A DNA stretch of 64,000 nucleotides, from assembly GCF_900112795.1 (NCBI RefSeq), contig NZ_FONA01000002.1:186001-250000 (forward strand), written 5' to 3'. Below the pieces are notes generated by a model, which searched no databases, was not told the DNA's origin, and saw only the letters and a list, made by a program, of their open reading frames with translations. The DNA comes from Thermophagus xiamenensis. GTDB taxonomy: Bacteria; Bacteroidota; Bacteroidia; Bacteroidales; Marinilabiliaceae. Position 1 is the first letter of the stretch. Every line of letters begins with the position of its first letter. Shown here piece after piece: positions 1-64,000 of the stretch. A program made the position numbers and the translations under genes.

Positions 1-2070
1 GTGGAGGTTTTTTTGGCTTCCGATTGCAATATTATTCCTAATATTTCCACTTCAAACGTTGCGGCGGATAATATTACAAAAAGTTCTATGCATTTAACAT
101 GGACCAGAGGTAATGGCGATGCTGTATTAATACTAGCCAGAAAAGGTGCAGCCATCACAGAAATTCCCCAAAACGGGGTGGCATATACTGCAAACAGTGA
201 ATTTGGGGAAGGCGATGCGCTTCCTAACGACACCTATGTTATTTATAACGGAACGGAAACCTCTATGACCCTTACCGGACTCGAACATACATCTGACTAT
301 TATTTAAGTTTTTTTGAATACTATACCCCATTTTATTGTTATGAAATCACCGGTTCATCAACCACTTTTAGTACTCAGGCCAATATTTACGAAATCACCG
401 TAACAGTCATTGATTCAGATGGTAATCCGCTCGAAAACGCTTTGATAGAATATGGTGAAGATACATTATATACTAACGTAAATGGCGAAGCCACATTAAA
501 GGCAATTCACAATGAATATCAATATGAACGTTTTAATATCACCAAAGATGGATATATAGCTGTTTCCAGAAGGTTTATTCCAAATCAACCTCAAACCATT
601 ACGGCAACTTTACGTAATTTTGTTCCTTTACCTCCCACCCACTTATCCGCAACCAAAAACAATAGAACTATCAGTTTGGAATGGTCGCCGGTCATAAACG
701 AAAATTTTGAACGCTATATTACTTATTCCAAAGAGATAAGCGGATGGCAATTCCTCGACAAAGACGGGGCGGACACCTATGGCATACGAACCATCACCTG
801 GCCGGGTGAAAATGATCCAATGGCATTCATGGTATTTGACGTTTACTCAGATGAGGTATGTCAGATGGATTACGACATCACTGCCTGGTCTGGCAGTAAG
901 GTGTTAATAGCATTTTCTGCCCAGGAAGTTCAGAGTAATGACTGGTTGATTTCCCCACCAACCCTTATACAAGAAGGAGATTACTTTTCACTCATGGCCC
1001 GAACGCTGGATGCCGGTGATTGGGGCCGCGAAGTTATCAATATTAAAGTGCGTCCAGAGGGCGAAACGGAATGGACAACATTGTTAGAAAACGAAGAAGT
1101 TCCGGAATCCTGGACACACTACCAACTTCCTTTAGGGTCTGATTTTAATGGCCAAAACATAGAAGTAGCTGTTCAAAGTATCGGTTATAACACCTTTGCA
1201 CTTCTTATCGATGATATCAAAATAGGTCCACCAACAGAAACCCCTGAACTGAAGCAGTTAACTTCTTTAAATCTTTCATCGAAATCAATCACCCCACCCA
1301 GAGATTCAGGAAATTATTATTCCTATAAATCCCCAAAAAAAGAAAACAGGACAATTGGTTACCAAACGCCTTCTCTCTATAATGGAAATGTTGAATATAT
1401 CATTTACAGAAATGAGACTGAAACAGACCGGACTTATGGTTTCACACAAAATTCATTTATCGATGTAGTTCCGGAATGCAGAGAATATGAGTATCAAGTC
1501 AGAGCTTATTATCCTGACGTAAAAATGGAATCAGAACCCACAGCATCAATTTGGATCGAACCCTGCCTTTCAGTCCTTTTTATTGTTAAAGATTCGGAAA
1601 ATAATCCCATAGAAAATGCAGAAATTACCTTCAATAACGAAAGTAAATCAACTGATAGCAACGGCGAAGCCTCTTTTTCAATGGTCGGCAGCGATAGTCT
1701 ATTGGCATACACCATATCTGCAACCGATTTTCAGGAATTTCAAAATCAATTATTGATCAATTCCGATACTCTGGTTGAGGTAGTTCTAGATTCACTGAGC
1801 ACCAACATTGAAGAGCCATCTCTTTCTTCCGTTTCTTTTTCCCCCAATCCGGTTACAAACAAGGCCACCCTTAGCAATTTACCAGATCAACCATGCACAC
1901 TTTTCTTTTACGACATTACAGGTAAACCCGTTAAAACAATGCAAATAAACAGTGGCCCTGCTGTTACTATTAATTTGTCGACCTTTAAACCCGGCATTTA
2001 TTTACTATTAATAAGAGCCAATAATAATGAAACCCATCGTATAAAGGTAGTTAAGCAGAGCAATTTATAA
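1..2070 (+). CDS. T9SS-secreted multidomain surface protein, 5' partial
   Basis: The reading frame is open from the first base, so the true start lies outside the window. The visible 689 residues show a fibronectin-III-like stretch (about 10-125), a carboxypeptidase-regulatory-like domain (about 130-205), a cleaved-adhesin/choice-of-anchor-J-type beta-sandwich (about 240-410, with NDWLISPP and LLIDDIKIG), another Fn3-like strand region and a second regulatory-like domain (about 515-600). The end is a type IX secretion sorting domain (about 615-689) with FSPNPV, YDITGKPV and GIYLLLI. It is therefore probably exported by T9SS and held at or released from the cell surface. Substrate unknown; no peptidase or glycosidase motif is visible in this part. 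Confidence 0.85.
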   Translation: MEVFLASDCNIIPNISTSNVAADNITKSSMHLTWTRGNGDAVLILARKGAAITEIPQNGVAYTANSEFGEGDALPNDTYVIYNGTETSMTLTGLEHTSDYYLSFFEYYTPFYCYEITGSSTTFSTQANIYEITVTVIDSDGNPLENALIEYGEDTLYTNVNGEATLKAIHNEYQYERFNITKDGYIAVSRRFIPNQPQTITATLRNFVPLPPTHLSATKNNRTISLEWSPVINENFERYITYSKEISGWQFLDKDGADTYGIRTITWPGENDPMAFMVFDVYSDEVCQMDYDITAWSGSKVLIAFSAQEVQSNDWLISPPTLIQEGDYFSLMARTLDAGDWGREVINIKVRPEGETEWTTLLENEEVPESWTHYQLPLGSDFNGQNIEVAVQSIGYNTFALLIDDIKIGPPTETPELKQLTSLNLSSKSITPPRDSGNYYSYKSPKKENRTIGYQTPSLYNGNVEYIIYRNETETDRTYGFTQNSFIDVVPECREYEYQVRAYYPDVKMESEPTASIWIEPCLSVLFIVKDSENNPIENAEITFNNESKSTDSNGEASFSMVGSDSLLAYTISATDFQEFQNQLLINSDTLVEVVLDSLSTNIEEPSLSSVSFSPNPVTNKATLSNLPDQPCTLFFYDITGKPVKTMQINSGPAVTINLSTFKPGIYLLLIRANNNETHRIKVVKQSNL

Positions 2071-2398
2071 TCATATAGTCAATATTGCTTTGGGCAAACT
2101 AACCTTAATTGAACTTAAATTTTACCAGGTAAGCAACAATATACCATTAAAAGATAAAAGAGATTCAAGATTTACTTAAAGAAGAATTCGAATATATTAA
2201 TAGTCAAAAAATGTATAATCGAGTAGGAAAGGGTGTCTAAAAAGTCCTTGATATTTTTTGTCAATACCGAACAGCGTACTATAAATCTTGTTGTTGCACA
2301 GTGTTACACAGAGTAACCTCTGTGTGGCACAGAGCGAAACAAGGATGATCAAGAGGGTATATCACAACAAAAGCATATTTTACCAGGCAGGCACACAA
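2071..2398. other. intergenic region with a short hairpin and an IS-end-like remnant
   Basis: No coding frame stands out. At 2232-2247 lies GGTGTCTAAAAAGTCC, which resembles the left end of the inverted-repeat element at 13419. At 2306-2325 a perfect 8-bp stem (ACACAGAG / CTCTGTGT) closes a TAAC loop. It has no T-tract, so it is not a typical terminator. Confidence 0.4.
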
Positions 2399-2431
2399 CA
2401 AAAAAGGCCCTGAACCTAATCAGAGCCTTTA
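2399..2431 (-). terminator. terminator after the tRNA pair
   Basis: On the minus strand AAAGGCTCTGA and TCAGGGCCTTT form an 11-bp stem with one mismatch, followed by a T-run. It lies 20 bp past the 3' end of tRNA-Thr, so it probably ends the tRNA-Gly/tRNA-Thr transcript. Confidence 0.75.
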
Positions 2432-2451
2432 ATTTACTTGATTTTCAAGCG

Positions 2452-2523
2452 AGCCAATGACGGGAGTTGAACCCGTGACCTCTTCCTTACCAAGGAAGCG
2501 CTCTACCACTGAGCTACATCGGC
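2452..2523 (-). tRNA. tRNA-Thr (GGT)
   Basis: A full cloverleaf reads on the minus strand: acceptor GCCGATG/CATTGGC (one G-T pair), D-arm with GCTC/GAGC, anticodon stem CTTCC/GGAAG with loop TTGGTAA giving anticodon GGT, and a T-arm containing GTTCAAC. The discriminator base is T and CCA is not encoded. It is 72 nt long and 8 nt downstream of tRNA-Gly. Confidence 0.95.
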
Positions 2524-2531
2524 AACATTAG

Positions 2532-2604
<73 letters not shown>

Positions 2605-2691
2605 AATTCTATTATCAGTTCGTTTTTCTGATAAGCGCTGCAAAAGTATAAAAAATTTGGTTTCAACAAAACGGTTTTAGTCAAATTTCTT

Positions 2692-2738
2692 TCAAAAAAA
2701 TGGAAAAGCCGCTGCAAACGTTTTTGCAACGACTTTTG
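2692..2738 (-). terminator. terminator after the hydrolase-like gene
   Basis: On the minus strand a 15-bp stem (AAAAGTCGTTGCAAA with TTTGCAGCGGCTTTT, two non-Watson-Crick positions) is followed by a T-rich run. It lies 42 bp past the stop of the gene that ends at 2780. Confidence 0.75.
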
Positions 2739-2779
2739 CCTATGGAGAGCAGAATTAAAGATTATCAAAATTTTAGCTA

Positions 2780-3958
2780 TTATGACCTGTCAAGGAAATA
2801 ACCCGAGGCTTCATTAAAAATATTTTTAAATGAACGGTCTACTTTCCAAGAAACAGCATTATTTGCTATGGGAAATGGAGCCTCATGTGAGTAGCTAAAG
2901 TCAAAATCTATTACTCTAACATTACTTTTTGGATCTATTTTCAATGTTTTATAAATGGCTTCACCCGGTATTACTAGATCTTTTTTCAATCCAATGGCTT
3001 TGATATTTTGAATAACCCTCTGTAGCGTTTTCACCGGTTTTTTTCTGAATCTCTCCAATGAGATCACAGAAGTAAACGCATCCCAGATCATTTCGCCCAC
3101 AGGCATTAGGAAGCCTGGGAATTTTCTTTTTAACGCGGAAAAATCGGTTTGAAGGAGAAAAGTTTTTAACCGTTCAAAAGCCCGGTCGTCCAATATGGTC
3201 CTGGAACGACCATCCATTTGATCAAACGTAGACCCTCCGCAAAAGAAAAAGGCACGACTATCATCATATAAATTAAACGGGTTGGAAAGCAATAAAACTT
3301 CAGTTACAAAAGCTCCGATCGAATAGGAAAAGAAATCCACTGCTGTACCAGCATTAAAGAGGGGATGTTTCCCCCTAATTATTTGTTGCGATAATGTAAC
3401 CAAATCGGCCACTGATTGAATTCCCGAATAAACGAATAACTCGGGGACCAAATCCATTCGTTCACTTAGTGCTGCATTCACAAAAGTACTATTCCTGATT
3501 TTCCCATAGCTTTTTTCTCTCAACCCCACAACTTTAATCATCTGCCGTGGAACACTCCATGAAATGGGCGACCTGTTAATATGATTGGCCAGGGGGAACA
3601 ATATTACAGGAATCCCTGTCTCTAATGCCAAAACATAGGCCCATGACAAATATTTCTCCCATGAACGCTCATTCAACCCATGTAATAATAGTATTGCCCT
3701 ATTACGGTCTTGTCTCTTTACCGGCTCAAAAACCGAATATCTGAAATATTGATTTTTATTATTATTGATATCAAATAAATCCAGACTGTTAATTGAATCA
3801 TCAAAATTACTGTTCAACAACACACTAGATTGATCCTTTAATGATTTTGATTCAAAAGGGAAGGTATGAATTACCACATTGTCATCCACAGGATGAACAG
3901 GTTCATTTAAATTAAATTGTTTTTTCAGTTGGATATGTAATTCTTGAAATATGAACAT
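2780..3958 (-). CDS. alpha/beta-hydrolase-like protein (DUF6051-like)
   Basis: A 392-residue protein without signal peptide or membrane segments. Around residues 90-130 it has ILLLHGLNERSW, the strand plus HG oxyanion-type turn of alpha/beta hydrolases. Further on it has FFSYSIGAFV, which fits a nucleophile elbow in which S of YSIG would be the catalytic serine. A late VIDFDFSYSHEAPFP could supply the histidine. From memory it resembles the Bacteroidota family DUF6051, but I could not verify that. Substrate unknown. It is monocistronic, with its own terminator; three phased TGGGATAAATG repeats lie 87-138 bp upstream of its start and may be a regulator site. Confidence 0.65.
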   Translation of the reverse strand: MFIFQELHIQLKKQFNLNEPVHPVDDNVVIHTFPFESKSLKDQSSVLLNSNFDDSINSLDLFDINNNKNQYFRYSVFEPVKRQDRNRAILLLHGLNERSWEKYLSWAYVLALETGIPVILFPLANHINRSPISWSVPRQMIKVVGLREKSYGKIRNSTFVNAALSERMDLVPELFVYSGIQSVADLVTLSQQIIRGKHPLFNAGTAVDFFSYSIGAFVTEVLLLSNPFNLYDDSRAFFFCGGSTFDQMDGRSRTILDDRAFERLKTFLLQTDFSALKRKFPGFLMPVGEMIWDAFTSVISLERFRKKPVKTLQRVIQNIKAIGLKKDLVIPGEAIYKTLKIDPKSNVRVIDFDFSYSHEAPFPIANNAVSWKVDRSFKNIFNEASGYFLDRS

Positions 3959-4610
3959 GCAATTCCTTCCTTATTAAAATACAACTTCAAAATAGCATTA
4001 AAATCTCCAAACAATCATCTACAATGTAGGATACGACACCATTATGGGATAAATGGAGTCCACCGTGGGATAAATGAAATTATTGTGGGGTAAATGGTTT
4101 TTATAAAAAAATCACCATATTTGCATGAAACGAATTAAAATAAATGATTCTCATAAATTTGCCAACTCAATGTTAATCAACAATAAAAGAAACCAAAAGC
4201 ATTTCTTTCTCAATAATTGAAAATACAGCGATGAAATTGCAGTGAATTTATCTTATCGTCCAGAAGAGTAGAAAGTATGGAAATTCCCTAAAATATGATT
4301 TAAAAATATGTTTTATTAGTATTTTTTCACAATTGAAACGAGCAGGCGACGGTATCCATTATCATGTATAACAAACGCGCAGACACAAGAAAAAAAGAAT
4401 TGGTGATTAGGCTACCCAGCATGACTAACAAAATTAAATTAATTGTTTACCTCAATCACAAAAAAATCAAAAATTATTAACTGAGACCTAATTCTTAGGT
4501 CCAACCAATCAAGTAAATAATTAAATACTTTATAGAAATGCCATATGCTCATTAAAAAAGATCAGTAGGATAGTAAAATTGATGATTTAATTATAAACAA
4601 GTTTTTTCCT
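3959..4610. other. AT-rich divergent intergenic region
   Basis: About 650 bp separate the minus-strand hydrolase-like gene from the plus-strand LytTR operon. Apart from the iterons at 4045-4096 I see no RNA structure and no convincing coding frame. It must hold promoters for both directions. Confidence 0.5.
4045..4096. repeat. three helically phased direct repeats (TGGGATAAATG)
   Basis: TGGGATAAATG occurs at 4045 and 4066, and TGGGGTAAATG at 4086. The steps are 21 and 20 bp, two helical turns each, so a protein could bind all three on one face. They lie 87-138 bp upstream of the minus-strand gene starting at 3958 and more than 500 bp from the LytTR gene. Confidence 0.6.
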
Positions 4611-5474
4611 ATGAGCAAGAGAAAACAAATACCAGCATACTTTGTAACCAGGAAAAATACTATATTACAAATACTTTTCACCTCTTTTTTTGCCTACGTA
4701 TTTATCAACATCTATAAACCTTTTGGTTCAGGAGAATGGTTCAATATATCGTGGTGGGAATTCTCTTTTTACTCTGGACTACTGGTTATAGTCGGAATGC
4801 TTGTAGTCTTGCTAAGCCGTATATTTCTGATGTTTCTAATAAAAAAGAAAAAGCCAGTAACTATACGCTACTACGTGTTAATGGTATTTGGGGAAATTTT
4901 CTTTATGGGTATTTTATATGCCTCACTTCAGAAAACAGTGATGCATGATCAGCGTACATTTTTCTATCTTCTTTTACGTGCCCTCGAAAATACATCTCTA
5001 ATTTTGTTAATTCCATATATAATTAGCCTTTTATATTTTGCCTGGAAAGAAAAGACCATCAGTTTCAACAACTTGCTTCAACAAATCAGAAACAACACCA
5101 GTTTTATATCGTTTCATGATGAAAAAGGAATATTGAGAATTTCCTTAAAAATTAATGATCTTCTTTACCTGGAATCATTAGACAACTACGTTTCTATAAA
5201 ATATACTCAAAACAATCAGCTCAAAAATGCGTTAGTCAGGAACACACTTAAAAATATAGAAAAGGAATTTGGAGATACGATATTATTAAGGTGTCACCGA
5301 TCTTACATGGTTAATGTCAACAAAGTAACTACGGTAAAAAAGGTGGGAAACAACCTTAAATTACAAATTGAGTGTCCCCATGAAAGCATAAATATTCCTG
5401 TATCCAGAGGATATGCACCTACAGTAAAGAGTTTTTTTGAAAGGCGTAAACAATCAAATCATCGACATGTATAA
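4611..5474 (+). CDS. membrane-anchored LytTR DNA-binding regulator
   Basis: The first ~145 of 287 residues form about four hydrophobic helices (FFAYVFINIY, a long segment near 45-75, one near 90-110, one near 125-145). The C-terminal ~110 residues are a LytTR DNA-binding domain (LLYLESLDNYVSIKY, LLRCHRSYMVNVN, then INIPVSRGYAP). There is no kinase domain, so this is a membrane-bound transcription regulator rather than a sensor kinase. The last 8 bp overlap the next gene, a LytTR response regulator. The arrangement mimics a LytS/LytR pair with the kinase replaced by a second LytTR domain. What it senses is not visible. Confidence 0.85.
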   Translation: MSKRKQIPAYFVTRKNTILQILFTSFFAYVFINIYKPFGSGEWFNISWWEFSFYSGLLVIVGMLVVLLSRIFLMFLIKKKKPVTIRYYVLMVFGEIFFMGILYASLQKTVMHDQRTFFYLLLRALENTSLILLIPYIISLLYFAWKEKTISFNNLLQQIRNNTSFISFHDEKGILRISLKINDLLYLESLDNYVSIKYTQNNQLKNALVRNTLKNIEKEFGDTILLRCHRSYMVNVNKVTTVKKVGNNLKLQIECPHESINIPVSRGYAPTVKSFFERRKQSNHRHV

Positions 5475-6204
5475 AGTAGTTATTGTAGATGATGAGCCCG
5501 GCGCCCTTTCGGTGCTCAGTAAAATGGTAAACAGTTTTTTCAATTATGAAGTGGTTGCTACTTTTTCAACCTCCGATCAATTACTCCAAAATATTTATCA
5601 AATTAAACCGCATGTTCTTTTTCTCGACATTCATTTGCGAGAAAAATCAGGATTAGATATTGCCCGAGAGTTATTTTTTCATGAATGTAACACAAAAATT
5701 GTTTTTGTATCGGCTTATGACAAATATGCCATAGAAGCCTTTGAATACAATATCATTGACTATATACTAAAGCCGGTCAGCCAGGAACGTTTACATAAAT
5801 GTTTACAAAAAATAAACAAGTTATTAGAGATTGAACTTAATGCCTCAGCCAAATTATCCCAAAATTCAACACCCCAACCTCATTTGATAAAATTCAATAC
5901 TTTAAATGGCTTTATTTTGATAGACCCCTCCGATATCATTTATCTCCAAGCCGACCATATGTACACTAAAATTGTTTTTGCAAGTCAGGAAGACCAATAT
6001 ATCACCCAAAATTTAGGAAAAGTATTACCGCTGCTCAACAGAGATTATTTACTACGAATTTCTAGATCTGTTGTTATAAATATTAACTATTTGCGAGAAG
6101 TCAATCGAACCCAAAAACAATGCGTCATGTTCGATGGCGAAAAAGATATTGTCCTGAAAATTTCCAAACCGGGAATTAAACGAATGGATGATTATTTCAA
6201 ATAA
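5467..6204 (+). CDS. LytTR-family response regulator
   Basis: The ATG at 5467 gives MYKVVIVDDEPGAL, the normal start of a receiver domain; an in-frame ATG 30 bp upstream would add ten residues lying inside the previous gene and is less likely. The 245-residue product has the acidic pair DD, phosphoacceptor Asp in VLFLDIHL, the conserved Thr/Ser position in VFVSAYDKYA and Lys in YILKPV. A LytTR domain follows (IIYLQADHMYTKI, LLRISRSVVININ). It overlaps the upstream membrane LytTR gene by 8 bp, so the two are translationally coupled. With no kinase beside them, the phosphodonor is unknown; an orphan kinase elsewhere is likely. Confidence 0.9.
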   Translation: MYKVVIVDDEPGALSVLSKMVNSFFNYEVVATFSTSDQLLQNIYQIKPHVLFLDIHLREKSGLDIARELFFHECNTKIVFVSAYDKYAIEAFEYNIIDYILKPVSQERLHKCLQKINKLLEIELNASAKLSQNSTPQPHLIKFNTLNGFILIDPSDIIYLQADHMYTKIVFASQEDQYITQNLGKVLPLLNRDYLLRISRSVVININYLREVNRTQKQCVMFDGEKDIVLKISKPGIKRMDDYFK

Positions 6205-6387
6205 TCTCTGCTAGCTTGCCATAGGTTAAACAGACTTCCTTTCTTAAAAATATCATTTTCATTATTTTAATCAATTCAAAAATAACTTAAGCCCCTCTTC
6301 CACTTTAATCCATACCACTAAAAAATCAATTTTTTATCGTTGACCAGTTTCCGGTAATCCCCAAACAACGATTTCAAAAAAACATTC

Positions 6388-6395
6388 TACCTTTG
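6388..6395 (+). promoter_or_regulatory. TAnnTTTG promoter element (-7)
   Basis: TACCTTTG matches the Bacteroidota -7 consensus and lies 18 bp before the ATG of the ATP-grasp gene, implying a very short leader. No clear -33 TTTG is seen at the usual distance. Confidence 0.5.
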
Positions 6396-6412
6396 CAGCA
6401 AAAGTTAGCCTT

Positions 6413-7423
6413 ATGCAATTGGTACCGAAATCTACTTACTGCTTTAAGCCGTTGAAGGGATACGAACATTTCGAAGCCACAACCCAAATCATTATCGAAG
6501 AAATACAAAAAAGGTCCCTCCCTTTTGAAATTATTGATCCTGATAATAACCTTATTGCGGTTCAATATAAAAACAAAGAATACATTATTCACGAAGGCAC
6601 TATCTCGGATGCCAATTCTTTGATTGCTTATTGGATTTCCAACGACAAATGGATGACCAAACAATTTCTGAAAAGAAATAACATCCGACATGCACATGGA
6701 CTTCTACTAACAAAAGATATTGACACGAAACAACTGCCAGAAATCCAATATCCGGTAGTAGTAAAACCGGCAAATACCGATCATGGCATTGCTGTAAGCA
6801 CGAATATTCAAACCCAACAAGAGCTTTTGGCAGCACTCTCACATGCCTTCCGATATTCATCCAAAGCGATTATTGAGGAATATTTTCCTGGCCGGGAATA
6901 TCGTTTTTTAGTCATCGATTTTCAGGTAAGAGCAGTTGCTTTTCGAGAGCCTGCCAATGTGGTAGGTGATGGAAAACAAACCATTGCCCAACTTATCGAA
7001 GAAAAGAATAAATATCGTGGTGACGATTATACTCATCCACTTCTAAAAATTAAGATTGACGATGAAGTAAAACGACATTTAGAAGTACAGCAATTAACAA
7101 CCGATAGTATTCCTAAACGAGGCGAGAAAATTTTCTTACGAAAAAACTCTAACCTCAGTACCGGTGGCGACAGTATTGATGTAACAGATGAAATGCCTAA
7201 TTTTTACAAACATATAGCAATCAAAGCGGCCAAAGCTGCAGGACTTAAAATCGCCGGTATCGATATTATTATTAAAGATATTGAAGCTGAACCGTCAGAA
7301 AATAACTACATCGTTGTAGAGTTAAATGCCCCCGCCATGCTCTCGATGCACAACTATCCATATATCGGAAAAAATCGACATGTAGAAAAATATGTATTGG
7401 ATTGTATTTTAAATTCTAAATAA
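6413..7423 (+). CDS. GshF-like ATP-grasp ligase (putative glutathione synthetase)
   Basis: A 336-residue ATP-grasp enzyme. The nucleotide-binding region has YPVVVKPANTDHG and IIEEYFPGREYRFLV. The segment REPANVVGDGKQTI...LIEEKN is typical of the C-terminal ATP-grasp half of bifunctional GshF and of cyanophycin synthetase. VVELNAPAML carries the metal-binding acidic and Asn residues, and the end SMHNYPYIGKNR matches the end of GshF. The likely reaction is ATP-dependent joining of glycine, or another amine, to gamma-glutamylcysteine. The GCS2-type glutamate-cysteine ligase starting 334 bp downstream supports this. A cyanophycin-like or peptide ligase role is the alternative. Confidence 0.75.
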   Translation: MQLVPKSTYCFKPLKGYEHFEATTQIIIEEIQKRSLPFEIIDPDNNLIAVQYKNKEYIIHEGTISDANSLIAYWISNDKWMTKQFLKRNNIRHAHGLLLTKDIDTKQLPEIQYPVVVKPANTDHGIAVSTNIQTQQELLAALSHAFRYSSKAIIEEYFPGREYRFLVIDFQVRAVAFREPANVVGDGKQTIAQLIEEKNKYRGDDYTHPLLKIKIDDEVKRHLEVQQLTTDSIPKRGEKIFLRKNSNLSTGGDSIDVTDEMPNFYKHIAIKAAKAAGLKIAGIDIIIKDIEAEPSENNYIVVELNAPAMLSMHNYPYIGKNRHVEKYVLDCILNSK

Positions 7424-7756
7424 CCTGTTTTGGGGTCTTCAGATCAAACAATCGTTAATGAAACATGGTGACTATAGCCAAAGCAAAAAAATTTTCAGAA
7501 AGAAGAGTGAAAGCCAAAAATGAATCTAGCAGTCACATGCCTTGCAGGAAAAATAGTTTCCCCAATCGATCAGGCTTATGCAAAGCAAAAAATTCGCAAT
7601 AACCCATTCAAATGCGATGACATTAACTTGGTCGAATGTGAGTCAGGGAAGCCAATATTGACCATTACAAACTATAAAGTAAAACAGCAAATTAACTTTA
7701 CACGAATAAGCATAAATGGCAATAGCCTTTACCGATATTTATAAACATTTTCTGAT
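7424..7756 (+). pseudogene. possible decayed gene between the two ligases (AcpS-like?)
   Basis: This gap holds only short open frames. The longest, 7520-7744 (74 codons), contains DDINLVECESGKPILTI followed by an INFTRISING stretch. That pattern loosely recalls the middle and end of a holo-ACP synthase/phosphopantetheinyl transferase (a D/E-I-x-V segment, GKP, then the SISH region), but the key residues are missing. A frame from 7465 with an ATG ends early. It may be a remnant, or a chance open frame in a leader. Confidence 0.25.
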
Positions 7757-9118
7757 ATGAAAGATAAGGAAAACATCATCGAGCTATCCAATAAAAATCA
7801 GCTCATTGAATATTTTGAGAGAGGGAGTAAACAACCAGAACAGTGGGGAATTGGTACCGAACATGAAAAATTTCTATACAACAAACAAACCCTTAAACGT
7901 TTAGGCTATGATACCCATCCGGGCATCCGACAAATTCTGAAACTTTTTCAGGAAAAAGGATGGAAACCTCTTTTCGAAAACGAGAACCTTATTGGATTAA
8001 CCAAAGATGGAGCATCTATTTCCTTAGAACCCGGAGGGCAATTTGAACTGTCTGGCAAAAATTTTCACAACATACATCAAACCTATTGTGAAACGCGAAG
8101 ACATTTCGAAGACCTCAGCCTGCTTTGTCGTGAGATGGGTGTTATTTCGGTTGCCCTAGGTTTTGACCCTATCAGCAAATCCGAAGACATTTATTGGATG
8201 CCTAAAGAGCGATACAGAATCATGAAAGCTTATATGCCCACTAAAGGGGATCTGGGCCATGACATGATGACACGTACTGCCACTATTCAGGTCAATCTGG
8301 ATTATAGTTGTGAAAAGGATATGATTCAGAAAATGCGTGTTTCACAAGCCCTTCAACCTGTGGTTACCGCATTGTTTGCCAACTCACCTTTTTCCGAAGG
8401 AAAACCCAATGGCTATTTGAGTTATAGAGCTCATATATGGAATCATACCGATCCTGACCGTTGTGGGTTTCTACCCTTCCTGTTTGAAGATGATTTTGGC
8501 TTTGAAAGGTGGGTCGATTACTTGCTGGATATCCCCATGTACTTCATCATCCGGGATGGGAAATATCTAAATTGTAACAACATCACTTTTCGGGCATTCC
8601 TAAACGGCCAACACAAGTTAAAACCCACGCTGAACGATTGGGAAACACACGTATCAACCGTTTTCCCGGATGTTAGATTAAAAAAATATATAGAAATGCG
8701 CGGGGCAGATGCCAGTTGTGTATCACATATCGCTGCCTTATCGGCCTTTTGGGTCGGCCTGTTGTATGATCAGGAGGCTTTGGATGAGGCATATTCCATC
8801 ATTAAACAATGGGACCTGCTTTCCATTAAAAAATTAAGAGAAATGGTTCCCGTAAAAGCGCTGCATGCTGCTACCAATGAATTGAATGCCAGAAACATTG
8901 CCTCTAAAATATTGAAAATATCTGCGGAAGGACTTTCCCGAAGAGCCAGGAAGCTAGATATTGATAACGAAGATCGGTACCTTTGGCCGATAATGGAAAT
9001 TGCTGATTCGGGGATTACCCAGGCTGAAAAAATTTTACATAAATACAAAAACGAATGGAACGGCGATTTTTCCAAATTAATGGAATGCATGCCACAAGAA
9101 GAACCGTCAAGCCACTAG
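7757..9118 (+). CDS. gshA: glutamate--cysteine ligase, GCS2/plant-proteobacterial type
   Basis: A 453-residue protein of the carboxylate-amine ligase (GCS2) fold. Recognisable are GIGTEHEKFLYN at the start of the domain (metal/glutamate site), SISLEPGGQFELSG, ATIQVNLDYS, and MRGADASC near the end. It should make gamma-glutamylcysteine from glutamate, cysteine and ATP in the cytoplasm, the first step of glutathione synthesis. A GshF-like ATP-grasp ligase lies upstream and the first subunit of an ABC exporter begins 4 bp after the stop. This GCS2 class is unrelated to the E. coli GshA found fused in GshF, so the pair is a mixed solution. EgtA-like use for another thiol is possible. Confidence 0.82.
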   Translation: MKDKENIIELSNKNQLIEYFERGSKQPEQWGIGTEHEKFLYNKQTLKRLGYDTHPGIRQILKLFQEKGWKPLFENENLIGLTKDGASISLEPGGQFELSGKNFHNIHQTYCETRRHFEDLSLLCREMGVISVALGFDPISKSEDIYWMPKERYRIMKAYMPTKGDLGHDMMTRTATIQVNLDYSCEKDMIQKMRVSQALQPVVTALFANSPFSEGKPNGYLSYRAHIWNHTDPDRCGFLPFLFEDDFGFERWVDYLLDIPMYFIIRDGKYLNCNNITFRAFLNGQHKLKPTLNDWETHVSTVFPDVRLKKYIEMRGADASCVSHIAALSAFWVGLLYDQEALDEAYSIIKQWDLLSIKKLREMVPVKALHAATNELNARNIASKILKISAEGLSRRARKLDIDNEDRYLWPIMEIADSGITQAEKILHKYKNEWNGDFSKLMECMPQEEPSSH

Positions 9119-9122
9119 AAAT

Positions 9123-10862
9123 ATGATATCTAAACTCGCCTTTTTGTTAAAATATACTTATAGGTACAGATGGTGGTACTTGGGAGGTTTTATTTTCCTT
9201 GGCCTCACCATTTGGACATCTGTCACCATTCCAGATTATATTCGCAGAAGTATTGATACCATTAACAAAGGGGCTTTAGCCAATCACCAAGAATTTTACC
9301 GCTATATCATTATTCTTTTTGCTCTGGCATTTGTCCTTATCATAGTCCGAACACTTTCGCGCATACTTATCTTTGTTCCGGCTCGCCTAATTGAAAAGCA
9401 ACTAAAAGGCGAATTATTCCGGAAATTATCCTCATTTGGAAAAGATTATTTTGATCAAAACAGTACCGGATCAATAATCTCAAGAGTCAACAACGACATT
9501 AACGGAGTCAGATTAATCACCGGATTTGGATTACTCCAACTGGGAAATATTCTCTTTTCACTTTCGGTAACTCCCTACAAAATGTGGCAATTATCCCCTA
9601 CTCTAACACTCTATTGTTTTATTCCTATAGTGACTATTTTTATTATTGTCAGAGTTGGACTAGTGATAATGGTTAAGAATACGCATCGACGAATGGACGC
9701 TCTCCAAAAACTATCGGGAATGACCATTTCCTTCCTTTCAGGCAATAGTATTATAAAAAGTTATAACGTTTTCAAATGGGCAGAATCAGAACAAAGCAAA
9801 GTAAACTTATCGCTATTTAAGTACACCATGAAAATTACCTGGGTTCGCTCATTTATTATGCCTCTTCTGGGCAATTTGGAACAAATCCTCAAAATAGTAA
9901 TTCTTTTTTCCGGGGGCATTTTTGTTATAAAAGGATCTTTTACCATTGGAGAACTCACTGCCTACATTGCTTATTCAGCTCTTCTGACCCATCCTATCAT
10001 GGGACTTGGATGGGTATTAACCATTATGCAGCAAGGATTTGTGGGCATATCCAGCCTTCAAACCATTTTGAACCGAAAAGGAGTAGATTCGGATAAAAAA
10101 CCTTTGCCTCCCTACAAACAAAAAAAATTATTGAATAAAGGCATTACTTTAAAAAATCTAACATATACCTACCCTAACGGTAATCATTCTGAACTAAAAA
10201 ACATCTCATTTACCATAAAACCCGGCCAAACCATCGGTATTACCGGGAAAGTAGGGTCGGGAAAAACAACTTTGATTAACATTCTTAATGGGTATCTGCG
10301 GCCAGATCCGGGCCAAGTTTTCTTTGGAGAAATTGACATTACCGAACTCACTGGTCAAGATATTCGATCCGTGGTTAAGACTGTATCGCAAGACCTCTTT
10401 CTTTTTTCCGACACTATCGAAAACAATATTCGCTTTGGTTCCAAATATAAAAATGTAACACTACCACTTAATGAAGTCCTTTTCAGAAGTGCATTGGCAG
10501 AAGAACTGACCCGATTTCCCCAACAAGAGAAAACATTGGTCGGCGAAAAAGGCATCATGCTTTCCGGAGGACAAAAACAACGCATCAGCCTGGCCCGAGC
10601 GCTCTATTCCCCATCCAAATTGCTAATTTTGGATGATGTGTTTTCTGCGGTTGATACTGACACCGAACGGTTCATGATTCGCGAATTATTCGACCACCGA
10701 CCGGCAGAGACTTTGATTATCGTATCAAATAGAATTAGTGTTTTGGAAAAAACAGATTTTACTGTAGTGCTCAACAATGGAACCATCGAAGCCATCGGGT
10801 CCCATGAAGACCTATTAAAACAATCAGACTTTTACCGAAAAACCTGGGAAATTCAAAAATAG
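9123..10862 (+). CDS. ABC exporter half-transporter, degenerate-site subunit (MdlA-like)
   Basis: The 579-residue protein has an N-terminal exporter domain with about six membrane helices (to ~310) and a nucleotide-binding domain. The latter has Walker A GKVGSGKTT (~375), Q-loop VSQDLF, signature LSGGQKQR (~479), Walker B LLILDD (~499) and the H-loop replaced: IIVSNRIS has Asn where His is normal. Walker B ends in Asp instead of the catalytic Glu. Its own ATP site is thus degenerate, while its signature is canonical, the complement of the next gene product. It begins 4 bp after gshA, so it is probably co-transcribed. Substrate unknown; a thiol or peptide is an inference from position. Confidence 0.88.
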   Translation: MISKLAFLLKYTYRYRWWYLGGFIFLGLTIWTSVTIPDYIRRSIDTINKGALANHQEFYRYIIILFALAFVLIIVRTLSRILIFVPARLIEKQLKGELFRKLSSFGKDYFDQNSTGSIISRVNNDINGVRLITGFGLLQLGNILFSLSVTPYKMWQLSPTLTLYCFIPIVTIFIIVRVGLVIMVKNTHRRMDALQKLSGMTISFLSGNSIIKSYNVFKWAESEQSKVNLSLFKYTMKITWVRSFIMPLLGNLEQILKIVILFSGGIFVIKGSFTIGELTAYIAYSALLTHPIMGLGWVLTIMQQGFVGISSLQTILNRKGVDSDKKPLPPYKQKKLLNKGITLKNLTYTYPNGNHSELKNISFTIKPGQTIGITGKVGSGKTTLINILNGYLRPDPGQVFFGEIDITELTGQDIRSVVKTVSQDLFLFSDTIENNIRFGSKYKNVTLPLNEVLFRSALAEELTRFPQQEKTLVGEKGIMLSGGQKQRISLARALYSPSKLLILDDVFSAVDTDTERFMIRELFDHRPAETLIIVSNRISVLEKTDFTVVLNNGTIEAIGSHEDLLKQSDFYRKTWEIQK

Positions 10863-10942
10863 TTCAAGACAAAGAGATTTTTAAAATTGGAGCACCGCAA
10901 TAATATCATAAACATTAAACTTAAATAAAGCCACCCATTTTT

Positions 10943-12706
10943 ATGTCTAAAATATTGACAAATAAAGACTGGCAACTAATAAAGCAATTTGGACGTTATT
11001 TTATCCCACACAAAAAATGGGTTATTCTTAGTTTTTCGTCCATACCGCTTTCAACTGCATCAGGTATAGCATTTCTGTGGCTCGTTGAAAGAATTATTGA
11101 CGACTATATTGTACCCGGAGATGTTACAGGGTTAAAACTACATGCCATATTTTTGGCCGGCGTATTGTTGCTTAACCTTTTATTAGATGGTTTATATAGT
11201 TATTCCTTTTCAAAGGCAGGCGGATTAGCCATTGTCGACATACGAAACGAACTTTTTGGTAAAGCCTTAAGGTTTCCCATGAGCTATTATGACCAAAATC
11301 CCATAGGTGTAACACTCAGCCGGCTTACCAGCGATATGGAATCCATTAGTGAATCATTTGCCGCAGGCATCTTAGGCCTTTTATCCGAAAGCATCAAAAC
11401 CACTGCCTTGGTTAGTTATCTTTTCTATCTCAATTGGCGTCTCACCCTAATTCTTCTTATAGTCACCCCACTAATTATTATCACCATGCGCTATTTACGG
11501 CGAAAGATGCGAGCTGCATACAACGATTCAAGGAAATTTCTTGCCAAGTCGGCCGCTTACTTGCAAGAATCACTCACCGGTATGAAGACCATTCAACTAT
11601 ACAATGCCGAAGAAGAAGCATGGGAAAAATACAACCAGCTCAACAAAGATTTCTGTGATGCCCAAAACCGTTCTAATGTATATGATTCGGCACTATTCTC
11701 AATTGTTGAAGGCATCACATCAATTGCCACAGCTTTGGTTTTATGGTATGGTGCCATCCAGATTTGGGATTTTGGCTATACCATGGGACTTTTGGTGGTT
11801 TTTGTTACCACTCTGGGCCGGCTATTTATTCCTGTTCGGCAATTTGCCCAACAAATTTCTACCATTCAAAGATCTCTGTCGGCCTTTGAACATATTAGCC
11901 ACCTTTTTCAACAAAAGACTGAAGAACAACAATATAATGAATCCGCCACCATCACCCAGCCCATTTCAATTCGAGAAATTGTTTTTGATAATGTATCGTT
12001 TAGCTATTCCCAAAATGGACCGGACGTATTAAAAAACATCTCGTTCCGGATGAAAAAGGGCGACCGAATTGCACTGGTTGGCACAACAGGATCAGGAAAA
12101 TCTACTATCATTAAAATTCTCAATAAATTTTACACAGGTTACAGAGGATCCATAAAAATAAACGGTATGGAACTTCGCGATATTCCTCTTTCCACTATTC
12201 GCCGAACCATATCGCTTATGCAACAAGACCAGTTTTTATTCAATGAAACCATCCGTTTCAATATTTCTTTAGGCAGAGAAGGTATATCAGAACAAGACGT
12301 TAAAAATGCCGCCAAATTTGTTTATGCCGACCGATTTATAGAACAATTGCCGGGAAAATATGATTTTGTTATACAAGACAACGGCGACAACCTTTCCCAA
12401 GGACAAGCCCAGTTGATTGCCTTTGCCCGCGCAATCTGCGGAAACAACGAACTTATTATCCTTGATGAAGCTACCAGTGCTGTCGATTCGCTAACAGAGC
12501 AATATATACAAAAAGCTATCGAAAACATATTCTCAACTCGAACCGTTATTGCTGTTGCACACCGTTTAAGTACCATCAAACATTCGGATGTGATTTTGGT
12601 TTTAGAGAATGGGCGTATTATTGAACAAGGAAACCATGAACAATTAATTCTTCAGGGAGGCAAATATGCTCAATTAGTCAATACGTGGAACTCCAATAAC
12701 TTATAA
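10943..12706 (+). CDS. ABC exporter half-transporter, catalytic-site subunit (MdlB-like)
   Basis: This 587-residue partner has six membrane helices (to ~315) and a nucleotide-binding domain with Walker A GTTGSGKST (~379), Q-loop LMQQDQFLF, signature LSQGQAQ (~483), Walker B LIILDE (~503) with catalytic Glu, and H-loop VAHRLST. Its signature is degenerate (Q for the second G) but its Walker B and H-loop are intact. Paired with the upstream subunit this gives one competent ATP site and one degenerate site, as in TM287/288 or MdlAB. The 80-bp gap to the upstream subunit shows no terminator. Confidence 0.9.
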   Translation: MSKILTNKDWQLIKQFGRYFIPHKKWVILSFSSIPLSTASGIAFLWLVERIIDDYIVPGDVTGLKLHAIFLAGVLLLNLLLDGLYSYSFSKAGGLAIVDIRNELFGKALRFPMSYYDQNPIGVTLSRLTSDMESISESFAAGILGLLSESIKTTALVSYLFYLNWRLTLILLIVTPLIIITMRYLRRKMRAAYNDSRKFLAKSAAYLQESLTGMKTIQLYNAEEEAWEKYNQLNKDFCDAQNRSNVYDSALFSIVEGITSIATALVLWYGAIQIWDFGYTMGLLVVFVTTLGRLFIPVRQFAQQISTIQRSLSAFEHISHLFQQKTEEQQYNESATITQPISIREIVFDNVSFSYSQNGPDVLKNISFRMKKGDRIALVGTTGSGKSTIIKILNKFYTGYRGSIKINGMELRDIPLSTIRRTISLMQQDQFLFNETIRFNISLGREGISEQDVKNAAKFVYADRFIEQLPGKYDFVIQDNGDNLSQGQAQLIAFARAICGNNELIILDEATSAVDSLTEQYIQKAIENIFSTRTVIAVAHRLSTIKHSDVILVLENGRIIEQGNHEQLILQGGKYAQLVNTWNSNNL

Positions 12707-12799
12707 AGTACTTTATGCCGCTTTAGAAATTTTGGCATGTATTTTTTTTTCTGGATAAATCCACTATATTGTAACCGAAAACATAAAACATTATTAGCA

Positions 12800-13189
12800 A
12801 TGGCAGACAATTTAGAAAAAATTGAGCTTGAGTTTTTACTCAACACCTCTCCGGCCATCCTTTTTAACCGACTGGCTACACCCAGTGGTCTTTCAGAGTG
12901 GTTTGCCGATAATGTGAACGTTAAGGGAGATATTTTTACCTTTATTTGGGATGGTAGTGAACAAAAAGCTCAGCAAACCCATCGTAAAGAAAACAAAATG
13001 GTGCGTTATCAATGGCTCGATGAAGATATGAACGAGTCCTGGTTTCAATTTGAAATCAATATTGACGAATTGACAGGCGACGTGGCCCTCATTGTCACCG
13101 ACCACGTAGATCCCAATGAAAAAGATGACGCCATTGAGCTTTGGAACCAACAAGTGGAGACTTTAAAACATGGGCTGGGATCAGCATAA
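12800..13189 (+). CDS. START-like domain protein (Bacteroidota type)
   Basis: I chose the ATG at 12800, which gives MADNLEKIELEF; a longer frame from 12737 would add a hydrophobic leader without conserved character. The 129-residue product has the START/AHSA1-like pattern: SPAILFNRLATPSGLSEWFADNV, then FIWDGSEQ, and a final helix with WNQQVETLKHGLG. Such proteins have a hydrophobic cavity, but the ligand is unknown for this family. It is a small cytoplasmic protein without signal peptide. It stands alone between the ABC exporter and an inverted-repeat element. Confidence 0.8.
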   Translation: MADNLEKIELEFLLNTSPAILFNRLATPSGLSEWFADNVNVKGDIFTFIWDGSEQKAQQTHRKENKMVRYQWLDEDMNESWFQFEINIDELTGDVALIVTDHVDPNEKDDAIELWNQQVETLKHGLGSA

Positions 13190-13418
13190 TCCCGTTTTGC
13201 CTGATTAATATTTAAAATCTTTAAAGTAAAAAATATTGCAGATTGAATTTTTCTTATTTCATTGGTTTGTTAATTTCCACACGGATAAAAACATTAAGTC
13301 ACCATTTGTTTTATATTATAACACAGTCGATACAAACTCTCATATTAAGCTAATTACCTGTATTTATTCACAGACCATTTCCCAAAAGTGGTCATGAATA
13401 AAACAAAAAGAACCCATG

Positions 13419-13538
13419 AGGCTGTCTAAAAACTTTGAGGTACTTTGAAAAGATTTTATTCAGGTGTGTCATTTAACACACTTTTCAACAAGCACTCTTA
13501 ACCTCTTACTATAAGTTATTTACCCTCTTTAGACAGCC
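13419..13538. repeat. MITE-like element with 12-bp terminal inverted repeats
   Basis: AGGCTGTCTAAA at 13419-13430 is the exact inverse of TTTAGACAGCCT at 13527-13538, giving a 120-bp non-coding element. GAGGCTGTCTAAAA-type ends are common on Bacteroidota insertion sequences. This could be a miniature derivative, or an IS scar. No target-site duplication is obvious by eye. The ends could also act as a long-stem terminator in the transcript. Confidence 0.5.
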
Positions 13539-13633
13539 TTTTTACATTCTATACCTTCTAAGAAATCATAGATTTGTACAAAACCTAAACAACTCTATTG
13601 CAGCAGCTAATAACTCTTCTTATAGGTATAAGC

Positions 13634-13664
13634 TTGTTTAGTCATACACGTTTCGCTAACTTTG
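13634..13664 (+). promoter_or_regulatory. Bacteroidota-type promoter of the permease gene
   Basis: TAACTTTG at 13657-13664 fits TAnnTTTG, and TTG at 13634-13636 lies 20 bp upstream as a -33 element. The start codon is 70 bp downstream. Confidence 0.5.
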
Positions 13665-13733
13665 CCATCAAAATTTGGCCCCTGTTTTGTATGCATTTAA
13701 AGTCTCTTCCCTCCTCAAAACATTTATATTCCG

Positions 13734-15239
13734 ATGAAGAAAGTACATCTTTTCATACTAAAGAGTTATCTAGGCCCCTTGATCATGACCTTCTTTATAT
13801 CCATGTTCATACTGGTCATGCAATTTCTATGGCGATACGTAGATGATTTGGTAGGGAAAGGCTTGGAATGGCATGTTCTTGCTGAATTGCTTTTTTATGC
13901 CTCTCTTCAAGTTGTGCCAATGGCTTTACCTTTGGCCATATTGCTAGCAAGCTTAATGACTTTCGGCAATCTGGGAGAAAATTACGAGCTCACCGCCCTC
14001 AAATCGGCCGGTATTTCGTTGCCCCGAATTATGCTGCCATTAATAATACTGACGGTTTTAACCGCCATTGGTGCCTACAAATTTTCCAACAACGTTTTGC
14101 CTGTTGCCAATCTCAAATTGGTTTCTATTCTTCATGGAGTCAAAGAAACCCGACTTGAGCTAGACATCAAAGAAAATGTTTTTTATCAGGGAGTTGATGA
14201 TTTCAGTATCAAAGTAAAGAAGAAGAATCCGCAAAAAAATATGCTATATGATGTGATGATCTATGATCATCGAGATCGTAAAGCCCGGAATAGTAATGTT
14301 ACTTTGGCCGACTCAGGCAAACTGATGATGTCGAATGACAAAAAGTTCCTGAAACTAACTCTTTTTGACGGAGTAAGGTATGATGAAAAGATTGGCTTGC
14401 AGGATCAAAAAAATGATTCTCCGGAAGAGATGTTCCGTACCGATTATTTTAAGCAACAAACCGCCATTATACCTTTAAAAGGTTTCGACTTTTCAAAAAC
14501 CGATGAAAATCTGTTTAAGAACAGCGACCGAATGAAAAATCTTAAACAGATAAGGCACGACTTAGATTCTCTGAGTTCTGAAAAAAATAAATTTGTCAAC
14601 AATTTAAGGAGCCGGTCCAAGTCTTTTTATTTTACACAAATTACCCTGTTGGCCAACAAGAATCGGAAGAATCTGAAAAATCCCCAAAGTCATCTGACTA
14701 TAATCGATTCCACGCGAATGATTGAGCCCGACAGCCTCTTCAACTCTTTTTCAGATACCCAAAAACAGATGGTACTGGAAATGGCCATGCAAAAAGCCCG
14801 TACCACAAAACAAACCATAGACGAAAGAATGCGTTTGATCGAGCTTAAAGACAGAACCATCAGAAGACATAAAATGGAATTACATCGCAAATTCACGCTT
14901 CCTTTTGCCTGCCTTATTTTCTTTTTCATTGGTGCACCACTGGGTGCCATCATTCGAAAAGGCGGATTAGGGATGCCTGTAGTTATCTCGGTCCTCTTTT
15001 TTGTGGCCTATTACATTATCGATACAATGGGTGCCAAACTAGCACGCGAGGGAGTATGGCTCGTATATCAGGGCATGTGGTTATCTTCTGCCGTTTTATT
15101 GCCTTTGGGTATTTTCCTTACCTACAAGTCTGCGACCGACTCTGCTATTATGAATGCTGATGCTTATATTATTTTCTTTCAAAAATTGCTTGCCAAATTC
15201 AAGTCAAAAAAGAAAGATAAAACGTCAACCATTTCTTAG
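13734..15239 (+). CDS. LptF/LptG-family permease (YjgP/YjgQ)
   Basis: A 501-residue inner membrane protein beginning with the family pattern KKVHLFILKSYLGPLIMTFF. Three membrane helices in the first ~120 residues are followed by a large periplasmic beta domain, then three helices at the end (FTLPFACLIFFFIGAPLGAIIRKGG is the diagnostic region, near residue 390). The family forms the membrane part of the LptB2FG transporter that extracts lipopolysaccharide. Bacteroidota often encode longer variants like this one, with an inserted charged coiled-coil-like stretch (about 265-370). Which of LptF or LptG it matches cannot be said by eye. Confidence 0.85.
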   Translation: MKKVHLFILKSYLGPLIMTFFISMFILVMQFLWRYVDDLVGKGLEWHVLAELLFYASLQVVPMALPLAILLASLMTFGNLGENYELTALKSAGISLPRIMLPLIILTVLTAIGAYKFSNNVLPVANLKLVSILHGVKETRLELDIKENVFYQGVDDFSIKVKKKNPQKNMLYDVMIYDHRDRKARNSNVTLADSGKLMMSNDKKFLKLTLFDGVRYDEKIGLQDQKNDSPEEMFRTDYFKQQTAIIPLKGFDFSKTDENLFKNSDRMKNLKQIRHDLDSLSSEKNKFVNNLRSRSKSFYFTQITLLANKNRKNLKNPQSHLTIIDSTRMIEPDSLFNSFSDTQKQMVLEMAMQKARTTKQTIDERMRLIELKDRTIRRHKMELHRKFTLPFACLIFFFIGAPLGAIIRKGGLGMPVVISVLFFVAYYIIDTMGAKLAREGVWLVYQGMWLSSAVLLPLGIFLTYKSATDSAIMNADAYIIFFQKLLAKFKSKKKDKTSTIS

Positions 15240-15295
15240 CCATGAAATATCAGAGATTCCATTAAAATTATCATGGTTACTGTATATTATTTATG

Positions 15296-15303
15296 TAATT
15301 TTG
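15296..15303 (+). promoter_or_regulatory. TAnnTTTG promoter element of ribBA
   Basis: TAATTTTG fits the Bacteroidota -7 consensus and lies 31 bp before the ribBA ATG. No FMN riboswitch is seen in the short leader. Confidence 0.45.
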
Positions 15304-15333
15304 TAATCTTTAATTGACAATTTAAACAATAAA

Positions 15334-16608
15334 ATGGATACCCATTCAGAATTTCAACTTAATACCATAGAAGAAGCAATCGAAGCTATCCGAAAAGGCG
15401 AACTTGTGATTGTTGTTGATGATGAAGATCGTGAAAATGAAGGAGATTTTATTACCGCCGCCGAACTCATCACTCCCGAGAAAGTAAATTTCATGACTAA
15501 ATTTGGTCGAGGACTTATTTGTGTTCCATTGATTGAAGACCGATGTGATGAACTGGAACTCGACTTAATGGTGGGCAAAAACACCTCACTACATGGAACT
15601 CCGTTTACCGTATCAGTGGATCTACTTGGTCATGGCTGCACCACTGGCATATCCGCATCAGACCGTGCCAAAACCATTAAAGCACTTAGCGATCCTAAAA
15701 CCAAACCGGAAGATTTAGGTCGACCCGGCCATATCTTTCCTCTTAAGGCTAAAGAAAAAGGGGTATTGCGTCGTTCCGGACATACCGAGGCAGCTGTTGA
15801 TCTTGCTCGCCTGGCCGGTCTTCAACCCGCCGGAGTTCTGGTTGAAATTATGAATGATGACGGAACCATGGCCCGGCTCCCGCAACTGGTTGAAATAGCA
15901 CGAAAATTCAACCTTAAAATCATTTCTATAGAAGACCTTATTGCTTACCGGCTCAAACAGGAAAGCTTGATCATTAAGGGAGTACAAGTACACCTACCTA
16001 CAGCCTATGGCGATTTTCAGTTTATCCCCTTCAAACAAAAATCCAATGGGTTGGAACATATGGCGCTTATTAAGGGAACCTGGGAAAAAGATGAACCCAT
16101 TCTTGTTAGAGTTCATTCTTCGTGTGCTACCGGTGATATTTTCGGGTCTCTGCGCTGCGAATGTGGAGAACAATTGCATAAGGCCATGCAAATAATTGAA
16201 AAAGAAGGGAAAGGTGTTATCGTTTACATGAATCAGGAGGGTCGCGGCATTGGCCTCATGAATAAAATGAAAGCCTACAAATTACAGGAACAAGGTCGTG
16301 ATACCGTAGATGCCAATACCGAATTGGGGTTTGAAGCGGATGAACGTGATTATGGCGTTGGTGCTCAAATACTGCGAGAATTGGGTGTCACAAAAATGAG
16401 ACTGATGACCAATAATCCCATTAAACGTATTGGACTGGAAGGTTATGGACTCAAAATCGTTGAAAATGTTCCTATTGAAGTAAAACCCAATCCTTACAAT
16501 GAATTTTACTTGCTCACTAAAAAAGAAAAAATGGGACATAACCTGAAATTCTTTAAATATCTGGACGACGAAAAATCAAATGGTTCAACGAAAAAAGGTA
16601 ATAATTAG
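15334..16608 (+). CDS. ribBA: bifunctional DHBP synthase / GTP cyclohydrolase II
   Basis: The N-terminal ~205 residues are 3,4-dihydroxy-2-butanone-4-phosphate synthase: [11 protein letters not shown] (metal and substrate acidic residues), TPFTVSVDL, and [15 protein letters not shown]. The rest is GTP cyclohydrolase [22 protein letters not shown] with three zinc-binding cysteines, and [13 protein letters not shown]. The protein makes both precursors that enter riboflavin synthesis, from ribulose 5-phosphate and GTP. At 424 residues it is a full-length RibBA. It stands alone here; other rib genes are not in the window. Confidence 0.96.
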
Positions 16609-16697
16609 TGCTGGATTAGTTTAATATATTCCTGATAATTTGACATATGCCAGATACCATATGGATTCTGGCCATCCTCTTTTGTTGCCATTTTTCC

Positions 16698-16705
16698 TAT
16701 ATTTG
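16698..16705 (+). promoter_or_regulatory. TAnnTTTG promoter element of fmt
   Basis: TATATTTG lies 17 bp before the fmt ATG, consistent with a very short leader. No confident -33 partner. Confidence 0.45.
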
Positions 16706-16722
16706 TTGAAAACAAGACCACG

Positions 16723-17676
16723 ATGCAAGACTTGAAAATTGTTTTCATGGGTACCCCCAACTTTGCCGTCGAAAGCTTGAAAGCGTTGCTTGAAGCACAA
16801 ATGAATATTGTAGGCGTAATAACGTCTCCTGATAAACCTGCCGGGAGGGGCCGTAAATTAACCTCATCACCCGTAAAAAACTTTGCAACAGAAAAAGGAC
16901 TCAAAATACTACAACCCACAAACTTAAAAGATCCTCGCTTTTTAGAGGAATTAAAAGATTTAAAGGCCGACCTTCAGGTAGTAGTCGCCTTTCGTATGTT
17001 ACCCGAAGTGGTTTGGAATATGCCGCCCTTAGGCACTTTTAACCTTCATGCTTCTCTCCTTCCCGATTACCGTGGTGCCGCCCCCATTAACTGGGCAATT
17101 ATCAATGGTGAAGAAAAAACCGGAGTAACTACCTTTTTTCTCCAACACGAAATCGACACCGGCGACATATTGTTCCAGGAAGAAACACCTATCCTTCCTG
17201 AGGATAATGCCGGAAGCCTGCACGACAAACTAATGGTTCAAGGTGCCAACATGGTTGTAAAAACTGTTAAGGCCATAGCCAATCAAACCATTACTCCCCA
17301 ACCACAAGCTCACAAACAAGGAAAACCGGCACCCAAAATTTTTAAAGAAGATTGTAAAATTGATTGGTACAGAGAATGTGATACCGTCCATAACAAAATA
17401 AGAGGACTTAGCCCTTACCCCGCAGCCTGGACCGAACTATCATATCCAAATGAAGAAAGAAAACAATCAATAAAAATTTTTCGTACCGAAAAATCAGGTT
17501 CTGCAGGCCTTAATCCCGGCGAAATATATTGCGACCAAAAAAAAATCATCCTAGTAGGTACCCGTAATGGTGATCTAAAAATTAAAGAGTTACAAATGGC
17601 CGGAAAAAAAAGAATGACTACCGAAGAGTTTTTGAAAGGGAACAAAATCCCTGAAGGGGCTTCATTTGGATCCTAA
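16723..17676 (+). CDS. fmt: methionyl-tRNA formyltransferase
   Basis: The 317-residue enzyme transfers formyl from 10-formyl-tetrahydrofolate to Met-tRNA(fMet). The N-terminal half has the formyltransferase fold, with VFMGTPNFAV at the start, PAGRGRKL, and HASLLPDYRGAAPINWAI, which holds the catalytic Asn/His/Asp neighbourhood and the folate-binding SLLP. DTGDIL follows. The C-terminal ~100 residues form the tRNA-binding OB-like domain, with IRGLSPYPAAW. Length is normal. It is convergent with the minus-strand glucosaminidase gene. Confidence 0.96.
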   Translation: MQDLKIVFMGTPNFAVESLKALLEAQMNIVGVITSPDKPAGRGRKLTSSPVKNFATEKGLKILQPTNLKDPRFLEELKDLKADLQVVVAFRMLPEVVWNMPPLGTFNLHASLLPDYRGAAPINWAIINGEEKTGVTTFFLQHEIDTGDILFQEETPILPEDNAGSLHDKLMVQGANMVVKTVKAIANQTITPQPQAHKQGKPAPKIFKEDCKIDWYRECDTVHNKIRGLSPYPAAWTELSYPNEERKQSIKIFRTEKSGSAGLNPGEIYCDQKKIILVGTRNGDLKIKELQMAGKKRMTTEEFLKGNKIPEGASFGS

Positions 17677-18054
17677 CTTTTCCTTTTACAAACTGCTTTT
17701 ACCCTAACGAACATATTGGGACAATAAATTAAATTCTATTTTTTCTTTTATAGCATTTCGTTGACTGCAGGCAGGCGATTGTGTCGACAAAATTTTTAAA
17801 TTTCCACAAATGCTAATACACAGTAAAAACGCCTATTTCTCGGAATCGAGTATACCCCCCAAAAGCGATTTAACAAAAAGATTTGTAAAAAGTGCACCGT
17901 CCAAAGTCAGGTGAGCCCATAGGGCAATGACTATGAAAACTATAAACCATGTTCTTAAACTCGTCCTATTTACCCAACGAGTTAAGTTTATTTTGAGCAA
18001 ATAAAATACACCGTTAAAATCACCCGAGACTCACACATGTATTTCATCAAAAAT
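17677..18054. other. convergent intergenic region with one possible small ORF
   Basis: This lies between the 3' ends of fmt and the glucosaminidase gene. Apart from the small minus-strand frame at 17833-18000 I see no gene, and no clear terminator hairpin. Confidence 0.4.
17833..18000 (-). CDS. possible 55-residue membrane protein with TTG start
   Basis: A minus-strand frame beginning at TTG (18000) encodes a peptide with one or two hydrophobic segments: TWFIVFIVIALWAHLTL, then ALFTNLFVKSLLGG. The frame stays open another 33 bp upstream to an in-frame TGA but has no ATG. It lies 55 bp beyond the stop of the glucosaminidase gene on the same strand, so it could be the second gene of an operon or the tail of a decayed membrane protein. 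The membrane-like composition is better than chance, but the start is weak. Confidence 0.3.
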   Translation of the reverse strand: MLKINLTRWVNRTSLRTWFIVFIVIALWAHLTLDGALFTNLFVKSLLGGILDSEK

Positions 18055-18996
18055 TTAATTTTTTACTTTTTTTCGAAGGCTCAATCGCTCACCGGGTTTG
18101 GCTTCCTCACCCTCGTTCATATTATTCAGTTTATACAGCTTTCGAAGTTTAATGCCATAAATTTGCGAAATTTCGAACATCGATTCACCCTCTTTCACCA
18201 CATGCCACGGATGGTCCGGATGTGCTTTATTTCGTTTAGGCTCAATATACAAATAATTATAATCGGTGGCCTTCCCGGCAGATTTAAGGTCATTATATTT
18301 AGGCAATTCCCAATCTCGAAGGTTAAATTCCTGGGCAATAGAAGAAAAAGTATCTTCCGGTTTAACCTTGATATACCGAACCCCATTATTGAATAAAACT
18401 TCATGGCGGGTATAAGGGTCAATTACATGCCTCCCCGAAGTGGAAGTTCCTTTAGAACGTTTCCAGGCGCTTCTTCCGGCACCTTCCCTATCGAACTCAT
18501 AAAGCTTATATCGTTCAATAATATCAATAAGTCGTTTAGCATAGTTGGGGTCAGTGGCATAGCCAGCCTTTTTTAACCCGCGTGCCCAACCCTTGTAATC
18601 GGTAATATCCAGGTCAAAAAGAAAAGCGTATCTCGAACGGGTAGACAAAAATTGCGCATGGTCGGCATATGAGTCGTATACTGTATTGTATTTTCTGAAA
18701 CATTCGTTGCGGCGATCATCATGATGGTAAACTTTTTCACCGGTCCAATCGTGACATTTTATACCAAAATGATTATTGGCCTCTACAGCCAATCTACTAT
18801 TTCCGTTTCCGGACTCCAACATACCTTGAGCCAGAGTGATACTGGCCGGCACCCCACTCCGCTTCATATTTAAAATTGCCCATTCGTGATATTTATCGAT
18901 ATATTGTTGGGGCGTCAATTCAGATGATATCTGTCCAAAGGTCAAACAAACAATACAATTAATAAAAACAGTCAAGAGTACAAATATCTTTTGCAT
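18055..18996 (-). CDS. secreted glucosaminidase with LysM domains
   Basis: I start at the ATG at 18996 because it opens directly on a signal peptide (MQKIFVLLTVFINCIVCLTF); a longer frame would put 19 residues before it. The mature protein has a glucosaminidase (FlgJ/MurNAc-type) domain from about residue 30 to 165: ITLAQGMLESGNGNSRLA with the catalytic Glu, NNHFGIKCHDW, and YATDPNYAKRL. A linker and two LysM-like segments follow (about 205-250 and 265-310, with the second VVKEGESMFEISQIYGIKL). It should bind and cut peptidoglycan in the periplasm. Confidence 0.9.
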   Translation of the reverse strand: MQKIFVLLTVFINCIVCLTFGQISSELTPQQYIDKYHEWAILNMKRSGVPASITLAQGMLESGNGNSRLAVEANNHFGIKCHDWTGEKVYHHDDRRNECFRKYNTVYDSYADHAQFLSTRSRYAFLFDLDITDYKGWARGLKKAGYATDPNYAKRLIDIIERYKLYEFDREGAGRSAWKRSKGTSTSGRHVIDPYTRHEVLFNNGVRYIKVKPEDTFSSIAQEFNLRDWELPKYNDLKSAGKATDYNYLYIEPKRNKAHPDHPWHVVKEGESMFEISQIYGIKLRKLYKLNNMNEGEEAKPGERLSLRKKVKN

Positions 18997-19214
18997 AACC
19001 AATCTATTCAAAAAATGAACAATCTTTGTAAAATTATTTACTAAAAGACCCATGTTCCGACAAATATATAAAACAGAACGACAAAAACGCGACCATCAAT
19101 AATTATTTCGAATCCTGGTTCCTTATTGTTACTTTCAAAATCCTACCAATAACCAGCATCTTTAATCAGTATCGATTTGTAAAAATCAATTCATGATGCT
19201 AAATTGCAGCCGTG

Positions 19215-19700
19215 ATGACCAAAAACGAAAAATATATTCAGTTTCCTTATCGGGAATATACATCGACGGCTCAATTAAACCAACAAGAGGAAAAGCTTAT
19301 TGAGCTTGCCGTAGAAGCCTCATTCATGGCTTACAATCCCTATTCAAAGTTTAATGTAGGGGCTGCCCTACTCCTGGATAATGGCAAAATAATTACCGGG
19401 AACAACCAGGAAAACGCAGCCTACCCATCCGGTCTCTGCGCCGAGCGGGTTGCCCTTTTTTATGCATCTTCTCAATATCCAGAAGCTGCTGTCCGCATTC
19501 TGGCTGTTGTGGCCACCAAAAACCGACAGGTTATAGATATGCCCGTGCCCCCTTGTGGCAGTTGTCGGCAGGTATTTATCGAATGGGAAAACCGTTTTAA
19601 AAAACCCTTCGCCGTTATTATGGCCGGAAAAGAAAAAATCATAAAAGTAGAAAAAGCCGAATGGTTGATGCCTTTTAGTTTTCAGTCCGATTTTCTATAA
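19215..19700 (+). CDS. cdd: cytidine deaminase
   Basis: The ATG at 19215 directly follows an in-frame GTG; the ATG is preferred. The 161-residue enzyme deaminates cytidine and deoxycytidine to uridines. It has FNVGAALLLDNGKIITGNNQENAAYPSGLCAERVA: CAE carries a zinc Cys and the catalytic Glu. PCGSCRQV supplies the other two zinc cysteines. It is slightly longer at the N-terminus than the usual 130-residue tetrameric form. It is convergent with xseB, with only 12 bp between the stops. Confidence 0.94.
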   Translation: MTKNEKYIQFPYREYTSTAQLNQQEEKLIELAVEASFMAYNPYSKFNVGAALLLDNGKIITGNNQENAAYPSGLCAERVALFYASSQYPEAAVRILAVVATKNRQVIDMPVPPCGSCRQVFIEWENRFKKPFAVIMAGKEKIIKVEKAEWLMPFSFQSDFL

Positions 19701-19712
19701 CATGTTGGAAGG

Positions 19713-19919
19713 TTACTCCTCTTCCATCTCTTTTAACACTTTTTCCACCTCTTCTTCGGTATTCTTTAATTTATTCCGGCAAAAGCGAACCAGTTCCGAA
19801 ACCCGTTTCACTTTACCTGCAAGTTCATCCACATCCAACTCCTCATCTTCCATTTGCTGAAGAATTTCCTCTATTTCGGTGATAGCTTCACCGTAGGTTA
19901 ATTTTTTCCTGGCTGTCAT
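19713..19919 (-). CDS. xseB: exodeoxyribonuclease VII small subunit
   Basis: A 68-residue, highly charged, helical protein with TYGEAITEIEEILQQME and a coiled-coil end rich in Glu and Lys, the usual form of XseB. It joins XseA to make the enzyme that degrades single-stranded DNA into oligonucleotides. It lies 107 bp downstream of xseA on the same strand, so the pair is probably one transcript. Confidence 0.92.
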   Translation of the reverse strand: MTARKKLTYGEAITEIEEILQQMEDEELDVDELAGKVKRVSELVRFCRNKLKNTEEEVEKVLKEMEEE

Positions 19920-20026
19920 AATTATTTAGATAATTAGATTTAAGATTTTTAGATAACAGAAAAACAACAATTTCAATTTTCCCCTGAAAATTATAAAGAT
20001 TGCACATTTTTGAATTGACCGACTAT

Positions 20027-21421
20027 TCATTCTTTCTTACCCAATTTTGCGACATGCTCTACTGTACCACTCACCCGGCCGTCAATAAACCTGGTGGTAA
20101 TAGGATAGCCTTTTTTTATCATACCAATATTTTTCACCAGCTTGCCATCCTGATAAGTGAGTGAATATCCCCGTTTGAGCAATCTTACCGGGTCATTGGC
20201 ATTTTTTGCCTGCTCAAGATAATCCAATTTTTGCCGCGATGCATTTAACAACCGTATTGGATATCGCCTGAGCGATTGATAGTATTGATTAAGCAACTGC
20301 TGACTATTATTAACTTTATGCTTAGATGCCACCACCATTTTCTCCTGAAAACGTTTCAATTGATAAGCAGCACTTCCCAACCGTTTTGTAACGACAACGG
20401 GCAAATGAGCGACCATTTGTTCTAAATTGGACCGTCTTCTTTGCAATGTGGTTTTGACCGTTGGAACATATACTTTTGAAAGGTTTTCAATGGTTTGTTG
20501 TTCATTTTGAATCTTTTCACGTGCCAAATCGGCCACCTGAGCGGCGGCCTCATCAACCCGCTGCAAAAAAACAGCAGCCCGCTCAATTAAAAAGGCGGCT
20601 ACTGCTGTAGGCGTTTTTAACATGGTATGGGCAACCATATCGGCTACCGACTCATCTCTTTCGTGACCAATCCCCGTTATTACAGGCAACGGGAACTGGG
20701 CAATATGATAAGCAACCCAATAACTGTCGAAGCAGAGTAAATCGATAGTAGCTCCTCCTCCCCGTATTAAAACCACAGCATCAAAAAAAGAGGAATGGTC
20801 AAAGATTTTTTCCAGGGCTTCTACAATAGAATTTTCAGCTTTTTCGCCCTGCATAAGGGCAGGAAAAAGATGGAAATAGAACTTGATTCCGTAAGGGTTA
20901 TTTTCCAGTTGGTGAATAAAATCACCATATCCGGCTGCAGTAGGCGATGAGATGATGGCAATTTTTTGAATTACAGCGGGCAACTCCAGCTCTTTATTCA
21001 TTTCAAAGACGCCCTCTTCGATAAGCCGATTAACTACCTCTCGCCGCTTTTGGGCCAGGTCGCCCATCGTGTAGGACGGGTCGATATCAGTAATTATTAA
21101 ACTTAATCCATATACTTCCTGAAACTGTACCGAAGCTTTTACCAAAACTTTTAATCCGGTAGTTAAGGGTCGTCCGGTGGAAGATTCAAAATAGGCTTTG
21201 AGTAATCTGAAATTTTGAGCCCATATCATTCCCCGGGAACGTGCAACCAAGCTATCATTCTCAGGATTCTTCTCCACCAGGTCAAGATAGCAATGACCGT
21301 TTCGGTTGACACGTAACTCCCCTATTTCAGCCTTTACCCAGACCGAATTTAACCCGGCATCATCAATGATGCCTTTTATTATTTGATTAAGCTGTAAAAG
21401 CGTAATGGCTTCCTGACCCAT
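20027..21421 (-). CDS. xseA: exodeoxyribonuclease VII large subunit
   Basis: The 464-residue protein has an N-terminal OB fold (SVWVKAEIGELRVNRNGHCYLDL, about 20-110). The catalytic core follows, with ISSPTAAGYGDFIHQL, VLIRGGGATIDLLCFD and TGIGHERDESVADMVAHTMLKTPTAVA. A long coiled-coil region to ~410 and a short C-terminal strand region with LLKRGYSLT complete it. It acts in repair and nucleic acid turnover with XseB, encoded downstream. It lies 10 bp after the stop of the upstream MORN-repeat gene, hinting at co-transcription. Confidence 0.95.
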   Translation of the reverse strand: MGQEAITLLQLNQIIKGIIDDAGLNSVWVKAEIGELRVNRNGHCYLDLVEKNPENDSLVARSRGMIWAQNFRLLKAYFESSTGRPLTTGLKVLVKASVQFQEVYGLSLIITDIDPSYTMGDLAQKRREVVNRLIEEGVFEMNKELELPAVIQKIAIISSPTAAGYGDFIHQLENNPYGIKFYFHLFPALMQGEKAENSIVEALEKIFDHSSFFDAVVLIRGGGATIDLLCFDSYWVAYHIAQFPLPVITGIGHERDESVADMVAHTMLKTPTAVAAFLIERAAVFLQRVDEAAAQVADLAREKIQNEQQTIENLSKVYVPTVKTTLQRRRSNLEQMVAHLPVVVTKRLGSAAYQLKRFQEKMVVASKHKVNNSQQLLNQYYQSLRRYPIRLLNASRQKLDYLEQAKNANDPVRLLKRGYSLTYQDGKLVKNIGMIKKGYPITTRFIDGRVSGTVEHVAKLGKKE

Positions 21422-21431
21422 AAAAAATAGT

Positions 21432-22295
21432 TTAAAAATTCCGGATTAATTCATCGGGATTATTCATGTATTTTTCCGGATCTTCGAACCGCTCTTTATT
21501 CTGCTCATAAAGGTTATATTCCTGACGTTGTAGACTATCTAATTTATCTTTATTCACTGCAACTCCATCCTTATACATCAATGAAAATTTTTCGCGCCCC
21601 AAAGCATCATAGAAAATCCATAAACTATCTTGTTTCCCGTCCTTATAATAACCGGTAATCTCGTGTTTGCCATCGGGATAATAGACAGTATAAGCCCCGT
21701 CAAATTTCCCGTCTTTGTAATTTATGTAAACTCTTGGAGAACCGTCGGGATAATATTGCTTTTCCAGCCCCTGTTTTTTACCTTCCCAGTAGAGGACCTC
21801 GGCAGCCAGAGTCCCGCTATCATAAAAAATTTCCGATAGTCCCTGCTGAAGATCGTTCTCAAAGGTTTCACGAGACCTGAGGCGCCCTCGTTCATCAAAG
21901 AATTCCCAAATACTATCCTTCTTCATATTGTTATAAAAACCGGTAGCTATCAGCTTCCCCTTTTCAGAAAAAAATCGAGCTCTTCCCAATCGATTATTAT
22001 TGTCAAAAACAATTTCGACAAATTTCTCTCCGTTTTTGTAATATCTAATAAGGGTGTCAACAGGAATGTCATCTTTAAATCGGGCCCTATATGCAGGATT
22101 TCCATTGGGATGAAACCTCATCCAGTATCCTTGACGGCGACCTTGTTCATCCCTAAGATTCTTATATTTGGGATCAGTTTTAACTACTTTTTTAGCTCGA
22201 CTTTCGGGTTTTTCAAAAAGTTCGCTCTGCGATTTAGCATAAAATGTCAACAATAATAAAACACATAAATTCAATAACCTCAGCTTCATTGGCAT
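21432..22295 (-). CDS. exported MORN/YwqK-type repeat protein
   Basis: The 287-residue protein begins with a signal peptide (LRLLNLCVLLLLTFYAKSQ). It then has about seven MORN-like repeats of the YwqK type, with recurring signatures such as GYWMRFHPNGNPAY, YYPDGSPRVYINYKDG and YYPDGKHEITGYYKDG. YwqK was named as an antitoxin in Bacillus, but in Bacteroidota these proteins are widespread surface or periplasmic repeat proteins with no shown toxin link, and no toxin lies here. It is 10 bp upstream of xseA. Function unknown. Confidence 0.85.
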   Translation of the reverse strand: MPMKLRLLNLCVLLLLTFYAKSQSELFEKPESRAKKVVKTDPKYKNLRDEQGRRQGYWMRFHPNGNPAYRARFKDDIPVDTLIRYYKNGEKFVEIVFDNNNRLGRARFFSEKGKLIATGFYNNMKKDSIWEFFDERGRLRSRETFENDLQQGLSEIFYDSGTLAAEVLYWEGKKQGLEKQYYPDGSPRVYINYKDGKFDGAYTVYYPDGKHEITGYYKDGKQDSLWIFYDALGREKFSLMYKDGVAVNKDKLDSLQRQEYNLYEQNKERFEDPEKYMNNPDELIRNF

Positions 22296-22493
22296 TAAAA
22301 TTTCAATGATAACAATCGTTAAGCCACTTTAAATTAAACCTGTCATTAGTGTAGATAAAAGTGGTAAAATTTTTTTAGAATTCCATCCAAGCATTGGGAA
22401 CAATTCTTTTCATCTTTAAAATAACACAAAAGTATTCATTTCAGACGAAACGAAAATCACTTACCAAGCTTGTATCAAAAATTAAAAGAACAA

Positions 22494-22530
22494 CAAAAAA
22501 GGCTGCCCCAATTGAAAAGGACAGCCTCTT
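22494..22530 (-). terminator. dnaK terminator
   Basis: On the minus strand AGGCTGTCC and GGGCAGCCT form a stem with a short loop and a run of T. It starts 22 bp past the dnaK stop. Confidence 0.85.
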
Positions 22531-22551
22531 AATAAAATAATAATAAACCTT

Positions 22552-24465
22552 TTATTTAACCTCTTCAAAGTCTACATCGGTCACTTCATCATCTCCGCTT
22601 TTCTTCGATGATGAATCAGAAGCTTGTTGTTGAGCCCCTCCTGTCTGAGCTCCTTGCGCTTGTTGGCTGGCGTTATACATTTCCTGTGAAGCAGCCTGGA
22701 ACACTGAGTTGAGTTCTTGTGTTGCCTTATCAATGGCATCGATATCCTGTTTCTTATGAGCCTCTTTCAGTTTAGCCAAGGCATCTTCTATAGGCTTTTT
22801 CTTGTCGGCAGGTATTTTATCACCAAATTCTTTAAGCTGCTTTTCGGTTTGGAATATCAAACTATCTGCAGCATTAAGTTTGTCGATTCTTTCTTTGGCT
22901 TTTCTGTCGGCTTCAGCATTAGCTTCTGCCTCAGCCTTCATCCGTTTGATTTCATCATCCGACAAGCCGGAAGAGGCTTCGATACGAATACTTTGTTCTT
23001 TGCCGGTAGCTTTATCTTTGGCGGTTACATGAAGAATTCCGTTGGCATCGATGTCAAAAGTCACTTCAATTTGAGGAACTCCGCGTGGTGCCGGTGGAAT
23101 ACCATCAAGGTGGAATCGACCAATAGTTTTATTATCCTTAGCCATAGGTCGTTCACCCTGCAACACGTGAATCTCAACCGATGGTTGGTTATCGGCCGCA
23201 GTGGTAAATGTTTCCGACTTTTTGGTTGGTATGGTCGTGTTGGCTTCAATCAATTTGGTCATCACGCCACCCATGGTTTCAATACCCAATGACAGCGGTG
23301 TAACATCCAACAGAAGCACATCCTTAACCTCACCGGTAAGCACACCACCTTGAATAGCGGCACCAAGAGCAACCACCTCATCGGGGTTAACCCCTTTTGA
23401 AGCCTTTTTGCCAAAAAAGTCTTCAACTACTTTCTGAATAGCAGGAATACGAGTAGAACCACCTACCAGAATAACTTCATCTACCTCGGAAGCACTAATA
23501 CCTGCATCTTTCAATGCGGCCTTACAAGGCTCTAAACTTCTTTGAACCAGATCGTAAGTCAACTGATCAAACTGTGCACGCGTAAGTGTTTTCACCAAGT
23601 GTTTAGGCACACCGTCAACCGGCATGATATAAGGAAGGTTGATTTCGGTGCTGGTAGAACTGGAAAGTTCAATTTTAGCCTTTTCGGCAGCATCTTTCAG
23701 ACGCTGCAAGGCCATTGGGTCTTTCTTCAGGTCAACTCCTTCGTCCTTTTTAAATTCATCGACAAGCCAGTTGATAATGGCCTCATCAAAATCATCTCCA
23801 CCAAGATGGGTATCCCCGTTGGTTGATTTAACTTCAAAAACGCCATCGCCAAGTTCCAGAATACTAATATCAAAAGTACCGCCTCCAAGGTCATAGACGG
23901 CCACTTTCATATCTTTACCTTTTTTATCAAGGCCATAAGCCAAAGAAGCAGCGGTGGGTTCGTTAATAATTCTTCTCACCTTTAAACCGGCAATTTCTCC
24001 GGCTTCTTTAGTTGCCTGGCGCTGAGAGTCGTTAAAGTAGGCCGGCACAGTAATAACAGCTTCAGTAACTTCTTGCCCTAAATAATCTTCAGCCGTTTTC
24101 TTCATTTTTTGAAGAATCATGGCTGAAATTTCTTGAGGGGTATATTGTCTGTCATCTATTTGAACACGAGGAGTATTATTGTCACCTTTCACCACTTTAT
24201 AAGGTACCCTTTTAACTTCATTGGGGATTTCATCATACATGGTACCCATAAAGCGTTTGATAGAGTATATCGTTTTTTGAGGATTGGTGATAGCCTGGCG
24301 TTTGGCAGGATCACCCACCTTGCGTTCACCATTTTCTACAAAAGCAACAATAGATGGCGTGGTACGCTTACCTTCACTGTTTGGAATAACAACAGCATCG
24401 TTACCCTCCATTACCGCCACACATGAGTTGGTTGTTCCTAAATCAATTCCAATTATTTTTCCCAT
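22552..24465 (-). CDS. dnaK: chaperone DnaK (Hsp70)
   Basis: The 637-residue ATP-dependent chaperone has the N-terminal ATPase domain with [55 protein letters not shown] and [10 protein letters not shown]. The linker [10 protein letters not shown] leads to the peptide-binding domain and helical lid. The tail is Q/A-rich and ends [13 protein letters not shown], the normal DnaK ending. No dnaJ or grpE is next to it. A rho-independent terminator follows. No CIRCE or sigma-32-like site was recognised upstream. Confidence 0.98.
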
Positions 24466-24658
24466 TGTTTTTTTTATTTTTCGTTCTCAATAATTTTCTA
24501 AAAATCGTGCAACACTTAATTCAAAGGATATGCCAATTTGCTTTTATAACAAAAAGATATAATAAAGATGTAAATATGACATCGACAATAAAAGACAATA
24601 AGGGGCATGTCATGATAGTAATGACAAATCGGCAGAAACTTTGACAACAGAATTCAAA

Positions 24659-26104
24659 CTATTGAGAATCATAAAGCTTATTTATTGAATCTTCGAATAT
24701 CTTGCGTCCTTTTCTTTCATCGGTAAGGGAACAAGGTCCGGAGAGGCAACCTCCCTGGCAGGCCATCACTTCAATAAAGTTTCCGGGTGCTTTCCCTCGA
24801 GCATAAGCTTTCAGCATATTCAAAGATTTTTTGTCTAAACCATTTATCACCACCTCTTTAATAAAGACATCGTTGCTGGCTTTTTTCACTGCGTTGACCA
24901 CACCTGTACTTTTGGCAAATCCTCTGGCTTCAAGTGGCACCTCGGTCAACTCCGCCTCCAACGCCAGGCTTGAAACTGAGATATCCAATCCCTCGAGGAT
25001 AGCATCCAGTTCTTCAAAAGTGAGCACATAATCTACCAAACCAGAATCGCGCGCTTCTTTTCGTTTTGCCACGCAAGGGCCAACAAATACGGTTTTGGCA
25101 CCCAGGAACCGTTCTTTTACTTTACGTGCCGTGAAAACCATAGGCGAGGGGGTTTCACTTACAAGTTTCTTCATTGCCGGAATATGCTTATTTACAGCTT
25201 CTACATAAGAGGGACAACATGAAGTGGTCATTAAAGTACACCCTTTTTCGAGACGTTCTCTGAATTCGGCTGCCTCTTCACGCGCTGTATCAACGGCTCC
25301 TTCTGCCACTTCCATTACATGATGAAAACCAACTTTTTTGACGGCATTAAGAACCTGTCCGGGCTCTGCCTGATATTGCCCATACAATGATGGTGCAACC
25401 ATAGCCACCAGTTGCTCGCCTTTTTTTATAGCATTCAACACATCTATGGTTTGCGATATTTCGAATATGGACCCAAAAGGGCAAGCGTTAATACACCGAC
25501 CGCAGAGAATACATTTTTCTTCATCAATCTCCTCAACGCCATCATTATTCTTTTTAATAGCGCCAACCGGACAAGCTTCCTCACATGGCACGGGAACATA
25601 AATTATAGCATGGTAAGGGCATGCTTTATGACAGATACCACAACTAACGCAAACCTCTTCACGAATATGGGCTTTACCATCGGCATTAATAATAATGGCA
25701 TCTTTAGGACAATTCATTTGGCACGAACGCCCCACACATCCGCGGCAAAGGTTACTTACCACATAATTAACCTTCACACAACTGGTACAAGCCTCATCAA
25801 CCACTGTAAGCATGCTCTTCCCTGTTGGCTGCCGACGACTTAGTGCTACATTGGCATATTCGGATAAAGGGGTCAGTTCATCTTCTTCCTCATCGGGTCG
25901 AAAGCCCAACAAAGGCATGGTTTTATATTTAATTACCGCCCGCTCTTTATGTACGCAACACCGACGGCGCGCCCCCTTTTCCTTTGGTGCCATTTCCAGC
26001 GGGATACGGTCAATTTTTTCGGGTAGTAGATCTTCTTTCATCAGTCGGGTCAATCGCACGAGCAGCTCCCGGCGAATAACCATAGTGTTTTGGATGTAAG
26101 CCAT
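24659..26104 (-). CDS. monomeric [FeFe] hydrogenase (group B-like)
   Basis: A 481-residue iron-sulfur protein. Residues ~100-230 hold several 4Fe-4S motifs (CRGCVGRSCQMNCP, CVSCGICHKACP, CEEACP, CILCGRCINACP). The H-cluster domain follows with its three signatures: L1 TTSCCPSY, L2 VGPCVAKRKE and L3 EVMACQGGCLSGPC. All four cluster ligands and the proton-transfer Cys of TSCCP are present. L2 has GPC instead of MPC, and no NADH or flavin module is attached. That suits the group B/monomeric type rather than bifurcating HydA. It would make or take up H2 with ferredoxin. The maturases HydE, HydF and HydG are not in the window. A TAnnTTTG element lies upstream. Confidence 0.88.
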   Translation of the reverse strand: MAYIQNTMVIRRELLVRLTRLMKEDLLPEKIDRIPLEMAPKEKGARRRCCVHKERAVIKYKTMPLLGFRPDEEEDELTPLSEYANVALSRRQPTGKSMLTVVDEACTSCVKVNYVVSNLCRGCVGRSCQMNCPKDAIIINADGKAHIREEVCVSCGICHKACPYHAIIYVPVPCEEACPVGAIKKNNDGVEEIDEEKCILCGRCINACPFGSIFEISQTIDVLNAIKKGEQLVAMVAPSLYGQYQAEPGQVLNAVKKVGFHHVMEVAEGAVDTAREEAAEFRERLEKGCTLMTTSCCPSYVEAVNKHIPAMKKLVSETPSPMVFTARKVKERFLGAKTVFVGPCVAKRKEARDSGLVDYVLTFEELDAILEGLDISVSSLALEAELTEVPLEARGFAKSTGVVNAVKKASNDVFIKEVVINGLDKKSLNMLKAYARGKAPGNFIEVMACQGGCLSGPCSLTDERKGRKIFEDSINKLYDSQ

Positions 26105-26142
26105 AAAATTTGAAGGGATTACTTTGGTTTAATTTTTCGCCG

Positions 26143-26150
26143 CAAAAGTA
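26143..26150 (-). promoter_or_regulatory. TAnnTTTG promoter element of the hydrogenase gene
   Basis: On the minus strand TACTTTTG lies 38 bp before the hydrogenase ATG. A -33 element is not clear. Confidence 0.45.
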
Positions 26151-26314
26151 GAGATTATTAAAGAATTTTCTCCGTAATTCCTGTTAAAAAAGAAAAATTT
26201 CTTTAATCATATCTCCTCGCAGTGAAAAGCAAACATCACCGGCGATTGTAACAAAAACCACAATACCTATTCATCCATATTTCCCTACTTCCGCCTGGCT
26301 ATTGGATACATATT

Positions 26315-26839
26315 TTAATGAATAAGGTGTAGATGCTGCCTCATCCACTCAAACAGGCAAACGGCTGCGGCATGCGACACGTTCATCGACTTTACCGGTC
26401 CCAACATGGGAATATGAACGTCCATCTGACCGTGGAAGTTAACCTCATCAGGTATCCCTGACCTTTCGCTACCTACCATTAGGGCCATTTTGTCAGGCAA
26501 TTGGGTATTCAGAAGATTAGTGGACCCGGGAGCAGTTTCCAGTGCCACAAAAGAATATTGCGGGGGAATGTGTTGAAGAAGGTCTTCTGAACGACAGAAA
26601 GACCAGTTAACCATCTCATAGGCTACCCCTGCCACATATTTCATTTTGGCCGTTTTAAAGACCGCTTCCTCCTTATTTTTTACAAACAAAACCAACCGGC
26701 ACCCCACATTGGCAGCCAGGCGTAAAAGACTGCCTGCATTTTGAGGCGTTTGTAGATGCCAACCTATTAGTATGGGTGCCACCTCCTCAGGAAATGGGCG
26801 ATAAAGTTTATCCGAAAAGAATTTATTGGCCTGATACAA
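26315..26839 (-). CDS. SpoU/TrmH-family RNA 2'-O-methyltransferase
   Basis: The 174-residue SPOUT-fold protein carries the three SpoU motifs: motif 1 TPQNAGSLLRLAANVG, motif 2 MALMVGSERSGIPDE and motif 3 IPMLGPVKSMNVSHAAAV, which form the knotted S-adenosylmethionine site. The likely target is a ribose in tRNA or rRNA; the exact position is not readable. The start is a TTG at 26839, as no upstream ATG fits. It follows the HEPN gene by 19 bp, so it may be co-transcribed with the HEPN/MNT pair. Confidence 0.88.
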   Translation of the reverse strand: MYQANKFFSDKLYRPFPEEVAPILIGWHLQTPQNAGSLLRLAANVGCRLVLFVKNKEEAVFKTAKMKYVAGVAYEMVNWSFCRSEDLLQHIPPQYSFVALETAPGSTNLLNTQLPDKMALMVGSERSGIPDEVNFHGQMDVHIPMLGPVKSMNVSHAAAVCLFEWMRQHLHLIH

Positions 26840-26858
26840 AATATTAAGTGTTTTAAAT

Positions 26859-27362
26859 TCAGAAATTGGGATTAGAGCAATCTATTTTTAACCCATATTG
26901 TTCCAACAACCGGGAACAACGAGCTAAAATTTGTTGGAAAACAGTGAAGTTTTCGACTAAAATATTTATTCCTTCAACACGCTCCTTCAGGTTAGAAGGA
27001 TATTCATGAGTAATCTCATTTCGGATTTTTCTTAACTCTATCCAGTTTTGTGTTGAATCAATAATATTTAATTTCTCCATCCGGTTTAAAATATCAATAA
27101 AAGCTTTATCCTCCACAGGTTCAGCCAGAACTTGAAGTATTAATGGGAAAATTCGGGAACCAATGAGATCTTGTGCTTTTGAAAAGCGAAAAATATATTG
27201 ATCAAGAAATCCAATGGTATCATCATCTAAAGATAAATAGTTATCAGAGGTAATTGGAAGAAATTTTTTCACTTTAGACAAAGCAAAATTCATTCTTTTG
27301 AGGTGTATATAACCGGTATCAAAAGCTTCTGTCAAAGCATCCTTTAAATCCTTATTATTCAT
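26859..27362 (-). CDS. HEPN-domain protein (HepT-like)
   Basis: A helical 167-residue protein with the HEPN ribonuclease motif R-x4-H in RKIRNEITHEYP (about residue 110). An MNT-type minimal nucleotidyltransferase ends 13 bp upstream, the usual order of HEPN/MNT modules, in which MNT adds AMP near the HEPN active site and silences it. This HEPN is longer than the common 110-145-residue HepT and carries an extra C-terminal helix. Whether it is a working RNase is not shown by sequence alone. Confidence 0.75.
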   Translation of the reverse strand: MNNKDLKDALTEAFDTGYIHLKRMNFALSKVKKFLPITSDNYLSLDDDTIGFLDQYIFRFSKAQDLIGSRIFPLILQVLAEPVEDKAFIDILNRMEKLNIIDSTQNWIELRKIRNEITHEYPSNLKERVEGINILVENFTVFQQILARCSRLLEQYGLKIDCSNPNF

Positions 27363-27375
27363 AACAATAGTTAAA

Positions 27376-27681
27376 TCATAAAATCACACCTTCTTTTTGG
27401 GCTGTTTGGATAATTGGCAGATCCTCATTTTGAGGTGTATGTATAATAGCATCAATTTTTTGTTCTCCCAACAGCATCTCCAATTTGGCCAGAAAAGCAG
27501 CCTTTTGACGCACAAGCTCATGAGCAGATTTCATCTCAGACAACCGTATGTACAAATCAATATCACCGCCTTTTTTTGTGTCATCGGCACGTGATCCAAA
27601 AAGATAAATAGTAGCACTATTCCCCCAAACTTCTTTAGCTGCTTGCTTAATAGATTTCCTTTCCTTTTCTGACAATCTCAT
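27376..27681 (-). CDS. MNT-type minimal nucleotidyltransferase (MntA-like)
   Basis: The 101-residue protein has the pol-beta nucleotidyltransferase signature GSRADDTKKGGDIDLYI, with the GS motif and two catalytic Asp residues, then an IDAIIHTP strand with a further Asp. It is the presumed antitoxin partner of the HEPN protein encoded 13 bp downstream. Confidence 0.85.
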   Translation of the reverse strand: MRLSEKERKSIKQAAKEVWGNSATIYLFGSRADDTKKGGDIDLYIRLSEMKSAHELVRQKAAFLAKLEMLLGEQKIDAIIHTPQNEDLPIIQTAQKEGVIL

Positions 27682-27851
27682 GATTTCCTATTAAAGGAGT
27701 CCAAATCAAATATACAAAAATCGACACAATGGATTTATTATGCTGCAATTAGTTTGATTCTATATGCATTAGACATTTGTCGATTACCGTTTCTCCTATC
27801 CCCCAAAAATAAAATTCCTTAAACGAAATTTCCTTACAATCAAAACAAACA

Positions 27852-29252
27852 TCAGCCCTTCAATCCCATCTCTTTCCCTTTCTTCAGCATGAATGTTCTG
27901 GCTTCTTCATAATCGTTGTGTATTGTACCTTCCAATATAGCTTCTTTAATGGCAGATTTAATTTCACCAACTATTTTACATGGGGGCAAGCCAAAGGTCT
28001 CCATAATTTCTTCACCGGAAATTGGCGGCTGAAAGTTTCTGATACGGTCTTTCTCCTCTATTTCCTTTAATTTTTGCCGAACAATTTTGAAGTTACGCAA
28101 AAACTTACGCACCTTCACCTCGTTCTTCGAAGTAATATCCGCCTCACAAAGCGTCATTAAACTGTCAATGTCATCCCCTGCATCAAACAATAGCCGTCTG
28201 ATAGCCGAATCAGTCACCCCTTCTTCGCTCAGCACAATGGGGCGCATGTGAAGTTCCACCATTTTTTGCACAAACTTCATTTTTTCATTTTGGGGCAGAC
28301 GTAGTCGCTGAAAAATTTTGGGAACCATTTTCATCCCCACATAATTATGAGAGTGAAAAGTCCAACCTACTTTTGGGTCGAACCGTTTAGTTCGGGGCTT
28401 GGCAATGTCATGCAACAAAGCAGACCAGCGCAACCACAAGTCATCCGAACGTTCTGCCAATTGGTCCAGGACTTCCAGAGTATGATAAAAATTGTCTTTA
28501 TGCCCAATCCCATTAATTTTCTCTACTCCCTTTAAAGCCTGTAATTCCGGTAAAATAAGAGGTAACAAACCGGTTTTTTCGAGGAGTTTGAAACCCATTG
28601 ATGGTCTTGGCGCCATTAACATTTTATTAAGTTCCTCAGTTATTCTTTCTTTCGAAATAATCTCCAATCTTTCCTTTTGAGAAACAATGCCTTCAAATGT
28701 CTTTTCTTCAATTCTGAATCCCAGCTGAGTGGCAAATCGGATGGCACGAAGCATTCGCAAAGGGTCGTCTGAAAAAGTAACCACCGGATCCCTCGGAGTA
28801 CGAATAATGCCAGCTTCAATATCTTTAACCCCCATAAAAGGGTCAATCAACTGCCCAAAACTTTTTTCATTTAATGACAAGGCCAGCGCATTAATTGTAA
28901 AATCTCGCCTATTTTGGTCATCCTCAAGAGTCCCATCTTCTACAACCGGTTTTCTGCTATTTCTGTGATATGATTCTTTTCTGGCGCCCACAAATTCTAT
29001 TTCCATCCCACGGTACTTAAACATGGCTGTACCAAAATTTTTAAACACAGAAACTTTTACTCCGCCCAATTTCTTCGCCACAGCTCTTGCCATCTCTATA
29101 CCGCTACCAACAACCACTATATCAATGTCCGTAGTTTGTCTTTTCAATATCAAATCCCTTACAAAACCTCCAACAACATATGTCTCCCTCTCAATACTAT
29201 CGGCTACTTGTGATATGGCCTTAAACACAGGCGTTTGTAAATATTGCTTCAT
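27852..29252 (-). CDS. CCA-adding enzyme / poly(A) polymerase-type nucleotidyltransferase with HD domain
   Basis: I start at the ATG at 29252 ([14 protein letters not shown]), which matches the usual N-terminus; a start nine codons earlier is possible. The 466-residue class II nucleotidyltransferase has [22 protein letters not shown] with the catalytic Asp pair, [11 protein letters not shown], and a tRNA-binding helical region with [20 protein letters not shown]-terminal HD domain ([10 protein letters not shown], about 290) follows, as in the Bacteroidota versions annotated Cca or PcnB. It most likely adds or repairs the tRNA 3' CCA. That agrees with the tRNA genes here lacking encoded CCA except tRNA-Lys. 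Confidence 0.92.
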
Positions 29253-29349
29253 AATATCTTTTCCGCGACTATTTTTCATCTAAGTTATTGATTCATCCGT
29301 ATAAAATTTACTTACTTCATTGATATATTGTTTCTTAAAAGCAGCCATT

Positions 29350-29412
29350 AGTGGTTAGTCGTTAGTCACTAGTCCATTAGCACTAATGACTGTTGACTAA
29401 TGACTATTGACT
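29350..29412. repeat. dispersed TAGT(C/G)ATTAG low-complexity repeat
   Basis: Words such as GTTAGTCACTAGTCC, ACTAATGACTGTTGAC and TAATGACTATTGAC alternate in both orientations and could fold on themselves. The same type occurs at 50685-50770 between the dehydrogenase and kinase genes. Confidence 0.5.
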
Positions 29413-29832
29413 TCTTCTGCCTTATGCCTGTACATTATTTATATTTATTCTTACCGTGACAACCTTCTTCTGCAACCTCTACCTATTTCCTGAATTTGAT
29501 AAAGCACCCACGTTGTTTAAACAGGATATAAAAAATAAGCCTTCCCCAAAAACAACATTCAAATGTAAATGTTATAAATTATAATGATATTTTATACTGT
29601 AATACTATAAAACAACTTTCTGCACAGACCGTTTCCTTAAAGAAACATATCATCATAATTGTCGATTGCCGGACCAAACACTTAAACAACAATAAAACAG
29701 AGCATTCATATTTTTAGCCAATGATAAATAATTACAACCCTAAATTATTACCTGGCCTTATTTTTTATCAAATGAGCGTCAAAATTACAAATATAATCCC
29801 AATAGAAAGGGCCGTTGACAAATCTCAGTTTT

Positions 29833-29849
29833 TTGGCACAATGATTGCA
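29833..29849 (+). promoter_or_regulatory. sigma-54 (RpoN) promoter
   Basis: TTGGCACAATGATTGCA fits the -24/-12 consensus TTGGCACrNNNNTTGCW: GG at 29835-29836 and GC at 29847-29848 are exactly 12 bp apart. Transcription would start near 29860, giving a leader of about 70 nt before the first thioredoxin. No second match was found elsewhere in the window by eye. An enhancer-binding activator would be required; it is not encoded nearby. Confidence 0.75.
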
Positions 29850-29928
29850 TTAACATATTTACAAATTTAGATATTTTGAAATTGAGATAAAAAATCACTA
29901 TTTTTGAACCAATAAAAAAAGAAACATT

Positions 29929-30288
29929 ATGGTTGAGCATTTAACAAAAGAGACTTTTAAAGAAAAAGTATTTGATTTTGAAAACAACAAAGAATGGAAA
30001 TTTGAAGGTGATAAACCTTGTTTAATAGACTTTTATGCTGATTGGTGTCAACCCTGTAAGATGGTGGCACCAATTTTGGAAGAACTGTCGGAAGAGTACG
30101 ACGGAAAATTAGACATTTATAAAGTAGATACCGAGGCCCAGCAAGAATTGGCCGGGATGTTTGGTATTCAAAGTATTCCGTCGTTACTGTTCGTTCCTGT
30201 CGATGGTCAGCCTCAAATGGCACAGGGCGCATTACCCAAAGACACGTTTGAACGAGCTATTAAAGATGTTTTAAAGGTAGAGAAATAA
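29929..30288 (+). CDS. cytoplasmic thioredoxin with CQPC active site
   Basis: A 119-residue thioredoxin fold without signal peptide. The active site is FYADWCQPCKMVAP: CQPC instead of the classical CGPC, a change expected to alter its redox potential. IPSLLFVP carries the conserved cis-proline. The N-terminal FKEKVFDFENNKEWKFEGDK motif is shared with the next gene product, so the two are duplicates. It is the first gene after the sigma-54 promoter. Confidence 0.92.
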   Translation: MVEHLTKETFKEKVFDFENNKEWKFEGDKPCLIDFYADWCQPCKMVAPILEELSEEYDGKLDIYKVDTEAQQELAGMFGIQSIPSLLFVPVDGQPQMAQGALPKDTFERAIKDVLKVEK

Positions 30289-30333
30289 CATCTCTACCCT
30301 ATCTGTTTTCTAACCCCTTCAAAGTCAATAATC

Positions 30334-30792
30334 ATGAGAAATTACTTAGCATTATTTTCGGTTGTCGTTTTGTTTCTCTTTTCAGGAACCCAAACAACAA
30401 AAGCCCGAACAGGCGGGAATGAAGCCGAGTCTAAAATCATCCATTTAGACAAACAGGCTTTTATCGAGAAAGTGTTTGACTACGAAAACAACAGTGAATG
30501 GGTGTACAAAGGTGACAAACCGGCTATTCTGGACTTTTACGCCGACTGGTGCGGACCCTGTCGAATGTTAGCTCCTGTATTGGAAGAAATTCAAGAGGAA
30601 TATGGCGGAAAGCTTCAGGTTTATAAAATTGATACCGAAAAATCACGTGAATTATCGGCGGCATTCGGCATTAGAAGTTTACCAACCATAGTTTTCATTC
30701 CTATGAATGAAAAACCGCAGGCAGTGCTGGGTTTCGTCCCTAAAGAGCAGTTAACCAAAATGATTAATGAAATTCTTAAAGTATCTAAGTGA
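30334..30792 (+). CDS. exported thioredoxin with CGPC active site
   Basis: The 152-residue protein has an N-terminal signal sequence (LALFSVVVLFLFSGTQTTKA) and then a thioredoxin domain closely similar to the upstream protein: FYADWCGPCRMLAP, LPTIVFIP with cis-Pro. It acts in the periplasm, probably as a disulfide reductase. It lies 45 bp after the cytoplasmic copy and before a strong terminator, so the two form a bicistronic unit that places one reductase on each side of the membrane. How electrons cross (a CcdA/DsbD) is not encoded here. Confidence 0.92.
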   Translation: MRNYLALFSVVVLFLFSGTQTTKARTGGNEAESKIIHLDKQAFIEKVFDYENNSEWVYKGDKPAILDFYADWCGPCRMLAPVLEEIQEEYGGKLQVYKIDTEKSRELSAAFGIRSLPTIVFIPMNEKPQAVLGFVPKEQLTKMINEILKVSK

Positions 30793-30927
30793 TTCTCAAA
30801 TGGGTTAATTGAAAAAAGAAATATTAATCAATAATTAGCTAATCAGTTTTTATTCTTTTTGATAGGTGCTATAAATTGGAAGCAACTTAAGAGAAATTGA
30901 TTTTTACTGATTGGTTTATAAAAATAT

Positions 30928-30961
30928 AAAGGGATTGTCAACGATGGCAATCCCTTTTTTG
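30928..30961 (+). terminator. terminator of the thioredoxin operon
   Basis: AAAGGGATTG (30928-30937) pairs with CAATCCCTTT (30948-30957), a perfect 10-bp stem followed by T residues. Confidence 0.9.
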
Positions 30962-31010
30962 TTTCCTATTTCTGAATTCACTAAATTTAACTGACTAAAA
31001 AACATACTTC

Positions 31011-31520
31011 ATGACACCCAACACATCATCAGCAACAAATAGCGGAAAAGCCCTTCTGGAAGAACGACTCAAAGGATTGGACCACAAGAACTTCAACTGG
31101 CAAGCCTGGAAAAAAGGGACACTGCTGGTCTTGAAAAGAATCTTCGGTCCCGACAGCATCTACGTGCGCGAACTGGAAAATACCGATTATCAATACAACA
31201 GCTGGTCGTTACGCGACACGGCCGGAAGCGAAGACCCGGTAAAGGAAAGCGTCAGAGAACTGCTCCGGATTTGTATTACTGAAGCCAATCTTAACGAGCC
31301 TCTTAAATCCAACCCAACAACCGATCTCTCACAGGAACTTAAGAATATTTTGTCTCAATATTTCGACCATGCCACTTTGGCAGAAATCCAAAAAATTGCA
31401 TCGGCCGAGATGCCGATGGTGGCAAAGGAAGAACAAGTAGGAAAAATTATCTCGGATAAAATACCGAAATATCAAACAGCCTTGCTGGGCAAAATCTTAT
31501 TGTGGGCTGCCAACAGATAA
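31011..31520 (+). CDS. hypothetical 169-residue protein
   Basis: I do not recognise it. It is a soluble, helix-rich protein with no signal peptide. Residues ~28-60 read NWQAWKKGTLLVLKRIFGPDSIYVRELE, then SWSLRDTAGSEDPVKE. The second half is polar helices with an Ala/Lys-rich end. The KRIFG...Y pattern recalls small accessory proteins found beside phage-like or abortive-infection genes, but that is only an impression. Its stop lies 38 bp before the start of the TPR regulator. Confidence 0.7.
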   Translation: MTPNTSSATNSGKALLEERLKGLDHKNFNWQAWKKGTLLVLKRIFGPDSIYVRELENTDYQYNSWSLRDTAGSEDPVKESVRELLRICITEANLNEPLKSNPTTDLSQELKNILSQYFDHATLAEIQKIASAEMPMVAKEEQVGKIISDKIPKYQTALLGKILLWAANR

Positions 31521-31558
31521 CTTTTTGCGAACCTGTTTCTAACTTTCCCTCCCCAGAA

Positions 31559-33244
31559 ATGCTTAAAACACTTTTTTATTCCTCATTAGTTATCATTATT
31601 TTAACATGCACTCATTGCAAACAACTGCCGGTGCATGAAAGAAAGCTATTAAACAAAGCAGAGTCATTGCTTTATAAAAATGTAGACAGCGCTATTATTC
31701 TGTTAAATTCAATACCCCATCCTTCCCAATTGCCCCAAAAAGACTTTTACAGATTTTTTTTACTAAAAGCAGAGGCTAAACACAAGAAGGATAGGGACAT
31801 TTCATCAGATACGCTTGTCTTTTTAATTGAAGACTTCTTTGCACATAAAAAAGACTTTCATAATGCTGCAAAGGCAGCCTACCTCGCCGGGACAATATAC
31901 ACCCTTCATGAAAAACTTGAAAAAGCAACCCAAAAATTCCTGGAGGCAGATAATTACAGTAAACTCGATACTGACTATAATCTAAAAGGACTAATAAATG
32001 GTGCTTTAGGAAATGTATACTACGGTCAGCTTTTAAAAGATGAAGCGATTGTCAGGTACAAAAAAGCAGTCCGGTATTTTCATGAGGCAAACAACCATAA
32101 AAACTTAAGTATTGCCCTGAACATGATTGGCAACTGCTTTTTGCTCAAAAACATGCCCGATAGTGCCATCGCGTTCTATCATAAAGGATTAACTATCGCA
32201 GACAAATACAATTTAACAAGTGAAAAAATCAGCATTCAACAATGCCTTGGAGTTACCTATCGCGAAACGGAGCGATGGGATAAAGCCAAAAATATTTTTT
32301 CAAGTACTTTATCCCAGACCGGTGACTCAACTGAAAAAGCACGAACTTATTACAATTTAGCCAACGTTTTTGCCGGAACCAAGCAATATGATTCGGCACT
32401 GGTCTGTCTTAACACCGCCATTAATTTACTCAACTCAAAAGAAAATATTTTTCTGTTAGCCAACATTTACAAATCACTTTCCTTAGTTAATGAACAAAAA
32501 GGAGATTTTAACAGCGCATTAAACAACCATAAGCTTTACAGCGAATACCTGGCTGCTATACTGGAAAAAAATAAGAACAGCGCCATTTTGGAAATTCGCG
32601 AAAAATATAATATTCAAACGCTTTTGGCCAAAAACCGGCTACTAATTATCCAGCGACAACGCAATATTATTATTATTTCCGGTCTTTTGCTGACTCTTGG
32701 TATCTTTCTATTTGTCTACTATCTCCAAGACATGAACCGTAAAAAAGAACTTCTGGAAATTGAAAAACGCATTTATCAATTGAAAGAGATGGCACAAACC
32801 GCCCAAAAAGAAAAAAATTCATTCCGCTCGGTATTGCTTGAACAATTTGGTATTTTAAAAAAGGCAGCTTTGCTGGAAATATACCTCCGTAACGACAATG
32901 GACAATCAGGAAGACATTTTATAAAAACCTTTAATAAAGTAGTATACGGCCAAGAAGAATTAGACTGGAATAAATTTTACAGAACTATGGATTCTGCATA
33001 CAACGGGCTTTTTACTCAAATGAAACAGGAACTTCGAGAACTCAATGAAACAGAATTCAGAATTTGTTGCCTCGCCTATGCAGGACTTTCTAATACCGAA
33101 ACAGCTGTAATTCTGGGCTATAGCCCCAACACCATCCAAGCCAAAAAATCTTTAATCAGGAAAAAACTTAAAGTCGGTAAATTCGCCAATTTCAAAAGCT
33201 TCCTGGACGAAAAAATCAAAGAAAACCGGCAAAATAAAAATTAA
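31559..33244 (+). CDS. lipoprotein-like TPR regulator with transmembrane helix and C-terminal HTH
   Basis: The ATG at 31559 opens on a signal sequence with a lipobox-like end (IIILTC). About 330 residues of tetratricopeptide repeats follow (YKKAVRYFHEAN, FYHKGLTIADKYN, YDSALVCLNTAINLL and others). A single membrane helix (IIIISGLLLTLGIFLFVYYL, near residue 385), a coiled coil and a C-terminal helix-turn-helix complete it (LNETEFRICCLAYAGLSNTE...GYSPNTIQAKKSLIRKKL). The design places TPRs in the periplasm and the DNA-binding end in the cytoplasm. Such regulators commonly sit beside DUF3244 or small secreted peptides in Bacteroidota, as here. Confidence 0.85.
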   Translation: MLKTLFYSSLVIIILTCTHCKQLPVHERKLLNKAESLLYKNVDSAIILLNSIPHPSQLPQKDFYRFFLLKAEAKHKKDRDISSDTLVFLIEDFFAHKKDFHNAAKAAYLAGTIYTLHEKLEKATQKFLEADNYSKLDTDYNLKGLINGALGNVYYGQLLKDEAIVRYKKAVRYFHEANNHKNLSIALNMIGNCFLLKNMPDSAIAFYHKGLTIADKYNLTSEKISIQQCLGVTYRETERWDKAKNIFSSTLSQTGDSTEKARTYYNLANVFAGTKQYDSALVCLNTAINLLNSKENIFLLANIYKSLSLVNEQKGDFNSALNNHKLYSEYLAAILEKNKNSAILEIREKYNIQTLLAKNRLLIIQRQRNIIIISGLLLTLGIFLFVYYLQDMNRKKELLEIEKRIYQLKEMAQTAQKEKNSFRSVLLEQFGILKKAALLEIYLRNDNGQSGRHFIKTFNKVVYGQEELDWNKFYRTMDSAYNGLFTQMKQELRELNETEFRICCLAYAGLSNTETAVILGYSPNTIQAKKSLIRKKLKVGKFANFKSFLDEKIKENRQNKN

Positions 33245-33578
33245 AGATTGGTATCTTTTTAGATATAAGATGTAAAGAGATAATTTACATTTAGATACCA
33301 TTGTTGTGGATTTGCAATTCACTCCGGTGTAAAGTCCGAAAACCAATCCTACTCTGCTCTTAGGGATAAATAAACTAAGAGCACAAATCGTTTTAACATT
33401 AATTCCATTCACCACACATGGCCACCAAAAACAATATCACTATTTTCCCAAACTCCTAATATACAACCCATTGACACACAAACACACTACAAAAAACCAA
33501 TATTGGCAATAAAAACTATTGCAAGCGAGATTACAAGGGAATAATTTTGCTATTGTTAATCACTTAAAACCCATAAAC
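33245..33578. other. intergenic region with a degenerate REP-like unit
   Basis: No gene. At 33303-33326 TTGTGGATTTGCAATTCACTCCGG is a decayed copy of the REP palindromes seen at 39.9-44.7 kb. The rest is AT-rich leader ahead of the DUF3244 gene. Confidence 0.4.
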
Positions 33579-33974
33579 ATGCTAAAATACATCTTAACCC
33601 TTGTCTTTTTAAACAGTGCCATTTTACCGTTTTGTTCTTTGGCTTATCAAGATATTCTTCTAGCAGTAGATTCAAAAAAAGAAATCGAACTCTTGGGCTC
33701 ACTATCCACACCCGGACTCAAATCGGCTTCAAACCCTATCAGGGCTTTTATTCTCAATAATCAATTAAACATCAGTTTCCTCAAAAAAAAATTGGGAACC
33801 ATTAGCATTGTCATCAGTTCTTCCTCAAATGTAGTAAAATGGGAACAAAGCATCAATACCTCCATTACAGCCAATGTCATCATTGACATTTCGTTCTGGA
33901 ATAAGGGTATTTACGAAATTCATTTTATCGATAGTAAAGGCTACTACCTCTATGGACTATTCAATATTGACTAA
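33579..33974 (+). CDS. exported DUF3244-like protein
   Basis: I chose the ATG at 33579 because it opens on a signal peptide (YILTLVFLNSAILPFCSLA). The 131-residue product has a single Ig-like beta domain: RAFILNNQLNISFLKKKLG, ISIVISSSSNVV, then FWNKGIYEIHFIDSKGYYLYG, the strand pattern of DUF3244. It should be periplasmic or surface exposed. Role unknown; it follows the TPR regulator, a pairing common in Bacteroides relatives. Confidence 0.7.
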   Translation: MLKYILTLVFLNSAILPFCSLAYQDILLAVDSKKEIELLGSLSTPGLKSASNPIRAFILNNQLNISFLKKKLGTISIVISSSSNVVKWEQSINTSITANVIIDISFWNKGIYEIHFIDSKGYYLYGLFNID

Positions 33975-34287
33975 AAAATATCCTCTTTTTGGCAGGGCTG
34001 GCAACCCTTGTTAAAAAGAAAAAGGAACCCTTGCACAGTCGGTTCCCCTAATTACACACCTACACAATTGTCACCTAAACCATACAAAGGCTAACAAAGA
34101 TAATCAAACACACGAAAATCAGAAGGCAATATTGCCAGTTTTCGGAAGCAGTCAACGGTAATGGATAACTTCCTTGCCTGTAACGGTATAGTTTTCCGGC
34201 GAAAGCTTTTAAAAATAGCCGGAACGGTTCCCGAAAAGCGTTTTGAGTATGAGAATAAAACTAAGTTTAATCAAAAATCTTTGTGTC

Positions 34288-34482
34288 ATGAAAAAAACAG
34301 GATTAATTTTTACAATGATAATCACTATGCTGACTGGCACGGCAGGTATCAATGAGGTTTCTGCCGATTGTGTAACTGTAGCCATTGATTGTAATAATGG
34401 AAAGGGTACTGTAACATCAGCATGCGGGACAACTGAACAAGTTGCCGAAATAATCAAAGAGGTCATAGAGATAACCTGTTAA
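34288..34482 (+). CDS. small secreted four-cysteine peptide
   Basis: A 64-residue precursor: positive MKKTG, hydrophobic core LIFTMIITMLTG, and an AXA-like cleavage site at EVSA/D. The mature part would be about 38 residues with Cys at its second position, eight residues on, again after CNNGKGTVTSA, and as the very last residue (EIIKEVIEITC). Four cysteines suggest two disulfides; the middle is Gly/Thr-rich and the end is an acidic helix. I do not recognise the family. It lies 156 bp before the GLPGLI gene and may be a substrate or signal for the locus. Confidence 0.65.
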   Translation: MKKTGLIFTMIITMLTGTAGINEVSADCVTVAIDCNNGKGTVTSACGTTEQVAEIIKEVIEITC

Positions 34483-34638
34483 ATTCCAAGAATATAAAAA
34501 TCAGTTTCACCCTTTTCTGAAATTGGATGTGGCTATCCAAAATTTCCGTTTCCGGAAATAAAAATATTCCGGTTAAATGGGAATCTTGGAAGCCACAATT
34601 TAACTCACTATTAAAATAGATTTCCTCAGAAATAAAAA

Positions 34639-35472
34639 ATGAAAACACCGGGTATTATTATCAAATATGTATTTCTCTTGCTACCCATTTTGACATACTC
34701 ACAAGAGCGAGAGATTATTGACACTGTAAAAACAGAATTTGTTTACGAATATATGTTTCAGCAAGACTCAATGTCAGAAAGCTCAATAAAAAGCCAACTT
34801 ATGGTTTTGCAATTAGGGAATCGATTTTCGAGATTTACAGGAGAAAATATTCCTGCACAAGACTCCATATTTGAAGCCAATAAAAATACCGATACTCAAC
34901 ACATTATTAACCAACTGTTACCACTTATGACCTCACAGCCGGGAAATATCCTGGCCGATTATTCTATTTACAAAAGTTTCCTCGAAAAAGGAAGCATTGA
35001 GATGACCTCTGTCCTGTCGCCGGATAATTATTATAGGGTTGTTCAAAAAATCAGGTACCAATGGTCAATCATCAACAGTGCCGACACTATTATTCTTGGA
35101 TATCCCTGCAAAAAAGCAAGGACTCACTTCGCAGGCCGCGATTACACTGCCTGGTTTACTCCAGAAATACCAGTTAGCGATGGGCCTTACAAATTTTACG
35201 GACTACCGGGGTTAATAGTACTTATTGAAGATTCACAAAAGCAACACCGTTTTGAATTGTTAAGTACTCGAAAGCCAAAATATCTAAAACCTATATATTA
35301 CCAGCATAAATCATACATCACCATAACTCCCCAACAATACATCAAAGTTATTGAACAGGTGAACAACCATCGATATGAAAAATTTTCTAACATGTCGGAG
35401 TTTTCAGAAGAAAATTTAGGACAAGTTTTACGCAGAACTAAAATGAGAAACAACTTTATTGAACGATATTAA
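34639..35472 (+). CDS. GLPGLI family protein
   Basis: The 277-residue protein has a signal peptide (IIIKYVFLLLPILTYS) and the family hallmark FYGLPGLIVLIEDS near residue 185. Before it comes ILGYPCKKARTHFAGRDYTAWFTPEIPVSDGPYKF, the conserved core with a central Cys. Family members are periplasmic or surface proteins restricted to Bacteroidota and often lie beside a large TonB-receptor-like barrel with a CarboxypepD-reg-like N-terminus, as here. No biochemical role is established for the family. Confidence 0.92.
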   Translation: MKTPGIIIKYVFLLLPILTYSQEREIIDTVKTEFVYEYMFQQDSMSESSIKSQLMVLQLGNRFSRFTGENIPAQDSIFEANKNTDTQHIINQLLPLMTSQPGNILADYSIYKSFLEKGSIEMTSVLSPDNYYRVVQKIRYQWSIINSADTIILGYPCKKARTHFAGRDYTAWFTPEIPVSDGPYKFYGLPGLIVLIEDSQKQHRFELLSTRKPKYLKPIYYQHKSYITITPQQYIKVIEQVNNHRYEKFSNMSEFSEENLGQVLRRTKMRNNFIERY

Positions 35473-35597
35473 AAATCATTTGATTTAAACAAAAAACTAA
35501 AGCGCATTAAACCCATTCAATAAATTTTGGATTCGATATGACTGGAGAAAATAGCTAACATTCTTCTCTTTTGAATTACACATCCATTGCTTTTGTC

Positions 35598-35620
35598 CGG
35601 TGTGGATTTGCAGTCCATAC
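35598..35620 (+). repeat. degenerate REP-like palindrome
   Basis: CGGTGTGGATTTGCAGTCCATACCG is a decayed copy of the TGTGGATTTGNAATCCACA hairpin of the 40-44 kb island. It lies just before the barrel gene. Confidence 0.45.
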
Positions 35621-35662
35621 CGACGTGGAACCAATTTAATAAACCTCACCGCAATAATAAGT

Positions 35663-38335
35663 ATGAATACCTTTGATAAGAAAAGGCTGTTCTGCCACCT
35701 TTATATAACAACGTTAATATTTCTATTACAAACGCTTGCACCTTCTCTTGCTCAGGTTACAATAAGTGGCACACTTGTTTCATCAGATGCAACAAGTGTC
35801 AATGGCGTCAATATCATATTTCATCCTCCCAATAATTTCCAACAAATAATTGCTTTCGGATTTTCTGATAACAAAGGATATTTCAGCGTAGAAATAAATT
35901 CAAAAGAGGATTCTATTGCATTGACGGCAAAATCATTATCCTTTAGAGACACAACACTAGTATTAGCAAACAAAAGCCAAAACCTAACGCTGCACCTAGT
36001 GAGCGAAACCTTTAATATAAAAGAAGTAACGGTAAAAGGATATCCCATTATCTCGGGGAAAGATACCACCACATATATAGTAAATGCATTCGCACAAGAG
36101 AAAGACTTTTCTATTGGCGATGTCATAAGCAAAATGCCCGGTTTTGAAGTGAGTCCTTCCGGCAAAATTTCCTATATGGGTCGCGACATTCAAAAATACT
36201 ATATCGAAGGACAGGACCTGCTTGGCAGAAGATACCCACTGGCTAACAAAAATTTACCATACGAATCGGTCAGTGCCGTAGAAGTGCTTCACAACCACCA
36301 GCCCATTAAAGCTATTGATGGCGTCATTGCCACAGATGCAACCTCCATCAACATCCGCTTAAAAAAAAATGTTACAATTACAGGAACAGCCCAGACCACC
36401 GTTGGTTTTAGCCCTTTGCTTTGGGATATCAATCTCACGCCTATGCTGTTTCAAAAAAATCAACAAATAATAGCTTCCTGGCAAACCAATAACATTGGCA
36501 ATAACCTTCAATTTCAGCATCAACCCCTAACCTACAGTAACGGAGAACTCAATGGAATGATAACGCTAAAACCTCAATTAATTTCCATTCCCAACATCTC
36601 ATTTCCGAACATCCCCCAAAATAGATATCTTGATAATAATGCACATCTGGTAACATATAACCATCTTATCAAACTAAATTCCGATACTGAACTTAAAATT
36701 AACGGCTCTTATTACAGAGATAATATTGACGATGTACAATCTATTACCACCAAGTACTTTTTAGAAGATTCCGCCTTAACCATTTCAGAAAAACAGTTTA
36801 ACAATTTATTCAGAAACAGTTTAATTTCCAACCTTACACTCACACGAAATGTTTCTTCCGTCTATTTGGAAAACCAACTAAGCTATGGCTTGTTTCGAGA
36901 CAAAAATGCTGCTAACATTTTTAATTCCGAAATGCAACAGATAAATGCTGAGCTCTATCACCAAACATTATCCAATGATTTTCAAATACTCATCCCAATA
37001 AAGAAAAACTTCCTGCAAATAAATTCGGTAATTGACTTCAATCATTCCCCGCAACAACTCATCTTTGAACCGGGTGTTCATTCTTTGGTGGTGGAAGATA
37101 GTGACGGCACCGTACAACAAATACTTAACAAAAATTTGATAACAGAGAATGAAGCCAGGTATGGTCTTTCTTTTGGAGATTTTATCCTTAGTTCGTCCTT
37201 AGCTTTGAACCATGAAATTCAATCCCACGAAACAAAAATAAAAAGCAATGGATATCTGATTGATTCCGACTCCCTCAAAAATATGCTTAAATGGCATCAA
37301 ACAACCCTAGAATTCAGAGAATCCATTGAATACAAAAAGAAAAAACTCATCTTAAAAATAGGATTTCCCCTGAGATATATCATCTTAGATATTGACGACC
37401 ACATACACAGCGCCACCAACAAAACGTACAATTTACTGGGAAATCCTTTTATCTCGGCAAACTACAAACCATCAGGATATATCTCAGCCAACTTCTCGGC
37501 TAATTACTCAAAAACACTGAGCGACCCAAACAAGCTAACACAAGGTTACATTACTATTAGTCACCGACTTATTCAAAAAAACGATATGGAAATAGACCTG
37601 GTCTCTTCGGCCTCATACCAAACAAAAGTTAACTTCAGAAATCCTTTAGCCGGTCTTTGGGGAACACTTAGCTGGCAAGAATCGGTCAACTCAAAAAAAT
37701 TCCTGACCAACCAAATATCCAATGACGACGGAACCTTTTTATATCAAGCTGTCAGATACGACAACCGCAGCCACTTCAGAAATCTGTCGTCAGAATTCAC
37801 CTGGTTTATCCACGACCTAAAGACAACATTAGGGATGAAGAGCAGGTTTAACCAAACTATATCCGATTATTTTCTGAACGGACAGCCTAGCAAAATGCAA
37901 CAAAAGAAATATGAATTGGTTCCCAAAATCCTTTATACCGGAAACAGGTCATGGACTGTCGAATATTCCTGTCACTTTTCAAAAACTTCATTACAGTTAT
38001 ATCAATCAACATCCGACATTACAGAAACCGGCCATAATCTTAATTTCTTTTTTTATCCTAATAAACAACACTCGATAGGCTTCGAAACAGAATATTTCAT
38101 TTTTGGAAGAGAAAATATGAAAACAGTAGAATCTCTGTTCTCCAATATTGTTTACCGTTTTAACCCCAATGGAAGGCGAATAAACATTAAACTCCAATGC
38201 CGAAATATTTTTAATACTCACAAAATTGTCAAAACCCGCGAATCAAATTTAGCCTATTTACAAACCGAATATTCCCTGCGCCCAAGAGAATTCTTAATAA
38301 CGGCTTCCTGGTCTCTTAGAAATCCAAAACATTAA
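35663..38335 (+). CDS. TonB-receptor-like outer membrane barrel with carboxypeptidase-regulatory-like N-terminus
   Basis: The ATG at 35663 starts a signal peptide (LYITTLIFLLQTLAPSLA). The 890-residue protein then has a CarboxypepD-reg-like domain (VTISGTLVSSDATSVNGVNI, about 30-115). A plug-like segment follows (FSIGDVISKMPGFEVSPSGKISYMGRDI...YYIEGQDLLG, then VSAVEVLHNHQPI), and about 600 residues of alternating strands ending in a typical barrel end. The plug is shorter than in SusC. The GLPGLI gene immediately upstream makes a frequent Bacteroidota pair. The transported or exported molecule is unknown. Confidence 0.85.
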   Translation: MNTFDKKRLFCHLYITTLIFLLQTLAPSLAQVTISGTLVSSDATSVNGVNIIFHPPNNFQQIIAFGFSDNKGYFSVEINSKEDSIALTAKSLSFRDTTLVLANKSQNLTLHLVSETFNIKEVTVKGYPIISGKDTTTYIVNAFAQEKDFSIGDVISKMPGFEVSPSGKISYMGRDIQKYYIEGQDLLGRRYPLANKNLPYESVSAVEVLHNHQPIKAIDGVIATDATSINIRLKKNVTITGTAQTTVGFSPLLWDINLTPMLFQKNQQIIASWQTNNIGNNLQFQHQPLTYSNGELNGMITLKPQLISIPNISFPNIPQNRYLDNNAHLVTYNHLIKLNSDTELKINGSYYRDNIDDVQSITTKYFLEDSALTISEKQFNNLFRNSLISNLTLTRNVSSVYLENQLSYGLFRDKNAANIFNSEMQQINAELYHQTLSNDFQILIPIKKNFLQINSVIDFNHSPQQLIFEPGVHSLVVEDSDGTVQQILNKNLITENEARYGLSFGDFILSSSLALNHEIQSHETKIKSNGYLIDSDSLKNMLKWHQTTLEFRESIEYKKKKLILKIGFPLRYIILDIDDHIHSATNKTYNLLGNPFISANYKPSGYISANFSANYSKTLSDPNKLTQGYITISHRLIQKNDMEIDLVSSASYQTKVNFRNPLAGLWGTLSWQESVNSKKFLTNQISNDDGTFLYQAVRYDNRSHFRNLSSEFTWFIHDLKTTLGMKSRFNQTISDYFLNGQPSKMQQKKYELVPKILYTGNRSWTVEYSCHFSKTSLQLYQSTSDITETGHNLNFFFYPNKQHSIGFETEYFIFGRENMKTVESLFSNIVYRFNPNGRRINIKLQCRNIFNTHKIVKTRESNLAYLQTEYSLRPREFLITASWSLRNPKH

Positions 38336-38438
38336 GGTCATCAAAAGCCAAGGGATGAAGAATTTACATCCTTCGCTGTGCATCTGCAATTAGAAATGCA
38401 AAGCCTATCCAACAAATACATTAATTTTATACAAAAAA

Positions 38439-38819
38439 ATGAAAGAAGAAAACCATTTTGATTTATTGCGAGAGCATCTTGCCAATGAACGGACATTTCT
38501 GGCTTGGATACGAACCAGCCTTGCCCTGATGGGCTTTGGTTTTGTAATCATTAAATTCTCGTTTTTCCTTCAGGAACTGGCTTTATGGGTAGAGCCGCAG
38601 AATGATGCCACTGTCGAATTTTCAAACCACCTGGGAATTATCATGGTAGCCGCCGGAATTGTTTTATCGCTTTTGGCATGGATTCGTTTCAGGAAGATAG
38701 GGAAACAACTTAACAACCGAACCTACTCCACATCATTTGTTCTTTCCATGCTTTTAACCATTATTATTATCCTTATTGGATGCTTTGTATTTGTGATTTA
38801 TTTGTTTCCAATGGTTTAA
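38439..38819 (+). CDS. DUF202 family membrane protein (YidH-like)
   Basis: The 126-residue protein starts with LREHLANERTFLAWIRTSLALMGFG, the DUF202 signature. It has three membrane helices (about 30-50, 70-90, 100-122). Function is unknown in the family, though it often accompanies respiratory or stress genes. Single-gene transcription unit as far as can be seen. Confidence 0.92.
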   Translation: MKEENHFDLLREHLANERTFLAWIRTSLALMGFGFVIIKFSFFLQELALWVEPQNDATVEFSNHLGIIMVAAGIVLSLLAWIRFRKIGKQLNNRTYSTSFVLSMLLTIIIILIGCFVFVIYLFPMV

Positions 38820-39056
38820 ATCGGTTGGCCCCAAGAGGTGTAGTGTTGAAATCCACACCAACGTTGGGGCTGCTAATATTCCTAAAAACGGCTTATATGA
38901 TTCTCTGAAGCGGCTTTCAAAGTTCTTGTTTAAGGCTTGGAAGCGTATCACATAAATTAACCCAAAGACCTGGCATGAACTCCGCCCAATGAGAAAACCA
39001 TCCCGAAATAATAAACTTTAATTACCCCCCTTTCTGCCTGTGCACTTAATGCATGT

Positions 39057-39064
39057 TATCTTTG
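39057..39064 (+). promoter_or_regulatory. TAnnTTTG promoter element
   Basis: TATCTTTG fits the Bacteroidota -7 consensus. It would give a leader of about 150 nt before the DUF4395 gene. Confidence 0.4.
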
Positions 39065-39086
39065 TAACAAAAAATTATTTCAAAAT

Positions 39087-39121
39087 AATTTGTCAGGAAT
39101 GGGGTATTCCCCCGACAAATT
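39087..39121 (+). promoter_or_regulatory. two-part hairpin in the DUF4395 leader
   Basis: AATTTGTC (39087-39094) pairs with GACAAATT (39114-39121). Inside, GGAAT (39096-39100) pairs with ATTCC (39106-39110) around a GGGGT loop, with an A/CCC internal loop between the stems. There is no T-run, so it is not a simple terminator. It matches no riboswitch class I know. Confidence 0.4.
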
Positions 39122-39220
39122 CCCGACTCATTAAAAGGAGAACCGGCAGCACCAAACAATATGGCATGCCAATCTCTTTAAATTAATAATTCGTACAAAC
39201 ATTAATGATTCAAACAGAAT

Positions 39221-39670
39221 ATGAAAACATACGCCTTTTGTCCCATATCGCCACATAAGATCAATGAAAACGTTGCAAGAATCAACGGGGCATTTACCTT
39301 TCTAATATTGTTAGCTTTTGTCTATAGTGGATGGTTCTGGCTCATGGCCTTTCTGGCACTCGATTTTTTGTTGAGGTCAACCAGGCTTTCGCCATACAGT
39401 CCGATAGGAATTATCTCCCGACAAATGGTAAAGCAATTGTCTCTACCACCACGGATGATCAATGCCGGACCAAAGATTTTTGCTGCGCGCATCGGTCTTC
39501 TCTTCAGTGTTGCCATACTGGTGACGACCATACTTCAATACCCGGCAACAGCCATTATTCTGACCTCCATCCTTGGTTTGTTTTCTTTTCTGGAAGCGGC
39601 CTTTGGCATTTGTGTGGCCTGTAAAATTTATCCTTTTGTATATAATAGTCTGTATAAACCGCAAGGATAA
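39221..39670 (+). CDS. DUF4395 family membrane protein
   Basis: The 149-residue protein has the DUF4395 pattern: an N-terminal CPISPHKINENVARINGAF, two membrane helices, an RLSPYSPIGIISRQ segment, two more helices and a C-terminal FGICVACKIY with a CxxC pair. The family is often found near rhodanese, thioredoxin or sulfur-handling genes, which suits the DsrE and thioredoxin-like genes that follow. Role unproven. Confidence 0.88.
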   Translation: MKTYAFCPISPHKINENVARINGAFTFLILLAFVYSGWFWLMAFLALDFLLRSTRLSPYSPIGIISRQMVKQLSLPPRMINAGPKIFAARIGLLFSVAILVTTILQYPATAIILTSILGLFSFLEAAFGICVACKIYPFVYNSLYKPQG

Positions 39671-40121
39671 GTCATTCGAGTTTCATGATGAAAGGAATAC
39701 AGATAAGTTCATAGGGATAAAAAATCTTTTTTACCTTTAACCAATGGTGACAAAGCCAATGGCCATCAGAGTAGCGCCTGACAAAAACACGTTGTGGTAT
39801 TTAAATTTCTTCATAAATGTCAGTGGAAAAGAGAGTAGACCTCACCCATCTGGTAGAGAGCTATGCCGGTGATTTATATTCCTGGGCATTACATAAAGTT
39901 TCCGATAAGGAACCATGTCGTTGTGGATTTGTAATCCACAACGTCTTAATCCAGGGATTTGCAATCCCGGACTAGAACAATTTTCCTTCATTTTCTGAAA
40001 TTAGGACTTACTAATTATCTTTCAATTTTTTCCATCAACTTTTCTTTGGATTAATTTTTGGGGGGATTGCAAATCCAATGTTTTTTCCGGCGTGGATTAC
40101 AAATCCACGCCTACGAGATAG
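39671..40121. other. intergenic region: left repeat flanking the RAYT gene
   Basis: After 240 bp of unremarkable sequence comes a ~205-bp block (39911-40115) with two REP-like palindromes at one end and one at the other. It is copied at 40831-41036. Confidence 0.6.
39911..40115. repeat. left direct repeat carrying REP palindromes
   Basis: Nearly identical to 40831-41036, 920 bp away. It contains CGTTGTGGATT-TGT-AATCCACAACG (39919-39943, 11-bp arms), GGGATTTGCAATCCC (39954-39968), and GGCGTGGATT-ACA-AATCCACGCC (40089-40111). The last is followed by CTAC, the reverse complement of the GTAG tetranucleotide that marks enterobacterial REPs. Confidence 0.85.
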
Positions 40122-40664
40122 CTAAAACAATAATTCCACTTGCAACAAGCCGGGCTCACCCGCATAATTTTTCGCAGAGCTATATTTATATTCATGAGGC
40201 TCGTCAACTATTTCTGCGACTACAGGATTCATATGAATGTAATTTAATTTCTGCTTCAAAAAATCCTCAAGAAATATCTCTTGTTCAGCATTTCCCCTCT
40301 GCCAAACGGTGAAATTTTTTATTTTTTTATTATACCGCCCGGCTTTGTAAAAAATATCCAACATCCACTCTCTCCGACTTTCTGCTTGTGTTTTAATAGC
40401 CTCAACTATCTTTTTGCTGGTAAATTTTTTAAAATCCCTGATAATATCAGAATGTTTTACACCTTCTTTTGCTCCTGAAATCAAATGAAGATGGTTACTC
40501 ATCAAAACCCATGCATACAGTATTAACCCTTTATTTTCCTGACAGTATTTCAAGGCATCAACTATGATATGCTTATGACAAGGTCGAGTGAATACATCTA
40601 CCCAGTTTACAACAGTCATGGTAGAAAAATATATCTCACGGGTTATTCTGCGAGCTATATCCAT
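40122..40664 (-). CDS. REP-associated tyrosine transposase (RAYT, TnpA_REP)
   Basis: The 180-residue protein is an IS200/IS605-like HUH enzyme: MSNHLHLIS supplies the HxH metal site (H58, H60), and KLNYIHMNPV holds the catalytic Tyr142. WQRGNAEQEI before it recalls the RAYT pattern W-Q-x-x-Y/F. RAYTs are single-copy domesticated transposases that bind and cut REP palindromes. Here GTAG-preceded palindromes flank it on both sides and fill the next 4 kb, strong support for this assignment. The gene begins and ends within a few bases of its flanking repeats. Confidence 0.9.
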   Translation of the reverse strand: MDIARRITREIYFSTMTVVNWVDVFTRPCHKHIIVDALKYCQENKGLILYAWVLMSNHLHLISGAKEGVKHSDIIRDFKKFTSKKIVEAIKTQAESRREWMLDIFYKAGRYNKKIKNFTVWQRGNAEQEIFLEDFLKQKLNYIHMNPVVAEIVDEPHEYKYSSAKNYAGEPGLLQVELLF

Positions 40665-40754
40665 ACCTCATTCTTTTCAATCTGTTTCCTCTCGATTACA
40701 AATCTATAATTTTTATTCTGTGAAGAATTCCTTTATTTTTCACTTAGCTATCGT

Positions 40755-40806
40755 CGTTGTGGATTTCCGAATCCACAACGCTTTATTTCCGGGATTTGCA
40801 ATTCCG
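40755..40806. repeat. REP-like doublet
   Basis: CGTTGTGGATT-TCCG-AATCCACAACG (40755-40780) is followed by a CCGGGATTTGCAATTCCG hairpin, the same two-palindrome order as elsewhere in the island. Confidence 0.75.
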
Positions 40807-40830
40807 TTTTAATTACTGTTTTTCCCAATT

Positions 40831-41036
40831 AACCATGTCGTTGTGGATTTGTAATCCACAACGTCTTAATCCAGGGATTTGCAATCCCGGACTAGTCCAA
40901 TTTTCCTTCATTTTCTGAAATTAGGACTTACTAATTATCTTTCAATTTTTTCCATCAACTTTTCTTTGGATTAATTTTTGGGGCTTGCAAATCCAATGTT
41001 TTTTTCCGGCATGGATTACAAATCCACGCCTACGAG
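40831..41036. repeat. right direct repeat carrying REP palindromes
   Basis: Copy of 39911-40115 with a few changes (ACTAGTCC for ACTAGAAC, a shorter G-run, GGCATGG for GGCGTGG). Palindromes at 40839-40863 and 41008-41030; TACG follows the last one. Confidence 0.85.
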
Positions 41037-41297
41037 GGGTTTTTCCACTTAGCCCTAAATTATGATTCACTGGCTTTTATGCCTGCTATATCAATATCTT
41101 TTTATTGGAATTTGTTTTTGTGGATAGTAAATCACGCATACTTCACAAACCATCTCATCATCGAACCACGCCCCAAAAGTTAACACCTATTAATTTTTCT
41201 TAATCTTTTGTTAAAATAAATTTTCGCTGTCAGGAAAAAGAAAATGCACCGACCAATGTAGTAAATCAAAACAAGTCTCACTTAAAAATAAACAGTT

Positions 41298-41654
41298 ATG
41301 ACAAAGATTGCCATTTTAGTGTTTTCTGACACCAACAGTGCAGAAGCATTAGGAAAAGTTGCCAATGCCTTTACCCTGGCCAGTGAGGCCACTGAAGCCG
41401 GCGACCAACTTAAAATCATTTTCGAAGGCGCCGGAACCAAATGGATTGGTGAACTCGAAAAAGAAGACCATAAAGTGCATGCGATGTACAAGGCGCTAAA
41501 GGATAAAATAACAGGCGCTTGTTCGTTTTGTGCCAAGGCTTACGGTGTAAAAAGCCAGGTGGAAAAGGCCGGTATTCCCTTATTAAGTGAATACAAGGAC
41601 CATCCCAGCATTCGCACCCTCATAGCGGAGGGATTCCACATTATAAGTTTCTAA
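41298..41654 (+). CDS. DsrE family protein
   Basis: A 118-residue soluble DsrE/DsrF-like fold: TKIAILVFSDTNSAEALGKVANAF, DQLKIIFEGAGTKWIGEL, then ITGACSFCAKAYGV and HIISF at the end. The Cys pair in ACSFC sits where many DsrE-like proteins carry the persulfide-relay Cys. It may take part in sulfur transfer with the neighbouring thioredoxin-like proteins, but single-subunit DsrE proteins are often of unknown role. Confidence 0.88.
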   Translation: MTKIAILVFSDTNSAEALGKVANAFTLASEATEAGDQLKIIFEGAGTKWIGELEKEDHKVHAMYKALKDKITGACSFCAKAYGVKSQVEKAGIPLLSEYKDHPSIRTLIAEGFHIISF

Positions 41655-41837
41655 ACATCAACTTTTTAAATAACAAAACGAGCAGCCCAAACTAAGTTTT
41701 ATATAAAAAAGCAAGGGCAATAGACTGTTAGGCGATTAGGCCGCCAGAGTGCTTCAAACAACTTTGAACTACAATCTTTGAACTTTTTTGTTCATGCTTG
41801 TTTCATTCAACCAATAACTAAATAAAATTTTACAATT

Positions 41838-42242
41838 ATGAAAGCAAAATCAATTTTAGTAACTCTGACACTCTTCCTTTTGGTATCCTTGTCGGTCCTA
41901 TCACAATCAGATGTAAAGGTTTTAGCAGTGGTGAATCATGCAGAATGGTGCCCCACCTGTCAACACAATGGTGAACGAGCACAGGAAGCCTTTAAAGAAG
42001 CGAATACCGATGGAACTATCAAATTTGTTGTCAATGACCTTACCAATGACGACACCAAGGCACAATCGGCACAGGCCTTAAAAGATGTAGGCCTCGATAA
42101 GGTTATGACCCAACATAAAGGGACCGGAGTGGTCTATCTGTTTGATGCAAAAAACAAAACGTTTATTAACAAAGTCAGTGTCGCCAAAAGTAACGAAGAA
42201 ATCATAAAAGCTCTGCTCAGTGCTAAAAACAAGATAAACTAA
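41838..42242 (+). CDS. exported thioredoxin-like protein with CPTC motif
   Basis: The 134-residue protein has a signal peptide (ILVTLTLFLLVSLSVLSQ) and a thioredoxin-like core: VVNHAEWCPTCQHNGER provides a CxxC active site, followed by FVVNDLTNDDTKA. The canonical cis-Pro loop is replaced by GTGVVYLFD, so it may not be a general disulfide reductase. It acts in the periplasm. A terminator follows. Confidence 0.82.
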   Translation: MKAKSILVTLTLFLLVSLSVLSQSDVKVLAVVNHAEWCPTCQHNGERAQEAFKEANTDGTIKFVVNDLTNDDTKAQSAQALKDVGLDKVMTQHKGTGVVYLFDAKNKTFINKVSVAKSNEEIIKALLSAKNKIN

Positions 42243-42262
42243 GTTATTTTTCCCAAAATTGA

Positions 42263-42296
42263 GCTGTCCCGGAAAATAGGGACAGCTTCATTTTTG
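42263..42296 (+). terminator. terminator after the thioredoxin-like gene
   Basis: GCTGTCCC (42263-42270) pairs with GGGACAGC (42279-42286), followed by TTCATTTTT. Confidence 0.85.
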
Positions 42297-42363
42297 TAAT
42301 TTTGGTTTTGCCAAACAATTTAAACCACTTTTAAAAGGATATCCAAGTTAAAAATCTTATAAT

Positions 42364-42930
42364 ATGAAACTGCAATCAGGTAATAACGCCATCGATTTTA
42401 CGGCCCAAGACATTCATGGCAAGGAAATACGTTTATCAAATTATCGGGGCCAGAAAATCATATTGAGTTTTTTCAGAAATGTAAATTGTCCTTTTTGCAA
42501 CCGCAGAGTTCATCAATTGATGTTTAACAATATTCATTTTAAAAATGCGGGGGTACAACTGGTTCTTTTATTCGAAAGCTCCAATGAGAAACTCCTATCC
42601 AGCTCTTTCCATCGCGGTATCAGCCCATGGCCATTAATTGGTGACCCGGAAAAGAAAATTTACAAACTTTACGGGGTGGAACAATCTACGATAAAAATGA
42701 TGAAAACCATGTTTGTGGCCAATTTAAATCAGGCTAAAAAGGAAACCAAAGAGCTGAATCTACCTCAGGATAAAGATGCAAGCATGAATCTTATTCCGGC
42801 CGATTTTCTTATCGATGAAAACTTTAAAATTGTCAAAGCCCATTATGGCAAACATCTGGATGACCATATCGATTTCAATGAATTAAAAGCCTTTGCCGGT
42901 ATTGGTAATCAGTTTAAAAAGACGAGTTAA
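42364..42930 (+). CDS. peroxiredoxin-like (AhpC/TSA-type) protein
   Basis: The 188-residue thioredoxin-fold protein has FTAQDIHGKEIRLSNYRGQKIILSFFRNVNCPFCNRR: a CxxC where 1-Cys or 2-Cys peroxiredoxins have the peroxidatic Cys, as in the peroxiredoxin-like family. LIPADFLIDENFKIVKAHYG is the conserved C-terminal strand pair with cis-Pro. No signal peptide. It probably reduces peroxides or disulfides in the cytoplasm. Confidence 0.85.
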   Translation: MKLQSGNNAIDFTAQDIHGKEIRLSNYRGQKIILSFFRNVNCPFCNRRVHQLMFNNIHFKNAGVQLVLLFESSNEKLLSSSFHRGISPWPLIGDPEKKIYKLYGVEQSTIKMMKTMFVANLNQAKKETKELNLPQDKDASMNLIPADFLIDENFKIVKAHYGKHLDDHIDFNELKAFAGIGNQFKKTS

Positions 42931-43167
42931 CCAATTTTTTATATCCATTTTCGAAGTTTTAACTGGAACTTCTCTCCCACCTTATTCCCTACCCCAAATT
43001 ATTTTTCCCCATTTTTCCATTATGGCTTACAAATTTCCCCAAAGTCCGTACTGGACCAATAAAATTTACCACACTAATTGTCAACAAAATCCTTACTCGC
43101 GGAAAAATTAATGGCTATTTTTTTCAGATTTTTGGCGGAAATGCGTACTTTTGCGCATCCTTTAAAA

Positions 43168-43243
<76 letters not shown>

Positions 43244-43245
43244 TT

Positions 43246-43280
43246 AAAGACGATTCGTAATTTTACGGGTCGTCTTTTTT
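43246..43280 (+). terminator. tRNA-Lys terminator
   Basis: AAAGACGA pairs with TCGTCTTT, followed by a T-run, directly after the tRNA. Confidence 0.85.
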
Positions 43281-43407
43281 TATAATCCCTGTTGTTATAG
43301 CTTGCAATCAACAACAACGTGTCAAATGGGACTTGTATTTGAACATTCGGAGTTGGCTATTTCGGTCAGACTATGCCACCGATTTCGGTCAAAATGTGCC
43401 AGTGTCG

Positions 43408-43578
43408 GAGATAACCTTTCCCAATACTTAGGATAACCTTTCCCGACATCCGGGATAACCTTATCCCGACACTTGGGATAACCTTTCCCAACACTTGGGA
43501 TAACCTTATCCCGACACCGGGGATAACCTTTCCCAACACTTGGGATAACCTTTCTCAACATCAGAAATAACCTTACTA
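43408..43578. repeat. 22-bp tandem array, copy 1
   Basis: About eight units of GGATAACCTTTCCCAACACT-TG, with variants CCTTATCCCGACA and a 23-bp form. Units differ at a few positions, so the array is old or drifting. Confidence 0.85.
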
Positions 43579-43610
43579 CTACCATCCCACCTGTTTCACA
43601 TTCAACCGCT

Positions 43611-43809
43611 CATCGTCGTTGTGGATTTCCCAATCCACAACGCTTTAATACCGGGATTTGTAATCCCATTTAAATTACGTTTTTTTCCACTTAGCAAAAA
43701 ACTATAATTCATTGGCTTTTATGCCTGATATATCAATATCTTTACCTTTGGTTTTGCTTTTGTGGATTGCAAATCCACTTAGTTCTGCGTGGATTACAAA
43801 TCCACGCAG
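43611..43809. repeat. REP block A
   Basis: Palindromes CGTTGTGGATT-TCCC-AATCCACAACG (43617-43642), GGGATTTGTAATCCC (43653-43667), GTGGATTGCAAATCCAC (43762-43778) and CTGCGTGGATT-ACA-AATCCACGCAG (43785-43809). Near copy of block B, about 369 bp downstream. Confidence 0.85.
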
Positions 43810-43813
43810 ACGT

Positions 43814-43961
43814 GAGATAACCTTTCCCAACATCAGGGATAACCTTTCCCAACACTTGGGATAACCTTTCCCAACATCCGGGATAACCTTATCCCGACAC
43901 TTGGGATAACCTTTCCCAACACTTAGGATAACCTTTCTCAACATCAGAAATAACCTTACTA
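43814..43961. repeat. 22-bp tandem array, copy 2
   Basis: About seven units of the same GGATAACCTTTCCCAACA-type repeat, ending like copy 1 in AAATAACCTTACTACTACC. Confidence 0.85.
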
Positions 43962-43979
43962 CTACCATCCCACCTGTTT

Positions 43980-44180
43980 CATCGTCGTTGTGGATTTCCT
44001 AATCCACAACGCTTTAATACCGGGATTTGTAATCCCATTTAAATTACGTTTTTTCCACTTAGCAAAAAACTATAATTCATTGGCTTTTATGCCTGATATA
44101 TCAATATCTTTACCTTTGGTTTTGCTTTTGTGGATTGCAAATCCACTCTTTAGTTCTGCGTGGATTACAAATCCACGCAG
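43980..44180. repeat. REP block B
   Basis: Palindromes at 43986-44011, 44022-44036, 44130-44146 and 44156-44180, in the same order and spacing as block A, with a near-identical spacer (CACTTAGCAAAAAACTATAA). Confidence 0.85.
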
Positions 44181-44189
44181 ACATGTAGG

Positions 44190-44490
44190 TTACAAAAAAA
44201 ATTCCGGATAAGTTAAGTGAAATTTTTCTCTCTGCCTTATGCAAAAAATTTCCTGTAGGTTACCGGAAAAATTTCTCGTAAGGCTTAAAGAAAAATTTTG
44301 GTTAAGGCTGCCAAAAAGTTTCGTTAACCTAACGAAAAAATTTCCGTAAGGCTACCGAAAAGTTTCGTTAAGGCTGCCAAAAAATTCCGTTAACGCTGCC
44401 AAATTTTTTCTGCCTGCCTTATGAAAAATTTTTCCTGCTAACCTATGAGAAAAAATTTTTGGTAAGTTATGAGCAATTTTTTTACGGTTT
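44190..44490. repeat. degenerate A/T-rich tandem array
   Basis: A repeating idea of (G)AAAAATTT(C)CGTAAGGCTACC, with units of 20-30 bp: AAAAAGTTTCGTTAACCTAA, AAAAAATTTCCGTAAGGC, AAAAGTTTCGTTAAGGCTGC, AAAAAATTCCGTTAACGC and so on. Each has an AAATTT-like core followed by a TAAGGC or TAACCT core. No function is evident. Confidence 0.65.
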
Positions 44491-44520
44491 TTCCACCAAA
44501 GAGATTATAAAACCCTTGGT

Positions 44521-44572
44521 CGTTGTGTATTTACAATCCACAACGCCCTAATAACGGGATTTATAATCCCGT
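44521..44572. repeat. diverged REP doublet
   Basis: CGTTGTGTATTTACAATCCACAACG has mismatches in its arms; ACGGGATTTATAATCCCGT is intact. Confidence 0.65.
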
Positions 44573-44815
44573 CCTCATATCCGAAAAAATTAAATTGTAT
44601 TTAAACCTTCAATAATTTTCGTGTTGGATTGGGAAATTTTTCAATGTGAATTGCAAATCCACGCAGACGTAAGGAGACAATTAGGTGTCCGCCTTTCCCC
44701 TCTTCAACCTCTACCCGACAGCCATTCTGCCTTTCCATACTATACGACCTAAGTCCTTTACTCACCGAAAGTCATATACGATGGAATCCCCGGCTTGAGG
44801 TATTATTCTGACTCT

Positions 44816-45541
44816 TTAAAAATTAATGAGCTGGTGTTTCGACTTGGTTTTTTCGTAAATATCCCGGCTAAACATATACAAATTGGCCGGTTTCTTTGAT
44901 ACCCCTGTACGTTTTTCTGCTAAAGGAACAATATAGGTTTTGGAGATAATTTTTTTTCTAAAGTTACGATTGTCGATTTTAATATCCAGCACCGATTCGT
45001 AGGCCTGCTGTAACTCGTTTAAAGTGAATTTATCGGGCAGGAGCTCAAAGATAACAGGCTCTGTCAATACTTTCTGTTTCAAATCGTCATAAGCACTCGC
45101 AATAATATCTTCATGGTCGAAGCCCAGTTGGGGTATTTGTTTTATGGAAAACCATTTTACATTTTGTTTTTTTAGCGTAACTTTCTCTTTGGAAAGAAGA
45201 AAGTAATAAGCTACGGATATAACACGCGGATTTATGTCACGGCTGAGCATCCACAGGAGGTCTTTATTGTTTTTTACACGGTCAGGATTGCCGAAGGTGC
45301 CAAATTGTTTGTAGTAAACCTGTTTTAAACCGGTGAGGTTGCTAAATATCCTCAGGGCCGCTTCATCCAAACTTTCATCTTTCATAATATATCCACTTGT
45401 CAGCATCCAGTCGTCAATAACCGGGTATTGGTCATCGTGCATGTTTAACACTCTCTTTGACAAAAGAATATTTATCCCGTTGGTTGACAGACCAAAGATG
45501 ATACAATCAATCGAAATATTTGGAACCTTTCTGAAATCCAT
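44816..45541 (-). CDS. NrtR-type Nudix-fold transcriptional regulator
   Basis: The 241-residue protein has an N-terminal Nudix domain (about 5-145: ISIDCIIFGL, WMLTSGYIMKDE, VSVAYYFLLS-like core) and a C-terminal winged helix (about 155-240: LPDKFTLNELQQAYESVL...FRKKIISKTYIVPLAEKR). The Nudix box G-x5-E-x7-R-E-U-x-E-E-x-G-U is kept only in part: after R come I-F-S-N-L instead of E-U-x-E-E, so the metal-binding glutamates are gone and hydrolysis is unlikely. Regulators of this subtype bind sugars or nucleotides and control sugar genes in Bacteroidota (AraR-type). It is divergent from the polyol operon. Confidence 0.88.
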   Translation of the reverse strand: MDFRKVPNISIDCIIFGLSTNGINILLSKRVLNMHDDQYPVIDDWMLTSGYIMKDESLDEAALRIFSNLTGLKQVYYKQFGTFGNPDRVKNNKDLLWMLSRDINPRVISVAYYFLLSKEKVTLKKQNVKWFSIKQIPQLGFDHEDIIASAYDDLKQKVLTEPVIFELLPDKFTLNELQQAYESVLDIKIDNRNFRKKIISKTYIVPLAEKRTGVSKKPANLYMFSRDIYEKTKSKHQLINF

Positions 45542-45905
45542 ATTATAAACGTCGAATATACGTTTTAATTAAAAAATTTCAACAAATATAAATATCTATT
45601 TTGAAAATACCAATAAATGCAAGAACAACCAACCGACAAATAAAACAGACAATTAAACGTTTTATTGGATTTATTTCGTCATTAAAGACATCGGAAATTG
45701 GGTTAAAACCAATGCCTTTAACTAAACATGTTAAAAAACATGTAATTATATTTGCCTTATTTTCAATCAAATAAAGAATTTATGGAAATATTTTGATAAA
45801 AATGTTTGTTTTTGATAAAATTAATTTGATACATTTGTTCCGCAAGCGTATTTTTTACGTTTTAACAACAGAACCGGATAATAACCTAATTTAGAGGACA
45901 AAGCA
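45542..45905. other. divergent control region between regulator and polyol operon
   Basis: No gene. It holds two TTTTGATAAAA boxes, a TACATTTG promoter element, and three copies of ACGTTTTA (45560, 45657, 45857), any of which may be the regulator site. An ACATGT-n7-ACATGT pair lies near 45727-45745. Confidence 0.5.
45791..45837 (+). promoter_or_regulatory. promoter with paired TTTTGATAAAA boxes
   Basis: TTTTGATAAAA occurs at 45791-45801 and 45810-45820, 19 bp apart; each box is itself a TTTT/AAAA inverted repeat. TACATTTG at 45830-45837 is a -7 element, and TTTG at 45805 or 45811 a -33. A protein on these boxes would cover the -33 region, so they suit a repressor operator. Confidence 0.5.
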
Positions 45906-46718
45906 ATGATAAAAGATGAAGATAAATGTAAAAAACATGTGATTGGGTCGATTTTACGTTTTATGGAGCCCGGTTTAACCCCTATGCTTGTTTTGTGTAG
46001 TCTGTTGATGCCGGCATTGATGCACGCACAAGAGGAACAAGCTGTATCAGAACGTTTTGACCTTCATCTGGATGTAAAAAACATGCATTTGTGGCATGGC
46101 GGCGTAGTGACCCCTGGGGCAATGTTTGCTTCGGCAATAGAATATAAATCAACCAATCAGAAATTCACGGCCGGATTGTGGGGAGGTGCCGGATTTAGTG
46201 GCGACTACAAAGAATTCTCTTACTATGCACACTATCGTTTTAAGCCCAACTTCCGGGTCTCTCTTATCAGCCATAACAATTACAGTAATTCGGAGGAGGT
46301 GAATATTTTTAGCTATGACAAATATACCTCACCCAATTTTGTTGATGTGGTTCTGGAATATACCCTTTCTGAGCAAACACCTTTAACCGTTTACTGGTCA
46401 ACAATTTTGTTTGGGAATGGGGGCGACTTTGAAGTCAATAACGACGGCTCGGTAAGTGATTCCTACTCAACCTATGCCGAACTTAGATACCTTTTATTCC
46501 CCATGCAAAAAACACAGGTAATGCTGTTTTTGGGCGGCGCTTTTTCTTTGACTACAGAAAAAACTTTTTACAGTGACAGCGCCAATATCACTGCTTTTGG
46601 ACTGACCCTTCAACGAGATGTTGAAATACTATCGGGAAATTTCCCTGTTTCAGCCACCGCTCTTTGGAATCCCGAAACCAAAGTGGGAGCACTGCAGCTG
46701 GGCATTTCCTTGTTTTAA
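45906..46718 (+). CDS. exported outer-membrane-like beta protein
   Basis: The 270-residue protein has an extended signal sequence (hydrophobic core GLTPMLVLCSLLMPALMHA, cleavage before QEEQ). It then shows regular amphipathic strands (FDLHLDVKNMHLWHGGVVT, FTAGLWGGAGFSG, FKPNFRVSLISHNNY, TPLTVYWSTILFG, and a final ALQLGISLF). The last residue is Phe, as in many outer membrane barrels. It is probably a small porin or channel that lets the substrate into the periplasm. First gene of the polyol operon. Confidence 0.75.
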   Translation: MIKDEDKCKKHVIGSILRFMEPGLTPMLVLCSLLMPALMHAQEEQAVSERFDLHLDVKNMHLWHGGVVTPGAMFASAIEYKSTNQKFTAGLWGGAGFSGDYKEFSYYAHYRFKPNFRVSLISHNNYSNSEEVNIFSYDKYTSPNFVDVVLEYTLSEQTPLTVYWSTILFGNGGDFEVNNDGSVSDSYSTYAELRYLLFPMQKTQVMLFLGGAFSLTTEKTFYSDSANITAFGLTLQRDVEILSGNFPVSATALWNPETKVGALQLGISLF

Positions 46719-46769
46719 TGTTTGCGACCTCAACTGACAGAAAAAATTTACATCAAAAAAAACGGAATA

Positions 46770-48308
46770 ATGAAAGAGCATTCCATCCCCAATTTTGACC
46801 ACCTTGACGAAGAACAATTACCCATCGCCAAAAATCAATTGCATGGCGGAAAACATTTTGCCGGATTGTATGCCGGCGAACATGTGGCAGCTACAGAATT
46901 TGTCATAGGAGCCACCTTTGTGGTGTTAGGTGCCGGTACACGCGACATACTGCTGGGCTTGCTCATAGGTAATATTCTGGCCGTATTAAGCTGGACTTTT
47001 TTAACGTCACCCATAGCCGTTCAAACCCGACTCAGTCTATACACTTATCTGAATAAGATTGCCGGCGACACCATGACCAAGCTTTACAATTGGGCCAATG
47101 TAATAATTTTTACCGTCATCTCGGCGGCCATGATTACGGTCTCTTCTTCGGCCGTCCGTTTTCTGTTTAATATCCCCGCCCAATTGAACTGGTATTCGAC
47201 AAATGTTGGCTTCATTCTCATTGTACTGGCTGTTGGCATCGTTGTTGTTTTGGTGGCAATTTATGGTTTTAATACGGTGGCCGATTTTTCAAGTATTTGT
47301 GCGCCGTGGTTATTCACCCTTTTTGTTGCCGGCGCCCTGGCATTGTTGCCGGCACTGGCTCATTCGGTTATCGGTTCTACGCATATATCAGGCTGGCAAG
47401 AGTTTTTGAAAATAGGCGACCAGTCTATTTGGAAAGGTGTTACCAACACCGGAGAATCCGGAATAGGATTATTAGAGGTGATAGGCTTTGCCTGGGCCGC
47501 CAATACTATTACGCATGTGGGACTCATCGATATGGCTATCCTGCGTTACGCCAAAAAGGCGAGCTACGGACTCTATTCCAGTTTTGGAATGCTGTTTGGT
47601 CACTACATTGCCTGGATTGCTGCAGGCATTATGGGTGCCGGCGCCGGAGTATTGCTAAACCAACCTGTTGTGGAACTTGACCCCGGCGATGTGGCCTACT
47701 ATGCCTTGGGTGCTTCAGGCTTTGTCATTGTCATCGTTGCAGGGTGGACTACTGCAAATGCTAATTTGTATAGAGCAGGATTAGCCGCCCAGGCCATCTT
47801 TCACAATCATTCGCGCCGACGAACTACGCTGGTGGTAGGCATTTTTACCGTTATCATTGCCTGCTTCCCCTTTGTTTTTTCCAAAATGTTACCTATGCTT
47901 ACCTATGCCGGCTTAATAGTGGTTCCGGTGGGGGCTATTGTTTTCGCCGAGCATTTTCTGTTTCCCAAAATCGGTTTAACACGATACTGGGCTCATTATA
48001 AAAAGTTGGTTACAAGTAAGCCGGCAGTCTATTCCTGGGGTGCCGGCCTCATCCTCGGATTCGGACTCAACGCTCTTCAAATCATGTCGTTTTATTATCT
48101 CTTCATTCCCACATGGATTTTTTCACTGATATTATATACCTTTTTAGCCAAACGATATGGTGCCAAAGAAGATTACACCCGTGAAGAGGCCGAAGAAAAA
48201 CAACTTAAGGCAGATATCCTTGCATATCAAGAACAAAAAGCCAAACTGAAAGTGCCTCACCAAAAGACAATTCTCTATTCTCTAAAATATTGGCTTATGC
48301 TTCGGTAG
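46770..48308 (+). CDS. NCS1-type (purine-cytosine permease-like) membrane transporter
   Basis: I start at the ATG at 46770 (MKEHSIPNFDHLD); a longer frame reaches to 46722 without merit. The 512-residue protein has about twelve membrane helices. It begins GGKHFAGLYAGEHVAATEFVIGATFV, and has the WTTANANLYRAGLA segment of the NCS1/CodB group near residue 335. NCS1 proteins carry nucleobases, hydantoins or related compounds with Na+ or H+. Lying between an outer membrane protein and mannitol dehydrogenase, it may carry a polyol, which would be unusual for the family. A short charged tail follows the last helix. Confidence 0.8.
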   Translation: MKEHSIPNFDHLDEEQLPIAKNQLHGGKHFAGLYAGEHVAATEFVIGATFVVLGAGTRDILLGLLIGNILAVLSWTFLTSPIAVQTRLSLYTYLNKIAGDTMTKLYNWANVIIFTVISAAMITVSSSAVRFLFNIPAQLNWYSTNVGFILIVLAVGIVVVLVAIYGFNTVADFSSICAPWLFTLFVAGALALLPALAHSVIGSTHISGWQEFLKIGDQSIWKGVTNTGESGIGLLEVIGFAWAANTITHVGLIDMAILRYAKKASYGLYSSFGMLFGHYIAWIAAGIMGAGAGVLLNQPVVELDPGDVAYYALGASGFVIVIVAGWTTANANLYRAGLAAQAIFHNHSRRRTTLVVGIFTVIIACFPFVFSKMLPMLTYAGLIVVPVGAIVFAEHFLFPKIGLTRYWAHYKKLVTSKPAVYSWGAGLILGFGLNALQIMSFYYLFIPTWIFSLILYTFLAKRYGAKEDYTREEAEEKQLKADILAYQEQKAKLKVPHQKTILYSLKYWLMLR

Positions 48309-48505
48309 CGTGTTTACTGGTAATCCTGGCATTGTCGGCCATTACCATGTTTGGTAGTCCGGATATGGAAACATACAATATCAATAAAGCAATGTTTCAT
48401 CAATATGGTTTTTATTGTACTATCGGGTACTTTGTTTTTGCCTACTGGAATTTGCAAAGAAAAAAAAGACTCAATAAAAACGCGTTTAAAGATATCGTGA
48501 ATTAG
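48290..48505 (+). CDS. small membrane protein overlapping the permease end
   Basis: The 71-residue frame begins at a TTG 16 bp before the permease stop and reads a hydrophobic helix (ASVACLLVILALSAITMFG), a polar loop (NINKAMFHQYGF) and a second helix (YCTIGYFVFAYWNL), then a basic end. It overlaps the permease in another frame, a typical sign of translational coupling. It may be an accessory subunit of the transporter. No known family recognised. Confidence 0.6.
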   Translation: MAYASVACLLVILALSAITMFGSPDMETYNINKAMFHQYGFYCTIGYFVFAYWNLQRKKRLNKNAFKDIVN

Positions 48506-48544
48506 GCAGTCAGCTATACAGTAATACAAAGCGAGCATGACAAA

Positions 48545-48718
48545 GTTAGGCAATTAGGCTGTTAGGCCAATAGGTTATTAGGACATTAGGCTGATAGGCG
48601 ATTAGGTTATTAGGCGATTAGGCCAATAGGTTATTAGGCCATTAGACAGATAGACGATTAGGTTATTAGGACATTAGCCTGTTAGGCCAAAAGGTTATTA
48701 GGCGATCAGGATGTTAGG
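48545..48718. repeat. short-period TTAGGC(G/C)ATTAGG array
   Basis: Words like ATTAGGCGATTAGG, GTTAGGCCAATAGG and TTATTAGGACATTAGG recur every 9-10 bp. A short piece of the same type lies at 41725-41747. Confidence 0.75.
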
Positions 48719-48749
48719 GGCTGGCCTTTTAACTAATAACTTCAAACTT

Positions 48750-49106
48750 ATTAAGTCATGTGAATTCCATGAGACCAATAAATTAACTAAATATTATACT
48801 GATGAAACGAGCATGGCGACTTTTTGCCACAAAAGAGCATGTATAAATTTTATTAAGCCATACGAGTTCCATTCGGCCAATGAGTTAAATAAATTTTATA
48901 CGAATGAAACGAGCATGGCGACTTTTGCCACAAAAGAACATGTATAAATTTCATTAAGCCATGCGAGTTCCATTCGGCCAATAACTTAGATAAATTTTAT
49001 ACGAATGAAACGAGCATGACCAAGAAAACTTGTCGCAATAAGAACATGAATAAACTTTTGGTCATGCGAGTTGCATCAGACCAATAACTTAAAAAAATTT
49101 ATACTG
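48750..49106 (+). repeat. ~100-bp leader repeat ahead of the dehydrogenase
   Basis: Three near-copies plus the genuine leader: each ends TTATAC(T/G)(G)ATGAA, with ATG at 48802, 48904, 49004 and the real start at 49107 (steps 102, 100 and 103 bp). The first three ATGs open mini-ORFs starting MKRA (MKRAWRLFATKEHV, MKRAWRLLPQKNMYKFH, MKRA-stop). Confidence 0.75.
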
Positions 49107-50597
49107 ATGAAATCATCCATAGCATTAAATCAAGAGAATTTGAAGCGTCTATCGCCCAATATCAAGGTTCCGTCTTATAACCGGAATGATGTTAAAACCA
49201 GTATTGTCCATATAGGGGTGGGTAACTTTCACCGCTCACACGAAGCCTATTATACCCATCAGCTAATGGAGCGTTTTGGCGTTTTAGACTGCGGCATCTG
49301 CGGCGTCGGATTGTTAGATTATGACCGCCGAATCTACAACATTTTAAAAGACCAGGACGGCCTGTACACCCTGGTAATCAAAGAGCTGGACGGAACACTG
49401 AATCCTACCGTAATTGGTTCAATTGTAGAATACATCTTTGCCCCGGAAAATCCCATTGCAGTCATAGAGAAGATGGCCGACCCCGACATAAAAATTATTT
49501 CCCTCACCATTACCGAAGGGGGCTACAATTTGAATGAAGGAACCGGCGAATTTGATTTTAGCAATCCCGTAATTGTTGAGGATATGAAAAACCCCATGTC
49601 GCCCAGAACCGTGTTCGGTTATCTGACGCAGGCGCTGAAACTGAGGATGCATAGAGGTGTTGGGGGTGTCACCATTCAATCGTGTGACAATATTCAAGGT
49701 AATGGCAATGTGGCCAGAAAAGCCCTGCTCAATTACGTTGAAAAGGCCGAACCCGGGTTGCTGCAGTGGATTGAAGACAATGTGTCGTTTCCCAATGCCA
49801 TGGTCGACCGTATTACACCGGTTACAGTGGCTGAAGATATCGCCCGCCTGCAGGAAGAGTTTCTTTTGGAAGACCAATGGCCTGTTGTGTGTGAACCTTT
49901 CATCCAATGGGTTATAGAAGATGATTTTGCAGCAGGACGCCCCGCCTGGGAAAAAGTGGGTGCTCAGTTTGTCGATAATGTGGTTCCCTTCGAGAATATG
50001 AAGTTGCGATTGTTAAATGCCGGACATACCGTCCTTGGAATGCTGGGGGCTTTGCACGGCTATAAGACCATTGATGAAGCTGCCAGAGATGAGGATTTTT
50101 GTGAATTCCTTAAAGGCTTCATGGACCGGGAGGTGAGCCCCACCCTTGGCGATTTGGGAGATATCGACCTTGAAAAATATAAAGCAAGCCTCATTGAACG
50201 GTTCCGAAACGTACATATTAAAGATTTGGTAGCGAGAATTTGCCTGGAAAGTTCGGCTAAAATTCCCATCTTTCTGTTGCCTACCATTCGTGCCCAACTG
50301 AAGAGTCATCAAAACATCACCAGAGCAGCCTTTGTTGTAGCGGCATGGTGTAAATATAATGACGGGAAAGACGAAAACGGAAACACCTATCCCATCGAAG
50401 ATGCCATGAGCAACGAATTAATTCGTGCAGCCGCTTTGTCGCATCATGAGCCTATCCGTTTCCTTCAAATTGAGCCGGTATTTGGTGATTTGGTTAATAA
50501 CAAAACTTTTGTGGAGGCATTTCTCTCTTCTTTGGAAATGCTCAGAAGCAAAAAAGTAAAAGAATGTGTTCGGGAATTAAACTCAAAACTGAAGTAG
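49107..50597 (+). CDS. mannitol/polyol 2-dehydrogenase (MtlK-like)
   Basis: The ATG at 49107 starts 496 residues of a long-chain polyol dehydrogenase: IVHIGVGNFHRSHEAYYTHQ (Rossmann Gly motif), CGVGLLDYDR, ISLTITEGGYNLN, VTIQSCDNIQGNG, SFPNAMVDRITPVT, and PVVCEPFIQWVIEDDFAAGRPAWE. The catalytic Lys region reads MKLRLLNAGHTVLGMLGAL (K-x5-N-x2-H). It oxidises mannitol, or a similar polyol, to fructose with NAD. The fructokinase-like gene downstream completes entry into glycolysis. Tagaturonate or fructuronate reductase is less likely, as the sequence follows the MtlK pattern. Confidence 0.88.
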   Translation: MKSSIALNQENLKRLSPNIKVPSYNRNDVKTSIVHIGVGNFHRSHEAYYTHQLMERFGVLDCGICGVGLLDYDRRIYNILKDQDGLYTLVIKELDGTLNPTVIGSIVEYIFAPENPIAVIEKMADPDIKIISLTITEGGYNLNEGTGEFDFSNPVIVEDMKNPMSPRTVFGYLTQALKLRMHRGVGGVTIQSCDNIQGNGNVARKALLNYVEKAEPGLLQWIEDNVSFPNAMVDRITPVTVAEDIARLQEEFLLEDQWPVVCEPFIQWVIEDDFAAGRPAWEKVGAQFVDNVVPFENMKLRLLNAGHTVLGMLGALHGYKTIDEAARDEDFCEFLKGFMDREVSPTLGDLGDIDLEKYKASLIERFRNVHIKDLVARICLESSAKIPIFLLPTIRAQLKSHQNITRAAFVVAAWCKYNDGKDENGNTYPIEDAMSNELIRAAALSHHEPIRFLQIEPVFGDLVNNKTFVEAFLSSLEMLRSKKVKECVRELNSKLK

Positions 50598-50770
50598 AAT
50601 GAAACGAGCATGGCGACTTTTGCCTCAAAAGAGAATGTATAAACGACAAAGGCAGAAGTGCACAGGCAGAAGGCAGAAGAAGTGATTAGTCAATAGTGAT
50701 TAGTCATTAGTCAATAGTCATTAGTGATTAGCGTTGATTAACTAATTACTAATTACTAACCACTAATGAC
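50598..50770. repeat. dispersed repeats between dehydrogenase and kinase
   Basis: It begins with another copy of GAAACGAGCATGGCGACTTT (ATG at 50599, opening MKRAWRLLPQKRMYK). Then comes GGCAGAAGGCAGAAG, also seen inverted at 61720, then a TAGTCATTAG-type run as at 29350. The kinase leader again ends AAATTTTATACTGATGAA. Confidence 0.65.
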
Positions 50771-50817
50771 TACTTTTAATAAACAATATTTCAATGAAAT
50801 AAGTAAATTTTATACTG

Positions 50818-51699
50818 ATGAAGAATATAGTCTGTTTTGGCGAAGTGTTGTGGGATATGTTGCCTTCGGGGAAAAAACTGGGAGGGGCGCCACTCAATGT
50901 GGCTCTCCGGGCCCAATCATTCGGGAATAACGCAACCGTTATCAGCAGCATTGGGAATGATATTCAGGGTCAAGAAATTTTAAAGGAGATGAAGACCTAT
51001 AAGGCGGATATCGGCCATATTCAGGTGAGTCGTAATTTTGCCACCAGTGAAGTGTTGGTTAGCCTTAACGAAAGAGGTTCTGCTTCTTATGAAATCACCA
51101 TGCCCTGTGCCTGGGATGACATCGAACTTTCGGACAAGGATGTGGAAAGCGTAAAGAGTTCAGATGCCTTTATTTACGGCAGCCTGGTGGCTCGCACTCA
51201 AAAATCGCGCAATACATTGTTTGAGTTGCTAAAGCATGCGCCCTTTAAAATTTTCGATGTCAACCTGCGACCACCCCACTATGAAATGACAACGCTGTTA
51301 CCATTAATGAAAGCGGCCGACTTAATTAAGTTGAACGATGATGAACTCTTTGAGATTTGTGCACGATTGGGGTATGCAAGTCAGTCCATTGAAGAAAGTA
51401 TAAATTTCTTGGGAAATAAAACCAATACCGGGCGGATTTGTGTCACATGTGGCAAACACGGTGCTATACTATTTATAAACAATCAGTTTATAAAAAATAA
51501 AGGATATAAAATTAGGGTGGCCGATACAGTGGGAGCCGGCGATTCATTTTTGGCTTCATTGGTTAGCAAATTGCTTAATGGTGATTCGCCAGCAGAGGCT
51601 CTTGACTTTGCCTGTGCCGTTGGTGCCATTGTTGCGTCTAAAAGTGGTGCCAATCCGACCGTGTCAATGGCAGAGATTGATGACATGATGCAATCGTAA
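50818..51699 (+). CDS. PfkB-family sugar kinase, probable fructokinase
   Basis: The 293-residue ribokinase-fold enzyme begins NIVCFGEVLWDMLPSGKKLGGAPLNVA (substrate-binding GG), then FDVNLRPPHY typical of fructokinases. LIKLNDDEL and the catalytic signature DTVGAGDSFLASL with the base Asp follow. It probably phosphorylates fructose made by the upstream dehydrogenase to fructose 6-phosphate. Last gene of the polyol locus; a bidirectional hairpin follows. Confidence 0.9.
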   Translation: MKNIVCFGEVLWDMLPSGKKLGGAPLNVALRAQSFGNNATVISSIGNDIQGQEILKEMKTYKADIGHIQVSRNFATSEVLVSLNERGSASYEITMPCAWDDIELSDKDVESVKSSDAFIYGSLVARTQKSRNTLFELLKHAPFKIFDVNLRPPHYEMTTLLPLMKAADLIKLNDDELFEICARLGYASQSIEESINFLGNKTNTGRICVTCGKHGAILFINNQFIKNKGYKIRVADTVGAGDSFLASLVSKLLNGDSPAEALDFACAVGAIVASKSGANPTVSMAEIDDMMQS

Positions 51700-51873
51700 T
51701 AGCGCAAGTTATAGCCCAAAAGTATAAGGGATGTGGCGGAACGGCAGAAGAGGAAAGGGTGGAATGGTGTAGTAAGTGAGGAAATGTGAGTACAACTTTA
51801 TGTTATGTCTTATAATACGGCAATTCTTCCCGGAATATAGGTCAGAATGGTCTATACTTAAAGTTATGAAAGT

Positions 51874-51912
51874 GATACTCTGTGAAGTTTAAAACGTCAC
51901 AGAGTATCATCA
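51874..51912. terminator. bidirectional terminator
   Basis: GATACTCTGTGA (51874-51885) is the exact inverse of TCACAGAGTATC (51897-51908), a 12-bp stem between the convergent kinase and argS genes. A T-rich tail lies on the plus side. Confidence 0.75.
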
Positions 51913-51956
51913 TATTTTCAGACAGTTATTATAAAATAACAAAAGAATCAGAACTA

Positions 51957-53753
51957 TTACATTCTTTCAGGGACATCGATACCCAACAGCCACATGCCCT
52001 GGCGGATGGTTTTTCCGACAGCATAGGTCAACGCCAGGCGATTGGCACGAAGTGCTTCATCCTTTTCATAAACAATTGGCAACTCGTGATAAAACTGATT
52101 GAATTCTTTGGCCAAATCGTATACATAATTGGCAATAAGTGCCGGGCTATACACTTCTCCGGCCTCTTTAACAACATTCGGGAAGTTGCCAATCATCTTC
52201 ATCACTTCGGTTTCTTTAGGTGTTAAAGAAACTTCCCTGACCAAATTTTCTATTGAAGTATCAATACCTTTTTCCTTAGCTTTTCTAAAAATTGACCGTA
52301 CCCGCGCATAGGTGTATTGAATAAAGGGCCCGGTATTACCATTAAAATCGATGGATTCACGAGGGTTGAAGGTCATATTTTTTCGCGGGTCAACCTTCAG
52401 GATGAAGTATTTTAGTGCGCCCAATGCGATGATGCGGTAAATGCGCTCAGCCTCTTCATCAGTATAACCATCGAGTTTACCCAACTCTTTGGACATCTCG
52501 CGGGCGGTATTGACCATGTCTTCAATCAGGTCATCGGCATCCACTACGGTTCCTTCGCGGGATTTCATCTTGCCTTCAGGCAGTTCGACCATACCATAGC
52601 TAAAGTGCATCAGACTTTTACCCCATTCAAAGCCGAGGCGGTCGAGCAAGATGGACAGCACTTTAAAGTGGTAGTCTTGTTCGTTTCCCACCACGTAAAC
52701 CATCTTGTCAATATTGTAATCATCAAAGCGCATACGGGCAGTACCAATATCCTGAGTCATGTAGACCGAGGTACCATCCGACCGCAGCAACAGTTTTTCA
52801 TCCAAACCGTTTTGAGAAAGGTCGGCCCATACACTGCCATCTTCACGACGATAAAAAAGCCCTTTATCCAGTCCTTCCAAAACCAGTTCACGTCCCACTT
52901 TATAAGTTTGGGATTCGTAATATATTTTATCGAAGTCGACACCCAAGGCTTTATAGGTTTGGTCAAATCCTTCGTATACCCATCCGTTCATGGTTTTCCA
53001 GAGCTCAACCACTTCGGGGTCGCCGGCTTCCCAGGCACGAAGCATATCGCGAGCCTCCTGCATAAGGCGGGATTCTTTTTCAGCTTCTTCTTTCGAAAGT
53101 CCCTGGTCCATCAATTGAGCCAATTCTTTTTTGTATTCCTGGTCGAATTTCACGTAAAAGTCACCCACCAGATGGTCTCCCTTTTTTCCTGCCGACTCGG
53201 GGGTTTGCTTATTACCCCATTTTTTCCAGGCGAGCATCGATTTGCATATATGAATGCCACGGTCGTTAACAATATTGGTTTTCACCACCCGATTTCCGTT
53301 GGCGGCAACGATTCGCGACAAAGAATATCCCAACAGGTTATTGCGTATGTGTCCTAAATGTAAGGGCTTGTTGGTGTTGGGTGAAGAATACTCAATCATA
53401 ACAAGAGGCGAGGCCTCAGTAGCTTCGGTAAAACCAAAATTTTCGGTGCTTACAGCTTCTTTAAGAACTGAAAGCCAGTAATGATGAGAGAGGGTAAGAT
53501 TTAAAAAGCCCTTAATAACCTCATAAGAAGCGATATCAGGACATTCTCTTTTCAGGAAATCACCGATTTCGGCACCGGTCTCTTCCGGTTTCTTGCGAGA
53601 GATGCGAAGAAGGGGAAAGACCACAACGGTAAAATCGCCCGGCTGGTCTTTTCGTGTTCGTTCGAGCGGCACTTTTTCCACTTCAAAATCAGCCCCATAT
53701 AACTCCTTAATGGCCCGGGCTACGACCTCTTTAATCTGTTGTTCGATTCCCAT
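51957..53753 (-). CDS. argS: arginyl-tRNA synthetase
   Basis: The 598-residue class I synthetase charges tRNA-Arg. It has the N-terminal Add1 domain (to ~100), SPNTNKPLHLGHIRNN with the HIGH motif as HLGH, and the catalytic core with NDRGIHICKSM. The KMSKS region reads GKMKSREGTVVDADD. The C-terminal anticodon domain ends in GLLGIDVPERM-type sequence, normal for the enzyme. A TATCTTTG -7 element lies at 53876-53883 on the minus strand. Confidence 0.97.
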   Translation of the reverse strand: MGIEQQIKEVVARAIKELYGADFEVEKVPLERTRKDQPGDFTVVVFPLLRISRKKPEETGAEIGDFLKRECPDIASYEVIKGFLNLTLSHHYWLSVLKEAVSTENFGFTEATEASPLVMIEYSSPNTNKPLHLGHIRNNLLGYSLSRIVAANGNRVVKTNIVNDRGIHICKSMLAWKKWGNKQTPESAGKKGDHLVGDFYVKFDQEYKKELAQLMDQGLSKEEAEKESRLMQEARDMLRAWEAGDPEVVELWKTMNGWVYEGFDQTYKALGVDFDKIYYESQTYKVGRELVLEGLDKGLFYRREDGSVWADLSQNGLDEKLLLRSDGTSVYMTQDIGTARMRFDDYNIDKMVYVVGNEQDYHFKVLSILLDRLGFEWGKSLMHFSYGMVELPEGKMKSREGTVVDADDLIEDMVNTAREMSKELGKLDGYTDEEAERIYRIIALGALKYFILKVDPRKNMTFNPRESIDFNGNTGPFIQYTYARVRSIFRKAKEKGIDTSIENLVREVSLTPKETEVMKMIGNFPNVVKEAGEVYSPALIANYVYDLAKEFNQFYHELPIVYEKDEALRANRLALTYAVGKTIRQGMWLLGIDVPERM

Positions 53754-53875
53754 TATTTTGATTTTATATGGTCTACATTATTCCCTTATGCTTCGGGAAA
53801 AATGATGTAGAAAACAGAAAGAAGGCAGAAGAAAAAACAAATACCACCTTCGTTAGTAATTCTTGTATTAAGCTG

Positions 53876-53883
53876 CAAAGATA
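53876..53883 (-). promoter_or_regulatory. TAnnTTTG promoter element of argS
   Basis: TATCTTTG on the minus strand, about 120 bp before the argS start. Confidence 0.4.
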
Positions 53884-53968
53884 ATAAAACAAGGTAAATC
53901 AAGGATAATAAACCAACTTAACTCAACAGAAGTTATTTTTTATCATAAACTACAAAATCTTTTTAAAT

Positions 53969-54118
53969 TCAAATTCCATAAATCAATTCCTCAAGTCTTT
54001 TGTTCAATTTCTTTACTTTAGGAATCAACGGCTCAATTTCCTCTCTATCAAATTCTACAAAATCAGCATAATCCGATTCCTGACGCCAATCAAACAAATC
54101 ATCTTTGGTGACAGTCAT
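53969..54118 (-). pseudogene. truncated HEPN-domain remnant
   Basis: A 49-residue frame whose ATG overlaps the stop of the MNT gene (ATGA). It reads as only the C-terminal end of a HEPN domain: DDFVEFDREEIEPLIPKVKKL, the usual closing helix, with no R-x4-6-H motif. A complete HEPN has about 130 residues. The HEPN partner of the MNT gene has therefore lost its N-terminal part but kept coupled translation. Confidence 0.6.
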
Positions 54119-54438
54119 GTCAACAAGATTCCATGTTCCTTAATATTCTGATAAAAAGGGGTGGCTGAATACTTCAATTCCCATTCTTTTTCTGAAAAAA
54201 CAAATGTAGAAACAGGCTCACCAACTTCCAATTCCACTTCAAAAAGTTCTTCTCTGTATTCTTTTTCAACCTCTCTTGACATATTGAATCCTTTCAACAA
54301 TATTAAAATATCCCAATCAGAATCACCATTAGCATTACCCTTTGCATGCGAACCAAATAAAATAATCGTTGCTTGAGGATTTTTTTTCAAAATTCTCTCC
54401 CTGATAAGGTTGACTATATTTTGTTCCCGTAAATTCAT
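54115..54438 (-). CDS. MNT-type minimal nucleotidyltransferase
   Basis: The 107-residue protein has the pol-beta signature IILFGSHAKGNANGDSDWDI with GS and two Asp, and PVSTFVFSEKEW with the usual third strand. It is the antitoxin-type half of a HEPN/MNT pair, but the HEPN gene directly downstream survives only as a 49-codon piece. It shows limited similarity to the MNT protein at 27376. Confidence 0.85.
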   Translation of the reverse strand: MNLREQNIVNLIRERILKKNPQATIILFGSHAKGNANGDSDWDILILLKGFNMSREVEKEYREELFEVELEVGEPVSTFVFSEKEWELKYSATPFYQNIKEHGILLT

Positions 54439-54544
54439 GAATATAAAGATAGAATTTCAAGATATTTACTTTTCAAATTTAATTTACCTCAAGAACTAAG
54501 TCAAAATAACTGCCTCAAATTTGCGAGTTGGCACTATATCCATG

Positions 54545-56437
54545 TTATTCCAAATAGGTATATCCGTAAAGGCCGGACCGATAATTGGACAAAAACTCTT
54601 TTCCTTCTTCAGCCGAGATAACACCCGATTTGACGGAAGAAGTAACCCAGGTTTCTACGGTACGCACCATTCGTTTAGGACTGTATTGCACATATTCCAG
54701 CACTTCGGCAACGGTTTCGCCATCAATTATCTGGTCGATTTTATAACCATTTTCAGACACTGAAACATGAACAGCATTGGTATCACCAAAGAGGTTGTGC
54801 ATATCGCCCAAAATTTCCTGATAGGCCCCGACCAGGAAGACGCCAATGTAGTAAGGTTCTCCTTTTCGTAATTTATGCACGGGCAAATAGTACGAGATAT
54901 TCCGTGTAGCAATGAAATTATCAATTTTACCGTCCGAATCGCAGGTGACATCCTGCAGGGTAGCCACCCTGTCGGGTCGCTCATTCAACCGATGAATGGG
55001 CATCACGGGAAATATCTGGTCGATGGCCCAGCTGTCGGGCAAAGACTGAAAGAGAGAAAAGTTACAGAAATATTTATCGGCCAGAAGCTTTCTAAGATTC
55101 AACAACTCATCGGGCACATGTTTCAATTTGGTGGTCATCAGATGCACCTCCCGGGCGATAGACCAAAACAGTCGTTCAACGCGGGCTCTGGTTTTTAGGT
55201 CAATAAGACCAAGACTGAATCTGTCGAGCGCCTCTTCGCGAATCTGCTGTGCATCATGCCATGTTTCCAGCATTTTGGGTTGGTTCAGCGTATCCCACAA
55301 CGCATAAAGGTCTTTTACCAGGTCATGGTCATCATCAGAAATCTCTTCGTCTTCATCCCATTGAGGGACAGAAGCAGACTCCATCGCTTCAAAAATAAGG
55401 ACAGAGTGGTGAGCGGTGAGTGACCTTCCCGATTCTGTAATAATATTAGGATGCGGAAAATCATATTTATTGCTGGCATCGACCATGGTATAAACCGCAT
55501 CGTTCACATATTCCTGAACACTATAGTTAATACTGCTCTCGCTATTTGCCGAACGGGTGCCGTCGTAGTCAACGCCCAGTCCTCCACCGATATCGACAAA
55601 CTCGACCCCAAAACCAAGTTTTCGTAGTTCAACATAGAATTGCGAAGCTTCTTTCAGGGCACTTTTGATACTCCGAATCTTATTTACCTGACTGCCTATA
55701 TGGAAATGTATCAGTTTCAGGCAATCTTTCATATTATTTTCCTGCAGGTAGTCAATGGCCTCAATAAGCTCACTGGAAGTAAGTCCAAATTTGCTAACAT
55801 CACCACCGGAATCTTCCCATTTTCCGCTGCCGGTACTGGCCAATTTAATACGAACCCCCAGATTGGGACGTATTTTATGTTTACGTGCCAGCCGGACAAT
55901 AAGCTTTAATTCATTCAGTTTTTCGATAACCAGGAAAATACGACGCCCCATTTTCTGGGCGAGCAAGGCTAATTCAATATAAGCTTCATCCTTATAGCCG
56001 TTACAAATAATCAGGGAATCACTGTCGGTATTTGTAGCAATAACGGCATGCAGTTCGGGTTTTGAACCGGCTTCGAGACCAATGTTAACCTTTTTGCCGT
56101 GGCCAACAATCTCTTCGACCACCGGTTTCATCTGGTTAACCTTTATGGGATAAACGATAAAGTTCTGACCCTTGAAATCATACTCGTCTTTAGCCTTTAA
56201 AAAACAACGTTGCATGGTCTCGATTCGACTGTCCAGAATGTCCGGAAAGCGAATCAGCATAGGTGCTTCAACATCTCTAAGTGTCAGTTCATCGACCAGC
56301 TCTCTGAGGTCTACTTCGACACCTTTACCGCGTGGTGTAACTACCACATTGCCTTTTTCATTGATTGAAAAATAATTAATTCCCCAGCCGTTAATATTGT
56401 ACAGCTCTTCAGAATCTTCAATGCGCCATTTTCTCAT
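54545..56437 (-). CDS. speA: biosynthetic arginine decarboxylase
   Basis: The 630-residue fold-III PLP enzyme converts arginine to agmatine, the first step of polyamine synthesis by the agmatine route. It has YPIKVNQMKPVVEEI with the PLP Lys, IHFHIGSQV, VDIGGGLGVDYDGTRS, and CDSDGKIDNF near the substrate Cys/Asp. Length and order match SpeA. No agmatine deiminase or N-carbamoylputrescine amidase is nearby. Confidence 0.96.
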   Translation of the reverse strand: MRKWRIEDSEELYNINGWGINYFSINEKGNVVVTPRGKGVEVDLRELVDELTLRDVEAPMLIRFPDILDSRIETMQRCFLKAKDEYDFKGQNFIVYPIKVNQMKPVVEEIVGHGKKVNIGLEAGSKPELHAVIATNTDSDSLIICNGYKDEAYIELALLAQKMGRRIFLVIEKLNELKLIVRLARKHKIRPNLGVRIKLASTGSGKWEDSGGDVSKFGLTSSELIEAIDYLQENNMKDCLKLIHFHIGSQVNKIRSIKSALKEASQFYVELRKLGFGVEFVDIGGGLGVDYDGTRSANSESSINYSVQEYVNDAVYTMVDASNKYDFPHPNIITESGRSLTAHHSVLIFEAMESASVPQWDEDEEISDDDHDLVKDLYALWDTLNQPKMLETWHDAQQIREEALDRFSLGLIDLKTRARVERLFWSIAREVHLMTTKLKHVPDELLNLRKLLADKYFCNFSLFQSLPDSWAIDQIFPVMPIHRLNERPDRVATLQDVTCDSDGKIDNFIATRNISYYLPVHKLRKGEPYYIGVFLVGAYQEILGDMHNLFGDTNAVHVSVSENGYKIDQIIDGETVAEVLEYVQYSPKRMVRTVETWVTSSVKSGVISAEEGKEFLSNYRSGLYGYTYLE

Positions 56438-56463
56438 TTCGACAGCGATATTCTTTAAAGTTA

Positions 56464-58221
56464 TTAAAATGAATAACCGACACCAACGCGGGCATTAAAC
56501 CCCTGCATGGGATAGCCGGCCCAAGGATAAAATTTGGCTGCAAATATATTCTGAATTCTGGCAAAAAAATGCATTCGCTTATTATATTGATAATTTGCGC
56601 CCAAATTAAAATCGGCCACCGAACTAAGATTCTTAATTTCACCGGATTGCATCAAGGCTTTCCGTTCACCTATCACATTAAACGAGGCATCGAAGTGCCA
56701 TTCGTCATTATAATTATATCCTGCTCTGATACCCAACTCCATTTCGGGTTTATGCCATGCATAGTCATAATTATCCAACGTCCATCCGTAATAGACACCT
56801 TTCAGGATAATATCCAAATCACGGTCAGGACGAATAAGAAATTCACCGGTCAGACTAAGCAATGTGGCATCATCGTAAACAACGTCAAAAAGATTACTCA
56901 TTCCCCAGGTATCAGGACTCCCATCTTGTTCAAAAAAACGATTCACAAAAAAATACTCATCTTCAATAAACTCATAATCGAGACGGGCAGTAAACGAGGT
57001 GGCACTGCTAAAATTACCTTTCACACCGGCAAACCCACGAATATTGGTAAAGGAAGGTTTTACAAGCACATCGGGCGACACAAACGGATTTTCTTCCATA
57101 ATCTCCCGATAACTGTTTTGGTGCAACTCCCCCGTCATGCCCAGGAAAGTAGAAACCACCCCTTCGGCAATGACCAAATCGCCCCTGACATGAGGCGATA
57201 AATAAAACTCTTCGGTATCTGAGAATTCGCCGGTAAGATTTAATCCCACCTCTACTTTTAACTTATTTCCCGGGAATACCACTCTGGGATTCAGTGTCAA
57301 ATATACTTGTTCACGGTCTTCAAACTGAAATAAACTGAGAAATTCATTGTCATCATTGGTGGCCCTAACTTTACGATAAATACCCTCACCATCAACTTTT
57401 AAGGATAAAGCACCAAAAGGAATATACAAATCCCCACCCAGAGAAAAACTATTTTCTCCTACATCTGTACGGTTATTGAAACTACCAAAATCAAAATTCA
57501 AATGATAACGGGCATCATCCAAATCCGATTGTTGACTAAGAAGTCCGAAATGAAGGTCAAAGGTAGTCTGGCGTTGTTTATCGTCCGGACTTAGTAAAAC
57601 TCCGTTGACATCTTCTATTTTAATATCATTGTTCAAACTAATATCATATGCACCATTCGGGTCAATGGTTTGCAATCCATAATAACGATAGGCAAAGCGA
57701 TGAAAATCCAAATCCAGTTCCAGGGTCTTATCATCGAAAAAATGGCGCATATACAACCCTCCGAGCGTATTGTGATACGGGGCATCTACCCGGTTTCCGT
57801 CTTCCAGTTCCAACTCACCCCATGAAGATTCCTGCTGTAATCCAATAGAAAAAGCAAATTTTTCATTACGCGTTAAGTTGTAAAAAATGTCGCCAAACAA
57901 GAGCTGATAGTTTCCCATACCACCACGTATATATGAAGAATAGAGGTCTTTAGGACGTTGAGGTGCCAGTCGTGCTGCTTGCAACGGTGATACTTGCGGA
58001 ACGCCGGGCATGGCATGACCGGCAACGGAATAACTGAACTCGGGTTTCACGGTCAAAGTATCTTCCCGTTCCGGCATTTGATTAATTTTCATGGCATCCG
58101 AAATGGTAGGTTCATATTCTCTTTGAACCCGAACATCCTGATTTAATGGTTCCTGCGAAAAAACCATTCCCCCACATCCAAAGAGGGCAAAAATCAAAAG
58201 CAATATATTGATGGTCTTCAT
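56464..58221 (-). CDS. outer membrane beta-barrel protein
   Basis: The ATG at 58221 is chosen; an in-frame TTG lies two codons upstream. The 585-residue protein has a signal peptide (INILLLIFALFGCGGMVFS). A short Gln/Pro-rich periplasmic stretch follows, with QREYEPTISDAMKINQMPE. Then come about 450 residues of alternating strands ending in a terminal Phe (FNARVGVGYSF). No TonB plug is present. The TPR gene ends 88 bp upstream on the same strand, and the two may form one system. Its cargo is unknown. Confidence 0.82.
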   Translation of the reverse strand: MKTINILLLIFALFGCGGMVFSQEPLNQDVRVQREYEPTISDAMKINQMPEREDTLTVKPEFSYSVAGHAMPGVPQVSPLQAARLAPQRPKDLYSSYIRGGMGNYQLLFGDIFYNLTRNEKFAFSIGLQQESSWGELELEDGNRVDAPYHNTLGGLYMRHFFDDKTLELDLDFHRFAYRYYGLQTIDPNGAYDISLNNDIKIEDVNGVLLSPDDKQRQTTFDLHFGLLSQQSDLDDARYHLNFDFGSFNNRTDVGENSFSLGGDLYIPFGALSLKVDGEGIYRKVRATNDDNEFLSLFQFEDREQVYLTLNPRVVFPGNKLKVEVGLNLTGEFSDTEEFYLSPHVRGDLVIAEGVVSTFLGMTGELHQNSYREIMEENPFVSPDVLVKPSFTNIRGFAGVKGNFSSATSFTARLDYEFIEDEYFFVNRFFEQDGSPDTWGMSNLFDVVYDDATLLSLTGEFLIRPDRDLDIILKGVYYGWTLDNYDYAWHKPEMELGIRAGYNYNDEWHFDASFNVIGERKALMQSGEIKNLSSVADFNLGANYQYNKRMHFFARIQNIFAAKFYPWAGYPMQGFNARVGVGYSF

Positions 58222-58308
58222 AGACAATTGAGCATTAGATATTAAAGATTAAGATATTAGATGTTTAGATATTAAATGAAAAGATTTACAGAGCCGCGGC
58301 ATTTAATT

Positions 58309-61300
58309 TTACTCACCGGCATTCTGTTTTTCTGTAATTTCACTTAGGCGCTTTTGAGCTCTTTCCTGAATATCATCCTCCGTATTTTTATAATTCTCCA
58401 TTAAACTTTCCACATATTGCCGGGCCTGGAACAAATCACCCTTACTCTGATAAATTTCCGACAATAAGAGGAAACACCTTGCCATCCAGTATTGGTGAGG
58501 GGTGCCAACATTAACAAAGTCGAATATTTCTTGTTCGGCCTGTTCAGCTTTCCCCTGGTCGAAAAGAATTTGAGCTACACGATAACGGGCAATGGCCCCT
58601 TCGAGCGAGCTGGTATTTTTCTTTAAAAGCTGAAACTCTTTTAAAGCCAAATCTTTTTCACCCAGCTCCAGGTGTGCTTCTGCTTTTCTGTACCGGGCTT
58701 CGCGTTCCACTTCGGGCGATGTTTTAGGGTCTTCAAGGATGCGTTGAGCCAGACGAGATACATAGCCGGGCCGGTCACCCAACTTCACCAGACAACGCAT
58801 TTGTCCTATCAGTGCTTCCCTTCTCAACTCCTCTTCGTCGGCTTCATTTTCCAAACGTTCATAATACCCCAGAGCCTCGCTAAAACGCTCGAGCTGATAG
58901 CTTATCCTAGCAATATTTACCAGGGCATCTTCCATAAAAATATTCCCGGGGCGACTCACAACAAATTCAAAAGAACGCCGTGCATTTTCCAAATCCTGAT
59001 TTCGATACTGACAATCGGCCTTGTAGAAATGGGCATTAATAACAAAACGCCCGTCAGGATAATTTCGCAGATAAGCCTCAAATTGATTAATTGCCTGCAG
59101 ACACTTGTCTTGCATATACAATTTTTCGGCAGTAATGTACGACAGCGAATCTTCCTGACGCTTATCAATACTTGCAAAACCACCTACCTGCCGCGTATAT
59201 TGAATATAACCATCGGCATCATTTCGGTCGAGATAAATATTTTTAATACCCAGTAGCGCATCTTCGGCTTCAGGTGTGCCGGGAAACTCATTTACCACTC
59301 GTTTATAAAATGCGAGCGACTGGTCCAAATCGCCACTGTTGTAATAAACCAGTCCCAATTGCAACATAGCCTTTTTGGAAAAGTTGGAACGTGGATACTG
59401 CTCCTTCAGCTTTTTGTACATCCTGATAGCCGAAGTCAAATCATCTACGGCAACATAAGAACGTCCCATTTCATAGAGGGCATCATCAACATAAGGTGAT
59501 TTCGGGAATCGAGTTACAAGCAACTCTAACTGGTTAATTTTACTTTGATGGTTTTTCAACAGTCCGAGCGAAAAAGCTTTTTGATACATGGCATAATCGG
59601 CTGACGCCCCCGGAATATTTGTGGCTTCATCATAATAACTAATGGCACGTTCAAAGTCACGTTGCATAAAGAAACAGTCTCCAATTCGGGTTAAGGCATC
59701 TCCTAACATGGGCGACTGACTGCTGCCCATTAAGTTTTCGTATTTTCTGAACCATGAAGCAGCCTGGGCATAATTTTTTTGCTTAAACCAAGCATAACCA
59801 ATATTGTAATGAGCCGTTTTAAACTCATCCAATTGATACGAACCGGGTGTATGTATAAAAATATCGTAATTTTCAATAGCCTTATCGTATTGTCCCAAAC
59901 GATAATAGGCTTCACCAAGCCAATATCTGGCTTTAACTTTTAATTCCCGGTTATATTCACCGTATTTCAAACTGTACTGAAGCATATCCGCCGCCTCATC
60001 AAAACGAAGATTGGTAAACAACTCCAGCCCACGATGATAGGCAATACGCTGAAGTGCTCTATAGTTGGCGGCCGTTTTGTTTTTTACCTGTTCGAGAGCT
60101 TCCAAAGCCTCCTTATAATTACGTGTGGTTAAAAGGGCTTGTCCCAAATATTGCCAGGCTTCATCAATATACGCACTATTGGGGAAGCGCTCAATAAATT
60201 TCATGAAACTGTCAATAATTTCATTAAAAGGTGAAAACGACAGTTCATAATTCAGTTTAATGTAATTAAACATTGCCTCTTCGGTGATAACCTGGTCAAA
60301 ATCGGTTTCGGATGCCGCACCAAAAGCAACCCGGGCTTTTTCTTTCTCCCCAATTTTTAAAAAGCAGTCACCCAAATGGTAGTAAGCATTTTGCGCCATA
60401 GCATCTTTCTCCATCGTTGTTTTGGATAATGCTTCGGCAGCCTCAGCATATTTTTTCTGATGATAGAGGCTCAAGCCTAAATAGTAATAATCTTCTCTGG
60501 GTGGCTCCTCGGTCATCTCAACAGCAACAGCAAGATATTTGGCAGCATTATCGTAATTTTTAAGAGCATACCAGGCATTACCAACCATACGGGCCATATC
60601 GGCTTTTCGAACGCCCTCGGCTTGCTCCACCAAAGGGGAACCATATTTTATAGCCTTTTGAAAATCGGATTGCAGAAAATAAATTTGAGCAATGTAGAAA
60701 GGCACTTCATCTCCAAAGCCTGGCTCATCTTCCAATTGCTCAAAAATCTTAAGCGCAGCATTGTAGTTTCCTTGTTCATACTGAATATGTGCGTAATAAT
60801 AGTTAGCAGCGCCCCACCATTGACCTTGCACATTTCGTATTTCGGAAAAGGCGGGTAAGGCCTGGTCATATTCACCCTCCATAAAATGGCAATAACCCGA
60901 CTTAAAACGGAAGTCGTAACGTGTTTCACGGTCCAACTTTCGGGCTTCTACATACCTATAATTGCGCAAAGCCTTACGATATTTTCCATCCTCATAATCA
61001 AGGTCTCCCAGTCGTTTATAGACATAAGGGCGCATACCACTTTCGGGGAATTCGACCAAAAAAGATTCCAATAAATATTTGGCATCATCATTTTCAAGAT
61101 GGGAAGCCGACATTGCCACATAATAAGCCGCTTCGGCTTTCAGGTTACTCTGTCCCGGCAGAAATTGATCCTGAAGATCGGCAAACAAGCTACGTGCCAC
61201 GCCATAGCGGCCGTTTCGATAATGGTCCAAAGCTTCGTTAAAAAGTCGTTCGGTTTGCCTGCTGTCATATGATTGCTGCGCCACAGCCAAAGGCATGACA

Positions 61301-61344
61301 ACCATTATCAGCGATAAAAACCACAGGAATCGTTGTTTTGTCAT
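58309..61344 (-). CDS. large periplasmic TPR protein
   Basis: The ATG at 61344 opens on a signal peptide (RFLWFLSLIMVVMPLAVA). The 1011-residue mature part is almost all tetratricopeptide repeats (about 20 recognisable, such as YEDGKYRKALRNYRYVE, YYNSGDLDQSLAFYKRVV). This is a protein-interaction scaffold in the periplasm. It precedes a barrel gene, recalling the TPR-plus-barrel arrangement found in envelope assembly or motility systems of Bacteroidota, but I cannot name it. Confidence 0.88.
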   Translation of the reverse strand: MTKQRFLWFLSLIMVVMPLAVAQQSYDSRQTERLFNEALDHYRNGRYGVARSLFADLQDQFLPGQSNLKAEAAYYVAMSASHLENDDAKYLLESFLVEFPESGMRPYVYKRLGDLDYEDGKYRKALRNYRYVEARKLDRETRYDFRFKSGYCHFMEGEYDQALPAFSEIRNVQGQWWGAANYYYAHIQYEQGNYNAALKIFEQLEDEPGFGDEVPFYIAQIYFLQSDFQKAIKYGSPLVEQAEGVRKADMARMVGNAWYALKNYDNAAKYLAVAVEMTEEPPREDYYYLGLSLYHQKKYAEAAEALSKTTMEKDAMAQNAYYHLGDCFLKIGEKEKARVAFGAASETDFDQVITEEAMFNYIKLNYELSFSPFNEIIDSFMKFIERFPNSAYIDEAWQYLGQALLTTRNYKEALEALEQVKNKTAANYRALQRIAYHRGLELFTNLRFDEAADMLQYSLKYGEYNRELKVKARYWLGEAYYRLGQYDKAIENYDIFIHTPGSYQLDEFKTAHYNIGYAWFKQKNYAQAASWFRKYENLMGSSQSPMLGDALTRIGDCFFMQRDFERAISYYDEATNIPGASADYAMYQKAFSLGLLKNHQSKINQLELLVTRFPKSPYVDDALYEMGRSYVAVDDLTSAIRMYKKLKEQYPRSNFSKKAMLQLGLVYYNSGDLDQSLAFYKRVVNEFPGTPEAEDALLGIKNIYLDRNDADGYIQYTRQVGGFASIDKRQEDSLSYITAEKLYMQDKCLQAINQFEAYLRNYPDGRFVINAHFYKADCQYRNQDLENARRSFEFVVSRPGNIFMEDALVNIARISYQLERFSEALGYYERLENEADEEELRREALIGQMRCLVKLGDRPGYVSRLAQRILEDPKTSPEVEREARYRKAEAHLELGEKDLALKEFQLLKKNTSSLEGAIARYRVAQILFDQGKAEQAEQEIFDFVNVGTPHQYWMARCFLLLSEIYQSKGDLFQARQYVESLMENYKNTEDDIQERAQKRLSEITEKQNAGE

Positions 61345-61478
61345 GGTATTCTGAATAATATAAGATGTAATCAAAGAAACCTATTATCTACAAAAAAGTA
61401 TTACTGAGTTGTTTTAATCAACGAAAATAGAGAAATTTTGGTGTATTTCCAGATAAATTAATCAATAAACTATCGGGT

Positions 61479-61517
61479 GAAACGAGCATGGCAAATTAAG
61501 TTTGTCATGCCCGTTTC
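61479..61517. repeat. imperfect inverted repeat of the GAAACGAGCATG family
   Basis: GAAACGAGCATG (61479-61490) pairs with CATGCCCGTTTC (61506-61517) and the inner GCAAA/TTTG extends the stem. The same word opens the mini-ORFs at 48802, 48904, 49004 and 50599. Confidence 0.65.
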
Positions 61518-61536
61518 ATCTTTTATCAAATATTTC

Positions 61537-61544
61537 TATATTTG
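61537..61544 (+). promoter_or_regulatory. TAnnTTTG promoter ahead of the riboswitches
   Basis: TATATTTG ends 8 bp before the first TPP aptamer, so transcription should start at the aptamer itself. A TTTC at 61513 lies 20 bp upstream as a weak -33. Confidence 0.5.
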
Positions 61545-61552
61545 CGGCCGCA

Positions 61553-61624
61553 GGGGTGCCTGATATAAGGCTGAGATCATACCCTTTGAACCTGATACGG
61601 GTAATGCCGGCGCAGGGAAATGAG
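61553..61624 (+). ncRNA. TPP riboswitch, first of a tandem pair
   Basis: It shows the THI-box order: GGGGTGCC, GGCTGAGATCATACCC, TTTGAACCTGATACGGGTAA, TGCCGGCGCAGGGAAATGAG. All conserved positions of the pyrimidine-binding and pyrophosphate-binding arms are present. It senses thiamine pyrophosphate. A weak AAGTAATG/CATTACTT stem (61681-61716) lies between it and the second aptamer. Confidence 0.93.
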
Positions 61625-61760
61625 CTCACCTTTTATTTTCATTCCTGAATATCAGAAACGAAAAGATGCAGAATCATAGAAAGTAATGCGAAACTATAAT
61701 TGGCTGAACATTACTTCTGCCTTCTGCCTTTTCACTTCTGCCATTAATATCAACTACAAT

Positions 61761-61828
61761 GGGGTGCCTAAAAATGGCTGAGATCATACCCTTTGAACCT
61801 GGCCGGGTAATGCCGGCAAGGGAAAACG
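61761..61828 (+). ncRNA. TPP riboswitch, second of a tandem pair
   Basis: GGGGTGCC, GGCTGAGATCATACCC and TTTGAACCTGG follow the first aptamer closely. The 3' arm reads GCCGGGTAATGCCGGCAAGGGAA: it lacks the ATA after CCTG and the G before the AGGGAA that the first copy has. These bases belong to the pyrophosphate-binding part, so its affinity may differ. Confidence 0.88.
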
Positions 61829-61853
61829 TAAGATCTTCAAAAGCTTTCCCATT

Positions 61854-61894
61854 GCAGTTTATAGTTTAATTATTAATTGTTAAACATTAACTGC
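61854..61894 (+). promoter_or_regulatory. putative expression-platform hairpin
   Basis: GCAGTT (61854-61859) pairs with AACTGC (61889-61894), and GTTTAA (61864-61869) with TTAAAC (61880-61885). The stem ends 8 nt before the ATG. TTTCCC at 61845-61850 could pair with GGGAAA (61820-61825) of aptamer 2, or CCCATTG with CAATGGG (61757-61763). That offers two alternative folds and suggests translational control. Confidence 0.45.
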
Positions 61895-61901
61895 TATTAC
61901 C

Positions 61902-64000
61902 ATGCAAAAAATTATGATTTTTCTGGGGCTGTTATTTCTTTCGGCCCAGGCATTTTCGCAGAGATCCCTAAAGGGGACCGTCTATTCCGAGAACTACGAA
62001 CCCTTAACCGGTGCAACAGTGGTAATTAATCCGGGTAATCATGGAACTACAACCGACCAAAATGGCGAATTCTTTTTTACCGGAATATCTACCGCAAGAT
62101 GTCATATAACCATCTCGTTTATTGGATACCGGAAATGGGAAAGAGACATTGACCTACGAGAAACCAATCAACTGAAAGTTATTATGGAACCGGCCAGCCA
62201 TCTGACAGAAGAGGTGGTGGTAACAGCCTACCGGGCAGGTCAACAAACACCTGTAGCGCACACCGATATTGACGGGGAAGTGCTTCGCTCAACAGGTGTC
62301 GGAAATGACATTCCGTCTCTTCTGAAATTAACGCCGTCACTGGTGACCACCTCCGAAAGTGGCATCGGACTGGGATACACCAACCTCAGGATTCGGGGAA
62401 CCGACCCCACCCGTATTAATGTAACCATGAATGGGGTGCCATTAAACGACTCGGAAAGTCAGGGTGTCTTTTGGGCCAACATGCCCGATTTTGCCAACTC
62501 GGTAGAGAATGTCCAGATACAACGGGGGGTGGGAACCTCAACGCAGGGCTCTGCCGCCTTCGGTGCTTCCATAAATTTTCAGACCACCACCAGTGACCCG
62601 CAATCTTATGCCGAATTAACCTCTACCGTAGGGTCTTTCAATACTTTTAAGAACAGCCTGCGTTTCGGGACAGGTCTTATCAACGATAAATTTTCCTTTG
62701 AAGGACGATATTCCCGACTGAAAAGTGACGGATACATCAAAAACGCCTTCTCGGATCATCAGTCACTGTACCTTGGTGGAACCATGCATTTCGACAACAG
62801 CTTTTTAAAGATGATAATCCTTCATGGCGACCAACAAACCGGCATCAGCTGGTGGGGCGTCCCGCAGGAAATGCTGGAAACCGACCGGCGATACAATCCG
62901 GCAGGGGTCTATACCGACGAATTCGGCAATGAACAGTATTACGACGACCAAACCGACAATTACAAACAGACACATGCACAGTTATTCTACAGTTGGGCAC
63001 TAAACACTGAATTCCATGCTACGGCAGCCCTTCACTACACCCGGGGCGACGGGTTTTATGAACAATATAAGGAAGATGAAGATTTTGTTGATTACGGACT
63101 ATCAGCCATTCAAATTTCGGATCAAACCATTGAAACCAGCGATCTGATTCGTCGGAAATGGATGGGTAATGACTTTTACGGCGCTACCCTTTCGGGGGAT
63201 TTAAAACTTTCAAGTCAATCGAACCTGACATTTGGTGGTGGATGGAACCGATATGACGGCGATCATTTCGGACGAATCATCTGGATGCGTTATGCCGGGA
63301 CCACCGAGAAAGACTATGAATGGTATTTCAACAACGGCACAAAAACCGAACACAACCTGTTTGCCAAATTCGACTGGGAAGCATCCCCTCTCCTTCGTCT
63401 CTTTATGGACATCCAATACCGCGGTATCAACTATGAAATGTCGGGTATTGACGATGACCTCAGGTCACTGGATCAGGAACATGATTTCCGGTTCTTTAAT
63501 CCCAAAGCCGGATTTTATCTCACACCCAAAGATAACCACAGCATCTACGCCTTTGCCGGAATTTCAAACAGGGAACCCACCCGCACCAACTTTAAAGATG
63601 CCAATCAAGATCCTGAAGCTACTCCAAAAGCGGAAAGACTTTATGACATTGAAACCGGATATAAATATGAATCGGGAACATTTTCGGGAGGCATCAACCT
63701 CTATTACATGTATTATGAAGACCAGTTGATTCCAACCGGTGAAAAAAGTAATGTGGGCTACGACATCATGACCAATGTGGATAAAAGCTATCGCACCGGC
63801 GTTGAAGTGATGGCAGCAGTTCAGCCGCTTTCATGGCTGACCTGGGATATGAACCTCACCCTCAGTCGCAATATCATCAAGGATTTTGTGGAAACATCGA
63901 CCAACAGCTATCCGGACCCTGACGGTAGCGAGGATTGGATTACCGAAACCGTCAAAAACCCTTTGGGCGACACACAAATTGCCTATTCGCCCTCAGTCGT
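61902..64000 (+). CDS. TonB-dependent outer membrane receptor, 3' partial (thiamine-related)
   Basis: The ATG at 61902 opens on a signal peptide (IMIFLGLLFLSAQAFSQ). A CarboxypepD-reg-like domain follows (LKGTVYSENYEPLTGATVVI, to ~110). The plug comes next (VVVTAYRAGQQTPVA...LLKLTPSLVTTSESGIG, LRIRGTDPTRINVTMNGVPLNDSESQGVFWAN), then barrel strands up to the window end. About 700 residues are visible and the stop lies beyond. Control by two TPP riboswitches makes uptake of thiamine or its precursors the likely role (OMR/ThiB-type systems of Bacteroidota). A thiamine-specific TonB box was not identified. Confidence 0.9.
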   Translation, partial: MQKIMIFLGLLFLSAQAFSQRSLKGTVYSENYEPLTGATVVINPGNHGTTTDQNGEFFFTGISTARCHITISFIGYRKWERDIDLRETNQLKVIMEPASHLTEEVVVTAYRAGQQTPVAHTDIDGEVLRSTGVGNDIPSLLKLTPSLVTTSESGIGLGYTNLRIRGTDPTRINVTMNGVPLNDSESQGVFWANMPDFANSVENVQIQRGVGTSTQGSAAFGASINFQTTTSDPQSYAELTSTVGSFNTFKNSLRFGTGLINDKFSFEGRYSRLKSDGYIKNAFSDHQSLYLGGTMHFDNSFLKMIILHGDQQTGISWWGVPQEMLETDRRYNPAGVYTDEFGNEQYYDDQTDNYKQTHAQLFYSWALNTEFHATAALHYTRGDGFYEQYKEDEDFVDYGLSAIQISDQTIETSDLIRRKWMGNDFYGATLSGDLKLSSQSNLTFGGGWNRYDGDHFGRIIWMRYAGTTEKDYEWYFNNGTKTEHNLFAKFDWEASPLLRLFMDIQYRGINYEMSGIDDDLRSLDQEHDFRFFNPKAGFYLTPKDNHSIYAFAGISNREPTRTNFKDANQDPEATPKAERLYDIETGYKYESGTFSGGINLYYMYYEDQLIPTGEKSNVGYDIMTNVDKSYRTGVEVMAAVQPLSWLTWDMNLTLSRNIIKDFVETSTNSYPDPDGSEDWITETVKNPLGDTQIAYSPSV

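What the first reader, a model, noticed from the sequence alone, without database searches (positions are those of the whole stretch)
39911..44668. RAYT transposase with a dense island of REP-like palindromes
A RAYT gene (HxH, Tyr142) is surrounded by at least fifteen palindromes of the form (G)TGGATT-n-AATCCA(C), some preceded by GTAG as in enterobacterial REPs. Most occur as doublets of a 23-26-bp palindrome and a GGGATT-TGC-AATCCC hairpin. REP/RAYT systems are best described in Proteobacteria; the island shows the same logic in Bacteroidota, and degenerate units reach into neighbouring intergenic gaps (33303, 35598, 38848).
Basis: partly seen in the sequence, partly recalled or inferred. 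Interest (0 to 1): 0.7.

Follow-up and report, generated by a model that had tools for sequence, protein, structure and literature searches.

The report
Bacteroidota transposase with paired-hairpin mobile repeats
A single small "REP-associated" transposase gene sits among DNA repeats that fold into pairs of hairpins; a similar design, with a shared hairpin tip and a short label that changes with the enzyme, flanks many related transposases in the Bacteroidota phylum, giving a concrete, testable rule for a group of these enzymes on which I found no biochemistry.

Summary
An intact RAYT (window 40122-40664, minus strand; H58/H60, Y142), the only Y1_Tnp match in its 3.9-Mb genome, lies in an island with 17 GGATT-n-AATCC palindromes; the other 59 kb of the window have none. 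Motifs fit RAYT subclass 2.6 (Bertels group 5), already reported from Bacteroidetes with 'atypical secondary structures' (PMC6006769). So the system is not new, and its repeats are not GTAG-type REPs.

What I add is the anatomy. Around related RAYTs in many Bacteroidota, a repeat arm is a trinucleotide tag (mostly GCT, GTT or GTC), a 10-bp stem, a TGC/TGT loop usually closed by GATT/AATC, and a second hairpin about 30 nt inward. Arms pair head-to-head; outer stems usually differ, tags usually match, and tags cluster on the RAYT tree. Single stem mismatches are mostly G.T, rarely A.C, on the tagged strand, pointing to single-strand folding. A covariance model trained without this genome finds 20 arms in it, 10 in the island. 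One unit is nested in another; one relative holds several dispersed RAYT copies bounded by such arms. Some lineages have other stems. Cleavage and mobility are unproven.

The parts
40122..40664 (-). RAYT (TnpA_REP) gene, 180 aa, intact; HuH = H58-x-H60, W121-Q122, Y142-IHMNP, SSA162-164
39916..40115 (.). REPIN-like unit U1 (left arm 39916-39973 +, right arm 40058-40115 -); its right arm starts 6 nt after the RAYT stop codon; tags GTC (left) and GTA (right)
   Evidence: R1 covariance model 50.8 and 47.2 bits
40836..41034 (.). REPIN-like unit U2 (arms 40836-40893 + and 40976-41034 -), near-copy of U1, nested inside U3
   Evidence: R1 50.8 and 34.5 bits; alignment
40752..41140 (.). unit U3 (left arm 40752-40811 +; spacer and decayed right end 41037 to about 41140), interrupted by U2
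   Evidence: R1 35.5 bits; U3 with U2 taken out is colinear with U4 and U5
43614..43812 (.). REPIN-like unit U4 (arms 43614-43672 + and 43758-43812 -), tags GTC and GTC
   Evidence: R1 44.7 and 47.0 bits
43983..44183 (.). REPIN-like unit U5 (arms 43983-44041 + and 44126-44183 -), tags GTC and GTC; tandem copy of U4 with its flank
   Evidence: R1 44.6 and 50.8 bits; period-383 tandem repeat 43432-44182
44517..44676 (.). unit U6: left arm 44517-44575 +, decayed right arm about 44646-44676 -
   Evidence: R1 32.3 bits and 9.9 bits
40694..40704 (-). weak hairpin just upstream of the RAYT start, possibly a relic of an older enclosing arm (inference, not significant)
   Evidence: R1 9.8 bits, E 0.94
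35599..35621 (+). possible decayed single hairpin; not significant
   Evidence: R1 11.5 bits, E 0.31
33306..33322 (+). possible decayed single hairpin; not significant
   Evidence: R1 9.9 bits, E 0.9

Best explanation
A RAYT of subclass 2.6 (Bertels group 5) with its cognate repeat family. The repeats are REPIN-like units of about 160-205 bp: two arms in head-to-head orientation. Each arm is a trinucleotide tag (GTC here, GTA in two arms), an outer hairpin of 10-12 bp with tip GATT-TG(C/T)-AATC, and a second hairpin of the same tip about 30 nt inward. Shown by sequence: this anatomy, its recurrence around many related RAYTs of the phylum, tags that usually match at both ends and cluster on the RAYT tree, strand-biased G.T mismatches, one unit nested in another, and several dispersed RAYT copies bounded by such arms in one relative genome. 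Inferred: the RAYT binds the folded tagged strand as single-stranded DNA, uses the tag as the guide that sets the cleavage site (as for IS608 and the Marinomonas REPtron), cleaves through Y142, and so moves units and sometimes its own gene. Some copies here arose by local tandem duplication, not transposition.
For: Protein; AlphaFold model pLDDT 92.6 whose best PDB match is E. coli RAYT bound to a REP hairpin (4er8_A, E 3e-8). Arms: 153 unique oriented hairpins contributed by 68 of 110 RAYT loci, tag G 84%, C/T 87%, T 83%, stem exactly 10 bp in 107, loop TGC/TGT in 136. Inner hairpin: 126 of 148 outer hairpins, 119 of them at 28-31 nt, against 22 of 148 (upstream control) and 6 of 148 (shuffled). 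Tags equal at both ends in 29 of 38 loci against 13.2 shuffled (maximum 22 in 10,000). Tag class needs 6 changes on a tree of 55 RAYTs against 18.5 shuffled. Single stem mismatches on the tagged strand: 31 G.T against 2 A.C, 16 other (23 against 2 loci, p 1.9e-5), on both the sense (19) and antisense (12) strand of the gene. Enrichment near the gene in the 80 relatives: 53 and 72 core hairpins in 24 and 23 kb of flank against 3 and 3 in 126 and 113 kb further out and 0 in 42 kb of gene. Own genome: 20 arms at E <= 1.1e-4 by a model trained without it. Nested unit. Multi-copy RAYT unit with ends at or near the tags.
Against: No binding, cleavage or transposition was tested. U4/U5 and two of the C31 units (by inspection) are tandem duplications. 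In this window the RAYT lies between units, not inside one, unlike 29 of 39 loci with hairpins on both sides. Tags disagree in 9 of 38 loci, this window among them: U1 and U2 have GTC left and GTA right, U4 and U5 GTC on both sides. 10 of 33 loci share an outer stem between opposite ends. Only 40 (5') and 50 (3') of the 80 relatives have a core-tip hairpin within 300 bp, and of the 29 loci of the same family only 2 and 3; 42 of 110 loci contributed no unique hairpin, a few because theirs duplicated another's. Clustering of tags on the tree also follows from gene and flanks being inherited together. Six RAYT-negative genomes of the family carry arms. The G.T excess could come from strand-biased C-to-T mutation. 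The U2 insertion in U3 carries 14-15 extra bases, so its junction is unclear.
Confidence: 0.8

Rival explanations
1. The palindromes are transcription terminators, mRNA-stabilising hairpins or double-stranded binding sites for a regulator, and the RAYT is a chance neighbour.
For: 7 of the 10 arms outside the window overlap no ORF of 80 aa or more. Perfect palindromes are typical regulator sites (general knowledge).
Against: Core-tip hairpins concentrate around RAYT genes; a one-sided tag clusters on the RAYT tree; G.T mismatches favour the tagged strand whether it is sense or antisense to the gene; units look mobile.
Confidence: 0.07
2. It is simply an IS200/IS605-type insertion sequence (with internally deleted derivatives) and not a REP/RAYT system.
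For: One relative genome has several 91-98% identical RAYT copies with different flanks and common ends; the fold also matches TnpA_IS200.
Against: The IS200 profile scores 21 bits against a cut-off of 55, the RAYT profile 103 against 80; arms are inverted rather than on one strand; one gene but 20 arms in this genome.
Confidence: 0.1
3. A dead system: RAYT and repeats are relics that spread long ago and now change only by duplication and decay.
For: Decayed ends in U3 and U6, tandem duplications, two weak relics in neighbouring gaps; RAYT-negative genomes that still carry arms.
Against: RAYT ORF intact with the catalytic residues conserved; U1 and U2 are nearly identical with different flanks.
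Confidence: 0.25

Closest known systems
TnpA_REP/RAYT subclass 2.6 = Bertels group 5 (PMC6006769, passages and section 13 read)
   Same: NH[LIV]H, WQ, YIHxNP motifs, about 180 aa, HuH-Tyr about 82 residues, SS motif after the core, Bacteroidetes, flanking hairpins with copies elsewhere in the genome
   Different: The text I read calls the hairpins 'atypical' and gives no consensus; here tag, stem length, tip, second hairpin and pairing rules are described
CGTC-tagged REPs (Di Nocera 2013, PMC3733652; abstract, passages, section 16 read)
   Same: Tag CGTC/TGTC directly 5' of a short hairpin, inverted pairs, heterodimers in some families, reported also from Bacteroidetes
   Different: Their stems are 8-9 bp with loops of 4-5 nt, and no tyrosine transposase gene was found flanked by them; here a GTC tag flanks a RAYT. 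Kinship between the two was not tested
E. coli, Stenotrophomonas and Marinomonas REPtrons, groups 2 and 3 (PMC8266576; abstract and passages read; 4er8 structure)
   Same: HuH-Tyr enzyme, 5' tag plus hairpin, tag acts as cleavage guide in the Marinomonas case, repeats near the gene in Marinomonas
   Different: GTAG tag; no second hairpin at a fixed distance is mentioned in the passages I read; in vitro data exist for these groups, none seen for group 5
REPINs of Pseudomonas (PMC3116915, search listing only)
   Same: Two inverted REPs as a mobile unit linked to a RAYT (recalled)
   Different: Hundreds of copies and single-hairpin ends (recalled), against 20 double-hairpin arms here
IS608/ISDra2 (IS200/IS605)
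   Same: Fold and presumed single-strand chemistry
   Different: Subterminal hairpins with their guides 5' of each (PMC6006769 passage); this protein is below the IS200 cut-off

Membership tests
RAYT (TnpA_REP) | Scores over the curated RAYT profile and has HuH and Tyr motifs | tested here: met
   NF047646 103.2 bits against 80; H58, H60, Y142
RAYT (TnpA_REP) | Fold of the E. coli RAYT | tested here: met
   4er8_A best PDB match of the predicted model, E 3e-8, TM 0.58-0.63; no PDB match by sequence
Subclass 2.6 / group 5 | NH[LIV]H, WQ, YIH[QN]NP, HuH-Tyr median 82, mean 179 aa, SS motif | tested here: met
   NHLH, WQ, YIHMNP (M for Q/N), H60 to Y142 = 82 (the paper's way of counting not checked), 180 aa, SSA; definitions from PMC6006769. 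The subclass HMM was not available
Subclass 2.6 / group 5 | Flanked by hairpins with copies elsewhere in the genome | tested here: met
   20 arms, 10 outside the window
GTAG-type REP | GTAG/GTGG tetranucleotide 5' of the hairpin | tested here: not met
   In the window GTC in 8 arms, CGTA then G in two; over 153 hairpins GCT 70, GTT 39, GTC 6
CGTC-type REP (Di Nocera) | CGTC-like tag with 8-9-bp stem and 4-5-nt loop | tested here: inconclusive
   (C/T)GTC tag present in most island arms; stem 10-12 bp and loop 3 (4 in three arms) do not fit
REPIN | Two inverted REPs as one unit | tested here: met
   U1, U2, U4, U5 complete in the window
REPIN | Unit moves as a whole in trans by the RAYT | not testable with these tools
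   Only indirect: nested unit
IS200/IS605 transposase | Over the IS200 curated cut-off | tested here: not met
   21 bits against 55

The most novel reading that the evidence does not exclude
Bacteroidota use their own REP code. The tip of the hairpin is shared by most lineages sampled (not by all: the same family and Chryseobacterium show other stems) while the guide trinucleotide changes with the RAYT clade. Each end is a double hairpin phased at 30 nt, which implies that the enzyme grips two hairpins per end and acts on opposite strands at the two ends, a transposition architecture unlike the GTAG REPtrons. In some hosts the RAYT unit is an autonomous mobile element rather than a domesticated gene.
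Probability: 0.35. Interest if true: 0.75.

Novelty: new variant of a known kind. Interest (0 to 1): 0.55.

Why it matters
I saw in vitro data only for RAYT groups 2 and 3 (PMC8266576, abstract and passages). This gives group 5 an explicit substrate (tag, 10-bp stem, TGC tip, second hairpin at 30 nt) that can be ordered as oligonucleotides. Natural tag variants that cluster with the protein tree are a ready-made set for testing whether the tag programs the cleavage site. The GTC tags here also point to a possible transposase partner for CGTC-tagged repeats, reported in 2013 as lacking one, though kinship was not tested.

Tried and rejected
GTAG kinship: rejected, since the tag is mostly GTC/GCT/GTT. 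The 38848 'unit': not detected. A search for a cleavage dinucleotide that co-varies with the tag: flanks 5' of the tag carry little information, and the 3' linker is conserved mainly in the GTT set, so no site could be named. Residues that track the tag (E10, S14, L136, Q128, V53 and others) are confounded by phylogeny and are leads only; 58 loci had a tag label and 3 were dropped there for stops in frame. Pair covariation counts on 48 arms are not independent evidence, because those hairpins were chosen for intact stems. The core-pattern/RAYT link over 392 phylum genomes is weak at one or more copies (41 of 103 against 84 of 289, p 0.049) and clearer at three or more (16 of 103 against 7 of 289, p 9e-6). 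None of the genome-level tests corrects for shared ancestry, and genome searches score only part of their first-look candidates, so counts are lower bounds. Literature: the core 13-mers gave 3 unrelated papers by title; searches joining RAYT/REP with Bacteroidetes gave PMC3733652 and PMC6006769 as the relevant titles, other papers of those listings were not opened. PMC2817692 was seen in passages (no mention of Bacteroid-), PMC8049555 only by a term search without hits. Bertels 2017 was not held and is known here only through PMC6006769; figures and supplements were not seen, so a consensus for subclass 2.6 may exist there.
Full report
WHAT IS THERE. The window holds a 180-aa ORF (40122-40664, minus strand) that scores over the curated RAYT profile (103 bits, cut-off 80) and over Pfam Y1_Tnp (29.5, cut-off 23). 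It is the only Y1_Tnp match at E <= 0.01 in the 3.9-Mb genome (one match also with the protein itself at E <= 1e-10). Between 39911 and 44700, GGATT-N3/4-AATCC occurs 17 times and nowhere else in the window; a first-order Markov model of the window predicts 0.03.

THE ENZYME. In 40 aligned sequences (the window and 39 relatives) H58, W121, Q122, Y142, N146, P147 and S162-S163-A164 are among the invariant columns and H60 is nearly invariant. H60 to Y142 is 82 residues, the length 180, the Tyr motif YIHMNP. PMC6006769 (passages and section 13 read) gives for subclass 2.6: NH[LIV]H, WQ, YIH[QN]NP, HuH-Tyr median 82, mean length 179, an SS motif, mostly Bacteroidetes, and 'atypical secondary structures'. 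The one difference I see is M for Q/N. An AlphaFold model (pLDDT 92.6) has E. coli RAYT bound to a REP hairpin, 4er8_A, as best PDB match. By sequence alone no PDB chain matched at E <= 0.001.

THE ARM. Hairpins within 600 bp of the gene with loop 3, perfect stem of at least 8 and at least 3 G/C were oriented by the loop alone. Of 180 found, 10 could not be oriented; 153 unique ones came from 68 loci (loci whose hairpins only duplicate another's are not counted). Directly 5' of a 10-bp stem stands G (84%), C/T (87%), T (83%); the stem is exactly 10 bp in 107 of 153; the loop is TGC or TGT in 136; the GATT/AATC columns are 86-98% conserved, while the outer stem varies. Beyond the tag the 5' side carries little information, which suggests that the tag is near the edge of the element. 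Within 300 bp of the gene in the 80 relatives, 53 of 62 (5') and 72 of 79 (3') hairpins have this tip, in 40 and 50 of the 80 loci, against 3 in 126 kb and 3 in 113 kb further out and 0 in 42 kb of gene. In the 29 same-family loci the tip is rare near the gene (2 and 3 hairpins); several carry instead a related form with stem CGGCGAAGTT, loop TGC or similar, and a GCT or GTT tag (listings).

THE SECOND HAIRPIN. Of 148 outer hairpins with stem 9 or more, 126 have a second one (stem 5 or more) at 20-45 nt inward, 119 of them at 28-31 nt from tip to tip (mode 30) and 108 with an ATT/AAT tip. The same scan upstream of the tag gives 22 of 148, shuffled sequence 6 of 148.

TWO ENDS, ONE TAG. In loci with GATT-tip hairpins in both orientations, outer stems of opposite ends differ in 23 of 33 and share a form in 10. 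Pairs in the same orientation are identical in 65 of 105 cases, opposite ones in 19 of 132; tandem duplication inflates the first figure. Tags agree between the ends in 29 of 38 loci, 13.2 expected by shuffling and at most 22 in 10,000 shuffles; the nine disagreeing tag pairs are, and the window is one of them (U1 and U2 GTC left and GTA right; U4 and U5 GTC on both sides). On a tree of 55 RAYTs the tag class (GC or GT) needs 6 changes, 18.5 when shuffled, none of 500 as low. That shows clustering, which joint inheritance of gene and flanks would also give; it does not by itself prove co-adaptation.

WHICH STRAND FOLDS. Hairpins with exactly one non-Watson-Crick pair and a GC/GT tag show 31 G.T, 2 A.C and 16 other mismatches on the tagged strand (with slightly different bookkeeping, 30, 2 and 16, plus 5, 0 and 13 without such a tag). 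By locus it is 23 against 2 (p 1.9e-5), on both the sense and antisense strand of the RAYT gene. Mismatches cluster at pairs 7-8 from the tip. The simplest reading is selection for folding of the tagged DNA strand; strand-biased deamination could add to it, and related loci are not independent.

THE OWN GENOME. A covariance model of 48 arms from other genomes (R1) finds 20 arms at E <= 1.1e-4: 10 in the island and 10 in contigs C19 (3), C31 (6) and C39 (1), plus marginal ones; 150 of 1440 first-look candidates were scored. In the window it gives U1, U2, U4 and U5 complete, and U3 and U6 with decayed right ends. U2 sits inside U3: with U2 taken out, U3 is colinear with U4 and U5 apart from 14-15 extra bases. 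U4 and U5 are part of a 383-bp tandem repeat, as are two C31 units by inspection, so some copies came from duplication. Of the 10 arms outside the window, 7 overlap no ORF of 80 aa or more and 3 overlap ORFs of 88-114 aa of unknown reality.

GENE POSITION. In 29 of 39 loci with an oriented hairpin on both sides the nearest ones enclose the gene head-to-head; in 3, including this window, the gene lies between units; 7 are mixed. In one MAG (L019, L022, L026) RAYT units of about 700 bp, 91-98% identical, occur on three contigs, two of them on the same contig (plus a partial one), with different flanks by inspection and ends at or a few bases outside the tags. This is the best sign of autonomous mobility, and it is from a relative, not from this genome.

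DISTRIBUTION. Family, 71 genomes: RAYT in 34, arms in 28, both in 22, p 3.4e-5; the core pattern has 257 hits against 2 for the reversed control, with RAYT/core counts 25, 9, 10, 27 and p 1.3e-4. Phylum sample, 392 genomes: weak at one copy, clear at three or more. This genome has the highest core count of that sample (24). None of these tests corrects for shared ancestry.

MECHANISM. Shown: anatomy, recurrence, tag clustering, strand bias, nesting, multi-copy unit in a relative. Inferred from IS608 and the REPtrons (PMC8266576, abstract and passages read): binding of the folded tagged strand, guide-directed cleavage via Y142, movement of the unit. Not shown: any chemistry, exact ends, targets.

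NOVELTY. A new variant of a known kind. Hairpins flanking subclass 2.6 RAYTs in Bacteroidetes are in print. I found no description of the tag, phased double hairpin, matched tags or strand bias in the listings and the passages read, but figures, supplements and Bertels 2017 were not seen.

Noticed in passing
window 43410-43560 and 43814-43958: Tandem arrays of a 22-bp unit (GATAACCTTTCCCAACACTTGG type), split by REPIN U4; 10 of 12 genome matches at up to 2 mismatches lie here, the other two are isolated near-matches; the arrays are part of a 383-bp tandem repeat with U4/U5.
   Followed up: partly
window 44267-44453: A second array of 22-25-nt AT-rich imperfect repeats (AAAAAATTTCGTTAAGGCTGCC) between U5 and U6.
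   Followed up: no
G056 and G036: Genomes with 32 and 25 arms but no RAYT match at E <= 1e-10: orphan repeat populations, or RAYT lost or missing from the assembly.
   Followed up: no
L182-L184: Compact forms with two or three hairpins (loops TGA, TGT and others), about 30 nt apart in L182, in genomes where the arm model matches both strands; perhaps a minimal unit.
   Followed up: partly
L066, L071: Beside L064, orthologous loci where some hairpin tips carry a longer insertion (for example ...GGATT-cctgtctgcctttggctgatg-AATCC...) without loss of the stem.
   Followed up: no
window 40122-40664: The RAYT is closer to several proteins from other families (61-64% identity) than to those found in its own family (best 56%), which suggests horizontal transfer or an old paralogue.
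   Followed up: partly
L081, L082, L085: Chryseobacterium/Epilithonimonas relatives have different flanking repeats (CAAAGTCTCCTGACTTTG hairpins with CCCGCT edges), a divergent repeat type.
   Followed up: no
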